From the NCBI GenBank assembly GCA_028284955.1, contig JANQQS010000184.1, positions 1 through 47,336 of the forward strand: 47,336 bases of DNA, read 5' to 3'. This document shows positions 1 to 47,336 of the stretch, one piece after another. Position 1 is the stretch's first letter, and each line of letters starts with the position of its first letter. The translations under genes and the position numbers were made by a program. The stretch comes from Myxococcota bacterium (GTDB lineage Bacteria > Myxococcota_A > Polyangia > Polyangiales > Houyiibacteriaceae). The notes under the pieces are model-generated. The model saw nothing but the letters and a program-made list of their open reading frames with translations. It was not told the origin of the DNA and did no database searches.

Positions 1-25
1 CACCAAACGAACCCCCCGCCAGCAA

Positions 26-129
26 GAGCAAGGGGGCGTAGGGGCCCCCGCGCAGCGCGAAGCGGCGTCGGGAGGGGGGCCCCGCGGAATCGTATTCCGT
101 GGGGGGAGGGGCTGCGGCCAGCCCCTCCA
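26..129. repeat. Structured GC-rich intergenic repeat, copy 1
   Basis: About 100 bp closely matching 4363-4464 in the same orientation. It has a GC-rich 5' part (28-79), a variable hairpin (80-90 paired with 94-104, loop CGT at 91-93) and a constant terminal hairpin (GGAGGGGCT at 105-113 paired with AGCCCCTCC at 120-128). The variable stem uses CGGAAT/ATTCCG here and GTCGGGT/ACCCGAC in copy 2, with the same loop, the same G-T wobble and the same CCCC/GGGG base. It begins 5 nt after the stop of the minus-strand VWA gene, so the terminal hairpin could end that transcript, although no T-run follows. The family is unknown to me. Confidence 0.8.
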
Positions 130-133
130 ATAG

Positions 134-1483
134 CTACAGCAACTCGGCGGCGCGGCAGTCGAAGTCGGCGTTGAGATCGTAGGAAGGCTGATTGAGGAGT
201 TCGTCGCATGCGGAGCCCAGCAGTCGAATGCGCGTGTTGTCAACGACCTGCCATTCGCCATCATCTCGGTTTTCGTTGCAGCGAAGTGCTCGCCCGTTGA
301 GTTGTACTGACCCGGTTGCACAAGCCTTTTCTTTGTCCACGATCGCGCCCCCTTGCAGCTGCACGTCGCAGGATGGTCCGCGCACGATGGTGCGGAGCTC
401 GGCTTCTAGCTGTGCTTTGCTGGTTGCGGTTCGGTATTGTGGTCCCTCGGGAGCGGTAGTCCCGTCTGGCAAGCCGATCGATGCGTAGTAAAGCCGCTCG
501 AGAATTTGCTCGAATGTGCTGATGCCGGGCACCGGAGGTGCAGTGGGGCGGCCGTTGATCGTGCCTGGAGTGGTCGCGCTGAGCAGCGGCCCTCGCCCGA
601 AGCCGACGATGGTGATGTTCTTGTTCGGATTTTGCGCCACGCGGCGCAACGCGTCTGTTGTTTGGCTTAGCGATCGCTGAAAATCTTGCCGGCAGGACCC
701 GGTGCCGGGATCGGTCGACACCGTAGGCTCGCCGTCGGTGAGCAAGATCCAATACTCTCTCCGGTTCGGGTCTGTCGCCTGAAACAGCGCGTCGACCGCC
801 AGTCCAGTGGGGGTTGCCCCGGCCCAGTTGAGCTCGGTGCAATTGGGGGCGGTGCAAAGATTTTGGGGCAGGACGGAGGTTGCGAGTCCAAGGTTGCCCA
901 GGTTTGGCATCGTGCTTCCGGTGAGCAGGCAAGATTGTAGAATCTGTCCGTTGATGTTTTGCGGCACGCCGTCGGTATAGATATGAAGACCAAACCGCAC
1001 GATGTCTTGAAGATTGGTGACTAGGCCGTCGGGTCCGACGAGTACGTCTCGAAGCACGCTCCAGCGGGAGGGATTTGAGGGGCTAGCGGGCGTTTGGCCG
1101 TCCGAAACAACGGGAAGCGACATGCTGGCCGACCGATCGATGATGAGCCAGACGTCGGGTGCTTTTCGTTCGCCTACCAAACGAAGCTCGGGGCAGTCCC
1201 CGTCGCCGCCAATGCACCGGCCGTTGTCGGTGCATTCGAAACCTTCCCCGCAAAAGTAGCCCTGGGAGAATGAGCAATCTGCGCGGCATGTTTGGTCCGG
1301 CGAACAGTAGAAGCCCGAGGGGCACGTCGCGGCGGCTCCGGCGATGCAGTTTTGGCCGCATCCCGGGAGCGGAGCTGCGCCCTCGCATGGGCTCTCCGAG
1401 GACATGTTTGAGTTTCCGCAGGACACCGAAAACAGGGCCGCGAATAGCGCCGCCACGCGCACGCTCGTCCATCGAATGGTCAT
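134..1483 (-). CDS. VWA-domain lipoprotein with Cys-rich N-terminal region
   Basis: Predicted secreted lipoprotein of 449 aa. The chosen ATG at 1483 has GGGAG about 8 nt upstream and is followed by a hydrophobic signal ending in a lipobox (SVSCGN). A Cys-rich stretch (about residues 32-95, EGF- or dickkopf-like spacing) precedes a von Willebrand factor A domain that opens with the MIDAS motif IIDRSASMS and contains LTDGEPT. The C-terminal 60 residues hold further cysteines. VWA domains usually bind protein ligands through a divalent metal, so an envelope or surface adhesion role is plausible, but the ligand is unknown. A longer reading from 1573 adds 30 residues with no signal character and was not used. 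The gene stands alone on the minus strand, with the structured repeat directly after its stop. Confidence 0.85.
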   Translation of the reverse strand: MTIRWTSVRVAALFAALFSVSCGNSNMSSESPCEGAAPLPGCGQNCIAGAAATCPSGFYCSPDQTCRADCSFSQGYFCGEGFECTDNGRCIGGDGDCPELRLVGERKAPDVWLIIDRSASMSLPVVSDGQTPASPSNPSRWSVLRDVLVGPDGLVTNLQDIVRFGLHIYTDGVPQNINGQILQSCLLTGSTMPNLGNLGLATSVLPQNLCTAPNCTELNWAGATPTGLAVDALFQATDPNRREYWILLTDGEPTVSTDPGTGSCRQDFQRSLSQTTDALRRVAQNPNKNITIVGFGRGPLLSATTPGTINGRPTAPPVPGISTFEQILERLYYASIGLPDGTTAPEGPQYRTATSKAQLEAELRTIVRGPSCDVQLQGGAIVDKEKACATGSVQLNGRALRCNENRDDGEWQVVDNTRIRLLGSACDELLNQPSYDLNADFDCRAAELL

Positions 1484-1662
1484 AGGGGAATCTCCCAGGT
1501 CAGATCGACACGAGAGCCGACGTGCGATTACCTGCAAGAAACATACGAGTCCCCGCAGGTTTCGACAAACCAATAATCTCGATAGTCCGTTCGGTTTTCG
1601 CAGTTTGTTGCGAGGTCAAAAGGCCAGAACTACGGACTCCGCGGATGCGGCGGCTGGGGTCT

Positions 1663-3480
1663 TTAGGCAGCAGCTTCTTCGGCGTACAACGACTCGATTT
1701 CGTTCCGATAAACCTTGATTACCTCGCGCCGTTTCAGCTTGAGCGTCGGCGTGAGCATGCCGTTGTCGGTCGTGAATTCTTCCGTTCCAATGACAAATTT
1801 ACGCACCTTCTCATACTGTTTGCATTCCGCCGAATACTTGTCGAGCTCATCGCGAATCAACTCTTGAATCCGCTCGTTTCGTGCCATGTTGTCACGATCC
1901 GCAGAGATGGAGTGATCTCTTGCCCATAGTTCGAGTGCTTCGAAGTCCGGAATGACGAGCGCGACGTTGTAGTTCTGGTTCGCGCCGTACACCATCGCAT
2001 TGGTGATAAACGGGGAAAGCTTGAGCTTTTCTTCAACCTGAGACGGCACGACGTACTTTCCGTTGAGCAACTTGTACTGCTCTTTGATTCGACCGGTAAT
2101 GAAGAGGAACCCGTTCTGATCCAGGTACCCCATGTCTCCGGTTCGAAATCCTCGTACACCACCTTTGTCGAGCAGCACCTTGTCGTTTTCTTCTTTCAAC
2201 CCGTGGTAGCCAAGCATCACGTTGTGCCCGTACACCACGATCTCTCCCTGCTCGGGGTCTTCAGTCGCGGCGATATCGATTTCGACGTCGATGCCCGGAA
2301 GCGATCGGCCCACGGATCCGATGGTTCGCGCGCCAGGGTAGTTGGCGGTGGCGATCGGTGACGTTTCGGTGAGGCCGTATCCTTCGTACACCATGATGCC
2401 GAGGTCATCGATGAACTGGGCAACCTGTTTGGAAAGCGCGGCGCCGCCGCTGAACGCGTATTTGAGCCGTCCACCGAATCGCTCGCGCACTTTCGCAAAA
2501 ATAACTTTGTCCAAGATCGAGTGTTTGAGGTCGACCCACAAGCTCGATTGGCCACGCGCGCTCAGCTCTCGCTTTTGTACTGCAGTGGTGACTGCTGCCT
2601 GAAATAATGCGAGTTTCAACCCACCCGCTTCGTTCATCTTCTTGTGCAGCCCGTCGTAGATACGATTGAAGATGCGCGGCACGCTGAAGAGAAGCGTTGG
2701 CTTCACTTCTGAAAGGTTGTCGACGATCTTGTTGACCGACTCGGCGATTCCCATCGACGCTCCCATGGAGAACAATGCATGGAGTTCCACCGTTTGGCCA
2801 AAGCTGTGGGCCCACGGAAGAAACGATAGCGATCGGTCTTCAGGGCTGATGGGGAAGATTTCGTGAATCGCGCTCACGTTGTGCGCCAGGTTGCCGTGCG
2901 CCAGAAGGACTCCCTTTGGGTTGCCGGTGGTGCCGGAAGTGTAGATGAACCCTGCGACATCAGTGCTTTGGGGTTCGATCATTTCGATTGGGTTTGCGCG
3001 GCCGCTTTCGAGAAAGCTGTCGAACGTTTCGGTACCTTCGACATCTGTTTGCGGTGCGAGCACGACCACTTTCTGGAGGGCGGGCAGTTCCGTCCGAAAC
3101 GCGGCGAGTCGCGCGGCGATGCTGACGTCGGCGACGATGACAATTTTTGCTTCGCAATCACCGAGGATGTAGCGCCAGTCTTTGTCGAGTTGCGACTCGT
3201 ACATCGGCACGAAACCGGCGCCGAGCCCGTAGGTCGCGTAGCATGCGATCGCCCATTCCGGTCGGTTGTTGGAAATGATCGCCACTCGGTCGCCTCGCTC
3301 GATGCCCATGGCGGCGAGCGCTCCGCGACATAGGTCCACTTGCTCGCCGAACTCTCGGTAACTCAACCAATGCCACTGGGCTCCCGACTTGGTTCCAAAG
3401 AGTGGTCTGTCGCCAAACGATGCGACGCTGGTTCTAAAGATTTGTACCAAGTTGTCGAACTTCGGTTGAAACTCCGTCAT
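1663..3480 (-). CDS. Long-chain fatty acid-CoA ligase (AMP-forming)
   Basis: Acyl-CoA synthetase of 605 aa, which activates fatty acids to acyl-CoA via an acyl-adenylate. The AMP-binding P-loop-like motif YTSGTTGNPKG is intact, followed by the family motifs EGYGLTETSP and, nearer the C-terminus, a GDMGYLD adenylation motif and a C-terminal lid domain. The overall pattern and length fit the FadD15/long-chain subgroup found in Myxococcota and Actinobacteria. The start ATG at 3480 is preceded by GGAGGGG at good spacing; the upstream in-frame extension to 3627 is Arg-rich and unlike the family. No fatty-acid degradation genes adjoin it, so its pathway (beta-oxidation or lipid recycling) is not shown by context. 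Confidence 0.93.
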   Translation of the reverse strand: MTEFQPKFDNLVQIFRTSVASFGDRPLFGTKSGAQWHWLSYREFGEQVDLCRGALAAMGIERGDRVAIISNNRPEWAIACYATYGLGAGFVPMYESQLDKDWRYILGDCEAKIVIVADVSIAARLAAFRTELPALQKVVVLAPQTDVEGTETFDSFLESGRANPIEMIEPQSTDVAGFIYTSGTTGNPKGVLLAHGNLAHNVSAIHEIFPISPEDRSLSFLPWAHSFGQTVELHALFSMGASMGIAESVNKIVDNLSEVKPTLLFSVPRIFNRIYDGLHKKMNEAGGLKLALFQAAVTTAVQKRELSARGQSSLWVDLKHSILDKVIFAKVRERFGGRLKYAFSGGAALSKQVAQFIDDLGIMVYEGYGLTETSPIATANYPGARTIGSVGRSLPGIDVEIDIAATEDPEQGEIVVYGHNVMLGYHGLKEENDKVLLDKGGVRGFRTGDMGYLDQNGFLFITGRIKEQYKLLNGKYVVPSQVEEKLKLSPFITNAMVYGANQNYNVALVIPDFEALELWARDHSISADRDNMARNERIQELIRDELDKYSAECKQYEKVRKFVIGTEEFTTDNGMLTPTLKLKRREVIKVYRNEIESLYAEEAAA

Positions 3481-3815
3481 GAGTCGGGCCCCTCCAGCAA
3501 GCGAAGTCCGAGCGTACCAGGGACGTACCGGACAACAAAGCAACGCGCCCACTACCTGTCTACTTTCCCAATCTCGATCGCAACCCTTCGGCCCCGTCGG
3601 AGCACGCCTGGGGGTTCGAGGCCGCACTGAGTCATCGAATTAGCGCCCAAGCCATGTCGAGCGTGATTCACTAGGCAGAAAAGAACGGATCACCAGTAGC
3701 TTCTCGGCCCCACCACTGGCAGATCGATCTTCCACCTTTGCAACCGTCGGTCGCAGTTGCGGTGAACGAGTGGATGTTCCTGGCATAGGCTGGGGACTAC
3801 TTTTTAGGGGTGTTG

Positions 3816-3840
3816 TGACGGTTTGGGGCCAAACCGGTCA
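3816..3840. repeat. Inverted repeat (hairpin)
   Basis: GGTTTGG (3820-3826) pairs with CCAAACC (3829-3835) over a 2-nt gap, and TGAC/GTCA extends the stem past a one-base bulge. No T-run follows on either strand, so a standard intrinsic terminator is not supported. Confidence 0.5.
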
Positions 3841-4099
3841 CATGCAACGCGATTCCTCTCCGCCGGCACGCATTCTGCAAAGACCATAGGCGTCGGCTTT
3901 TTGGGCCGGTGGATCGGAAACAATGCATGGCTTCGCGATGCGGCGTTTCCGTGGGTCGAGGCGCGTGCGAGCGCCCCGGTAACGAGGACATGCCGAAGCC
4001 AGGGTGTTTCCAACCGAACCGCAGCGCTCGTAGAGCTCCTCGAGGCATAGAACGCCAACCGATCCACCGGCCGCTCTATTTCTGAGGGTCTGTTTTTCT

Positions 4100-4122
4100 G
4101 AGGGTCTGGCACCCAGACCCTC
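4100..4122. repeat. Perfect 10-bp palindrome, REP-like
   Basis: GAGGGTCTGG (4100-4109) and CCAGACCCTC (4113-4122) are perfect complements around a CAC loop. The left arm is partly duplicated just upstream, with CTGAGGGTCTG at 4082-4092. The compact, imperfectly duplicated palindrome in a non-coding region resembles REP-type elements; no transposase is nearby. Confidence 0.55.
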
Positions 4123-4207
4123 TCGTCGGGGTACAACCCCGCCGATTCACCCAAACTCCCCCGCCAGGATGCACGTGACCTGGTTGCGTGGGGTCGAACT
4201 GCCGGGG

Positions 4208-4245
4208 CCCCGCCGCTACGCGGTGGGGCGGCCGCGATGGCGGCC
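4208..4245. repeat. Two adjacent hairpins
   Basis: CCCCGCCGC (4208-4216) pairs with GCGGTGGGG (4220-4228) with one G-T wobble and a TAC loop. GGCCGC (4230-4235) pairs with GCGGCC (4240-4245). The tandem arrangement suggests a folded repeat unit, function unknown. Confidence 0.45.
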
Positions 4246-4362
4246 GGACTGGGGACGAAGTCACTCTTCCAGAAGACGCAGTCAGAACAGATCACCACAC
4301 AGCAGCTCACGGCGCACACCGCACGAACGAACGCAGTTCACCGCGAACACCGCACGAAGAAA

Positions 4363-4464
4363 GCAAGGGGGTGTAGGGGCCCCGCGCAGCGCGAAGCGGC
4401 GTTGGGAGGGGGGCCCCGGTCGGGTCGTACCCGACTGGGGGGAGGGGCTGCGGCCAGCCCCTCC
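4363..4464. repeat. Structured GC-rich intergenic repeat, copy 2
   Basis: Second copy of the element at 26-129. The variable hairpin is 4414-4425 paired with 4429-4440 (12 bp including a G-T wobble, loop CGT 4426-4428), and the constant hairpin is 4441-4449 paired with 4456-4464. Sequence is nearly identical to copy 1 except in the variable stem, where both arms differ together. It lies 130 bp upstream of comM, so unlike copy 1 it does not directly follow a gene. Confidence 0.8.
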
Positions 4465-4478
4465 AGAGAACCAGAGGA

Positions 4479-4526
4479 CGCCGCCGAACTGGCGGCGGTC
4501 GGTGCTTGGGGGAGCAATCCGCCGCC
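4479..4526 (+). promoter_or_regulatory. Alternative hairpins upstream of comM
   Basis: GGCGGCG at 4491-4497 can pair with CGCCGCC at 4479-4485 (loop GAACT). Extended by one base to GGCGGCGG (4491-4498) it can instead pair with CCGCCGCC at 4519-4526. The two stems exclude each other, as in attenuator-type leaders, and lie 70-115 nt before the comM start. No transcription start is known, so this is only a structural observation. Confidence 0.35.
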
Positions 4527-4594
4527 TTCGGTGGTCTAGGCCTTCGAAAATATGTGCGTCGCTTAGCGGCATACGCCCTGTATGAAGGGGCGGC

Positions 4595-6208
4595 ATGGCG
4601 ACTGTGGCTCATGCAGCGTGCGTGGAAGGGGTAGCTGCGCGTTTGGTTCAAGTCGAGGTGCAAATCGGTCGAGGTTTGCCCGGTATCGACATCGTGGGTT
4701 TGCCTGAGCGTGGGGTGCGCGAGAGCAAAGTTCGTGTGCGCGCGGCGCTGGACGCAGAAGGCTTCGCGATTCCTCCTCGTCACGTCGTGATCAACTTGGC
4801 GCCGGGCGATCTGCGTAAGACAGGCTCTGGTTTTGATCTTGCGATAGCTGCCGCCATGCTTGGTCATGTCGACGCTGCGTCGGGAGACAAGTTGCCGGAT
4901 ACGCTGTTGATCGGGGAGCTTGGTCTCGATGGAAGCGTGCGTGGTATTCGGGGTGTGTTGCCCCAGCTTCTTGCGGCGCGGCGCGTGGGCCTCAGGCGAG
5001 CGGTCATCCCGACGGAAAACGCTTCGGATGGAGTGCGCATCGCGCAGCTGATTTGCTCGGAAGACTTCGAAGTATTCTGTGCAGCCCATTTGCACGATGT
5101 CGTGGCGTGGCTGAACTCCGAAACGGAGCTTCCGGCGCCGAGCGATTGCTTGAGCGTGGAGCTGCGAACGCCCACGCACGACGCCATCGACGAGTGGGGG
5201 CAGGCGACGAAGCCTCCGGAAGATCTGGCCGACCTCAAAGGGCAGGCGTCGGCTCGGCGGGCGCTCGAGGTCGCTGCCGCAGGAGGCCACCACTTGTTGC
5301 TCGTAGGGCCCCCCGGAGCTGGAAAAACTATGTTGGCGCGACGTTTGCGGTCTATTTTGCCGTGTCCCGATCCCGACGAATTGCTCGAGATCGCGACTAT
5401 CGCGAGCGTTGCTGGAGATGCTTCGCCGGTTGCGCAAAGGCTGGAAGAGGCGAATACGCGACTCGGCGCCACACTCGGCCGACCCTTCCGTGCTCCGCAC
5501 CACAGCGCGAGTACGGCGGCGTTGATCGGGGGTGGAGATCCGGTACGACCTGGTGAGCTTACGCTTGCCCATCGCGGAGTGCTGTTTCTCGACGAGCTCC
5601 CTGAATTTCGGCGCGACGTCATCGAATCACTGCGTACCGCGCTCGAGCTTGGTCACGTCACTTTGGCGCGCGCGCGTGCTCGGGTCACGTTGCCTTCTGC
5701 GCCGATGGTGGTCGCGGCCATGAATCCATGTCCGTGCGGCTACGCCACCGATCGTACCCGTGTGTGTGTATGCGGTCCTGAGGTGACGGACCGGTATCGT
5801 CGGCGGGTCTCGGGCCCACTTCTCGATCGGTTCGATATGCACGTTCACGTGCCACGGGTGCATCTGCCGTCCCTCCGACAAGAAACTTCTGGAGAATCCT
5901 CGGCCACGGTAGCGGCTCGCGTGCGCATGGCTCGCGACCGCGCTCGCGCACGGGGACCCCAGCGAGGCGTGGAAATGTGGACAAGGACTCTCGCCACCGA
6001 CGCGCTTTCGCTCCTTGACCGTGCCGCGGAACGACTTCGGCTTAGCGCGCGAGGCTACCTGAAGACGATTCGGGTAGCGCGGACAATCGCGGACTTGGCT
6101 GGCCAGGACACGATCGATTCCGCTGCGATCGCTGAGGCGATTCAATATCGCGTGCTGGATCGAGACCTTGCGCGCGGCGATGTCTCATCGGTTGGAGATT
6201 CTTTGTGA
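4595..6208 (+). CDS. comM: ComM/YifB family Mg-chelatase-like AAA+ ATPase
   Basis: A 537-aa YifB/ComM family protein. The N-terminal ChlI-like domain (about 1-170) starts with the family-typical short Met-Ala-containing leader and [18 protein letters not shown]. The AAA+ core has Walker A GPPGAGKT at 238-245, a Walker B region FLDELPEF, and [11 protein letters not shown] before the C-terminal Mg-chelatase-like domain. Characterised ComM is a hexameric helicase that promotes branch migration when transformed single-stranded DNA is integrated. Here it is followed after 44 bp by recA on the same strand, which supports a recombination role. AAGGGG precedes the ATG. Antisense frames over this gene are shadows. 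Confidence 0.93.
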
Positions 6209-6252
6209 TCGGAAATTGGAGAAGAACCCGTGATGAAAGAAGAGAGGACACC

Positions 6253-7257
6253 GTGACGAAAGAAAAAATGAAAGCAGTCGAGCACACCTATCGGGCGATT
6301 GAAAAAGCATTTGGAAAAGGCGCAGTCATGCGCCTTGGCGATCAATCGACCGAACAAGTGCCGGCTATCGTGACCGGCTGTGATTCGTTGACCGAAGCAT
6401 TGGGGTGTGGCGGCTATCCACGAGGCCGACTGATCGAAGTATTCGGACCAGAAGCGAGCGGGAAGACCACATTGACGCTGCATGCCATTGCTGAATGCCA
6501 ACGTCTCGGCGGCGTGGCGGGGTTCATCGACGCCGAGCATGCACTGGACGTGCAATACGCCAAGGCGATCGGTGTGCGAGAAGAAGGGTTGCTGGTGAGC
6601 CAACCCGACTGTGGTGAGCAGGCGCTCGAAATCGCCGACATGATGGTTCAAGGCGGCGGGGTCGACCTCATTGTGGTCGACTCGGTGGCTGCGCTTGTCC
6701 CGAAAGCTGAAATCGATGGCGAAATGGGTGACCAGCACGTGGGTCTGCAAGCGCGCTTGATGAGTCGTGCGCTCCGAAAGTTGACCGGAATCTGCCATCG
6801 CACGCAGACCACGATGATGTTTATCAACCAGCTGCGCATGAAAATCGGGGTGTCGTTTGGCTCCCCGGAGACCACTCCCGGCGGCCACGCGCTTCGCTAC
6901 TACACCAGTGTTCGGCTCGATGTGCGTCGCGTGGGAAGCGTCAAAGTCGGCGAGCGGATTGTGGGAAATCGTACGCGAGTCAAAGTGCTAAAGAACAAGC
7001 TCGCGCCTCCGTTTCAGATCGCGGAGTTCGACATTCGCTATGGCGAGGGGTTCGACGTGGTTGGCGATCTCATCGATCGAGCGGTTGCTGCGGAAGTGGT
7101 CGAGAAAAATGGCGCGTACTATCGCTTTGCCGGCAAGCCGTTGGCGCAAGGCCGTGAGAACACGCGAACACTGCTGCGATCTGACGAAGCGCTGCGCGCA
7201 CGGATTATCCAGGCTCTGCAGGTCGACGAAAAAGCGCTCAAGACTGCGGCGGCGTAG
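6253..7257 (+). CDS. recA: RecA recombinase
   Basis: RecA, 334 aa from the chosen GTG at 6253, which has AGAGG a few bases upstream and gives the usual short N-terminus before the [15 protein letters not shown] motif. The frame is open back to a GTG overlapping the comM stop, but that adds an atypical charged leader. Visible motifs are Walker [10 protein letters not shown], the QPD-GEQAL segment, the DSVAALVP Walker B, loop L1/L2 regions and [20 protein letters not shown]. It forms the strand-exchange filament and stimulates LexA cleavage. Some normally invariant positions are unusual (Cys in [15 protein letters not shown] for GGNALKFY), so a second RecA elsewhere in the genome is possible, as in Myxococcus xanthus. 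Likely co-transcribed with comM. No SOS box was identified. Confidence 0.95.
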
Positions 7258-7265
7258 AACGACTG

Positions 7266-7328
7266 CTCAGAACAGTAGCTACTCAGAACAGTGGCACTCA
7301 GGGCGGTGGCCACTCAGAGCGGCAGCGA
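7266..7328. repeat. Four tandem 15-16 bp repeats
   Basis: Four head-to-tail units starting CTCAG: 7266-7281, 7282-7296, 7297-7312 and 7313-7328. The first two are nearly identical (CTCAGAACAGTAGCTA and CTCAGAACAGTGGCA) and the later two diverge at GA/GC positions. They fill the short gap between the convergent recA and cysN/C genes, directly after the recA stop. They are contiguous with no spacers, so this is not a CRISPR. Function unknown; replication slippage is the simplest origin. Confidence 0.7.
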
Positions 7329-7353
7329 TTGAGATAGGCTGTGGATCGGAGCG

Positions 7354-9276
7354 CTACTGGAGGCGCTCGAGCACTGCAACGATCGACCTCACCGCGTCGT
7401 CGATACGCATCTGGTCGAGTGCGACCGTGATGTGCGGGTGCTCCGGCGGTTCAAAGCCCGCAAAGTTCGCGTCAGGCCTGCGTTCTTGGCATAGCGCGAT
7501 GTCGGTGTTGACGTACACCTGGATGAAGCGATCGTCTCCAATGCGTTGCCGCAGGCGCGTGCGGTCGCTTTTGCCATAGCTCGGAAACGCGCAAATCGCG
7601 ACCAAGCCCGCGTCGGTGCAGGCCTTGGCTGCGGAAACCATCGAACGGAGATCTTCGCCCGAAGGGTCGACGACGGTCGCCGCGCGTCCCTGGTCGAAAA
7701 GACGACGCTCCAGCGCGTAGGCGAGCGACCATCGACCAGAGCCAGGCAGCCCGGTGAGCCAGATCGTCGCGCCGCGCTGTCCCAATCGCTCGCGCCGCTC
7801 TTTGCTGCTCACTTGCGTTTTGGGCGTCAAGCCAGAACCGGCGCGAAGTTCGCGCAAGGCTTCGTCGAGATCCTGCTCGGTTTCGCGGTCTGCGATGATC
7901 ATTCCCGATGCGACCGTTGCGTTGGTGAGCGAGTCGATGAGGATGAATGAACCGGTATCGCGGTTGCGCTGGTAGCTATCGAAATACAGCGCGCGGTGGC
8001 AGGTCAGCGTGACCCGCGCGATATCGTTCAGTCCAAGGCTCGAGGTTTCAACTTCCTCAAGCGTATCCATATCTTTTTTCCAGTGGATGGTGTCGACCTG
8101 AACGCGCACCCGCTGCGTCGTATGTTTGATGATGTACGTTTTGTCTGGGTCGAGCTCTCGCTCGTTCATCCATACGAGATGTGCGTCGAAACTGCGACCG
8201 ATCAAGGGTCGATTGTCAGGGCGGACGATCATGTCTCCGCGACTGCAATCGATTTCGTCGTCGAGCCGAATCACCACCGATTGGGGTGTGGTGGCGCGGT
8301 CGTGTTCAGTTGCGCGTCCGAGCGTTCCGCTCTCTGGGTCAAATGAATCGTATACGTCGATTGAGCGTACCGTGGAGGTTTTGCCTGAGGGCAACACCAT
8401 GACCTGATCGCCTCGCGCCACAGAGCCGGAACCGATTTGACCTGCGAAGCCCCGGTAGTCGAGATTGGGTCGCAGCACGTACTGAATCGGATAGCGAAAA
8501 TCGCTCAGATTGCGGTCGGTCGCGATGGGTACGGTTTCGAGATATTCGAGCACGTGCGGGCCGGTATGCCACGGCGTGCGTGCGCTGTTCTGAATCACGT
8601 TCACGCCCTTGAGCGCGCTCACGGGAAAAAACGTCACGTCGGTAAACTGCAGCGGCTCTGCGAAGCGCGAAAAGTCATCGCGAATACGCCCGAACACGCT
8701 TTGGTCGTAGCCGACCAAGTCCATCTTGTTTACGCACACGGCGAGGTGACGAATTCCCAAAAGGTCCGCGAGGTAAGCATGCCGGCGTGATTGCTGAAGC
8801 ACCCCCAAACGAGCATCGATCAAGATGATCGCGACGTCGGCCGTGGATGCGCCGGTGACCATGTTGCGCGTGTATTGAACGTGGCCGGGGGTGTCCGCGA
8901 TGATGAACTTGCGACGGTCTGTCGAAAAGTAACGGTACGCCACATCAATGGTGATGCCTTGCTCGCGTTCTGCGGTGAGGCCGTCGGTGAGCAGGGAGAA
9001 GTCGATCTCCGTACCCTCCATGGTGGTGGCTTGCTTCACGGCGGCGAGCTGATCTTCGTAAACCATGCCTGTGTCGTGCAGCAATCGACCGATCAGCGTT
9101 GACTTGCCGTCATCCACCGACCCTACCGCGACAAACCGCAGCAGCTCTTTTTCCTGATAACGCGCGAGGTATGCATCAATATCGTCGCGAATCAGCGAGG
9201 TGTCCCCGGCCTTCGGATCAATCGATGCAGTATTGGTGGATGCAGAATGGTCCGTGTTGTTGATGCTGCCGCTCAT
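7354..9276 (-). CDS. cysN: CysN/C: sulfate adenylyltransferase GTPase subunit with degenerate APS-kinase domain
   Basis: A 640-aa fusion. The N-terminal part is the EF-Tu-like GTPase subunit of ATP sulfurylase, with P-loop VGSVDDGKST, DTPGH and NKMD motifs; with CysD it makes APS from sulfate and ATP. From about residue 502 comes a CysC-like domain of only about 139 residues whose Walker A reads GLPGSGRWS (509-517): the essential Lys is Arg and the following Ser/Thr is Trp. The DGD substrate motif of real APS kinases is replaced by DPSGED. The C-terminal end keeps FEPPEHP, a recognisable family remnant. PAPS synthesis by this domain is therefore doubtful. The ATG at 9276 overlaps the cysD TGA by one base, so translation is probably coupled. 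A TTG at 9279 is a less likely start. Confidence 0.93.
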   Translation of the reverse strand: MSGSINNTDHSASTNTASIDPKAGDTSLIRDDIDAYLARYQEKELLRFVAVGSVDDGKSTLIGRLLHDTGMVYEDQLAAVKQATTMEGTEIDFSLLTDGLTAEREQGITIDVAYRYFSTDRRKFIIADTPGHVQYTRNMVTGASTADVAIILIDARLGVLQQSRRHAYLADLLGIRHLAVCVNKMDLVGYDQSVFGRIRDDFSRFAEPLQFTDVTFFPVSALKGVNVIQNSARTPWHTGPHVLEYLETVPIATDRNLSDFRYPIQYVLRPNLDYRGFAGQIGSGSVARGDQVMVLPSGKTSTVRSIDVYDSFDPESGTLGRATEHDRATTPQSVVIRLDDEIDCSRGDMIVRPDNRPLIGRSFDAHLVWMNERELDPDKTYIIKHTTQRVRVQVDTIHWKKDMDTLEEVETSSLGLNDIARVTLTCHRALYFDSYQRNRDTGSFILIDSLTNATVASGMIIADRETEQDLDEALRELRAGSGLTPKTQVSSKERRERLGQRGATIWLTGLPGSGRWSLAYALERRLFDQGRAATVVDPSGEDLRSMVSAAKACTDAGLVAICAFPSYGKSDRTRLRQRIGDDRFIQVYVNTDIALCQERRPDANFAGFEPPEHPHITVALDQMRIDDAVRSIVAVLERLQ

Positions 9277-10187
9277 CAAAAATACCCGTCGCGTTTTTTC
9301 TTTTCCATCGACCCATCTTCGTCAAAATCAATGAGGCGGCCTTGCCGCTCGGAAAATCGCGTGAGCAGCATTTCCTGAATGACCTTGGGAATCGTGTCGG
9401 CTGAGGATTCGACCGCGCCGCTTAGCGGGTAGCACCCGAGGGTTCGAAATCGAACGCGTTTCATCTCTGGCTTTTCGCCGTCGCGAAGACGCATGCGGTC
9501 GTCGTCCACCATGATGAGCGTTCCGTCGCGTTCGACGACCGGTCGCTCTGCCGCGAGGTAGAGCGGCACCACGGGAATGCGTTCGAGTTCGATGTAGAGC
9601 CAGACATCGAGCTCCGTCCAGTTGGAGATCGGGAACACGCGGACGCTTTGGCGCTCGTTGATGGCTCCGTTGTAGAGGCTCCAAAGCTCCGGCCGCTGGT
9701 TTTTGGGGTCCCACTGATGAAACTCGTCCCGAAACGAGTAGATGCGCTCCTTGGCTCGGCTGCGTTCTTCATCGCGACGCGCGCCACCAAACGCGCAGTC
9801 GAAACCGTAGTGGCTAAGCGCTTGTTTGAGCGCATCGGTTTTCATGATGGTGGTGTATTTGTTGCTGCCGTAGTCGAACGGGTTGACGTTCTGCGCCACG
9901 CCTTCTTGATTCGTATGCACGAGGAGCTGCAGGCCGAGGTCTTTGGCGACCTGATTCCGAAACGCGATCATCTCCCGAAACTTCCACGTCGTGTCGATAT
10001 GAAGTAGGGGAAACGGAATCGGCGCGGGGGCGAACGCTTTTTGAGCGAGCCGCAGCATCACCGAGGAGTCTTTGCCGATGGAGTACATCATCACCGGCCG
10101 CTCAAACTCTGCCGCCGCTTCGCGAAGAATATGGATGCTCTCCGCCTCCAACTCACGCAAATGGCTAAGTTTTTGTTCGCTGCTCAC
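9276..10187 (-). CDS. cysD: Sulfate adenylyltransferase subunit 2
   Basis: CysD, 303 aa, the PAPS-reductase-like PP-loop subunit that adenylates sulfate to APS using energy from GTP hydrolysis by CysN. The PP-loop is [10 protein letters not shown] (the CysD form of SGGKDS), followed by [19 protein letters not shown] and GCYPLSGA segments typical of the family; the C-terminus ends KKKRDGYF. Length is normal. It is the first gene of a two-gene unit with cysN/C. A 17-bp LysR-type palindrome lies 62-78 bp before the ATG and probably controls the unit. No reductase (cysH/cysI) or uptake genes are in the window, so whether APS goes to assimilation or sulfation cannot be read here. Confidence 0.95.
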
Positions 10188-10248
10188 AACCTGGCCCTCT
10201 CGGCTCGCATGCGCCGCGGTGTAGCGCGCTGAGGGCTCAGGATCAAAC

Positions 10249-10265
10249 GTTGCGTGCCACGCAAC
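10249..10265. promoter_or_regulatory. LysR-type operator upstream of cysD
   Basis: GTTGCGT-GCC-ACGCAAC, a perfect 7-bp dyad with a 3-nt centre. It contains T-N11-A, the classical LysR box. The same arms occur at 11256-11272 upstream of the lysR gene, and 17 of 19 bases match when the flanking C and A are included. The adjacent IlvY-like regulator is the obvious candidate binder (inference). Confidence 0.72.
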
Positions 10266-10346
10266 ACTGGCTTCCGAATATGTAACTGGCGATGGATCTA
10301 CTTCGGTTCAGTGTCCGTGTTCGGAGGTGTCACCTCTTGAACAATG

Positions 10347-11237
10347 TCACTTGGGAAGAACGGAGTCCCAAAACGATTGAACGACGGGGTCCTTTAGTTT
10401 TCGCTTGAGTGTGCAGATGGATACGTGCAAGGGAGCGATTTCAATGCGCGCGTCCACTACGCGAATTCGGCTGCTGAGCGCGCTGTTGTGCATGGTCAGC
10501 AGAGGTGTCACGCCTACGCCGGCGCCGGACGCGACCAGCGCGCACACCGCTTCGTGGCTCACCGGTTCGTAACCGATCTCGGGTGGTATGCGCTTTGTTT
10601 TTCGCCAGCGCTCGACACGTTCTCGAACTTCGCCGTGGCGTGGGGCAATCAGCGGAACCTTGTTCCAGCGAATCGGCCGGCGTTCGATCGCTTGCGTCAC
10701 GGCACACGAGAAGCTTGGCTGCACGAAGACAATAGGTTCTTCGACGAGCAAGCGATGAACCAGCGAACGCGGAGCGCGCCGAGGAAGCGCGGACACGACC
10801 AAGTGCGGCGCGCCGGTTTCATTTCGCTCATCCAACATCTGGAGAGCGTCGGTGGAGCTGCCCGTTTCAAGTTGAACGCGGATACGTGGATAGCGCTCCA
10901 AAAAGGGGCGAAGCACGTCGGGCAAGAGGGCGTGTCCCGCGGTGGCAGAGCAGAAGATACGCAGCTCGCCTTCAAGCTCATCGATGTTTGCGTTTCCCTG
11001 GCGGTAGCGTTGCCATCGCGCGAGGGTGTCCTCGGCGTATTCGAGGAATCGAAGCCCTTCGGAGGTTAGCTCTACGTTGCGGGGGTCGCGATTCACCAAA
11101 GGCGCACCGGCAGAGTCTTCGAGCCGTTGAATCGTTCGAGTGACTGCAGATCGGCTCAAATGGCACGCGCGCCCGGTGCGGCCAAAATGAAGCGTATTCG
11201 CGAGGGAGCAAAACACTCGCAGCTCGTCGTGGTTCAT
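10347..11237 (-). CDS. IlvY-like LysR family transcriptional regulator
   Basis: A 296-aa LysR regulator with an N-terminal winged helix-turn-helix (residues 1-60; HFGRTGRACHLSRSAVTR) and a periplasmic-binding-protein-like effector domain. Sequence resembles IlvY more than CysB: GELRIFCSATAGHALLP and the GYEPVSHEAVCALVASGAGV segment follow that subfamily closely. IlvY in enterobacteria activates ilvC in response to acetohydroxy acids. Here the gene lies upstream of cysD-cysN/C in the same direction, and identical dyads stand before both, so autoregulation plus control of sulfate activation is the natural reading. A relocated regulator of an unlinked ilvC is the alternative. No clear ribosome site precedes the ATG, and the operator lies 19-35 bp upstream, where it could block expression. 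Confidence 0.9.
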   Translation of the reverse strand: MNHDELRVFCSLANTLHFGRTGRACHLSRSAVTRTIQRLEDSAGAPLVNRDPRNVELTSEGLRFLEYAEDTLARWQRYRQGNANIDELEGELRIFCSATAGHALLPDVLRPFLERYPRIRVQLETGSSTDALQMLDERNETGAPHLVVSALPRRAPRSLVHRLLVEEPIVFVQPSFSCAVTQAIERRPIRWNKVPLIAPRHGEVRERVERWRKTKRIPPEIGYEPVSHEAVCALVASGAGVGVTPLLTMHNSALSSRIRVVDARIEIAPLHVSICTLKRKLKDPVVQSFWDSVLPK

Positions 11238-11255
11238 CCGCGAAACGTAATCGTC

Positions 11256-11272
11256 GTTGCGTGAAACGCAAC
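11256..11272. promoter_or_regulatory. LysR-type operator upstream of lysR
   Basis: GTTGCGT-GAA-ACGCAAC, identical in both arms to the site before cysD. It sits 19-35 bp before the minus-strand lysR start and about 130 bp before the divergent lipoprotein gene, so it could act on both. Confidence 0.72.
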
Positions 11273-11398
11273 ATAGCGTGCCGAAATCAGCGCTTTACAT
11301 CGACAGTACGGATCAACAAGTTGATGGCGGCTCAGGCTTCGCGATGGCGCGAACGGGGCATTCTCTTGGCAGTTGGAGTCATGATGAGAGGCAGTTTC

Positions 11399-12463
11399 AT
11401 GCACCCGAACGACTCGATTTCCGCGCGTGGCTTGGGCGGGTCGTTCCGTGCGTTATTCGCTTTCGGTCGCGCTGGCTGGAAGAACGGTTTTGTTGTCGCG
11501 ATGCTGCTCGGCGCGTCGGTTTTCTCCGGATGCGAAGCTTCCGTCGGTTCTGATACGGAGCAACAGGTCAAGTATCGACAAGAAACCGTCGACGTTGTGG
11601 ATGTCGGCTGGACGGTCGGAGCGGGGGTTCTCCTCACGGTATTTTTTCCTCAAGTTGCGGCATCAGCTGGCGCCACCTCTCTCTGGGACTGGCTTTGGCT
11701 TGAACCGGTACGTAGATGGGTTGCCGAGGCGGTGATCGATGGTTCGGTGCGGCGTCGGGCACTGTTGCACGGAGCGGCGGGTCGGGCAGCGCTGTCGTGG
11801 ACAAAGTACAAGAAGTTTTTTGACGAATTGCAGGACACAGCGAAGCTCGGAACCAAGGACCAGGTTGACGCGGTGGCCCGCCGATTCCTTCCTCCTCGCG
11901 TGCTTCAGGCCTCGCTGAATCGCGTGGGGCTGCTGGCGCGCTTGAACAACCAAGATTTTATCCGGTTGATGCAGCTCTTCGGCGTCGTTGGGGCGGATGT
12001 CCGTCAAGGCTCGCATGAGCTCGACTTCGAGCGAGTGCTGCAGTTCTTGAGAAGCCATCGATTTACACTGAACGAAATCGCGCAGATTACGGGCGCCGCG
12101 TACGCGCTCGACGATGGAGCTGGAGGAAACGACCAACCACCAGGACGCGCGTTGGGAGGCTCGGATTGTGAGAGTGCGCTCAATGAGATGATTCAGAACG
12201 CGTTGAACGGCAGCAATGTGCGCGTAGTCGGACAAGCCATTGAGATCACCGTCCGGAGCATCGCTTTCAAACTCACGTGGGATGCTGCGACCGGCTCGGT
12301 GCTCGCCACCATGTACAACTACGGTACTATGGGTCACCGCAGTCCTGAGTTCCGAGGCGCCGTGCAGAGCAACGGGTGCCACTTTTCGCCGGGCACATAC
12401 GTCGTGAAGCTCACCGATATCGTGAACCGAGTCCAAGCGCTTCTCCGTTCCGGAGGAGGATAG
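11399..12463 (+). CDS. Predicted lipoprotein of unknown function
   Basis: No family recognised. From the ATG at 11399 (GAGAGG 7 nt upstream) the product is 354 aa, with a basic N-terminus, a hydrophobic stretch FVVAMLLGASVF and a lipobox SGC. The mature part begins with an acidic linker and then a hydrophobic segment (VGWTVGAGVLLTVFFPQVAA). A mostly helical, Leu/Arg-rich middle follows, then a C-terminal domain with two Cys (SDCESAL, SNGCHFSPG) and beta-strand character (EITVRSIAFKLTWDAA). ATGs at 11381 and 11384 are alternative starts; the frame is open back to 11261, overlapping the operator region. It is divergent from lysR and convergent with polA, so context gives no functional clue. Confidence 0.7.
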   Translation: MHPNDSISARGLGGSFRALFAFGRAGWKNGFVVAMLLGASVFSGCEASVGSDTEQQVKYRQETVDVVDVGWTVGAGVLLTVFFPQVAASAGATSLWDWLWLEPVRRWVAEAVIDGSVRRRALLHGAAGRAALSWTKYKKFFDELQDTAKLGTKDQVDAVARRFLPPRVLQASLNRVGLLARLNNQDFIRLMQLFGVVGADVRQGSHELDFERVLQFLRSHRFTLNEIAQITGAAYALDDGAGGNDQPPGRALGGSDCESALNEMIQNALNGSNVRVVGQAIEITVRSIAFKLTWDAATGSVLATMYNYGTMGHRSPEFRGAVQSNGCHFSPGTYVVKLTDIVNRVQALLRSGGG

Positions 12464-12519
12464 AAGCTACGGGTAGCCGCGTCCGATACGCGAGCGGGCT
12501 GCAGGGAGGTTCGCCTAGG

Positions 12520-15159
12520 TCAATGCGCGGCGAGCCAGGTTGGCCCTGCGCCGATATCCACTTTGAGGGGCACGCGAAGGTTTCCCGCTGTTTCCATCGA
12601 TTCGCGTGCGAGCTCGACGATGGAGGCGACTTCGGCGGTGGGCACTTCAAAGACGAGCTCGTCGTGGACCTGCAACACCATGCGCGCGCCGAGCTTCTGC
12701 TCACGAAGTTTTTGGTCGATATCCAACATCGCCATTTTGCACAAATCGGCGGCGCTACCTTGTATGGGTGTGTTGGCGGCGATGCGTTCGCCGTAGGCAC
12801 GGTCGGTGGTGTTCTTGTTCGAGAGCTCGGGGATGTACCGGCGCCGACCGGCGAGGGTGGTGACGTAGCCGCGCAGGTGAGCTTCTTCCACCGTCTGGTC
12901 CAGCCAGGCGCGGACGCCGAAGTAGGCTGAGAAATATCGGTCGATGAGCTTTTTGGCTTCGCCGCGGGGTAGGCCGAGGCTCTGCCCAAGGGCGGTCGGT
13001 CCTTGGCCGTAGATTGTCGCGAAGTTGACCGTTTTCCCTACGTTTCGCTGTTCAGCGGATACCGCGCCAGCGGAGACTCCGAAAATCTCAGCCGCCGTGC
13101 GGCGGTGAACGTCCAGGTCGCGGGCAAAGGAATCGAGCAAGAGCTCGTCTTCGCTGAAATGGGCGAGCACTCGAAGCTCGATTTGGCTCCAGTCGGCGCT
13201 GACGAGTTCATGGCCTGGCGAGGCTACGAACGCTTGGCGAATGCGCTTGCCGTCTTCGGAGCGGATCGGCGTACGCTGAAGGTCGGGGTCGGTGGTGATA
13301 AGGCGTCCTGAAGCGCCTGCGGTCTGTTGAAATCGGCAGTGAATGCGTCCTGTCTCGGGGCGTATCGAGTCTTCGAGCACGCGGGTGTAGGTCGTAAGGA
13401 GCTTGGTCAACGCGCGCCAGCGGATGATGAGCCGGGCGATTTCGTGTTTCGCGGCCAAGCGCTCGAGCACTTCCGCGGCGGTGGAATAGCCGGTTTTGGT
13501 TTTTTTGATCACGGGCAGGCCGAGCTCCTCGAACAGCACTGTGGCGAGCTGTTTGGTGGAGGCGAGATTGAATTCGTGGCCGGCGATTTCGTAGATTTGA
13601 TGTGCAATCGTGCGCTGGCGAGATTCAAACTCAGCGCCCATTTCGCGCAAGTCTTGGCGATCGACCGCGATGCCCGCCAGCTGCATGCGCCCGAGCACGC
13701 TGGCGAGGGGCATCGAGATATTGTCCATGACCGCTCGCTGGCCAGATTCGATCAATCGTTCGTCGAGAATCGAATGGAGCTGCTGGAGGACCCATGCACG
13801 CTCACTGGCGAACCGGCCCACCGCGTCGGTATCGGCCGTAAACGGGTCGTCTTGGGTGCCGTCTGCGGTGACGGTTTTTCGCGCCCGGAGAGGTTTTTGC
13901 AAAAACTCCCGGGCGATTTGGTCCAGGCGATGGGGAATGTTCTTGGTCGGGTCGATGAGAAACGAGGCGAGTTGAGCATCGGCAACCACGCCCCGCAGTT
14001 CCACCCCTGCGCGCTGGAACTCGGTCCAAGTGTCGCGAAGATTGTGAACGATCTTTTTGGCTTCGGAACGCTGCAGCCACGACTGCACCACTGCCCACGC
14101 CGCAGCGTCTTCCTCGATGTACACAGAGCGCGAACTTCCGGCGACGGCGACTCCGAGCAGGCCTGTCGAATCCGTTGAGGATTTGGTGGGCTTTACCGCG
14201 GATTCGAAGATCGGAAAAAAACCCAAGACGTCTGATTCTGCGAGCAAAGTACGACAGAACTCAGAGTCGTTGACCGCAAACTCGTATTCCGTTTCGGTCG
14301 CGAGCGTTTCGCTTTCCGGGAGTAGAGAAAAGAACTCGAGCTCGCGATACAACTCGGTCAACGGCGCAGTATCGCTCGGCGATGCGAGTTCGAGGGCGCT
14401 GAGGTCGAAATCGAGCGGAACATGGTCATCCAGCGTGACGAGGTTTCGGCTGAGCTGGGCTTGTTCTCGGTGCTCGGTGAGCGCGCCCTTCTGTCGGGCG
14501 GAAAGGTCATTGATGTGCTCGAAGACCGATTCGAGTGTGCCGTAGTTGCTGAGCAGCTTGGCGGCGCCTTTTTGGCCGATTCCCGGAACCCCGGGCACGT
14601 TGTCTACCTTGTCGCCCACTAGCGCGAGAAAATCGCAGAATTGATCGGGCGAGACGCCCCACTTTTTTTTCGCCAGCTCGGGGTCGTAGGTCACGTCCCG
14701 CATCGTATCGACCATACGTACGTCAGCTTGAAGTAAAGGGACGAAGTCTTTGTCTCCGGAGACGATGTGTACCTCGACGCTTTGTTCGAGCGCCACACGC
14801 GTGAGCGTGGCGATCACATCGTCTGCTTCGTATCCGTCGACTCGTAAGATGGGAAACCCTTGAGCGCTGACCACTCGATCCACCCAGGGGACTTGCGTGC
14901 GAAGCTCCTGCGCCATGGGAGGCCTCTGGCTTTTGTACTCGGCGAACCGTTCGTGCCGAAACGTCGGCCCCGGCGCGTCAAACACCACAGCGCCGTAGCT
15001 TGGCGTTTTGCCCGACAAAATCTTATGGAACATCTGAGCGAAACCGAACGTCGCGTTGGTCGGAATGCCGGATGTGGTCGAGAGCGACTGGGGGAGCCCG
15101 AAGAACGCTCGGTACAGCAGCGAGCTTCCATCGACTAAGATGAGGCGCTTTTTAGTCAC
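12520..15159 (-). CDS. polA: DNA polymerase I with degenerate proofreading domain
   Basis: PolA, 879 aa, for Okazaki fragment maturation and repair. The N-terminal 5' nuclease domain (about 1-290) has LVDGSSLLYRAFF and DKDFVPLL motifs. The family A polymerase domain has motif A DWSQIELR (D656; Trp replaces the usual Tyr), an O-helix with R705, K709 and F713, and motif C QVHDEL (H832, D833). The 3'-5' exonuclease region (about 300-470) keeps the fold (HNLRDTW, LRGVVADAQLASFL) but lacks the DxE pair, and the YxxxD site reads FASER, so proofreading is probably absent, as in Taq-type enzymes. The start is GTG at 15159 with no strong ribosome site. Divergent from orn. Confidence 0.95.
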   Translation of the reverse strand: MTKKRLILVDGSSLLYRAFFGLPQSLSTTSGIPTNATFGFAQMFHKILSGKTPSYGAVVFDAPGPTFRHERFAEYKSQRPPMAQELRTQVPWVDRVVSAQGFPILRVDGYEADDVIATLTRVALEQSVEVHIVSGDKDFVPLLQADVRMVDTMRDVTYDPELAKKKWGVSPDQFCDFLALVGDKVDNVPGVPGIGQKGAAKLLSNYGTLESVFEHINDLSARQKGALTEHREQAQLSRNLVTLDDHVPLDFDLSALELASPSDTAPLTELYRELEFFSLLPESETLATETEYEFAVNDSEFCRTLLAESDVLGFFPIFESAVKPTKSSTDSTGLLGVAVAGSSRSVYIEEDAAAWAVVQSWLQRSEAKKIVHNLRDTWTEFQRAGVELRGVVADAQLASFLIDPTKNIPHRLDQIAREFLQKPLRARKTVTADGTQDDPFTADTDAVGRFASERAWVLQQLHSILDERLIESGQRAVMDNISMPLASVLGRMQLAGIAVDRQDLREMGAEFESRQRTIAHQIYEIAGHEFNLASTKQLATVLFEELGLPVIKKTKTGYSTAAEVLERLAAKHEIARLIIRWRALTKLLTTYTRVLEDSIRPETGRIHCRFQQTAGASGRLITTDPDLQRTPIRSEDGKRIRQAFVASPGHELVSADWSQIELRVLAHFSEDELLLDSFARDLDVHRRTAAEIFGVSAGAVSAEQRNVGKTVNFATIYGQGPTALGQSLGLPRGEAKKLIDRYFSAYFGVRAWLDQTVEEAHLRGYVTTLAGRRRYIPELSNKNTTDRAYGERIAANTPIQGSAADLCKMAMLDIDQKLREQKLGARMVLQVHDELVFEVPTAEVASIVELARESMETAGNLRVPLKVDIGAGPTWLAAH

Positions 15160-15194
15160 GTAAGGGGGACTCTCGTTTCGTTTCGAAGTTCATG

Positions 15195-15200
15195 ATAATA
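15195..15200 (-). promoter_or_regulatory. polA: Possible -10 element for polA
   Basis: Read on the minus strand this is TATTAT (5 of 6 to TATAAT), about 36 bp before the polA GTG in the polA-orn gap. No convincing -35 lies at 17 bp, so the call is weak. Confidence 0.25.
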
Positions 15201-15208
15201 CAGCGGGT

Positions 15209-15781
15209 ATGAAAACGGGGCGAATGGTGTGGATGGACCTCGAGATGACGGGGCTCGATCCGGAGCGCGAACGCATTATTGAAATCGCGGCGCTGATCAC
15301 CGATGCAGAGCTCAACGTCGTCGCGGAAGGGCCCAACCTCGTGGTGCATCAAGCCGAGAACGTCCTTTCGCAAATGGACGACTGGAACAAGAAACATCAC
15401 GGAGAATCTGGGTTGCTCGAACGTGTCCGCGCATCGACGCTGAGCGAACAGGACGCGGACGAGCAAGTAGCGCGCTTTCTCACCGAGCACACAAGCAAAA
15501 GAAAAGCTCCCCTTGCCGGGAACTCCATTCATCAAGACCGCCGATTCCTTCAGCGATACATGCCGAAAATCGACGGCTGGCTGCACTACCGACTGGTGGA
15601 TGTATCGACGGTGAAGGAGCTCGCGCTGCGCTGGTACCCCAAGGAGTACGAAGCGCGACCCAATAAGAAAGGCGCACACCGGGCGCTGGACGATATTCAT
15701 GAGTCGCTCGCCGAGCTTCGGTACTACCGAAAACATCTATTCCGCCGTAACGGCGGCGACGAATCAGCGGGCGCGGTTTGA
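15209..15781 (+). CDS. orn: Oligoribonuclease
   Basis: Orn, 190 aa, a DEDD-family 3'-5' exoribonuclease that degrades di- to pentaribonucleotides, including pGpG from c-di-GMP turnover. Exo I is WMDLEMTGLDP, Exo II lies around GNSIHQDRRFL and Exo III near HRALDDIHESLAEL, so the DEDDh acidic residues and His are present. Length is typical. GCGGG precedes the ATG. It is divergent from polA with a 49-bp gap and overlaps the 3' end of the minus-strand secreted protein gene by 18 bp. Confidence 0.95.
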   Translation: MKTGRMVWMDLEMTGLDPERERIIEIAALITDAELNVVAEGPNLVVHQAENVLSQMDDWNKKHHGESGLLERVRASTLSEQDADEQVARFLTEHTSKRKAPLAGNSIHQDRRFLQRYMPKIDGWLHYRLVDVSTVKELALRWYPKEYEARPNKKGAHRALDDIHESLAELRYYRKHLFRRNGGDESAGAV

Positions 15782-16924
15782 TCGAGAACGCTTCGAAGTG
15801 GCGCGGGTTTTTGGCTTCGCGCCAGCGTTCGGGTTTGCGCTCGCCTTTGGTTTTGTGTTCGACCGCGATTGAGGAGTTGGAAGAGCGTTTGGGTCGCGCA
15901 CCCATTCCGGCGGAGTGTCTCGGTTGGTTCCTTCCCATCGCGCCACGATGAACAGCTGGTTTTGTGATTTGATCCATTGCAGCAGTGTGACGACGCCATT
16001 GCCGACCCGTCCGGGTCGAGGACGTCGCGAAGTGAAGATCACCAGCAATCGGTTTGCACCATGCGGAGCCACTGCAAGGCTCGCGCTCCGGTCGCCAGCG
16101 CGGAACCGAATGAGCTCTTTGCGGCGTGCGCCCTCGGTGACGCAGAGCGTGGGCACCAGCAATCCGGGTTCGTTGTGTAGAGCGTTGGTTTGAACCGATA
16201 GCAGCATTTCGCGTCCGTCGGTGGTTGCCCAAAGCGCTTCACGCATCATGCTCGGTTCCCAGAGACGTAGCCTCTCCGAGAGTCGAGGCGGCGGATCGGG
16301 CATCGCTGTAGGCGCGCGTGTGCTGTCGAGGAGTACGTCGCCAGTGCTCGTATTGTAGACCTGCACTGCTTTGATATGAATCGTGATGCCGCGTCGGGGT
16401 TCGTCGGACCAGACATCGCCGAAGGTGAACACCATGCGTGCCCGAAGTCGCGACGGGTTGTTCCGAGCTCGCCACGCGCGGGCACGCGAAGGCTCAACTC
16501 GATGAAACTGAGCCACCAAGGGCAACGGTGGCAGCCTGCCTTGGACCATAGGCGCGATGGATACGATTTTCAGGCCTTGCCGACCTCGGCGAAAGGCGAG
16601 GCCTGGTAGAGACACGCGAAAGCCCTCTTCTAATGATTCGTAAGGACCCACACGAACGTATCGTCCTGCCGGGATGGTAAGGAGCCACGTTTTTTCGCGC
16701 ACCTTGGTCGCAGACTCGCTGGCGCATGGCGTCTCGCCTGCGCGGCATCGTATCAGCAGGGGCGAAGCGAGGTTCATGACGGTTCCGGGAACCTCGGTTG
16801 CGTCTTTCGCGACTTCTGAAAACCCTTGAGCTTGGGCAGGAGCTGTCAGCAGGGTGGTGAGTGCGAGACAGCATGAGAACCCGGAGAATGCTACAGGCAC
16901 CTGAATTTGCGGCGAACGGGGCAC
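15764..16924 (-). CDS. Secreted protein of unknown function
   Basis: No family recognised. A hydrophobic signal (CCLALTTLLTAPAQAQG) is followed by a beta-rich region that includes WLLTIPAGRYVRVGPYESL and a central segment with ITIHIKAVQVYNTSTGDVLLD. The tail (about the last 50 residues) is rich in Lys, Arg, Pro, Asn and Ala. The start is uncertain: GTG at 16924 gives about 386 aa and GTG at 16900 a shorter signal; neither has a clear ribosome site. The frame remains open upstream, but that part overlaps the beta-barrel gene and is not credible coding. It probably belongs to the PAP2-kinase-barrel unit on the same strand, 43 bp downstream of the barrel gene. Confidence 0.62.
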   Translation of the reverse strand: MPRSPQIQVPVAFSGFSCCLALTTLLTAPAQAQGFSEVAKDATEVPGTVMNLASPLLIRCRAGETPCASESATKVREKTWLLTIPAGRYVRVGPYESLEEGFRVSLPGLAFRRGRQGLKIVSIAPMVQGRLPPLPLVAQFHRVEPSRARAWRARNNPSRLRARMVFTFGDVWSDEPRRGITIHIKAVQVYNTSTGDVLLDSTRAPTAMPDPPPRLSERLRLWEPSMMREALWATTDGREMLLSVQTNALHNEPGLLVPTLCVTEGARRKELIRFRAGDRSASLAVAPHGANRLLVIFTSRRPRPGRVGNGVVTLLQWIKSQNQLFIVARWEGTNRDTPPEWVRDPNALPTPQSRSNTKPKASANPNAGAKPKTRATSKRSRSNRAR

Positions 16925-16967
16925 CGGCGGCTTGGACGGAGTTTGCGGCCGAGACTTCAACGAGGAA

Positions 16968-17759
16968 TCAAAAGCCAATGGGGACCGAGGTTCCGAAGAT
17001 GAGCTCCCATTCGCGGGCGGTATCGCCGACGTAAAAGTTAAAGCCGGCGGTGATATCCACAAGCGCCCGCCGCTTGGCGATGGTGTATCCGAGGAATCCT
17101 CCAATCGGCGCCTCGACGTCGTCGAAATCTAGCAGCACCAGGCCGGTCTTGAATCCGAGGAACACATTGCGAGTGACGTTGAACGCCACTGCGACGGGCA
17201 GGTCGAGGTTCGTTTGGGTGTCGTCGAAAAATACGGCTTCGAATTCCCCGCCGAGGTCGATGCGCGCAAACGATCCGAGCCGCAGCCGAATAGGTACCCC
17301 GATGCCGAATCCGAATTCGGTTTGGGTCGGAAACTGGAGCGCGAACTGGACGCCGATATCCGCGATGCGGGAGGAAAAAAACCGATAGCGTCCCCAGACT
17401 TCCATGTCGCCGTAGTCGCCGTCCGGAGCAAGCTGAACGGGAAGGAAAAACCATCCGAGCTCGAAGTCGTCGACGAAGCTGAACGCTGCACCGATGCCTA
17501 GCGTGACGAACACGTCGTCGTCGGCGGGCGTGTCCACGGAGAGAATCCGAAGACCGTAGCCCGAGCCGATGGCACCAGAATCGAGCATCGCGCGATCGGG
17601 AGGCGCGACATCGATTCGCAACGTGTTCTTGGGGCCGGTCAGAGGTCGGCTGACGAATGGGGTGGGCCCTTGCGCGGCTGCCGTGGAAATTCCGACGGTT
17701 GCGGCCGCCGAAGCGACCAAACCGAAACATGCACCCAGAAAGCATAGAACTAGTTTCAT
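16968..17759 (-). CDS. Predicted outer-membrane beta-barrel protein
   Basis: A 263-aa protein with a Sec signal peptide (MKLVLCFLGACFGLVAS, cleavage near AAAQ). Alternating hydrophobic strands rich in Gly and aromatic residues follow, for example FELGWFFLPVQLAPDGDYG, VWGRYRFFSSRIADIGVQF and LRLGSFARIDLGGEFEAVFF, with a C-terminal Phe. This pattern fits an 8- to 12-stranded outer-membrane barrel; no specific porin family is recognised. It lies 80 bp downstream of the kinase gene on the same strand and could be an envelope partner of the kinase's extracytoplasmic domains (inference). Confidence 0.75.
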   Translation of the reverse strand: MKLVLCFLGACFGLVASAAATVGISTAAAQGPTPFVSRPLTGPKNTLRIDVAPPDRAMLDSGAIGSGYGLRILSVDTPADDDVFVTLGIGAAFSFVDDFELGWFFLPVQLAPDGDYGDMEVWGRYRFFSSRIADIGVQFALQFPTQTEFGFGIGVPIRLRLGSFARIDLGGEFEAVFFDDTQTNLDLPVAVAFNVTRNVFLGFKTGLVLLDFDDVEAPIGGFLGYTIAKRRALVDITAGFNFYVGDTAREWELIFGTSVPIGF

Positions 17760-17839
17760 GGAGCCGATGGTAATCGTCGTCGCGGGGACCGCAAAGTCTC
17801 ATTCCGGGCACCAAGATTCCGTCGTCCGCGTGACGAGCG

Positions 17840-19942
17840 CTATCCGTAGCGCATCAGGATGTGAAAACCCTCTTCGGTCTCGAGCAGGTCGCTCACATGG
17901 CCGACACGCAGCGCAGATGCGCCCCGACGGAGCGATGGTTGGAGTTCTGATAGGTGCGTCGATCCGAGGTCGACGACGCGGTCCGAAAATCGATACGCAA
18001 GGGCGTGAAAATCCATATCGCCCACCCGAGCACGGCGAAGGATACTTTCGGCGCGCTTTTTTGCGACTTGTCGCGATCGGTGGACCCCAGTCGCAGCGTT
18101 GCGTGCGCCCGACCACTGCACCAACGCGGATACCAGGTCCATTCGTGTGCCCGCATCGATGACCGCGGTGGCGGCTACGGCGACTGCACCGTGCCGCTCG
18201 CGCCCGAGCGCGGCTTCGATCACGTCAAAGAGCGGGTCGAGTGCGAACGTTCCGGCAAATCGCTGCCCGTTCACGAAAAGCGCAGGGCCACCGTCGACTT
18301 GAAGGGATTCGGCAAGCGCGGCATCCGCGGCGATCGTCGATGCGTGGCGACGGCTGCGGAGCGCGTGCCGAAAACCGGTCAAGTTCAACCCCGCGTTGGT
18401 GATATATCGCTCGAGCGCCTCGCCACCGAGTTGGCCCGGCGCTTGACAAAGAGATTCATAGAGGCGCTGAAAACCCGGTTCCGAGCCCTGCGCGTATGAT
18501 TCGTACAAGGCGGCGGCAACCGCACCAGCCGAGCTTTGCGGACCGGGCAATGCCCGCCAGACGATGGCCACGTCGTCTCGAAAACGCTGTTGCACCTGGG
18601 CGACAAGTTGCGCCGCTTTGCGACCGCGACCTGAATACAGATCGAGGAACGCGAGCAGTGTGACCTTCGGCTCTTCGTTGCCGAATCTCGGCGCAGTGGT
18701 GAGCGGGCGTTCGCTGTGGGTCGGTCGCACCGACACGGGCGCAATCGATGTCGGCTGCGGTAGCGCGAAGGGGCCTGCTTTGAGCAACGAGATTCCAAGC
18801 CATGTCAGCGACACCCCGGCGAGACAAGGAACTGAAAACCACGCGCTGAGCGCGATGCCGCTGGCGAACGCGGCGCCCACCAAACATGCCGCGGATGCGC
18901 CCGCCACCAGCGCTCCTGCGGTGGCCACCCCAAATCCCAGCGTTGTGCGTGGAGGAGGCAGCGACGGGCGTCTCGAATAGACGCCGGTGTGCGTGATTTC
19001 TGCGGGGAGCGACGAGAAATCGGGTGCGCTCGAAGGCGCGACGAGAAACGGAGCGAGCTCGCTCCGAAGGGCTGCCGCGTTTGGAGGTCGTCCCGCGGGG
19101 TCTTTGCAAAGACAGCGGTCGACAAGGTCGCTGAGCGCGGGGTCGACCCCGGTGGCCACCTCTCGCAGCGGTCGATGCGACTCGGTGCACGCCGCAACGA
19201 TGACCGCGTGGGCGGTTTCGCCGTCGAAAGGAAGCGATTGGGCGAAGGCTTCGTAAATCATCACCCCAACGGACCACACATCGGCGGTTGCGCTTGCGGC
19301 GCGTGAGTTGGTCGCTTGCTCCGGCGCCATATAGTACGGCGTTCCGACTGATGTTCCTGTCTGGGTAAGACCTTTCTGCATCCCTTTGCGGGCGATTCCG
19401 AAGTCCAAGATCTTCACTGACGTCGTTCCCGGAGCAATCGACATCGATCCGTGATGAGCAGACGAGCCACCTCGAGCGAGCACGAAAATATTGGCTGGTT
19501 TGATATCCCGATGGACGATGCCGTGTTCGTGCGCTGCCGCGAGGGGCACCAAGGCCTGGTCAATGATTCGCAGAAGCTCGGCGCCATGCGCGGAGGGATT
19601 GTTCATTGCGTCGGCGAACGTTTGCCCTTCGAGCAGCTCCATGGCGATGAAGAACGCGCCGGTGGTTTCATCCTCTCCCGCATCGAGTACGTCAACGATT
19701 CCCGGATGGCCGAGTTCTGCGGTGACCGCCGCTTCACGCCGAAAGCGCTCGACCGATACCTGGTCGGCGGAACCTGAATCGAGAAGCTTGAGCGCGGATA
19801 GTCGTCCGGTGACTGAGTGGCGCGCGACGTAGACTTGACCCATGCCGCCTTCGGCGAGGGGCCGGACTACGTGCCACCGGTCTCCAACCGTTTCCGGGCA
19901 TTTCGGTGGGTGGCTCGTGTAGCGAGATGCCGTAGAGGCCAT
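17840..19942 (-). CDS. Ser/Thr protein kinase fused to cysteine-less DsbA-like and parvulin-like domains
   Basis: A 700-aa protein in four parts. Residues 20-300 form an active-looking Hanks-type kinase: Gly loop LAEGGMGQVY, K52, HRDIKPAN (D146), DFG at 180-182 and APE at 206-208. Residues 333-394 are strongly hydrophobic with at least one, probably two, membrane segments. Residues 425-580 resemble a DsbA/thioredoxin-4 domain with cis-Pro segment GGPALFVNG (P553), but the expected CxxC is SGRG (437-440). Residues 620-700 resemble a parvulin PPIase domain (ILRRARVGDMDFHALAYRFS, then VGHVSDLLETEEGFHILM). If the helices span once, the C-terminal domains sit in the periplasm, so the protein could couple envelope protein folding to cytoplasmic phosphorylation (inference). 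It follows the PAP2 gene after 6 bp. Confidence 0.9.
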   Translation of the reverse strand: MASTASRYTSHPPKCPETVGDRWHVVRPLAEGGMGQVYVARHSVTGRLSALKLLDSGSADQVSVERFRREAAVTAELGHPGIVDVLDAGEDETTGAFFIAMELLEGQTFADAMNNPSAHGAELLRIIDQALVPLAAAHEHGIVHRDIKPANIFVLARGGSSAHHGSMSIAPGTTSVKILDFGIARKGMQKGLTQTGTSVGTPYYMAPEQATNSRAASATADVWSVGVMIYEAFAQSLPFDGETAHAVIVAACTESHRPLREVATGVDPALSDLVDRCLCKDPAGRPPNAAALRSELAPFLVAPSSAPDFSSLPAEITHTGVYSRRPSLPPPRTTLGFGVATAGALVAGASAACLVGAAFASGIALSAWFSVPCLAGVSLTWLGISLLKAGPFALPQPTSIAPVSVRPTHSERPLTTAPRFGNEEPKVTLLAFLDLYSGRGRKAAQLVAQVQQRFRDDVAIVWRALPGPQSSAGAVAAALYESYAQGSEPGFQRLYESLCQAPGQLGGEALERYITNAGLNLTGFRHALRSRRHASTIAADAALAESLQVDGGPALFVNGQRFAGTFALDPLFDVIEAALGRERHGAVAVAATAVIDAGTRMDLVSALVQWSGARNAATGVHRSRQVAKKRAESILRRARVGDMDFHALAYRFSDRVVDLGSTHLSELQPSLRRGASALRVGHVSDLLETEEGFHILMRYG

Positions 19943-19948
19943 ACGAAT

Positions 19949-20632
19949 TTAATCTGTACGGCGTTGCACGAGCTTGTTTGACCCACGAGGTATGCGGCCC
20001 CCGCTTCGTGGAGCGTGTACGGTGGGGTACGACACGTGCACGGCGAGTGCGCCGGCTGCGCCGAGCGACCAGCCCGCGACGACATCGGTCGCGTAGTGGA
20101 CGCCCAGATATACGCGGGAACAACCCACCAAGAGCGCAAAAGCGCCACCGAATATGGCCAGCGGAAGCAGACGCGGCAGGTCCATGCGTGCTGCGACCAA
20201 AAGCAAACCAGCTCCGAACGCGGCGGCTGCCTGGCTGTGTCCGCTCGGAAAGGCAAAACTGTGCGGCAAGTCAATCAACGCGAGGCCGTGTGGCCGTGGT
20301 CGCGCGAACAATCGTTTCAGAAGTTCGTTGGACGTTCCGGCGAGGAGCATGACGCTTCCGAAGTAGACCGCGTGCGACGCTGAAATGGCGCGTGGCGTGG
20401 CAAAACGGAGCAAACCCAGCGCAATACATAGGGACACCACCGAGAGTAGACGTCCGCCGCCGAGGGCGGTGATATGCTCCATCGTCTCAGTCAGCCACGA
20501 GACGCGAAACTCGTTCAGCCATCCAAACGCCAGCGCGTCAGCGTGGGTCGGACCGCGCTGCTGGTACGCTGCGAGTGCAATAGATACTGCGACGGTTATC
20601 GTCAGAATGTATCGGACTCGTTGCGGACTCAT
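19949..20632 (-). CDS. PAP2 family phosphatase
   Basis: A 227-aa integral membrane phosphatase of the PAP2 superfamily. The tripartite signature is complete: KRLFARPRP, PSGHSQ and SRVYLGVHYATDV. About five or six hydrophobic helices surround it. Members dephosphorylate undecaprenyl pyrophosphate, phosphatidic acid or related lipid phosphates; substrate cannot be told from sequence alone. The gene ends 6 bp before the kinase gene and they are likely co-transcribed, so the lipid phosphatase and the envelope-sensing kinase may serve one envelope process (inference). The C-terminal 25 residues are basic and predicted cytoplasmic. Confidence 0.9.
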   Translation of the reverse strand: MSPQRVRYILTITVAVSIALAAYQQRGPTHADALAFGWLNEFRVSWLTETMEHITALGGGRLLSVVSLCIALGLLRFATPRAISASHAVYFGSVMLLAGTSNELLKRLFARPRPHGLALIDLPHSFAFPSGHSQAAAAFGAGLLLVAARMDLPRLLPLAIFGGAFALLVGCSRVYLGVHYATDVVAGWSLGAAGALAVHVSYPTVHAPRSGGRIPRGSNKLVQRRTD

Positions 20633-20742
20633 TCGGCGCGGCCTACCCCTGGTTCTTCGACTCTATCGCGTTCCCGTGGGTATGCCTTGGTGGTTTGGCT
20701 CAACGCGTTTTCTCCCCAGACAGGGGCGTGCTAGTTAGGCTC

Positions 20743-21402
20743 ATGAAAGCCGGTCTTCTTTTCGGTCCCCCTGTGATCATCGAAGAGATGGACCCTCGTC
20801 TATCGTGCGAGCCTCTCCATCCCGATGAAGAGGCAATGGTCCGGCGAGCGGTGGAATCTCGGCGCCGCCAGTTTTCCGCGGGTCGAGCGTGTGCCCGGCG
20901 TGCCCTCGCCCGGCTTGGAATAGAAGATTTTCCGCTCATCAACGGCACCGATCGCGCACCGATCTGGCCCGCGGGGGTGGCTGGCTCAATTTCGCACACC
21001 AAAAGCTGGTGCGCGGTTGGCGTTGCGCGCCAGCAGGATGTTCGTGCACTCGGGCTCGATGTCGAATCCGACGCTCCGCTGAAGACTGAGCTGTGGGACA
21101 CCGTGTGCGTTTCCGAGGAGCTGGAGTGGATAGGCGCCCAAGCGAGCGGGGACCGCGGGAGATTGGCGAAACTCGTGTTCAGCGCAAAAGAGTGTGCCTA
21201 CAAATGTCAGTACGCGATTACACGAACATTTCTGGGGTTTGATGCGATGCAGGTCACAATCGACCGAAATCGCAGCGTTTTCGAGGCTCGCTTTTGCCGG
21301 ACGGTGGACCCTGAATTTCGGCCGGGGGATGTCATTGCCGGGCGATATCGATTTTTCGATGAGGGTTTGGTGGTCACCGCAGCGTCTTTGATGCCTATGT
21401 AA
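20743..21402 (+). CDS. 4'-phosphopantetheinyl transferase (EntD/Sfp type)
   Basis: A 219-aa phosphopantetheinyl transferase of the EntD-like group, which moves phosphopantetheine from CoA to a Ser on carrier proteins of polyketide, peptide or fatty acid synthases. Visible motifs are RRQFSAGRACARRAL, RAPIWPAGVAGSISHTKS, LGLDVES (metal-binding Asp/Glu) and LVFSAKECAYKCQY (the W/FxxKE-K motif). The start is taken as the ATG at 20743; the frame extends to a TTG at 20695 without family similarity. No synthase genes are in the window, so it likely serves clusters elsewhere. It is divergent from PAP2. Confidence 0.9.
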   Translation: MKAGLLFGPPVIIEEMDPRLSCEPLHPDEEAMVRRAVESRRRQFSAGRACARRALARLGIEDFPLINGTDRAPIWPAGVAGSISHTKSWCAVGVARQQDVRALGLDVESDAPLKTELWDTVCVSEELEWIGAQASGDRGRLAKLVFSAKECAYKCQYAITRTFLGFDAMQVTIDRNRSVFEARFCRTVDPEFRPGDVIAGRYRFFDEGLVVTAASLMPM

Positions 21403-21715
21403 GCTACCTTCCACTTTGACATGCCTCAAGGGGGATGCTAGCTCCCGCGCTGGCACGTGGTTCGGTGGTGAATGATGTTCGGACGCCGCCAGTCACAGAG
21501 AAGCCTTACCTTGCAGAAGAATTTGCGCGACGAAGAATCTAGTGTACAAAACAGCGGCTTTTGGCAAAGGCAGCGAGCTTCAGGTCTTTTCCAAAATGTT
21601 TCCGATAGTTATAGCCGTTATTAGGAAGTTGCGCTGTGCATGAACTCTCGCTACATGTCAGCACAAAATAGCTCCCCCACGTAAACATCGGGGGGTATGG
21701 AAGAACGGAGATACG
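21403..21715. other. Intergenic region upstream of small lipoprotein
   Basis: 313 bp without a supported gene, more AT-rich than the neighbours. A 60-aa minus-strand frame (21539-21721) has no domain or ribosome site. A weak hairpin follows the transferase stop (GGGA/TCCC around 21435). A promoter for the lipoprotein must lie here or in the last 150 bp, but no strong -35/-10 pair stands out. Confidence 0.5.
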
Positions 21716-21952
21716 ATGCATAAGTCGATTAAATGGTTGTTGATTTCAGCTCTTACCTTGGCTCCCGTGATGGTCGGCTGCGGTGACGACGACGGCGGCA
21801 CCACCACCACGGACGGCGGCACCACCACAGTCCGCGACAGTGGCACCACCACCACGTTCGACAGTGGCACCACCACCACGACGGACAGCGGTACCACCAC
21901 GACGGACAGCGGTGCGGCCGACGCTGGCGACGACGACGGCGACGCAGGCTGA
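21716..21952 (+). CDS. Small Thr/Asp-rich repeat lipoprotein
   Basis: A 78-aa lipoprotein. The ATG has GGAG 6 nt upstream. A signal peptide (MHKSIKWLLISALTLAPVMV) ends in the lipobox MVGC, so the mature protein is about 57 residues. That part consists almost wholly of Gly, Thr, Asp and Ser in units such as DGGTTTT, DSGTTTT and DSGTTTTT, ending in acidic DAGDDDGDAG. It should be disordered and strongly acidic, perhaps a surface tether, a metal-binding filler, or the remnant of a longer protein whose Thr-rich linker remains. Codon-level repetition (ACCACCACCAC, GACAGCGG) suggests recent slippage expansion. No homology claimed. Confidence 0.75.
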   Translation: MHKSIKWLLISALTLAPVMVGCGDDDGGTTTTDGGTTTVRDSGTTTTFDSGTTTTTDSGTTTTDSGAADAGDDDGDAG

Positions 21953-22074
21953 TTCGCTAATCACCAGAGTGCTTCCATGCCTCACGTCAGGCTCCATTTC
22001 GCCCGCTGACTAGTCCGCGGAGCAGATGGGGAACCTGGTCCGATATCATCTGGGTGGTATCGACTTCACTAGCT

Positions 22075-22105
22075 GTCTCACGAAGGACTCCGTTCTTCGT
22101 GAGAC
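22075..22105. repeat. Perfect 11-bp inverted repeat
   Basis: GTCTCACGAAG (22075-22085) and CTTCGTGAGAC (22095-22105) are perfect complements around a 9-nt loop. It lies 122 bp after the small lipoprotein stop and 66 bp before the SGNH lipoprotein start. No clear T-run follows on the plus strand, so it may be a terminator of unusual form or an operator for the downstream gene. Confidence 0.6.
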
Positions 22106-22171
22106 TTGGCTATTTAAACGCGGAAAAGAGAAACGCTAGGTGCTGCGGTACAACTGTGGCACCATTCTCTA

Positions 22172-23623
22172 ATGCTTCTGGATCGCGCGTTTTGGCGATT
22201 GCCGATCCACGTCGCGACGGCTCGAGTAGTCGCTGCGATTGGCGCTGTCGGCATTTGGGGTTGCTCGGGAGGCGCTGCGATGGGTTCGGGGGCCTCGCCC
22301 GCGGTCGGGGGATCGCCACTCCCAGAGACTCTGGTCCGATATCAAAACGCCGATGCCCGTGTGACCTCACAGTACGGTCGTCTTCCCGCGCTGCTTCGCA
22401 CGGCAGGTTCCGCAAGGCGCGACGAAAGTGCGCGTCCTGACCCCCTGAGCCCGGCGTCGTGGCTCGTTAGCGCAGACGAATCGCATCTTTCGTACTTCTA
22501 CCGTTCCCTGGCGGCTACCGAACGAGGCGAGCCTGGTGCGCTTACTCGCGTGAGTCAGATGGGAGATTCGAGCGCGGGCCTGGACCAGCTTCCCCACGCC
22601 ATCCGGTCGCGGATGCAGGAGCGATTTGGTGACGGCGGCGCAGGTTTCGTGCTGCTTCAGCCTCACTCACGGAGCTACGTCAATCGCCTCGCCCAGCCAC
22701 GGGTGACGCGGGATTGGCGTTTTTGTTTCATCATTCGAGGATGCCGTTCGGATGGACGTTACGGTCTTGGCGGAGTGAGTTTCGCGGGCCGAGGGTCATC
22801 CACGACGAGTTACCACACCCGACGAGGCAGCCCGATCAGCAAGTTTGAACTCTGGTACGCGGCGGGCCCCGGCGGAGGACGCATTTCTGTACGTGTCGAT
22901 CGCCGCGAACCAACGATCGTTCACACTGATGCCAAACGTTTGGAAGATCGTTGGCGGTCATTTCGGGTGACGCCGGGCCGACATCGATTCCGCGTCCGTG
23001 CGGCGGGAGGCGGGACGGTTCGCGCATACGGCGTGGTGCTTGAGACAGATGGCCCGGGGGTGGTGTGGGACACGCTGAGCATGTATGGGGCCTTCACACC
23101 GCGCGTGCTCAATCAGGATCCGGATCACATCGCGACTCAACTGCGGCATCGCGATTCGGATTTGCTCATTCTGAACTACGGAGGCAACGACCTCGGGCGC
23201 TATGCGGCGGGGCGGGTCACCGTCGCGAAGTTCGAGGCTGAAACCCGCCAGGTGATTCGGTTGCTCAGGCGCGGGAAGCCGTCGATGTCGTGTCTGGTGA
23301 TGGGAATTAATGATCATCTCAAGTCGGGGCATCGCCCGATTCGGCCCAAGCATGTAGAAGCACTGCTCGAGGCGCAGAGACGAGTGGCTTTGGTCGAGGG
23401 ATGTGCGTTCTTCGACACCTATCAAGCGATGGGCGGGCGAGGGAGCTTTCGCCGCTGGATGAGACGCGGCATGGCGTCGTACGATCGAGTTCATCTCACG
23501 GCGAAGGGCCGATACGAAATCGGCAAGCAGGTCTACACCGCCTTGATGAAGGGTTTCGATTCCTATCAAAAGCGGCAGCTGAAGCTTCCCCAGCCGTCTT
23601 ATGCAGGACTGACCGTCGAGTAG
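22172..23623 (+). CDS. SGNH/GDSL-hydrolase family lipoprotein
   Basis: A 483-aa predicted lipoprotein (lipobox GIWGC, Cys31). The SGNH blocks are recognisable: GDSS with nucleophile S133, LILNYGGNDLGR (block III Gly-Asn) and DRVHLTAKGRYEIG with catalytic D438 and H441. Between blocks I and III lies about 200 residues of beta-rich inserted sequence (ISVRVDRREP, FRVTPGRHRFRVRA), resembling a carbohydrate-binding-like module found in other SGNH esterases. Such proteins often de-acetylate peptidoglycan or polysaccharide; here the substrate is unknown. The 3' end overlaps the minus-strand patatin gene by 25 bp. A second, differently organised SGNH protein lies at 37653-39125. Confidence 0.85.
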   Translation: MLLDRAFWRLPIHVATARVVAAIGAVGIWGCSGGAAMGSGASPAVGGSPLPETLVRYQNADARVTSQYGRLPALLRTAGSARRDESARPDPLSPASWLVSADESHLSYFYRSLAATERGEPGALTRVSQMGDSSAGLDQLPHAIRSRMQERFGDGGAGFVLLQPHSRSYVNRLAQPRVTRDWRFCFIIRGCRSDGRYGLGGVSFAGRGSSTTSYHTRRGSPISKFELWYAAGPGGGRISVRVDRREPTIVHTDAKRLEDRWRSFRVTPGRHRFRVRAAGGGTVRAYGVVLETDGPGVVWDTLSMYGAFTPRVLNQDPDHIATQLRHRDSDLLILNYGGNDLGRYAAGRVTVAKFEAETRQVIRLLRRGKPSMSCLVMGINDHLKSGHRPIRPKHVEALLEAQRRVALVEGCAFFDTYQAMGGRGSFRRWMRRGMASYDRVHLTAKGRYEIGKQVYTALMKGFDSYQKRQLKLPQPSYAGLTVE

Positions 23624-24723
23624 GCCAAGCCGTGTGATTCGAACGCTTTGCGCAGCCGTGATTCGGGATCACGAAGGCGGCGCGCGGTTGCCGTATAACC
23701 GTCTTCCAAAATTACTCTTCGCGCCGCGAAGTTCATGGGAGAATACATGAACATGGTCGCGTCACTGCGATCCGGCTCGACCACCAACACCTCGACGTTG
23801 GGATGGTCCGCGCGATAGTTGCGGAGCCCCTCGCGGAGGCGGGCCTGTGCGGTGAGACGGTTGGTCTGGTTGTAGACCCAGAGCAACCCTTTGTCGCGCA
23901 CCCGGCTTCGTTTTCCATGGCCGGTGGGCACTGCGCCGCTGCTTACTTTGAGCGGCACCATCGCGTCGACGAACAGGACCAAAGTGCACCCGAGTTCGAC
24001 CGCCACGTCGACATGCCCGGTTTCTCCGACGCCGCTTGCGATGCAGTCTCGATGTTGAATGGGCACTGGCGCGTACAAAATCGGGACTGCGCACGATGCG
24101 GCCACCGCCCGGGGCACGGGTACAGCTGCGGTATCGTCGTCACCGAACACGATGCGTTGTCCTTCGTCGAGGTCGTTGGCGATGATTCTGAGAATTCGAG
24201 GAAGGTCGTCAAACGTGGTGGAAATTCCTCGCCGCTGCATAAACTGTTCGAAAAAACGCTCGAACGTGTCAATCGTGAACAGACCTGCGGGTAGTGAATC
24301 GTAAAATCGATCAAGTTCGGTCCAGACGTCGAGCTCAAGTGGGCGGTACGCGACCGACCCGACGAGGCGCCGGGCCGCTCCCAAGGCGGAGGCCCAAACA
24401 CGTCGCAACTCGGCGATGTCGAATCGCAATAGGTGGTGACGCTGGAGAGGAAAAAAATCGTCCGCGGGGTCCAACAACGCGCGATACATGCGCTGCGCGG
24501 TCATTCCGCCAGCGAGCGCAGTGGCCACCGCAGAGCCACTCGAGGCGCCCACGAAAACATCAAAGTCGCTGGCTCGAAAGCCCTCGAACGAGTCTTCCAG
24601 CGCAGCGAGAACCCCAACTTCGTACATCGCGCCGGTGATGCCCCCTCCGCCCAAACACAGGCCGATACGTTCACGGGGAGCGTGGCGTTGCACGCGAGGG
24701 AGGTTGGGGGCGGTCATAGTCAC
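23599..24723 (-). CDS. Patatin-like phospholipase family protein, catalytic Asp apparently lost
   Basis: A 374-aa patatin-like protein. The oxyanion-hole Gly run (LGGGGITGAMYEVGVL) and nucleophile elbow GASSG (S61) are present. The usual dyad segment with DGG/DGA reads CIASGVGETGHVDVA, so the Asp is replaced or shifted; catalysis is therefore uncertain. The start is GTG at 24723, overlapping the stop of the upstream CPBP gene as GTGA; an ATG 6 bp later is an alternative. Family members hydrolyse phospholipids or neutral lipids. Its close coupling with a membrane protease suggests a shared envelope role (inference). Confidence 0.87.
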   Translation of the reverse strand: MTMTAPNLPRVQRHAPRERIGLCLGGGGITGAMYEVGVLAALEDSFEGFRASDFDVFVGASSGSAVATALAGGMTAQRMYRALLDPADDFFPLQRHHLLRFDIAELRRVWASALGAARRLVGSVAYRPLELDVWTELDRFYDSLPAGLFTIDTFERFFEQFMQRRGISTTFDDLPRILRIIANDLDEGQRIVFGDDDTAAVPVPRAVAASCAVPILYAPVPIQHRDCIASGVGETGHVDVAVELGCTLVLFVDAMVPLKVSSGAVPTGHGKRSRVRDKGLLWVYNQTNRLTAQARLREGLRNYRADHPNVEVLVVEPDRSDATMFMYSPMNFAARRVILEDGYTATARRLRDPESRLRKAFESHGLAYSTVSPA

Positions 24724-25631
24724 GTGGAAGTCGGTCGATAGCAGAGATCAACACCCAACCGGATCGCGATTGCGAAGACGAGCAGGCTGAGACCTATGAT
24801 GGGCATGGGCACATGATATACGTTCGATCCCACGGTGTTGAAGCCGCGAATAGCAATTATTTTGCTGGGTAGCAGCAACGGCAGCGCGTTGATTCCAGCG
24901 TGAAGAAATATACTTGGCAGCACGCTATTCGTACGAACTCTTGCCCAGCCGAGGACCATGCCTCCCAGGAACGCCGGCACCATCGCCGCGGGCCGTACGT
25001 GGCTGATTCCGAACAGCAGGCTCGACCCGACCCACGCCACGGTGTGACCGTACGACGAACGAAGTCCTGGCAAGAGCATTCCCCGAAATAGAATCTCCTC
25101 CGTGACAGGCGCTACGACGACCAACGCGACGAGCAATCCGAGGCTATCCGAGATGCTGAGAGGATTTAACAGCCTTTGCAGTTCGAGCTGATCGTCGAGC
25201 GGGATCGGTTCGATCGTCTGAACCACATTGCTTGCTTCGCTGAGCAGAAACTGCAGCGCCATGCCTGCGGTCAGGAAATACATGAGTCCCACGGGAGGCG
25301 AAATTTCATTGGAAACCGTCTTGTCAGCGCGGGCTTCTTTTCCCGGGGGGCGTCGTTTGCTCAGCGAGCGAGATGCGACGACGATAACAACGCCAAATGC
25401 AGCGAGCTGCAGCAGCGCAGATTCGAGCGGATGGCCGATCAAGCGAACGATACGCCCCCCTTCAGAAGACGCGGGCCCAAGCTGTGTGACCCCGCTTCGG
25501 ATCGCCACGATGAGGGCGGAGGGCGCGAGGCCGATCAGGATGGCCTGCCACCAGCGGATCTCCGGCGTAGGCTCTGGGTCTATGTGAAGGTTCATTCGGT
25601 CAACGAGATTCGCCAAGACGAAGCGAGCCAT
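24720..25631 (-). CDS. CPBP family intramembrane metalloprotease
   Basis: A 303-aa integral membrane protein of the CPBP (Abi/CAAX-protease) family. The conserved motifs are EEILFRG (E178, E179, R183), FGISH (H211) and FLHAGIN (H244, N248), which form the Glu-His metalloprotease site. About seven or eight hydrophobic helices are visible. In Myxococcota some CPBP proteases act as myxosortases that process MYXO-CTERM proteins; a substrate of that type (the matrixin at 30591-31505) is in the window, but not linked. It overlaps the downstream patatin gene by 4 bp and is divergent from the TPR lipoprotein gene. Confidence 0.9.
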   Translation of the reverse strand: MARFVLANLVDRMNLHIDPEPTPEIRWWQAILIGLAPSALIVAIRSGVTQLGPASSEGGRIVRLIGHPLESALLQLAAFGVVIVVASRSLSKRRPPGKEARADKTVSNEISPPVGLMYFLTAGMALQFLLSEASNVVQTIEPIPLDDQLELQRLLNPLSISDSLGLLVALVVVAPVTEEILFRGMLLPGLRSSYGHTVAWVGSSLLFGISHVRPAAMVPAFLGGMVLGWARVRTNSVLPSIFLHAGINALPLLLPSKIIAIRGFNTVGSNVYHVPMPIIGLSLLVFAIAIRLGVDLCYRPTST

Positions 25632-25701
25632 GCTAGCAGGAAATCACCAGTACTTAGCGACCACTAGCGTAGGTTGCTATGCTCAAACCCGGACGCATCA
25701 C

Positions 25702-27876
25702 GTGAAATTGCACCCAAGAGTATTCTTTTTTTTCGCCATGGGAACGTTGATCGGCGCGTGTGGAGCGGGGGCGCGCCGGGGGAGCACTTTTCCCGATGTC
25801 GCGGTTCCGGCCGAGATCAACGCAACGAACTATCTGGCCGCCACGCGGATCTATCACGGGCTAGCGATCGCGGACCCTGAGCGGGCGGCGCTGCGGACAA
25901 GAATCGTCGGGCATTTGAGCAAACAAACCGCCGCTATCGTAGCTTCGGAAGACTACGACGGTGCCGTCGACCACTTCCTGCAGATGACTACGCTCCTGGC
26001 TCCGGAAGAGTTTGAGCAGACGCGGCTGCCGTCAGGGCTTCGGAAGATCGCGCTGTACCTTCACAAGGAAGGTTCTCGGCGCGGGGACGAAGGTCGTGTG
26101 CTGGCGGCGCTTTACGTATTGCGCAAATTGGAGCCGTCGCGCCCGAGATGGTCCGCGGAGTACGCGGAAGTGGCGAAGTGGGGACGAAGCGCCCGCCGGA
26201 ACGTGTCCAATGTTCTAGATCGGTTTACTCAGCTGGTTCGGGTGTGGGACGAGCATGCGCGACTGACGCCCGCGACCGAAGTGCTCGCGTCGCTTGCCGA
26301 GCTTCATGTGGCCCGTCGTCAGGGGGTTCTCCGAGCGGTGCGCGAAGGCAAAGCGGGAGAGCTTGCCCGACTCAGGCTGCTACCTTCGCAAATCACGCGA
26401 GCGGCTCCGCTGGATATCGCTTCGCTCTATCTCCAGCACGGAGAGATCGCGCCGGCTATTGCGCGCATTCGTTCGATGAAGTCTGGAGCGCACGAGACCG
26501 AGCGCCTGCTCGCGATTTTGGACATCGCGAACAAGAACGATAGCGAGGGGCTGGACGCGCTTGCCGAGCTTGCGGAGGCGTTTCGCCAGTCGCGTCCGGA
26601 GGTTGCTACGGGAGTGTGTCGCCTAGGGCTTCGGCGCGCACCCGCCGACGCTCGGTTTCCTGCGTGTTTGGCGCGTGCAGCGGCCGAGCGCGGTGATTTT
26701 GCGCAATCAACTGGTTGGTACGGAGTCGCGATTCGCCGCGCCCCGACGGTGCGAAACCTTTATGACGAAGCGCTCGACCGCCTCAATGAGTTTATCCGCG
26801 CAGGTCTGTTCGACTCCGACCCCACGCAAGCTCGAGCGATGGCAAGAGAGGCGGAGCAGATCCTTCACCAACGCAATCGTCGATGGCCGCGAGAGCCGGC
26901 CTCCGTTCCATCTGAGCGTCTCCAGTTCCTTGTTGGAGTGTTGGAAATGAACGCGGGAAACGCGGATGAAGCCTTGCGGCGTTTCCGGAGGAGCCTAAAG
27001 ATTCGCGAAACCCCCACCGCGCTACGCCAGCTTGGACTTCTCCTCTACCGGACAGGGCAGTCTCGCGCGGCGGCCGGGCGATTGCGCCGGGCGCTCGATA
27101 TCACGCCTGGCGTTACGCTTGCCAACGCGGTGCAGCGCGCCGAGATTCTCGAGCATCTCGGCGACGCGTTTCGGGCCGCCGACGAGAAAGACAAAGCGCA
27201 ACGAATGTATCGTCAAGCGCTCGAGCTGTGGTCGAGCGCGGGTTCGCAGCTGCGCGGTCGTCCGCTTGCGATGTCGCAAGCGCGACGCGGAGTGCTTCTG
27301 CAGCGGCTGGGTCGCGACAAAGACGCGCACGTTGCGTTCCGTGACGCCATGTCCACAGCGCCGAGCTGGCGCGAAACGTACGCGAGCATTTTGTCTCATC
27401 TGGTTGTGAGCGATCCGGACGTGGCGTTTGCGGAAGAAGTGTTTCGCCGGGCGCAACGGGGACTCACTCTGGAACCAGAGTGGAAGGTCTATTTCGCGCT
27501 TTGGGTGCAAGCAATCGGAGGGCGTGCGGGCAAGAACCCTACGAATGAAGTGAATACGACGCTGCAAGACATGGCGAAGAGCGAGTCTTGGTGGGGCCAG
27601 CTCGCTCGATTTGGAACGGGCACGCTTCCGTTCGCCGATTTGCTCAAGTCGGCGGCTGATGTGGGTCAAGAAACGGAAGCGCATTTCTACGAAGGCACAC
27701 GATTGATGGCGCGCGGTGATGTGCCTGGTGCGCAGCGTCAGTTTCGCCGGGTGGTTGCGATGCGAATGGTGAGTTTCTACGAGTTTATGATGGCACGAGA
27801 GCTCGGAGACGGTCTCACTGGGGCAGACTTGCGCGGGGGACGTGTGCGCGGGGAACGCCTGCGAAAGGAAAACTAG
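25702..27876 (+). CDS. TPR-repeat lipoprotein
   Basis: A 724-aa protein from the chosen GTG at 25702, which yields a good signal ([18 protein letters not shown]) ending in lipobox ACGAG; the frame is open to 25630 but that extension is not signal-like. The mature protein is largely alpha-helical with many TPR-type Ala/Leu/Arg helix pairs, clearest at [20 protein letters not shown] and [23 protein letters not shown] lipoproteins usually scaffold envelope complexes; the partner is unknown. It reads into the VOC gene with a 1-nt stop/start overlap, so both are translated from one message. Confidence 0.82.
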
Positions 27877-28349
27877 TGGAGCCACGACCGTTTCGTATTT
27901 TGGGAGTGCAACAGATCGCGGTTGGCGCGCCTGACAAAGACGTGCTGCGCCGACTATGGGTGGATACGCTGGGTATTCCGCTCAGTGGGAACTTCCGAAG
28001 CGAACAAGAAAATGTGGATGAAGATATCGGCACGATCGGCGTGGGTCCGTTCGCCGTCGAGATAGATTTGATGCAGCCGATCGATCCCGAGAAGAGGCCT
28101 CGCGTCCACGAACCAGCGTTGAACCACGTTGGACTCTGGGTCGACGATTTGGCCGCAGCGTTTGAGTGGCTGAGCCATCGAGGCGTCCGGTTTGCCGGCG
28201 GCATGCGCAAGGGAGCTTCGGGCCAGCAGGTCTGCTTTATCCACCCCAAAGGAAACGCCGCGGCGCCGCTCGGCGGCGCCGGTGTTCTCATCGAATTGGT
28301 ACAAGCTACCGCTGAAGTCATCGCCGCCCACGAAGCGTCGACCCGCTGA
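27876..28349 (+). CDS. VOC (glyoxalase/epimerase) family protein
   Basis: A 157-aa single-domain-pair VOC protein similar to methylmalonyl-CoA epimerases and lactoylglutathione lyases. Metal-ligand positions are visible: AVEID (Glu), LNHVGLWV (His) and LIELVQ (Glu). The first ligand position, normally His in DHIGIAV, is Gln (VQQIAVG), so metal binding may be altered. The start is a GTG overlapping the TAG of the TPR gene, with GGAAA just upstream. No methylmalonyl-CoA or glyoxal pathway genes adjoin it, so the substrate is open. Confidence 0.82.
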
Positions 28350-28363
28350 GGGGAGCACCGTCA

Positions 28364-29350
28364 GTGACTACTTCGCCTGTGAAAACATCGCTGACGGGAA
28401 TCAAGCCCACGGCCGAGCCGCACCTGGGAAACTATTTGGGCGCGATTCGTCCAGCTTTGCAGTTGGTTGAGCGTTATCGGTCCTTTTATTTCGTTGCCGA
28501 CTATCACGCGTTGACCACTGTGCGCGACCCAAGTGCGCTTCGCGCGCACAGCTGGACGGTCGCCGCAACGTGGCTCGCATGCGGGCTGGACCCCTCGGAA
28601 ACGGTATTGTTCCGACAATCGGACGTACCGCTGGTCTTTGAGCTCGCCTGGGTGCTTGGCTGTGTGGCGGCGACGGGACAGCTCGAGCGGGGCCACGCCT
28701 ACAAAGACGCGCTCGCGCGCGGGGAAGCGCCGAATGCGGGGGTGTTTTGTTACCCGCTGCTGATGGCAGCAGATATCCTCCTCTACGACACGAACGTCGT
28801 ACCCATCGGTGCTGATCAAAAACAACACCTCGAGCTAACGCGCGATTTGGCAGCCCGCATCAACCATCTATACGGTGACGGCGTATTGGTGGTTCCAGAA
28901 ATCGTGACTTCGGATCATCCGACGGTACCCGGTTTAGATGGGCACAAGATGAGCAAAAGCCGCGGCAATACGATTCCGTTGTTCGCGAGCGCGAAAGGCT
29001 TGAAGAAGGCGGTATTTCGCATCAAGACAGGCTCGGAAGCGCTTGAGGAACCGAAGTCCACCGACGGATCAATCGTGTACGAGCTGTTCCGGCACGTGGC
29101 ACCGGCCGAAGCTCCCGAGATGGAACGAAAACTGGCTGCGGGCGGCTACGGCTGGGGCCATGCCAAACAAGATCTGGTCGATGCGCTCGAAGCGTACTTA
29201 CGCGAGAAAAGGCGACGCTACGAAGCCTTACGCGAGGACGAGGATGCGCTAGAGCGAATTTTGGCGGGCGGAGCCGAGGTCGCTTCGGCCATCGCACGCG
29301 CAACAATGAGTCGAGTTCGCGAAGCGACTGGCATCGGTTTGGCTCGCTAA
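28364..29350 (+). CDS. trpS: Tryptophanyl-tRNA synthetase
   Basis: TrpRS, 328 aa, class I aminoacyl-tRNA synthetase that charges tRNA-Trp. The HIGH-equivalent is PTAEPHLGNYLGA, the KMSKS loop is GHKMSKSRGN, and the DYHALT and PIGADQKQHLELTRDLA motifs are intact. GGGGAG stands 9 nt before the GTG start at 28364. It follows the VOC gene after 14 bp and is probably the last gene of the TPR-VOC-trpS unit. Its 3' end overlaps the minus-strand lipoprotein by 4 bp. Confidence 0.96.
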   Translation: MTTSPVKTSLTGIKPTAEPHLGNYLGAIRPALQLVERYRSFYFVADYHALTTVRDPSALRAHSWTVAATWLACGLDPSETVLFRQSDVPLVFELAWVLGCVAATGQLERGHAYKDALARGEAPNAGVFCYPLLMAADILLYDTNVVPIGADQKQHLELTRDLAARINHLYGDGVLVVPEIVTSDHPTVPGLDGHKMSKSRGNTIPLFASAKGLKKAVFRIKTGSEALEEPKSTDGSIVYELFRHVAPAEAPEMERKLAAGGYGWGHAKQDLVDALEAYLREKRRRYEALREDEDALERILAGGAEVASAIARATMSRVREATGIGLAR

Positions 29351-29835
29351 GGGTTTCTCGCGGCGAGCTTTTTGGTATTCGATCGAGCTTTGTCCGATCG
29401 AACTCTATCCGATCGGACCTTATCGAGCAGACGAACATCTCCGTCGTGGACATGTTCGTGGACCAACACGTAGTTGCCGCGAACGCGAACCCATTTCTGT
29501 TTCAGCTTGGTGGTCGCCAGCGTCATGGTGTCCTCTCGGTACCACCGAACCGAAACTATCGCGACAGCTTTGTCGCGCCCCCCGAGGGTCTCCACATTGG
29601 TCACCTCCGAGTCAGCGATCTGAATGGCTTCGCCCCATTTCCGATGAGAGTCGACATATTGGCGGCGAAAGGGAGCTGCGACGCGCTGAGCTGCCAGGTC
29701 GAGACGGCACCAGCGTGCTTCGTCGTTGAGGCCCATGACCGCTTCGCGCAGGCGTTCCTCGGCGCTGATATTTTGAAACATGCAACCTGCGTTGAGCAAG
29801 AGCATACCGAGGACGACCTGAAGCGGGCGCGGCAT
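29347..29835 (-). CDS. Small lipoprotein of unknown function
   Basis: A 162-aa predicted lipoprotein from the ATG at 29835: signal MPRPLQVVLGMLLLNAG with lipobox NAGC. The mature domain (SAEERLREAVMGLNDEARW, then FRRQYVDSHRKWG and VSVRWYREDTMTLATTKLKQ) looks like a compact alpha+beta fold, possibly NTF2-like, but I do not recognise the family. The C-terminal tail is a basic near-repeat (VRSDRVRSDKARSN) encoded by partly duplicated DNA near 29385-29425. A TTG at 29871 would lengthen the N-terminus and is less likely. Convergent with trpS. Confidence 0.75.
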   Translation of the reverse strand: MPRPLQVVLGMLLLNAGCMFQNISAEERLREAVMGLNDEARWCRLDLAAQRVAAPFRRQYVDSHRKWGEAIQIADSEVTNVETLGGRDKAVAIVSVRWYREDTMTLATTKLKQKWVRVRGNYVLVHEHVHDGDVRLLDKVRSDRVRSDKARSNTKKLAARNP

Positions 29836-29906
29836 AGCGCAAGGTTGCGTGCAAACCGCCTTTTCAGGCAAGAAAACCGCGAACAGAATCGTTCTCGACT
29901 CTTTCC

Positions 29907-30554
29907 ATGGCTGCAGTAGAACAATACATGACGTTGATCATCGGAATCGCGGGAGGGACCGGATCGGGCAAGACGACGGTTGCTGAGCGTATTGCGGCTG
30001 CCGTTCCGGAAGAACATGTCGACGTGATTCAGCACGATAGCTACTACCGCGACCGACCCGACCTGGGTGACGAAGAACGCGCCGCGCTGAACTTTGACCA
30101 TCCTGACGCCCTCGAAACAGCTCTCTTGGTGGAGCATCTCGAGGCTCTTCGCGGAGGCAACCCCGTCCGGGTACCCATCTACGATTTCACGATTCATCGA
30201 AGAAAGTCAGAATCGCGGGTTGTTCCGCCCACGCCTATTGTTGTCGTCGAAGGAATTCTCGTGCTCGCCGAGAAAACGGTTCGGGAGCTCCTGGACATCA
30301 AAGTGTTTGTGGACACAGATGCCGATATTCGCGCGTTTCGCCGCGTGCGGCGGGATCTCGAGGAGCGCGGTCGAAGCTTTGAGTCGATTCGGGAGCAATA
30401 CTATCGAACGGTGCGGCCAATGCACCGACAGTTCGTCGAACCATCCAAATCGTGGGCCGACGTCATCATTCCGGAAGGTGGCGACAATCGCGTCGCGCTT
30501 GACCTGCTCGTATCCAAAGTACGCAGTGTTCTAGCTTCGCCGCCAAAGTTCTAA
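29907..30554 (+). CDS. udk: Uridine kinase
   Basis: Udk, 215 aa, phosphorylates uridine and cytidine to UMP and CMP in pyrimidine salvage. The P-loop is GIAGGTGSGKTT, followed by QHDSYYRD, the FDHPDALE motif, YDFTIHRR and the PMHRQFVEPSK C-terminal segment, all characteristic. The ATG at 29907 is used; an in-frame ATG at 29928 (MTLIIGIAGG) matches the usual family start better, and neither has a clear ribosome site. It is divergent from the small lipoprotein and convergent with the matrixin gene. Confidence 0.95.
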   Translation: MAAVEQYMTLIIGIAGGTGSGKTTVAERIAAAVPEEHVDVIQHDSYYRDRPDLGDEERAALNFDHPDALETALLVEHLEALRGGNPVRVPIYDFTIHRRKSESRVVPPTPIVVVEGILVLAEKTVRELLDIKVFVDTDADIRAFRRVRRDLEERGRSFESIREQYYRTVRPMHRQFVEPSKSWADVIIPEGGDNRVALDLLVSKVRSVLASPPKF

Positions 30555-30590
30555 GGGGCGCTGGAGCTCCGCTGGTTTGCGGGCCAGCGT

Positions 30591-31505
30591 CTATTTCAGA
30601 CGTCGACGACGTAGAAAGAGAAACCCCATGAGAATCACGACGGCGGCAAACGGAACCGCGGTCTGGGCGTACTCTCGCGCGCCCGGGGCCTCACATCCGC
30701 ATCCGCCGGCGCCATCTTCGCAGTTTAGATCCAAACCACCGCGCGGAGAGGCGTTGCAACTCTCCTCGGCCTCGTCCGGAGGGTAGATGCCGCACATCGC
30801 GTTCGCGTCGTCGGTTCGAGGGATCCGCTTGAAGATCTCGCCCCTTTGCGCCATCGGCCACATGGTGGTGAGCGGGTTGGTGGAGTGCCCTACCCCGAAT
30901 ACGTGACCGATTTCGTGGGTCAGTACGTTTCGAAGGTCGACGTCGGGCTCCCCGGAACGCGGTTCTGGGCATCCAGAGTCGGGACAGATGACATAGGGCC
31001 CGAGGTCTTGGTTGACTTGGATATCTGCATCGAAAATCTCGCCGGTTTCGGTCGAGTGCCAGACGGTGGTTTGCGCGAACGCGGTTGGTTCGTAGTCGCG
31101 CGCTGCCCAGTCGTCGATGAACGCGATGGTGTTTACGTTCCCGCCTCCGGACGTTCGAAATTCAGCTTCTCGACAGATCGAGAACTGATCCGTCTCTTCG
31201 ACTTTGAAACCCGGCGATTCGCCGTCGCACTCGATATCCAGCCACGCCGCGAACGACTTTTCGACGATGTCTTGAACCTCTTTGATCTCCAGATCGTTCG
31301 AGCCTCGAAAATCGATCGAGTAGTTGAAGCACCGTTTGCGCCATTCCAGTGGAATGTTGTCTTCGGCGTTGCTCTGCTCGCCGCACGGATTCTGCGATGT
31401 GGCCGGTCGCTGGTTGACCAACATGCGGCAAAAGGCGTGCGCCGAACTGGGTATCGACATCGCTGCGATTGCCCATATCGCCGCCCCGAGCGCGAACTTG
31501 TTCAT
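30591..31505 (-). CDS. Matrixin-like metalloprotease with MYXO-CTERM-type tail
   Basis: A 304-aa secreted zinc protease. The signal peptide is MNKFALGAAIWAIAAMSIPSSAHA. The extended zinc site HEIGHVFGVGH (H197, E198, H201, H207) and a downstream Met (MWPM) define a matrixin/metzincin. The C-terminus has GCGC (about 268-271), a short linker, a hydrophobic helix and RRRRLK, the tripartite MYXO-CTERM pattern that predicts surface sorting by a myxosortase. GGAG lies 11 nt before the ATG at 31505. It is the last gene of a four-gene minus-strand set with the secreted unknown (2-nt gap), MauE-like and rhodanese genes. Confidence 0.92.
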   Translation of the reverse strand: MNKFALGAAIWAIAAMSIPSSAHAFCRMLVNQRPATSQNPCGEQSNAEDNIPLEWRKRCFNYSIDFRGSNDLEIKEVQDIVEKSFAAWLDIECDGESPGFKVEETDQFSICREAEFRTSGGGNVNTIAFIDDWAARDYEPTAFAQTTVWHSTETGEIFDADIQVNQDLGPYVICPDSGCPEPRSGEPDVDLRNVLTHEIGHVFGVGHSTNPLTTMWPMAQRGEIFKRIPRTDDANAMCGIYPPDEAEESCNASPRGGLDLNCEDGAGGCGCEAPGAREYAQTAVPFAAVVILMGFLFLRRRRLK

Positions 31506-31506
31506 C

Positions 31507-32070
31507 TTATTTGCTGCTCCGCGCCAGGTAGCGAATTTCTGCCATGACTTCGGACAAGGGCCGGGCTGATGGCAGCGCACTTGGCGACGGGACAAGTTGC
31601 CCCGATGGAGTACGTCGAACAAGAGTCAGATTGCGGGAGCTCGGCACCACCATCTGGAGCCCACCCTCCGACCGAACGGGCAAAACGCCTTGGGCCATGC
31701 CTACGGGCCTGAGGTATTCTACGCCTTGACGGGCAAATACGATGGTCTGAGCATCTTGCGCGAACCGCGGTTCCCCTTCGACGTGCATGCCTCGGCTACC
31801 GATTTTTCCGCCGAGGCAGGTCAATGTGACGGTGTCTCCGGATGCGACCGGGCCTTTGAGGGGCTCGTCGACCCGCAGCTCCACGTCGGTAACGATCTTG
31901 CGGCTGCCCACCGTACGCGCTTGGTGCTGAACGGCTGTCGCCAAAAACACATGGGACGACGTTCGGACCAGTTCGGGCATGGAAAGCGCCTGCACGACCG
32001 ATGCGCGGAGCGGCGCAGCCCAGCAGAAACACCACAGCGCGACCGCCGCAAGCCAAGCAAAAAGCCTCAT
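31507..32070 (-). CDS. Secreted conserved-type protein next to matrixin
   Basis: A 187-aa protein with signal peptide MRLFAWLAAVALWCFCWAA and probable cleavage near LRAS. The mature part has the pattern SMPELVRTSSHVFLATAV, VDEPLKGPVASGDTVTLTCL and a GG-KIGSRGMHVEGEP segment, typical of small OB-like secreted proteins that often accompany matrixins in Myxococcota; this is recollection of family style, not a search. It stops 1 bp before the matrixin start, so the two are almost certainly co-translated. The frame extends to 32592, but that 174-residue extension overlaps the MauE-like gene and is not coding. Confidence 0.78.
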   Translation of the reverse strand: MRLFAWLAAVALWCFCWAAPLRASVVQALSMPELVRTSSHVFLATAVQHQARTVGSRKIVTDVELRVDEPLKGPVASGDTVTLTCLGGKIGSRGMHVEGEPRFAQDAQTIVFARQGVEYLRPVGMAQGVLPVRSEGGLQMVVPSSRNLTLVRRTPSGQLVPSPSALPSARPLSEVMAEIRYLARSSK

Positions 32071-32105
32071 CTGACCATAAGCATGGTAACTCAGACCCGG
32101 CTTCG

Positions 32106-32630
32106 TCAACCGTTCTTCGTCGGTGACGCGCTCGAAGGTCGATTTCTTCGCGGATGGGTCGTCGGCTCGAGCAGGATCACCATCGATATCGCGAGAAACA
32201 CCACGTTTTTTAGAATCGCGAAGCTGTCTGCGCTCGCGTCCACCGCCGCGCCGAAGCATCCGCAGTCGATGTTGATACCGCGAATCATGGCCTGGGCGAT
32301 TGCGCCGGAGAATACCAGCAGCATCGCGATGCTTCCGAGGGCTGCGCCCCGCTTTCCGATTCCTGATAGCAAGGAAAACGCGAGCACAAGTTCTACGCAA
32401 GGCACGATATTGGCCAGAATTCCTATAGTTCCCGGAGTCTCTGCCCAAGCTCTTGGGATGAGCTGGTAGTTCGCAATCGACTCCGCGAAGCTCACTGGGT
32501 CGCTGAGCTTGGGAACCGACGCTGCGATCCATACGACGCTGAGTCCAACCCGAGCGAGCCACCCGGCGACGCGCCACCCAGTCGTTCGCCATGTTGCGGT
32601 CCGCAATCCAGGCGTCGAGCGTTCGGTCAT
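32106..32630 (-). CDS. MauE/DoxX-like membrane protein
   Basis: A 174-aa membrane protein with four hydrophobic helices, the MauE/DoxX fold. The family signature NIDCGCFGA (a CxC pair) lies between helices 3 and 4. MauE-like proteins are thought to act in thiol-disulfide or methylamine-utilisation electron transfer. GGAGG precedes the ATG at 32630, and the ATG overlaps the rhodanese TGA by 4 bp. The pairing of a rhodanese (persulfide Cys) with a CxC membrane protein suggests a small periplasmic sulfur or redox module (inference). Confidence 0.8.
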   Translation of the reverse strand: MTERSTPGLRTATWRTTGWRVAGWLARVGLSVVWIAASVPKLSDPVSFAESIANYQLIPRAWAETPGTIGILANIVPCVELVLAFSLLSGIGKRGAALGSIAMLLVFSGAIAQAMIRGINIDCGCFGAAVDASADSFAILKNVVFLAISMVILLEPTTHPRRNRPSSASPTKNG

Positions 32631-33118
32631 TGGCCCGCCTCCGCCGGGTATCCTTGATTCACCCAAGCGGGCATTCCGCCGCGGAGGACGCGCACGTCCT
32701 GCACACCAGTCGTGCGGAGGAGTCCGGCGAGTCGGACGGATGCGGCGCACTGAGACGACGTATCGCAATAGGTCACGACGGTCTGGGCCTCGGCGAGAGC
32801 GGGCGGCAGGTTACGAGGTAGCACGCCGTTTTCGAGCGGGAGGCTGAGTGCGCCAGCTACATGCCCGGCTCGAAATGCGGCGAGGCTTCGCGCGTCCACA
32901 AATGCAACCTGGGTTTGATGCCGGAGAGCCTTCTGGTGCAGGGCGTGGGCGTCGTCTTGGTCAATCCACGCGACCGGTTCGCCGTCCTGCTCTGCGGCGC
33001 ACACCGCGGCGTTCTCGGGTTCGGCAACCTTCGGAATACCGCGGACCGCCCCCAACCCGAGCCCCATTGCGATGCCGATGGCAAAAAGCACTGCCGCTTG
33101 CTGGACCATGGATTTCAT
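32627..33118 (-). CDS. Membrane-anchored rhodanese-like protein
   Basis: A 163-aa protein from the ATG at 33118. A hydrophobic N-terminal helix (QQAAVLFAIGIAMGLGLG) would anchor or export it, and a single rhodanese domain follows. The active-site loop is TYCDTSSQCAAS, with the catalytic Cys after VVTY. FVDARSLAAFRAGHVAGALS is the typical rhodanese entry segment. It is probably periplasmic. The first gene of the rhodanese-MauE-secreted protein-matrixin run. The ATG at 33109 is an alternative start. Confidence 0.88.
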   Translation of the reverse strand: MKSMVQQAAVLFAIGIAMGLGLGAVRGIPKVAEPENAAVCAAEQDGEPVAWIDQDDAHALHQKALRHQTQVAFVDARSLAAFRAGHVAGALSLPLENGVLPRNLPPALAEAQTVVTYCDTSSQCAASVRLAGLLRTTGVQDVRVLRGGMPAWVNQGYPAEAGQ

Positions 33119-33213
33119 CCGAGTGGAGCAAATGTAGGGTTTGGCTTGCCGCCCGGCCACCGACCGACTCGAGAGATTGACAAAACAGAAGCCGGAATCG
33201 TACCACCCGGGTC

Positions 33214-34179
33214 ATGCTTCAAAGTTCTTCGTCGAGTATCGTGTTGCGCGGATGTGCGGGACTTCACCGGTGGGCAGTGCTGCGTCAATGGGCTGTGCTT
33301 TGCGGCATGATGTGCCTCGGCGGCTGCAATCTCAGCAAATTTACCGCGAACGCGACTTCGAAGCTGTTTGAACAAGCTGCCCCGGCGTTTGAACAGCATT
33401 GGGACTACGAAACCGCAGGTGCCGCCGCGCCAGCGAATATTCTTCAACTCGAAGGGCTCTTGCGGGCTTCTCCGGAGAATAAGACGTTCTTGCTCCAGCT
33501 GATGCGTGCGTATGTCGGCTACGGCTACGGCTGGGTGGAGGACGCAGCCGAACTTGCTGAGCTTGAAGGAGAACTCGAAAAGGCGGACCGCCAGCGAGCT
33601 CGTGCGAGGCGCATGTATTGGCGTGCCCGAACGCTGGGTCAGCATCTGTTGTCGCTGGACGAGGACGGCTTCGATCAGGCACTGGCGGGGGGCCTTTCCG
33701 ATTTTGAACAGTGGCTCAAGGAAAAATTTGAAGACCCCGAAGACGCCGTTGCGCTGCTTTGGACCGGATACGCGTGGGGCTCGTACATCAACGTATCGCG
33801 TGATGATATGGCGGCAGTGGCAGATTTGTCCTTCGCCAAAGCGGTGGTGCGTCGCTCGGTGGAACTGGACAGTAGTTACTACTTCGGGGCGGGGCTTATT
33901 TTTCTTGCCACCGCGTCGACCCTGGAATTGGGGGCAAATCTCGATGAAGTGAAAAAAATGTGGGACCGGGCACTTTCGAAGTCAAAACGACGTTCTTTGC
34001 TCGCTCAGGTCAACATGGCGAAGGAGTACGCGGTTCGGCGTCAGGATCGGGCGCTTTATGTCGCGCTGCTGAAGGAAGTGATCGCGGCCGGAGATCCACT
34101 GCCAGAACAACGATTGTCCAATCGCATTGCTCGTCGGCGCGCCATTCGCTATCTGGGCCAGGTCGACGAGCTTTTTTGA
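33214..34179 (+). CDS. TRAP-transporter-associated TatT lipoprotein
   Basis: A 321-aa lipoprotein matching the TatT (T. pallidum Tp0956-type) family, trimeric TPR proteins that work with a TRAP substrate-binding protein to deliver hydrophobic ligands. The N-terminus carries a signal with lipobox LGGC; helical repeats follow, with the family-typical segment VALLWTGYAWGSYINVSRDD and KAVVRRSVELDSSYYFGAG. The start ATG at 33214 gives a rather long n-region; an internal start is possible. It is the first gene of the TRAP operon, and its TGA overlaps the ATG of a 50-codon gene. Confidence 0.88.
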   Translation: MLQSSSSSIVLRGCAGLHRWAVLRQWAVLCGMMCLGGCNLSKFTANATSKLFEQAAPAFEQHWDYETAGAAAPANILQLEGLLRASPENKTFLLQLMRAYVGYGYGWVEDAAELAELEGELEKADRQRARARRMYWRARTLGQHLLSLDEDGFDQALAGGLSDFEQWLKEKFEDPEDAVALLWTGYAWGSYINVSRDDMAAVADLSFAKAVVRRSVELDSSYYFGAGLIFLATASTLELGANLDEVKKMWDRALSKSKRRSLLAQVNMAKEYAVRRQDRALYVALLKEVIAAGDPLPEQRLSNRIARRRAIRYLGQVDELF

Positions 34180-34331
34180 TGAAGCAGCGGCGAAAATTGA
34201 ATCTTGAAGATATGAACCCGTCGGAACCGCGGAGCGCCTTGTCCCATTCTGGGGCGACGTACTTGGCCTGCCATGAGCCAGCCAAGGGACCTGTGCCGAC
34301 CGAGGAACTCGTAGCGATGAGGAAATCATGA
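34179..34331 (+). CDS. 50-aa protein inside the TRAP operon, previously unlisted
   Basis: An open frame of 50 codons. Its ATG overlaps the TatT stop (TGATG), and its TGA overlaps the DctP ATG (ATGA), so it is coupled at both ends, which chance frames seldom are. The product begins MKQRRKLNLEDMNPSEPRSA and has no hydrophobic stretch, one Cys and a basic N-terminus; it is probably cytoplasmic or a leader peptide. The DctP ribosome site (GAGGA) lies inside its last codons, so it may mainly set DctP translation. No similarity is known to me. Confidence 0.55.
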   Translation: MKQRRKLNLEDMNPSEPRSALSHSGATYLACHEPAKGPVPTEELVAMRKS

Positions 34332-35332
34332 AGCGACTGTTCGTTTTCGCGCTAGTGATCGCAGCACTTTTTTCGATCACTCCCGGAGCCGGCCTCACGT
34401 TCGCAAAGTCGCAACAGGCGGTCCAGTTGCGCATCGCCACCCTAGCGCCCAACGGCTCGTCGTGGATGCGCGTATTCAAGGCTTGGAACGCAAGCCTCAA
34501 GAAAGCGACGAGCAATCAAGTCAGCCTGAAGTTCTACCCTGGCGGCAGCCAAGGCGATGAGCGCGATTTCATTCGGAAGATTCGCGCTGGACAGATGGAC
34601 GGCGCCGCGGTCACGACCACTGGATTGGGCATGGTCGTGCGCCCTGTGCTCGTTCTTGCCGTACCAGGGCTGTTCCGCGACTACAACAAGATCGACCGCG
34701 TACGAAATGCGTTGTCGGGCAAGTTTGAAGCCCAATTCGAGCAGAACGGATACAAGCTGCTCGGCTGGGGCGACGTCGGCAAAGCCCGGATCTTTTCAAA
34801 GAAACCCATCAAACGGCCCTCCGACTTACGGTCGGTTCGCCCTTGGACATGGCGCGATGAGCTGGTGTTCAGCGAGCTGCTTCGGGTGGTCGGCGCCAAC
34901 GGCGTGCGGCTCGGGGTGCCGGAAGTGTACCCAGCGCTGCAGACCCGCATGGTGGATGCGGTTCCAGCCTCCGCAATCGCAGCTGTGTCGCTTCAATGGT
35001 ACACCCGCCTTTCCCACGTGACCAAACAGACCAGCGGCATTCTCATCGGTGCTACCCTCCTCAAGAAGGAGAAGTTCGATTCGCTCAGTCCGGAACATCA
35101 GCGAGCGGTGCTTAATACATCGAAGCGAGCCCACAAAGCGCTCGCGAAGCTGATTCGCCGTGACGACGAACGCGCGTACCGAACGGTACTTTCCCGCGGG
35201 CTCAAAGAAGTTGACGTGAGCGCTCACCAGCGAGAGTGGGACGAGGCCACGCGCAAGGTGCGAGACCGTTTGGCCGGCCGAGTGTATCCCAAAAGCCTGC
35301 TGAAAAGTGTCATGAGCGCGACCGGCGGCTGA
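34328..35332 (+). CDS. dctP: TRAP transporter substrate-binding protein DctP
   Basis: A 334-aa periplasmic substrate-binding protein of the DctP/TatP type. The signal peptide is MKRLFVFALVIAALFS. The mature protein starts VQLRIATLAPNGSSWMRVF, and the ligand-contact segment GDVGKARIFSKKPIKRPSDL (with a conserved Arg) and VPEVYPALQTRMVDA are family hallmarks. With TatT it forms a TatP-TatT pair that probably binds hydrophobic or anionic ligands. GAGGA stands 5 nt before the ATG. Substrate not deducible. Confidence 0.93.
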   Translation: MKRLFVFALVIAALFSITPGAGLTFAKSQQAVQLRIATLAPNGSSWMRVFKAWNASLKKATSNQVSLKFYPGGSQGDERDFIRKIRAGQMDGAAVTTTGLGMVVRPVLVLAVPGLFRDYNKIDRVRNALSGKFEAQFEQNGYKLLGWGDVGKARIFSKKPIKRPSDLRSVRPWTWRDELVFSELLRVVGANGVRLGVPEVYPALQTRMVDAVPASAIAAVSLQWYTRLSHVTKQTSGILIGATLLKKEKFDSLSPEHQRAVLNTSKRAHKALAKLIRRDDERAYRTVLSRGLKEVDVSAHQREWDEATRKVRDRLAGRVYPKSLLKSVMSATGG

Positions 35333-35428
35333 CGCAGATTCTTCTCAAGAAGTGCGTGGCGGCGTCGATTTCGTGCTACGAAACGTAGCCGTGACGGGGC
35401 GAAGGGCCGACGACGCTGCGGTGAAGAT

Positions 35429-36097
35429 TTGCTGAGCAATCTCCTCCGATTGGACCGGGGCGTTGCTCGAGGCGAAGCCGCGTTGGCGGCAGCGGTCTTG
35501 CTGTCGATGGTGCTGATTGCGGCTGGTCAAGCGCTGGTACGGAACCTCACGCATTTCGAGTGGACGTGGGCCAACGAGGTGTTGGAGAGGATGGCTTGGG
35601 CGGATTCCCTTCTCCAAAAGGCGACGTTGTGGTTGGCGTTTTTGGGTGCGTCGCTCGCTACCCATGAAGGGCGTCATATCGGAATCGACGTGCTCCCTCG
35701 AGTCGCGCCCCCGCGTCTTCGAGCCTGGATGGAGGCGGTGGTCGGTGTTGGGTGCGCCGTAATTTGCTTCTTTCTGGCCCGGGTATTTTGGATGGCGGTG
35801 CTGAACAACGCTGTCGATGTGCCTCTTGAATACTCGGTTCTTGGCCCGGACGGTGGCGCGCTCCACGTGTGCGAATCTCGAGGCGACCGACCGATGGTTT
35901 TTTGCATGGCGCGCGGCGCTTTGCGATGGATCGGCGCCACTGTGTCGACGCCAGACGATGCGCTGCAGTTGGTTGCCCCGGCGATGTTTGGTGTGATGGC
36001 GATTCGCTTTGTTCTACGAGCGTGTTGTGCGTTGGTTTCTCGCGGATCGCGACCAAACGAATCGAAACCAGGCGCAGCGCCACAGGAGCGTGCCTAG
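35429..36097 (+). CDS. dctQ: TRAP transporter small permease DctQ
   Basis: A 222-aa small TRAP membrane subunit, four helices, with the family segment WANEVLERMAWADSLL and LATHEGRHIGIDVLP. The start is assigned to TTG 35429 with GTGAAG just before, but CTG 35432 is possible; no ATG is available upstream of the first helix. It has an insertion of about 45 residues between the third and fourth helices (from LGPDGGALHVCES) not usual in DctQ. The next gene begins on the base after its stop. Confidence 0.85.
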   Translation: MLSNLLRLDRGVARGEAALAAAVLLSMVLIAAGQALVRNLTHFEWTWANEVLERMAWADSLLQKATLWLAFLGASLATHEGRHIGIDVLPRVAPPRLRAWMEAVVGVGCAVICFFLARVFWMAVLNNAVDVPLEYSVLGPDGGALHVCESRGDRPMVFCMARGALRWIGATVSTPDDALQLVAPAMFGVMAIRFVLRACCALVSRGSRPNESKPGAAPQERA

Positions 36098-37663
36098 ATG
36101 CTGCTGATCGCCATTTTGGTGGTGCTCGCCGTAATTGGAGCGCCGCTGTTCGCGATTTTTGGCGGAAGCGCCATGGTTTTGTTCAGCAGCCTGGCAGACA
36201 CCAGCATCACCGGTGCGGCCAACGACGTGTTCAGTGAAAAGTTCGCGGATTCCCCGCTCCTTGTGACGATTCCGCTCTTTACGTTCGCCGGATATCTGAT
36301 GGCGGAAAGCGGTACCCCGCAGCGACTCGTGACGCTTTCGCGAGCGTGGCTTGGATGGTTGCCGGGTGGATTGGCGATGGTGTGTCTCGCCGCGTCGGCG
36401 TTCTTCACGACGTTCACGGGAGGAAGCGGCATTACGATCGTGGCCATCGGTGGGCTGCTTCTTCCCGCGTTGCTGTCGGAACATTATCCGGAGCGTTTTT
36501 CGCTAGGGCTCGTGACCACCGGGGGCTCTCTGGGTCTTTTGTTTCCGCCGAGCCTGCCCATCATTCTTTACGGCGTGGTGGCCGGCGTGATGATCGAAAA
36601 ACTATTTCTCGCCGGAATCCTACCCGGGCTGCTCACCATGGCGGTGGTGGCGGCGTATTCGATGTGGGTGGGCGCCAAGAAATCTACCGAGCGTGAGCCT
36701 TTTTCGATGCGCGCGGGCCTGCGCGCGCTTGGCGTCGCCAAGTGGGAGTTGTTGCTTCCGGTTGTGTTGCTCTTTGGTATGTACAGTGGCTTTTTGCGCA
36801 TTCACGAAGCAGCAGCGTTTACCGCGCTTTATGTGCTCGTGATCGAGGTGTGGGTGTACCGGGACGTTGACGTTCGGACAGATTTGCCTCGCATCATCCG
36901 CGAATCGATGACGTTGGTGGGCGCGGTGCTGATCATCTTGGCGACCGCCATTGGCTTCACTGCGTTCCTGATTCAAGCGCAGGTGCCGATGAAGATTCTG
37001 GATGCCATGGGCAACGTGCTGACGTCCAAAGTGTCCTTTCTGGTCGCGCTCAATCTGTTTTTGATTGTGGTGGGCATGCTCATGGACATTTTCTCCGCCA
37101 TCGTCGTAGTGGTCCCGTTGATCGTGCCGATTGCCGAACAATTCCAGGTAGATCCGTATCATTTGGGTGTGGTCTTTCTGCTGAACTTGGAAATCGGTTA
37201 TCTGACTCCTCCGGTGGGCCTCAATCTGTTCATCTCCAGCTTTCGTTTCGACAAGCCACTTGCTGCCCTCTACCGCGCCGTGTTGCCCTTTATTGGCATG
37301 TTGCTGGTCGCTCTAGCGCTCACGACCTATGTCCCGACACTCTCGACCTGGGCCACGCAGTGGTTCGAACACCCTGGCGACCACCCTATTGCGCCTCCGG
37401 ACGCAGATATTCCGGACGCAGCGTCCTCCGAGACGACTCCCGCGAAGTCTGGCGAAGGCGGCGAAGAGATCGATCTGGAGTCGCTCGAAGATCTCGAGTC
37501 GCTCGAAGATCTAGAGTCGCTCGAAGATCTAGAATCGCTTGAGGATTCAGAATCGCTTGAGGATTTGGATTCGCTCGAACGGGACCTGGTTCCCCGAGAC
37601 GACACCGGTGTCGAAAGCGGCCGTAGACAACCGCCAGTTTCGGGAGCGCGCGATGACCGATGA
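36098..37663 (+). CDS. dctM: TRAP transporter large permease DctM with acidic repeat tail
   Basis: A 521-aa DctM, the ion-coupled channel subunit, with about 12 helices. Typical segments are FTGGSGITIVAIGGLLLPAL, PPSLPIILYGVVAGV and LLNLEIGYLTPPVGLNLFI. After residue 420 comes a soluble acidic tail with a six-fold LESLED-type repeat (37475-37582). A tail of this length and repetitiveness is not part of the standard family. The 3' end overlaps the SGNH gene by 11 bp, so the SGNH gene belongs to the operon. Confidence 0.93.
   Translation: MLLIAILVVLAVIGAPLFAIFGGSAMVLFSSLADTSITGAANDVFSEKFADSPLLVTIPLFTFAGYLMAESGTPQRLVTLSRAWLGWLPGGLAMVCLAASAFFTTFTGGSGITIVAIGGLLLPALLSEHYPERFSLGLVTTGGSLGLLFPPSLPIILYGVVAGVMIEKLFLAGILPGLLTMAVVAAYSMWVGAKKSTEREPFSMRAGLRALGVAKWELLLPVVLLFGMYSGFLRIHEAAAFTALYVLVIEVWVYRDVDVRTDLPRIIRESMTLVGAVLIILATAIGFTAFLIQAQVPMKILDAMGNVLTSKVSFLVALNLFLIVVGMLMDIFSAIVVVVPLIVPIAEQFQVDPYHLGVVFLLNLEIGYLTPPVGLNLFISSFRFDKPLAALYRAVLPFIGMLLVALALTTYVPTLSTWATQWFEHPGDHPIAPPDADIPDAASSETTPAKSGEGGEEIDLESLEDLESLEDLESLEDLESLEDSESLEDLDSLERDLVPRDDTGVESGRRQPPVSGARDDR
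37475..37582 (+). repeat. 18-bp tandem repeat encoding LESLED units in dctM
   Basis: Six contiguous 18-bp units starting at 37475, 37493, 37511, 37529, 37547 and 37565. The first three differ by a single base (CTGGAG/CTCGAG/CTAGAG before TCGCTCGAAGAT). The last units drift, giving SESLED and LDSLER. The protein repeat is acidic and amphipathic, predicted helical, and in frame with dctM. Confidence 0.9.
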
Positions 37664-39125
37664 GCACCTGGTTCACGTGCGTCGCGTGCGCGATGCTGCC
37701 GTGACGCTGACGACCTGCGTGCTCTTGGGAACCAGTCCTTGTGCGGCAGGGCCGACTCCGGTCGCCGATCGTCCTCAACCATCGACTCGCGATATGGAAG
37801 CTCGGAACACTGGCGAAGCAGATGCAGCGATTGCGAAGTCACCAGGGCGGACGGCTACAGACCGAGCCGTACCGAGAGAGCGCCGCTTAGCGCCGGTGAA
37901 GCAGATGGGGTACCCGCTGCTGCCCACCGTCACTCCGTCGATGGCTCAGTACTTTTCTGCGGTATCTGCGCGTTCGGAGCGTCGCAACGACGTGTTTTCA
38001 AAACTTGGTGGGTCTAGCGTCGTGAGCCGGGCTTTCTTGCAATGCTTTGCCGGGAAATACGTGACGCTCGGAGAGCATCAGCACCTGCAGCCCACGATCG
38101 ATTTTTTTCGCGCGCAGCGTGTGCAAGGGTCGAACTCGTTTGCCCGGCAGAGTCTTGCGGCTCGAGTCGGCTGGTCGGTGCGGCATGGGCTCGGCGGGCG
38201 GCCTTCCCACGTCGTGAAAGAGCTTCAAGCCGCGAAACCCCGTTTTGCTTTGGCGCTTTTTGGTGGAAACGACGTTCAGGGGAGAAATACCTTCCGCTTC
38301 GGGTCGCGTTTGATCGAACTGGTTGAGCTCTTGGAACGCCACGGGGTGTTTCCCGTCCTCGGATCGACGTTTCCTCGAAAGAGTAAGGAAATGGATGCGT
38401 GGAGCCGTCGCTACAACCAAGTGAGTCGGGCTGTTGCCGATGCGTGGTCGCTCCCGTATATCGATTTCTACCGCGCCGCCAAGCCTCTACCCAGCCAAGG
38501 GCTGGCGCGCGACGGCGTGCACCCCAACGTCTATCGAGACGGCGGTCGAAGTCGAGCGTGCGACCTGTCGGCCGAAGCGCTCGAGCGCGGGCAGAATTTG
38601 CGAAACCAGATGGTTCTGGAGACCCTAGATCGATTGCGGCGCTCGTTGCTGGGCGACGAACATAGATCAGAGCCGGGCACGATGGATACTCGGGGCGCCG
38701 GTTCATCAGAAGACCCGATCGTCATTGACCAGTTGCCCTTTGCCGAACGCTTTGATGTGTCGGCGATGCACCGGGGCTCAGGCGCAATGCGGTGTTCCGA
38801 ATCAGAGCCGACCTTGGACCAGGGGCCAACACGAGCTCGCGCGTATCGGATGCAAGTCAACCAGCCGCTCCGGCTCCGTTTTGTGTCGATCGGCGTGCGG
38901 AAGAAAACACACATTTCTCTGATGCGATCCCCTACGAAACGATCCTCCGCCTCGGCGCGGTCGAATACCCCAGAAAAATCGCGCTGCGTTCAACAGATGG
39001 GTCACGAGTTGGCGATGGATCTGTCGCCTGGCGTTTGGGAGATTGCGGTCGAGATAGGACACGAGGAAGAGATACGGCGAAGCGTGCTCTTCGCTGTAGA
39101 TCGCGATCCCGCCGACGGCGAATGA
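37653..39125 (+). CDS. SGNH-hydrolase-like protein, last gene of TRAP operon
   Basis: A 490-aa protein from the ATG at 37653 (GGGAG 6 nt upstream, overlapping dctM); the long frame from 37539 is rejected. The N-terminus has a weak signal-like stretch (AAVTLTTCVLLGTSPCAAG). SGNH blocks: FSKLGGSSVVS in place of GDS (Ser121 or 122; Asp changed to Gly), LALFGGNDVQGRN and RDGVHPN (Asp and His). The C-terminal 130 residues form a separate basic and beta-rich part with two Cys. It is similar in plan but not in sequence to the SGNH lipoprotein at 22172. A role in processing the TRAP ligand or an acetylated envelope polymer is inference. Confidence 0.8.
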   Translation: MTDEHLVHVRRVRDAAVTLTTCVLLGTSPCAAGPTPVADRPQPSTRDMEARNTGEADAAIAKSPGRTATDRAVPRERRLAPVKQMGYPLLPTVTPSMAQYFSAVSARSERRNDVFSKLGGSSVVSRAFLQCFAGKYVTLGEHQHLQPTIDFFRAQRVQGSNSFARQSLAARVGWSVRHGLGGRPSHVVKELQAAKPRFALALFGGNDVQGRNTFRFGSRLIELVELLERHGVFPVLGSTFPRKSKEMDAWSRRYNQVSRAVADAWSLPYIDFYRAAKPLPSQGLARDGVHPNVYRDGGRSRACDLSAEALERGQNLRNQMVLETLDRLRRSLLGDEHRSEPGTMDTRGAGSSEDPIVIDQLPFAERFDVSAMHRGSGAMRCSESEPTLDQGPTRARAYRMQVNQPLRLRFVSIGVRKKTHISLMRSPTKRSSASARSNTPEKSRCVQQMGHELAMDLSPGVWEIAVEIGHEEEIRRSVLFAVDRDPADGE

Positions 39126-39158
39126 CCGCACGCTGGAACATGCTAGGGTTTTCGGCCT

Positions 39159-39863
39159 GTGTCGGCTGTCATCCTAGAAACGCAACTTTCCGATTCTCGT
39201 AAGGCCGATTCTCGTAAGGACCGGGTGCAGGTCCACGAGATCTATTGCTCGATCCAAGGAGAAACTTCCTTTGTCGGCGTTCCGTGTGCCTTTGTGCGCA
39301 CGTCGAAATGCAATCTGCGTTGTCGATGGTGCGACACGCCCGACGCATTTCACTCGGGGACGTTGCTTTCTGTGGACGATGTTGTCGCTCGCGCGCTTGC
39401 TTTCGAAACGCCGCTGGTTTTGGTGACGGGAGGCGAGCCGTTGCTCCAGCCGTCGGTATTGCCGCTGCTGTCTCGCTTTTGCGAATCTGGGCGCACTGTG
39501 TTGCTTGAGACGAGTGGTGAGCGCGATATTGCCGCGGTCGACCCTCGCGTTCACCGCATCGTGGATTTCAAGGCCCCCGGAAGCGGCGAGAGCAATCGTA
39601 ACCGATGGGAGAACGTCGCGTGTCTCGGGCCACGCGATGAAGTGAAGTTTGTTCTCGCAGATCGAGCGGATTACGACTGGGCGCGGGAGAGAATCTGCGA
39701 GCATCAACTGTCCCGCCGCGCAGGGACGGTGCTGATGAGCCCGGTATGGGGAGAGCTGGAACCTCGCGAGCTGGTCTCGTGGGTGCTCGCCGATCGACTC
39801 GAGGCGCGGGTGCAGCTCCAAACCCACAAATATATTTGGGGAGCAGAAGCTCAGGGTGTTTGA
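39159..39863 (+). CDS. queE: 7-carboxy-7-deazaguanine synthase QueE
   Basis: QueE, 234 aa, radical SAM enzyme that converts 6-carboxy-tetrahydropterin to 7-carboxy-7-deazaguanine in queuosine synthesis. The cluster motif is CNLRCRWCD, preceded by IYCSIQGETSFVGVPC; the SAM-binding VTGGEPLLQ and the HKYIWG C-terminus fit the family. A GTG start at 39159 is assigned; the N-terminus contains a duplicated stretch (ADSRK-type) from a 15-bp repeat. No queC, queD or queF is in the window. Overlaps the sigma factor gene end by 13 bp. Confidence 0.95.
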   Translation: MSAVILETQLSDSRKADSRKDRVQVHEIYCSIQGETSFVGVPCAFVRTSKCNLRCRWCDTPDAFHSGTLLSVDDVVARALAFETPLVLVTGGEPLLQPSVLPLLSRFCESGRTVLLETSGERDIAAVDPRVHRIVDFKAPGSGESNRNRWENVACLGPRDEVKFVLADRADYDWARERICEHQLSRRAGTVLMSPVWGELEPRELVSWVLADRLEARVQLQTHKYIWGAEAQGV

Positions 39864-40534
39864 GGCAAGAGCCGCGCCATCGCGAGCTCAATGCGTTCAG
39901 CTCGCCGACGCTGGGTCGAACGGTGGCTGGCTTTTGCGCGTTCGGGGAGTGGATCGGTTTGCAAACGTTCCATCGCTGCGGCGAGCTGCCGTCGCGCTTC
40001 GTGGACCCGCCAGGCCACCGTCCCTTCCGAAGTCTCGAGGACGACCGCGGCTTCTTTGTAGCTGAGCCCTTGCAAAGTGGTCAGTACGACGGTGGTGCGA
40101 AGCGTTTCCGAAAGCCCGTCGAATGCGATGAGCAGATGAATGTAGGACTCTTGCAGTTCGAGCGCTTTGCGAGGGTCGCCATGGGCGTCGACGGCGACGG
40201 CAGCGGCTACCCGCGGGTCTTCTAGCGGCGCGGCCTGCCGGCGTTTCCCATCGCGTTTCGCGTTCAGAGCTCGGTGCAACGCAATACGGTAGAGCCAGGT
40301 GAAGAACTCGCTTCGACCCTCAAACTTGTGAATCTGATTGTACGCGCGGAGGAATGCGTCCTGGGTGATATCGTCCGCGTCGCTTGGTCGCCCCGTTAGG
40401 TGTAGCGCCAGGGCGAAAATGCGGGGTCGGTAGCGGCGAACGAGCTCTTCGAATGCTTTGCCGTCTCCCGCCTTGGCGGCGTCTACCAGCGAAGCAGCTT
40501 CGCGCCCTCGTCGTTCCGCATCACTTACGACCAT
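39851..40534 (-). CDS. ECF-type RNA polymerase sigma factor
   Basis: A 227-aa sigma-70 family ECF factor. Region 2 is FEELVRRYRPRIFALALHLT and DADDITQDAFLRAYNQ with FFTWLYRIALHRALN; region 4 is LQGLSYKEAAVVLETSEGTV with a helix-turn-helix. The C-terminal tail is basic, ending RRRAERIELAMARLL. The start at 40534 has AGGTGGG nearby; the upstream frame to 40621 is not sigma-like. There is no adjacent anti-sigma gene, which is unusual for a classic ECF, so control may be distant. It is divergent from mreB with a 305-bp gap. Confidence 0.93.
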   Translation of the reverse strand: MVVSDAERRGREAASLVDAAKAGDGKAFEELVRRYRPRIFALALHLTGRPSDADDITQDAFLRAYNQIHKFEGRSEFFTWLYRIALHRALNAKRDGKRRQAAPLEDPRVAAAVAVDAHGDPRKALELQESYIHLLIAFDGLSETLRTTVVLTTLQGLSYKEAAVVLETSEGTVAWRVHEARRQLAAAMERLQTDPLPERAKASHRSTQRRRAERIELAMARLLPQTP

Positions 40535-40687
40535 CGTCGACCCACCTAATATAAACGTGTTCCGTCCATGAAGCACACCACGTATTTCTCGTCGTCTTCG
40601 GCTACGCGCCGCGGTGACCACTCTGCCGCCGCGATGGCCTGCGTTTCGTGGGATGGCTTACTGGTCGGGGACCCGCGATACGGCTCC

Positions 40688-40716
40688 TTGCCCGGGTCAG
40701 TACGATCTGTTAATAA
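40688..40716 (+). promoter_or_regulatory. mreB: Possible sigma-70 promoter for mreB
   Basis: TTGCCC (40688-40693) and TAATAA (40711-40716) separated by 17 bp. Spacing is ideal, but the -10 matches the consensus only partly. It would give a leader of roughly 115 nt to mreB. Confidence 0.35.
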
Positions 40717-41874
<1,158 letters not shown>

Positions 41875-41883
41875 CTGGGGACT

Positions 41884-42771
41884 GTGAACCGCTTTCGCCG
41901 ATTTCGCGACTTCGCGTTCAGCGTTGCCCTTCTAAGCATTCCGTTCTTCTTTTTGAGCACGAACTTGAAGGACCCGGCGCGGGTGAACGTTTTGGATCGG
42001 GTGCTCCTTCAGGTCAGCGCGCCGATTCAATATGTTGCAGCCGAAGCAGCTCGCTCTATTTCCGGGGTTCTCGAGGGGTACGTCTATCTCGTTGACGTAA
42101 ATCGCGAGAACCAACGACTGAGTCATGACAATGGTCAGTTGCGGAGCGAAATTCGCTCGCTTCGTATTCAGGCGCGGGAGAATAATCGCCTTCGTCGGAT
42201 GCTTGATTTGCGGGAGCGCTTGGCAGGCGAAACTTTGAGCGCGAAAGTGATCAGCAAAGATTTTTCGACCTTCTTTCGAATCGTTCGCGTGCGCCTCGAC
42301 CGAGGAGAGCGACATCATGTGCGGCCAGGGATGCCGGTGATTTCCGTGGACGGTTTGGTGGGGCAGATTCGAAGAACCGCGGGCCGCTACAGCGACGTCT
42401 TGCTCACCGTCGACCGAACCAGTGCCGTCGATGTCTTGATCCCGCGAACCGGCGCACGAGGGATGTTGCGTGGAACCGGAGAGGACGATCGCTACGCGTG
42501 TCGAATTCAGTATTTGAGGCGTACGGATCAAGTTCGCGTCGGTGACGAAATCTATACATCAGGGTTGGGGCAGCGATTTCCTGCATCGATTCTGGTTGGC
42601 CATGTGGTGAAAGTGGTGAAGCGCGACTTTGGTTTGTATCAAGAGGCCATGGTGGATCCCGCGGTGAACTTTGCTGATCTCGAAGAGGCGTTGATTCTTA
42701 CGACAGGGCCACGACAGAGCGGCACGCAAGATGCCTCCCCTTCCGGGACGGCAACCACAGGGGCTCGCTGA
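41884..42771 (+). CDS. mreC: Rod shape-determining protein MreC
   Basis: MreC, 295 aa, a bitopic scaffold that binds PBP2. One N-terminal membrane helix (FRDFAFSVALLSIPFFFL), then a coiled coil (about 75-115; NRENQRLSHDNGQLRSEIRS) and two beta-barrel domains with VISVDGLVGQI typical of the family. The start is GTG at 41884, 9 bp after mreB. The C-terminus is a low-complexity Gly/Thr/Pro/Ala tail. It ends 1 bp before mreD starts. Confidence 0.93.
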   Translation: MNRFRRFRDFAFSVALLSIPFFFLSTNLKDPARVNVLDRVLLQVSAPIQYVAAEAARSISGVLEGYVYLVDVNRENQRLSHDNGQLRSEIRSLRIQARENNRLRRMLDLRERLAGETLSAKVISKDFSTFFRIVRVRLDRGERHHVRPGMPVISVDGLVGQIRRTAGRYSDVLLTVDRTSAVDVLIPRTGARGMLRGTGEDDRYACRIQYLRRTDQVRVGDEIYTSGLGQRFPASILVGHVVKVVKRDFGLYQEAMVDPAVNFADLEEALILTTGPRQSGTQDASPSGTATTGAR

Positions 42772-42772
42772 G

Positions 42773-43306
42773 ATGCTTCGTAGTCTAGCGATCGTTGGAT
42801 TTGGATTCTCGCTGCTGGTATTTCAGTCCGCGCTGGGCATGCTCGTTCCAATACATCCTTGGTCACCGAATCTGCTGTTGCCGATTGTGATCTTTCTAGG
42901 TGTCGTGCCCGATGTGCATTTGCTTCGCGGCGCGGCGATGTCTTTCGTGCTCGGATATCTCCTGGACGTGTTTTCCGGAAACCTGATGAGCCTTCAAACC
43001 TTCGTCATGGTCGCGACGTTTATTCTTTCGCGCGTCGCTGGGTTGAGACTTTTCTTGCGTGGTCCCGCGTTTCAGATTTTGCTGACGCTTGCGATTGGCG
43101 TGCTTGCAGGAGGCGTGACGATGGCGCTCAGGGGCATCTTCGAGCCTCCTCCTCCCTTCGCCATAAGCACCGTGCTGGACAACGCGATCTCGCTCTTCGT
43201 ACCTCCGCTCGTTACTTCGTTGGCAGCGCCGTTCGTATTTGTGGCCGTTCGCCGTATCGAAAGTCTGTCCATTTCGGGTCGAGATGACATAGGGAGCTAT
43301 GCGTGA
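42773..43306 (+). CDS. mreD: Rod shape-determining protein MreD
   Basis: MreD, 177 aa, five or six membrane helices, with the family-typical LLLPIVIFLGVVPD and FVLGYLLDVFSGNLMSLQTF. The ATG at 42773, 1 bp after the mreC stop, is preferred to the upstream ATG at 42731, whose extra 14 residues lie in mreC. It overlaps mrdA by a GTGA junction. Confidence 0.9.
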   Translation: MLRSLAIVGFGFSLLVFQSALGMLVPIHPWSPNLLLPIVIFLGVVPDVHLLRGAAMSFVLGYLLDVFSGNLMSLQTFVMVATFILSRVAGLRLFLRGPAFQILLTLAIGVLAGGVTMALRGIFEPPPPFAISTVLDNAISLFVPPLVTSLAAPFVFVAVRRIESLSISGRDDIGSYA

Positions 43307-45210
43307 TCGTTCTCTCTCCACGTCGTGAGGTGGGAGAGTTTAGGCGGCGATACAAATGGATGGCCGCTTTCGTTGTGGTGGTATTTTCGATTCTTTTCGG
43401 GCGTCTCGTACAACTCCAGCTCGTTCAGCGGCAGCACTGGGGAGGCATCGCGAAGGAAAACATCACCAAGACGATCACATTGCCTGCGACTCGCGGCTTG
43501 ATTCGTGATGTGCGAGGTCAAGTGATCGCGGAAAACCGACCGAGCTACAACGTTTTTGTGACTCCACAGTTGATCGATCCGGAACGCGATCTTGAGCGCA
43601 TGGATACACTCATGCGGCTCGACGAAGAAGAGCGTCAGGCGTTGCGTCGTCGACTCGCTGACGTCCGGCCTCATCGGACGATGCATCGAATTGAAATGTT
43701 CCGAGATGTATCCCGCGATCGAATGGCGGCCCTTGAGACCCACGAAACGGATCTCCCAGGGGTCGACGTAGTCGCGGTTCCTGTTCGAAACTATCCGTTC
43801 AAAACGCTAGCCGCGCATGCCGTCGGGTACCTCAACGAGGTCAATGCGGAGGATCTCGAGCGGTTTCGCGATCTCGACTACCGCGCTGGAGAGGTCATTG
43901 GTCGCACTGGAATTGAGCAAAGCTGGGAGCAGCAGCTGCGCGGAACGCGAGGAGTTCGTCGCATTCTCGTTGACGCAAGAGGAAGGCAGCTGGCGGGTGA
44001 AAGCGTGCTCGGCTCGACCCGTGATCAAGTGCGTGCCCCGATATCTGGTCACGATCTAGTTGTCTCGTTGGATATGACGCTCATGCGCGCCGTCGAACGG
44101 GCGTTTCGAGGTCACCCGTCGGGAGGAGCGGTCGTAGTGGATGTTCGCACCGGACGATTGCGCGCCATGTTTTCCAAACCCTCCTACGATCTGAATGAAA
44201 TGAGCGGTCGGCTGACGAGTGACCGGTTTCGGGAGATGAGTGAAGATCCATTCCGTCCGCTTATCGACAAAACTGTGTACGAGAGCTACTTCCCAGGTTC
44301 CACGTTCAAGCCCATCACCGAGCTCGCGGCCCGCGATCAGGGTGCGTTTGATCCTCACCAACGCGTTGAATGTGTCGGGTACTACGAGATCGGAACGCAG
44401 CGACAGCGGTGTACATCTGCCCATGGGGACGTCGACATGCAGTCGGCGATGATTCAATCGTGTAACGTGTATTTCTGGAAACTGGCAGAACAGGTTGGCC
44501 TCGAGCGTCTCAATCAAATGGCGCGTGAGTTTGGTTTAGGAGCCAAAACTGGCATCGGCATCAATAGCGAGGCAAGCGGGTTTTTGGCGTCTCGGAAGTG
44601 GTACGAGCAACATTACGGTCGCTACCGGGTCGGGTATACGCTGAATACCGCAATCGGGCAGGGCAATACGCGATCTACGTTGCTTCAAATCGCGATGATG
44701 TACGCGGCGTTTGCGAACGGTGGCCGTCTTTTCGTGCCTCAGCTCGTCGAGGAAGTACGAAAGCCAGACGGGACACTGGTTCAGCGGGTCAAACCGAAGC
44801 TTCGACGCAGGGTCAAAGTTCCTGCGGAGGTTCTCGAATCGCTTCGAGAGAGCCTGCGGCGGGTGGTCAATGATCCGGAAGGAACCGCATACGACGCGCG
44901 CGTAGAAGATGGTGTTCAGGTCGCCGGCAAGACCGGCACCGCAGAGGTCACACCCGGCTCGCACCGCCGAGGGATGGACTCTTCGCGCGCTTGGTATTTC
45001 AACCGGTCGCATGCCTGGTTTGCTGGTTTTGCGCCGGCTCACGAGCCGGAAGTCGCCATCGTTATTTTGGTTGAACATGGTGGCGCAGGCGGTCGGACTG
45101 CAGCGCCGGTGGCGATGCAGATTCTCCAAGACTATTTTTCATCTCGGCGTCCAGCGAAAGAACGCAGCTTGCCGTCGACGGATACCTCTTCTTTTGGGGG
45201 AGTTGACTGA
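43303..45210 (+). CDS. mrdA: Penicillin-binding protein 2 (elongation transpeptidase)
   Basis: PBP2, 635 aa, crosslinks peptidoglycan during elongation. One N-terminal membrane helix (FVVVVFSILFGRLVQLQL), a dimerisation/pedestal domain, and the transpeptidase domain with active-site SxxK GSTFKP, SxN QSCNVY and KTG KTGTAE. GTG start overlaps the mreD stop (GTGA). Translation is coupled to rodA through TGATG. The long C-terminal Arg-rich tail is ordinary. Confidence 0.96.
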   Translation: MIVLSPRREVGEFRRRYKWMAAFVVVVFSILFGRLVQLQLVQRQHWGGIAKENITKTITLPATRGLIRDVRGQVIAENRPSYNVFVTPQLIDPERDLERMDTLMRLDEEERQALRRRLADVRPHRTMHRIEMFRDVSRDRMAALETHETDLPGVDVVAVPVRNYPFKTLAAHAVGYLNEVNAEDLERFRDLDYRAGEVIGRTGIEQSWEQQLRGTRGVRRILVDARGRQLAGESVLGSTRDQVRAPISGHDLVVSLDMTLMRAVERAFRGHPSGGAVVVDVRTGRLRAMFSKPSYDLNEMSGRLTSDRFREMSEDPFRPLIDKTVYESYFPGSTFKPITELAARDQGAFDPHQRVECVGYYEIGTQRQRCTSAHGDVDMQSAMIQSCNVYFWKLAEQVGLERLNQMAREFGLGAKTGIGINSEASGFLASRKWYEQHYGRYRVGYTLNTAIGQGNTRSTLLQIAMMYAAFANGGRLFVPQLVEEVRKPDGTLVQRVKPKLRRRVKVPAEVLESLRESLRRVVNDPEGTAYDARVEDGVQVAGKTGTAEVTPGSHRRGMDSSRAWYFNRSHAWFAGFAPAHEPEVAIVILVEHGGAGGRTAAPVAMQILQDYFSSRRPAKERSLPSTDTSSFGGVD

Positions 45211-46322
45211 TGGCCCTGGTCCGAACGCTCCGCGACCAGTTTGACTGGCCGCTGTTCGTCGTCGTGACGACCATCGCATTGGTAGGCGTGGTTAACCTCT
45301 ACAGCGCGACGAGCGCATCCGTACTGCGTTCAGACGAATATATCCAGCAGATTTACTGGCTGACGCTGGGTGCAGGGGTAGCGTTTCTGGTCGTCGCGAT
45401 CGATTATCGGCACTTCGAGCGCTACGGGTGGGTCGCCTATGGCGTCGGTGTTGCGCTGCTGGTGTTGGTGTTCTTGCTCGGCCGGAGCGTGCGGGGATCG
45501 ACGCGGTGGATTCCCGTGTTCGGCTTCTCGCTGCAGCCGAGTGAGCTTATGAAGATTTTTTTGATTATCGCGCTCGCAAAATATCTTCACAACGACCCGA
45601 AGACCGATGGACGAACGCTCAAAGACCTGGTGATACCGGGGCTCATTCTCGCCATGCCGATGGGTCTCATTCTCGCGCAGCCCGATTTGGGAACAGCGAC
45701 TTTGTGCGCGTGCATCTTTGGCACCATCATGATTCTGACGAATCTCAAAGTGCGATCTCTGCTCACACTGGCCGCAGCGTTTATATTGAGCGCGCCACTA
45801 ACCTGGACCTACGTGCTCAAAAGCTATCAACAGGAGCGATTGATCGCGTTTTGGGAGCGGCTTCTGGGCAGAGAATCAGATGTTTTGGATTCAGGATGGC
45901 ACGCCCATCAATCGCTCGTCGCGATCGGAAGTGGTGGTCCGTGGGGCAAAGGGTTCATGCGGGGAACACAGAACCAGTTTCGCTTTCTTCCGGACCAGGA
46001 CACGGATTTCCCGTTTCCGGTATGGGCCGAAGAACACGGGTTTTTGGGCTCGCTATTGTTGTTGAGCCTTTACTTTTTTGTGGTTCTTTGGGGGCTCAAG
46101 ATTGCATCTCAGGCCAAAGATCGTTTTGGTGCGGTGGTTGCAGTCGGAGTTGCGGCTTTGGTGTTTTGGCAGACCGTGATCAATCTGGGCATGGTGACCG
46201 GTGTACTTCCGGTCGTCGGCATGACGCTGCCTCTTTTTTCGTATGGTGGATCCAGCGTACTCACGATCATGATTGGCATTGGTTTGTTGATGAACGTTTC
46301 CATGCGGAGGTTCAGTTTTTAG
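45210..46322 (+). CDS. rodA: SEDS glycosyltransferase RodA
   Basis: RodA, 370 aa, peptidoglycan polymerase of the elongasome with about ten helices. SEDS motifs are visible: FGFSLQPSELMKIFLIIALA, the GTATL segment, QNQFRFLPDQDTDFPFPVWA with the catalytic Asp region, and GMTLPLFSYGGSSVLT near the end. The ATG shares a base with the mrdA stop. Last gene of the shape operon. Confidence 0.96.
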   Translation: MALVRTLRDQFDWPLFVVVTTIALVGVVNLYSATSASVLRSDEYIQQIYWLTLGAGVAFLVVAIDYRHFERYGWVAYGVGVALLVLVFLLGRSVRGSTRWIPVFGFSLQPSELMKIFLIIALAKYLHNDPKTDGRTLKDLVIPGLILAMPMGLILAQPDLGTATLCACIFGTIMILTNLKVRSLLTLAAAFILSAPLTWTYVLKSYQQERLIAFWERLLGRESDVLDSGWHAHQSLVAIGSGGPWGKGFMRGTQNQFRFLPDQDTDFPFPVWAEEHGFLGSLLLLSLYFFVVLWGLKIASQAKDRFGAVVAVGVAALVFWQTVINLGMVTGVLPVVGMTLPLFSYGGSSVLTIMIGIGLLMNVSMRRFSF

Positions 46323-46340
46323 TGACCAGGGGGTCTCGGA

Positions 46341-47222
46341 ATGATCCAAAGAAACAGCGATACGCGAACACTCGTGGGCGTCGTCCAGACCAACTCGAAC
46401 GATGATGTGGAACGTAACCTCGACGCCGTAGAGCGCACCGTCGGCGAGGCAGCGGCGAGAGGCGCGAAACTAGTCGTCGTCCCTGAGTGCTTCGCTTTTC
46501 TTGGACCTGAGGAAGGAAAGCTCGAGATCGCGGAAACGCTGCCCGCGGTCGGCGCTGCGTTCGACGATCAAGACGAAAACACTGAACGGCCGATTCTCTC
46601 CCGATGTCAGCGCTTGGCGCGTTCGCACGGAATCGATTTGGTGCTCGGAGGGCATTGGGAACGAACCGCGCGACCTGGTTTCGTTCGCAACGCCTCGGTT
46701 CATCTGAAGCCGGATGGAGCGATTGCGGCGGTTTATCGGAAAATCCATCTCTTCGACGTAGATTTACCGGACGGCACGCGTTTAACGGAGTCCGCGACTG
46801 TCGAACCAGGTAGTGAAGTCGTGGTCACGAGCACACCCGCCGGGAGACTCGGCTTGACCATTTGCTACGATGTTCGTTTCCCAGAGCTCTATCGTAGGCT
46901 CGTCGATCACGGAGCAACGATGCTGGCGGTGCCCGCGGCCTTTACGCTGGCGACAGGAAAGGACCATTGGCATGTGTTGATGCGCGCTCGCGCAATCGAA
47001 CAACAGTGCTATGTGCTCGCCGCGGCGCAAACTGGGCACCATGTATATCGCGATGGGAGCGGCGACCGCAGGTCATATGGCCACGCGCTGATCGTTGACC
47101 CATGGGGCACGGTCGTCGCCGAATGTGGAGAAGGAGAAGGTGTCGCGGTAGCGCAAGTAGACTCCGCGGTCATCGCCAACACTCGAAAAAGGTTACCGAG
47201 TCTCCAACATCGAAAGCTCTAA
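46341..47222 (+). CDS. Nit1-type carbon-nitrogen hydrolase
   Basis: A 293-aa nitrilase-superfamily amidohydrolase with a complete Glu-Lys-Cys triad: VVPECFAF (Glu), YRKIHLFDVD (Lys) and TICYDVRFPELYR (Cys). The pattern is that of Nit1/NitA proteins that hydrolyse deaminated glutathione, a metabolite repair enzyme. GGGGG lies upstream of the ATG. It follows rodA after 18 bp and may be co-transcribed, although its function is unrelated to shape. The last 114 bases of the window hold no supported feature. Confidence 0.9.
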   Translation: MIQRNSDTRTLVGVVQTNSNDDVERNLDAVERTVGEAAARGAKLVVVPECFAFLGPEEGKLEIAETLPAVGAAFDDQDENTERPILSRCQRLARSHGIDLVLGGHWERTARPGFVRNASVHLKPDGAIAAVYRKIHLFDVDLPDGTRLTESATVEPGSEVVVTSTPAGRLGLTICYDVRFPELYRRLVDHGATMLAVPAAFTLATGKDHWHVLMRARAIEQQCYVLAAAQTGHHVYRDGSGDRRSYGHALIVDPWGTVVAECGEGEGVAVAQVDSAVIANTRKRLPSLQHRKL

Positions 47223-47336
47223 AGCGCGCGTCTGTCTACTAAGGGTCTCCTAACTAACCCCCGATTCGGTTTGTGGGATGGGTAAGAGTTTGAACCCGAA
47301 CACCTTAGCTTTTCTCTCGAGATTACGAATCACGCG

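Follow-up and report, generated by a model that had tools for sequence, protein, structure and literature searches.

The window, a 47,336-nucleotide stretch of DNA from a Myxococcota bacterium, encodes a 700-residue protein in which a Hanks-type Ser/Thr kinase is joined, through two adjacent hydrophobic segments, to a DsbA-like domain and a parvulin-like domain. Sequence and structural modelling together establish the kinase, both folds, the loss of both catalytic sites and the paired segments, and the fusion is genuine and recurs as a rare family. We consider it somewhat probable that the protein is a membrane-anchored kinase whose DsbA-like and parvulin-like domains act as non-catalytic binding modules at the cytoplasmic face of the membrane, held there by a two-helix hairpin. 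An intact kinase beside retained but disarmed folds suggests that foldases have been repurposed as the binding module of a signalling kinase and kept for their shape, not their chemistry. The features of the locus are listed in the table.

Table. Features of the kinase locus, in positions of the window.
Feature	Position	Strand	Basis
Complete gene for the 700-residue fusion (kinase, TM pair, DsbA-like and parvulin-like domains)	17840..19942	(-)	Start codon ATG at 19942, last base of stop codon at 17840
Hanks-type Ser/Thr kinase domain, aa 24-293, motifs intact	19064..19873	(-)	Pfam, motif reading
Hydrophobic stretch at aa 335-391, predicted to form a helical hairpin of two TM helices	18770..18940	(-)	Sequence scan, AlphaFold
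DsbA-like thioredoxin-fold domain, aa 417-571	18230..18694	(-)	Pfam, AlphaFold, structure comparison
SGRG at the CxxC active-site position, aa 437-440	18623..18634	(-)	Sequence, alignment columns
Retained cis-Pro equivalent, P553	18284..18286	(-)	Alignment
Parvulin-like (PPIC) domain, aa 621-697 by Pfam and 594-700 by fold match	17852..18082	(-)	Pfam, AlphaFold, structure comparison
Phosphatase of the PAP2 family, immediately upstream with a 6-nt gap to the kinase start	19949..20632	(-)	ORF list, Pfam/NCBIfam
Downstream ORF, 263 aa, 80 nt past the kinase gene	16968..17759	(-)	ORF list

Domains and folds of the window protein

The kinase domain carries a glycine loop (LAEGGMGQV), ALK (50-53), HRD (144), DFG (180) and APE (206). 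With its Lys, HRD, DFG and APE in place it classes, by motif, as a Hanks-type Ser/Thr kinase. Four Pfam matches exceed their gathering scores: Pkinase (PF00069, residues 24-293, E 5e-45), Thioredoxin_4 (417-571, E 1e-5), DSBA (470-571, E 1e-8) and Rotamase/PPIC (PF00639, 621-697, E 1e-8). The Pfam scan of the window protein found no SurA_N or PrsA architecture, and the kinase precedes the PPIC domain.

AlphaFold, given window residues 330-700 and a 47-row alignment, modelled both C-terminal domains with pLDDT mostly above 90. In structure comparison the model matched the DsbA-type folds of ScsC (4gxz, Z 22.7) and BdbD (3eu3 and 3eu4, Z 21.9 and 21.8), with YjbH also among the matches (6ghb, Z 15.5), and its parvulin part matched Pin1 (8vz3, Z 15.6, 104 residues, 1.7 Å rmsd). 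A profile of seven relatives retrieves the same PDB families by sequence. The modelling confirms a predicted DsbA-type fold and a predicted parvulin fold in the C-terminus. A first-pass annotation of this DNA had described a kinase with intact motifs, a DsbA-like domain with SGRG for CxxC and a retained cis-Pro, and a C-terminal PPIC-like domain, and each of these assignments is borne out. It had also named two findings that would count against it, namely the absence of thioredoxin or parvulin folds and a fusion that was already catalogued. Pfam and AlphaFold find both folds, and no NCBIfam model covers the kinase-DsbA-parvulin fusion at its cut-off, the best NCBIfam score, 230 bits for NF033483, falling below that model's threshold of 450. 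PHROGs gave one weak match, to an unnamed entry.

A rare family with one origin and altered active sites

We searched with the C-terminus against 290 class genomes and then with profiles against 184 order genomes and 318 class genomes. The same kinase-TM-DsbA-parvulin order occurs in at least seven proteins from six of the 318 class genomes, a lower bound because few candidates were scored per genome and fragmented assemblies hide members. Besides the window protein these are single copies in genomes G223, G273, G173 (Myxococcales bacterium SB9154_S3_bin_3, a MAG) and G298 (Sandaracinaceae bacterium Chersky_785, a MAG) and two copies in G229. The order to which they belong is probably Polyangiales. 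Full matches among the 318 class genomes reached E 1e-132 or better across the whole model, all beginning in the TM part; the next-best matches, at E 1e-63, are kinase-free DsbA-parvulin proteins without it. The G223 member is divided between two contigs; their ends share about 46 residues, one of them mismatched. G048, which has the nearest kinase (58-61 percent) and the same membrane segment on a contig that stops before the DsbA domain, is a probable eighth member. A phylum-wide HMM search of 379 genomes at E 1e-50 covered the TM part in G173 and the window only, and a contig scan with the window C-terminus as query returned no relatives. We reject a sequencing or assembly artefact, because the fusion recurs in the same domain order on independent contigs of other genomes.

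In a 44-row kinase tree the eight kinase domains, that of G048 included, form one clade (93/89 support), within which the branching tracks genome families f1 and f7. In a tree of the C-terminal modules, from which active-site columns were left out, one branch (94/98) separates the family from 40 kinase-free DsbA homologues. The end branches of these modules are long (0.73-1.75), so their finer branching is unsure; such lengths are expected when catalysis stops constraining the domains. Sequence and model show one ancient fusion behind the family. Convergent fusions are disfavoured by the single kinase clade and by the position of all C-terminal modules on one side of a branch, although long branches weaken the latter point. 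The nearest kinases outside the family have different C-termini and one TM. These proteins (L147-L152, from G163, G157, G147, G199, G159 and G241) carry a C-terminal beta-rich domain with 'FDTYL..PSG....DND' motifs.

Active-site residues were counted in a single alignment of the seven members with kinase-free homologues (40 DsbA; 16 DsbA-PPIC). The first Cys of CxxC is present in four of seven members versus 39 of 40 kinase-free DsbA homologues, and both are kept in one member only, as CREC in G229a; cis-Pro persists in 6/7 versus 40/40. The redox cysteines were lost in several branches. The parvulin site has fared no better. Equivalents of Pin1 His59 and Phe134 are found in none of the seven members, that of Met130 in one and that of His157 in three, versus 16/16 kinase-free DsbA-PPIC proteins for each of the four, and G229a, despite its CREC, also lacks His59 and Phe134. 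In the window protein the His59, Met130 and Phe134 positions are occupied by S605, L667 and L671, the Cys113 loop is six residues shorter, and H694 (His157) is the only catalytic residue equivalent kept in the pocket. Both foldase domains thus look disarmed while their folds persist. The first-pass annotation, which had called one of them redox-dead, was right about the DsbA CxxC and understated the case, the parvulin site being degenerate too.

Membrane topology, gene neighbours and rival readings

Membrane segments were detected with a GES-scale scan, using as controls 20 kinase regions from the genome that carries the window and 15 near kinases from its relatives. An adjacent hydrophobic pair is present in all seven complete C-termini versus none of the 35 control kinases, 28 of which show a single segment. 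The loops between the two segments measure 0-10 residues and are uncharged or short, that of the window member being the least clear. Lys/Arg stands on both flanks of the pair in most members, and K/R versus D/E counts in the 30 residues after TM2 (3/1, 6/2, 3/4, 4/0, 7/2, 8/2 and 4/3) show a K/R excess in six of seven, with little or no positive-inside bias in G173 and G298. In G048 an uncharged stretch of 44 residues, scanned as one segment and long enough for two, precedes RANGERRRH. In the AlphaFold model of the window protein, consecutive helices span residues 332-359 and 363-388 with moderate pLDDT (about 60-77); when G229a is modelled at full length, TM2 alone is helical and the region of TM1 stays unmodelled (pLDDT about 30, few alignment rows there). 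The kinase domain is cytoplasmic, where ATP is, and if the chain crosses the membrane an even number of times, the DsbA and parvulin domains would be cytoplasmic too. These features predict a helical hairpin. The first-pass annotation had recognised hydrophobic helices and a membrane kinase, and the membrane segment stands; its doubling was missed. The extracytoplasmic position given to the folding-type domains is not supported, as two TM segments with Lys/Arg flanks predict the cytoplasmic side.

The PAP2 gene and the kinase gene are probably co-transcribed in the window. The downstream ORF, which the earlier reading had taken for a beta-barrel, has no Pfam or NCBIfam match. That reading cited the co-location of both genes as support for an envelope system, an argument that fails because neither lies beside any other member; an envelope operon with PAP2 and the barrel is rejected on the same ground. 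The genome search that it had proposed, for the architecture together with these neighbours, recovers the first and not the second. Genes for RR-EAL proteins and hybrid histidine kinases adjoin the members in G173, G273 and G298, and other neighbours encode a GGDEF-HDOD protein (G298), an ABC transporter (G223), an HMGL-like enzyme (G048) or are unrelated genes (G229). The minus-strand ORFs 15767-17104 and 16968-17759 share 137 nt, and no family match was found for either; the first, of 446 aa, probably has its true start further downstream.

In the reading we favour, the two-helix hairpin would hold the C-terminal module at the cytoplasmic face of the inner membrane, where the disarmed DsbA-like and parvulin-like domains would bind protein or peptide. 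We infer that the ligand is a polypeptide, and its binding could either bring polypeptide substrates to the kinase (docking) or tune the dimerisation or activity of the kinase (sensing), two roles that stand side by side. Against this reading, fast-evolving domains could simply be decaying, and the DsbA-parvulin module has its ancestral home in the envelope, since its homologues without a kinase are secreted proteins (L077 and L078 have a lipobox). Much more tentatively, an envelope foldase module may have come to lie in the cytoplasm behind a membrane hairpin, where it lost both catalytic sites and was retained to read clients, so that the kinase reports on polypeptides at the inner membrane face.

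A single-span receptor kinase, in effect PknE plus a parvulin, would instead place the DsbA-like and parvulin-like domains in the periplasm as sensors of unfolded envelope proteins. PknE offers the precedent (PMC3792642), the TM-bearing kinases of the window's own genome are mostly single-span, the kinase-free DsbA-parvulin relatives are lipoproteins, and the sequence matches that the relatives' profile finds for the parvulin part include SurA, a chaperone of the periplasm. We nevertheless regard this arrangement as unlikely: every member has the TM pair and most have Lys/Arg past the second segment, a combination seen in no control, and the PAP2 and barrel neighbours are not conserved. If the hairpin prediction is right there is therefore no envelope sensor. 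The sensor of unfolded envelope protein in the first-pass annotation accordingly survives as a binding idea on the cytoplasmic side only, its envelope location being unsupported given the TM pair.

Less probable still is a C-terminal tandem that serves for dimerisation or stability alone, with the signal read by the hairpin as membrane state, or through expression level. The C-terminal part does evolve fast, and the hairpin is, by position, the most constant non-kinase feature of the family. All complete members, which represent three families, nevertheless have both folds, and the invariant surface residues (H533, R622, A627, R630-A631, R637 and D644-F645) exceed the needs of a mere spacer. 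Very improbable is a Pin1-like kinase-isomerase unit in which the parvulin part acts on phospho-Ser/Thr-Pro products of the kinase itself, by isomerising or binding them, for although Pin1 is the nearest solved fold and Arg occupies the Pin1 R68 position in five of seven members, K63 is not kept, the Cys113-bearing loop is shortened in five of the seven, and His59, Met130 and Phe134 are lost in seven, six and seven of them.

Relation to known proteins

The kinase-DsbA fusion is, as a kind, already known: PknE (Rv1743) of M. tuberculosis was noted in 2005 as a Ser/Thr kinase with a DsbA-like domain (PMC1262709). It is the closest known protein, sharing the Hanks kinase, the membrane anchor and the C-terminal DsbA-like domain. 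PknE is a single-pass protein of 566 aa (TM 337-359) whose extracytoplasmic DsbA domain has a CPPC motif, and it has no parvulin domain (PMC3792642); the window family, in contrast, has a TM pair, a predicted cytoplasmic C-terminus, an added parvulin and a CxxC lost in six of seven members. A search of freely accessible literature found no description of a kinase-parvulin fusion or of a myxobacterial kinase-DsbA fusion. The novelty lies in an added parvulin, a predicted hairpin in the membrane, two lost active sites and the presence of the fusion in Myxococcota.

Bacterial kinases usually sense through extracellular domains, and their ligands are mostly unknown. PASTA kinases are single-span proteins with extracellular PASTA repeats; the window protein shares the kinase domain type of these PknB/PASTA-type receptors and lacks the repeats. 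It shares fold and cis-Pro with ScsC/BdbD oxidoreductases of the DsbA family but is kinase-fused, predicted to be cytoplasmic and without CxxC, and it resembles Pin1/parvulin-type PPIases in fold but has neither their catalytic pocket residues nor a WW domain. YjbH, a cytosolic DsbA-fold adaptor that holds Spx for degradation, illustrates that cytosolic DsbA folds can act as adaptors. The likeness, a cytosolic DsbA-type fold holding a partner, is an analogy only, as YjbH has no kinase or parvulin.

A kinase joined to two disarmed folding enzymes offers a natural test of foldase grooves as receptors for unfolded or proline-rich segments. Two adjacent enzyme domains that lose catalysis while one family keeps the architecture make a clear pseudoenzyme case in bacterial signalling. 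Should the topology prediction hold, this protein also cautions against calling every kinase-TM-foldase fusion an envelope stress sensor.

The nearest relatives of the C-terminal module are Polyangiales triple-DsbA lipoproteins, which have the same DsbA-then-parvulin order with a Pin1-type parvulin. They differ in being secreted, in lacking a kinase, in having three DsbA copies and in keeping His59, Met130, Phe134 and His157 intact. Such lipoproteins occur in several Polyangiales genomes (L053, L061, L077:2373-5177, L078:2150-5176 and 4618-7080), those of L078 being a tandem pair, and we know of no name for their architecture. The window's own genome encodes a 712-aa triple-DsbA protein (C219:15173-16987; L047:3156-5291) with three CPFC motifs, an N-terminal membrane anchor and no parvulin, relatives of which are found in nearly all genomes searched. 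A further DsbA-like match there (C153:16773-17399) is interrupted by four stop codons and may be either a decayed copy or an inter-domain frame. The same genome has a large Hanks kinome, with about 110 kinase matches in 6 Mb.
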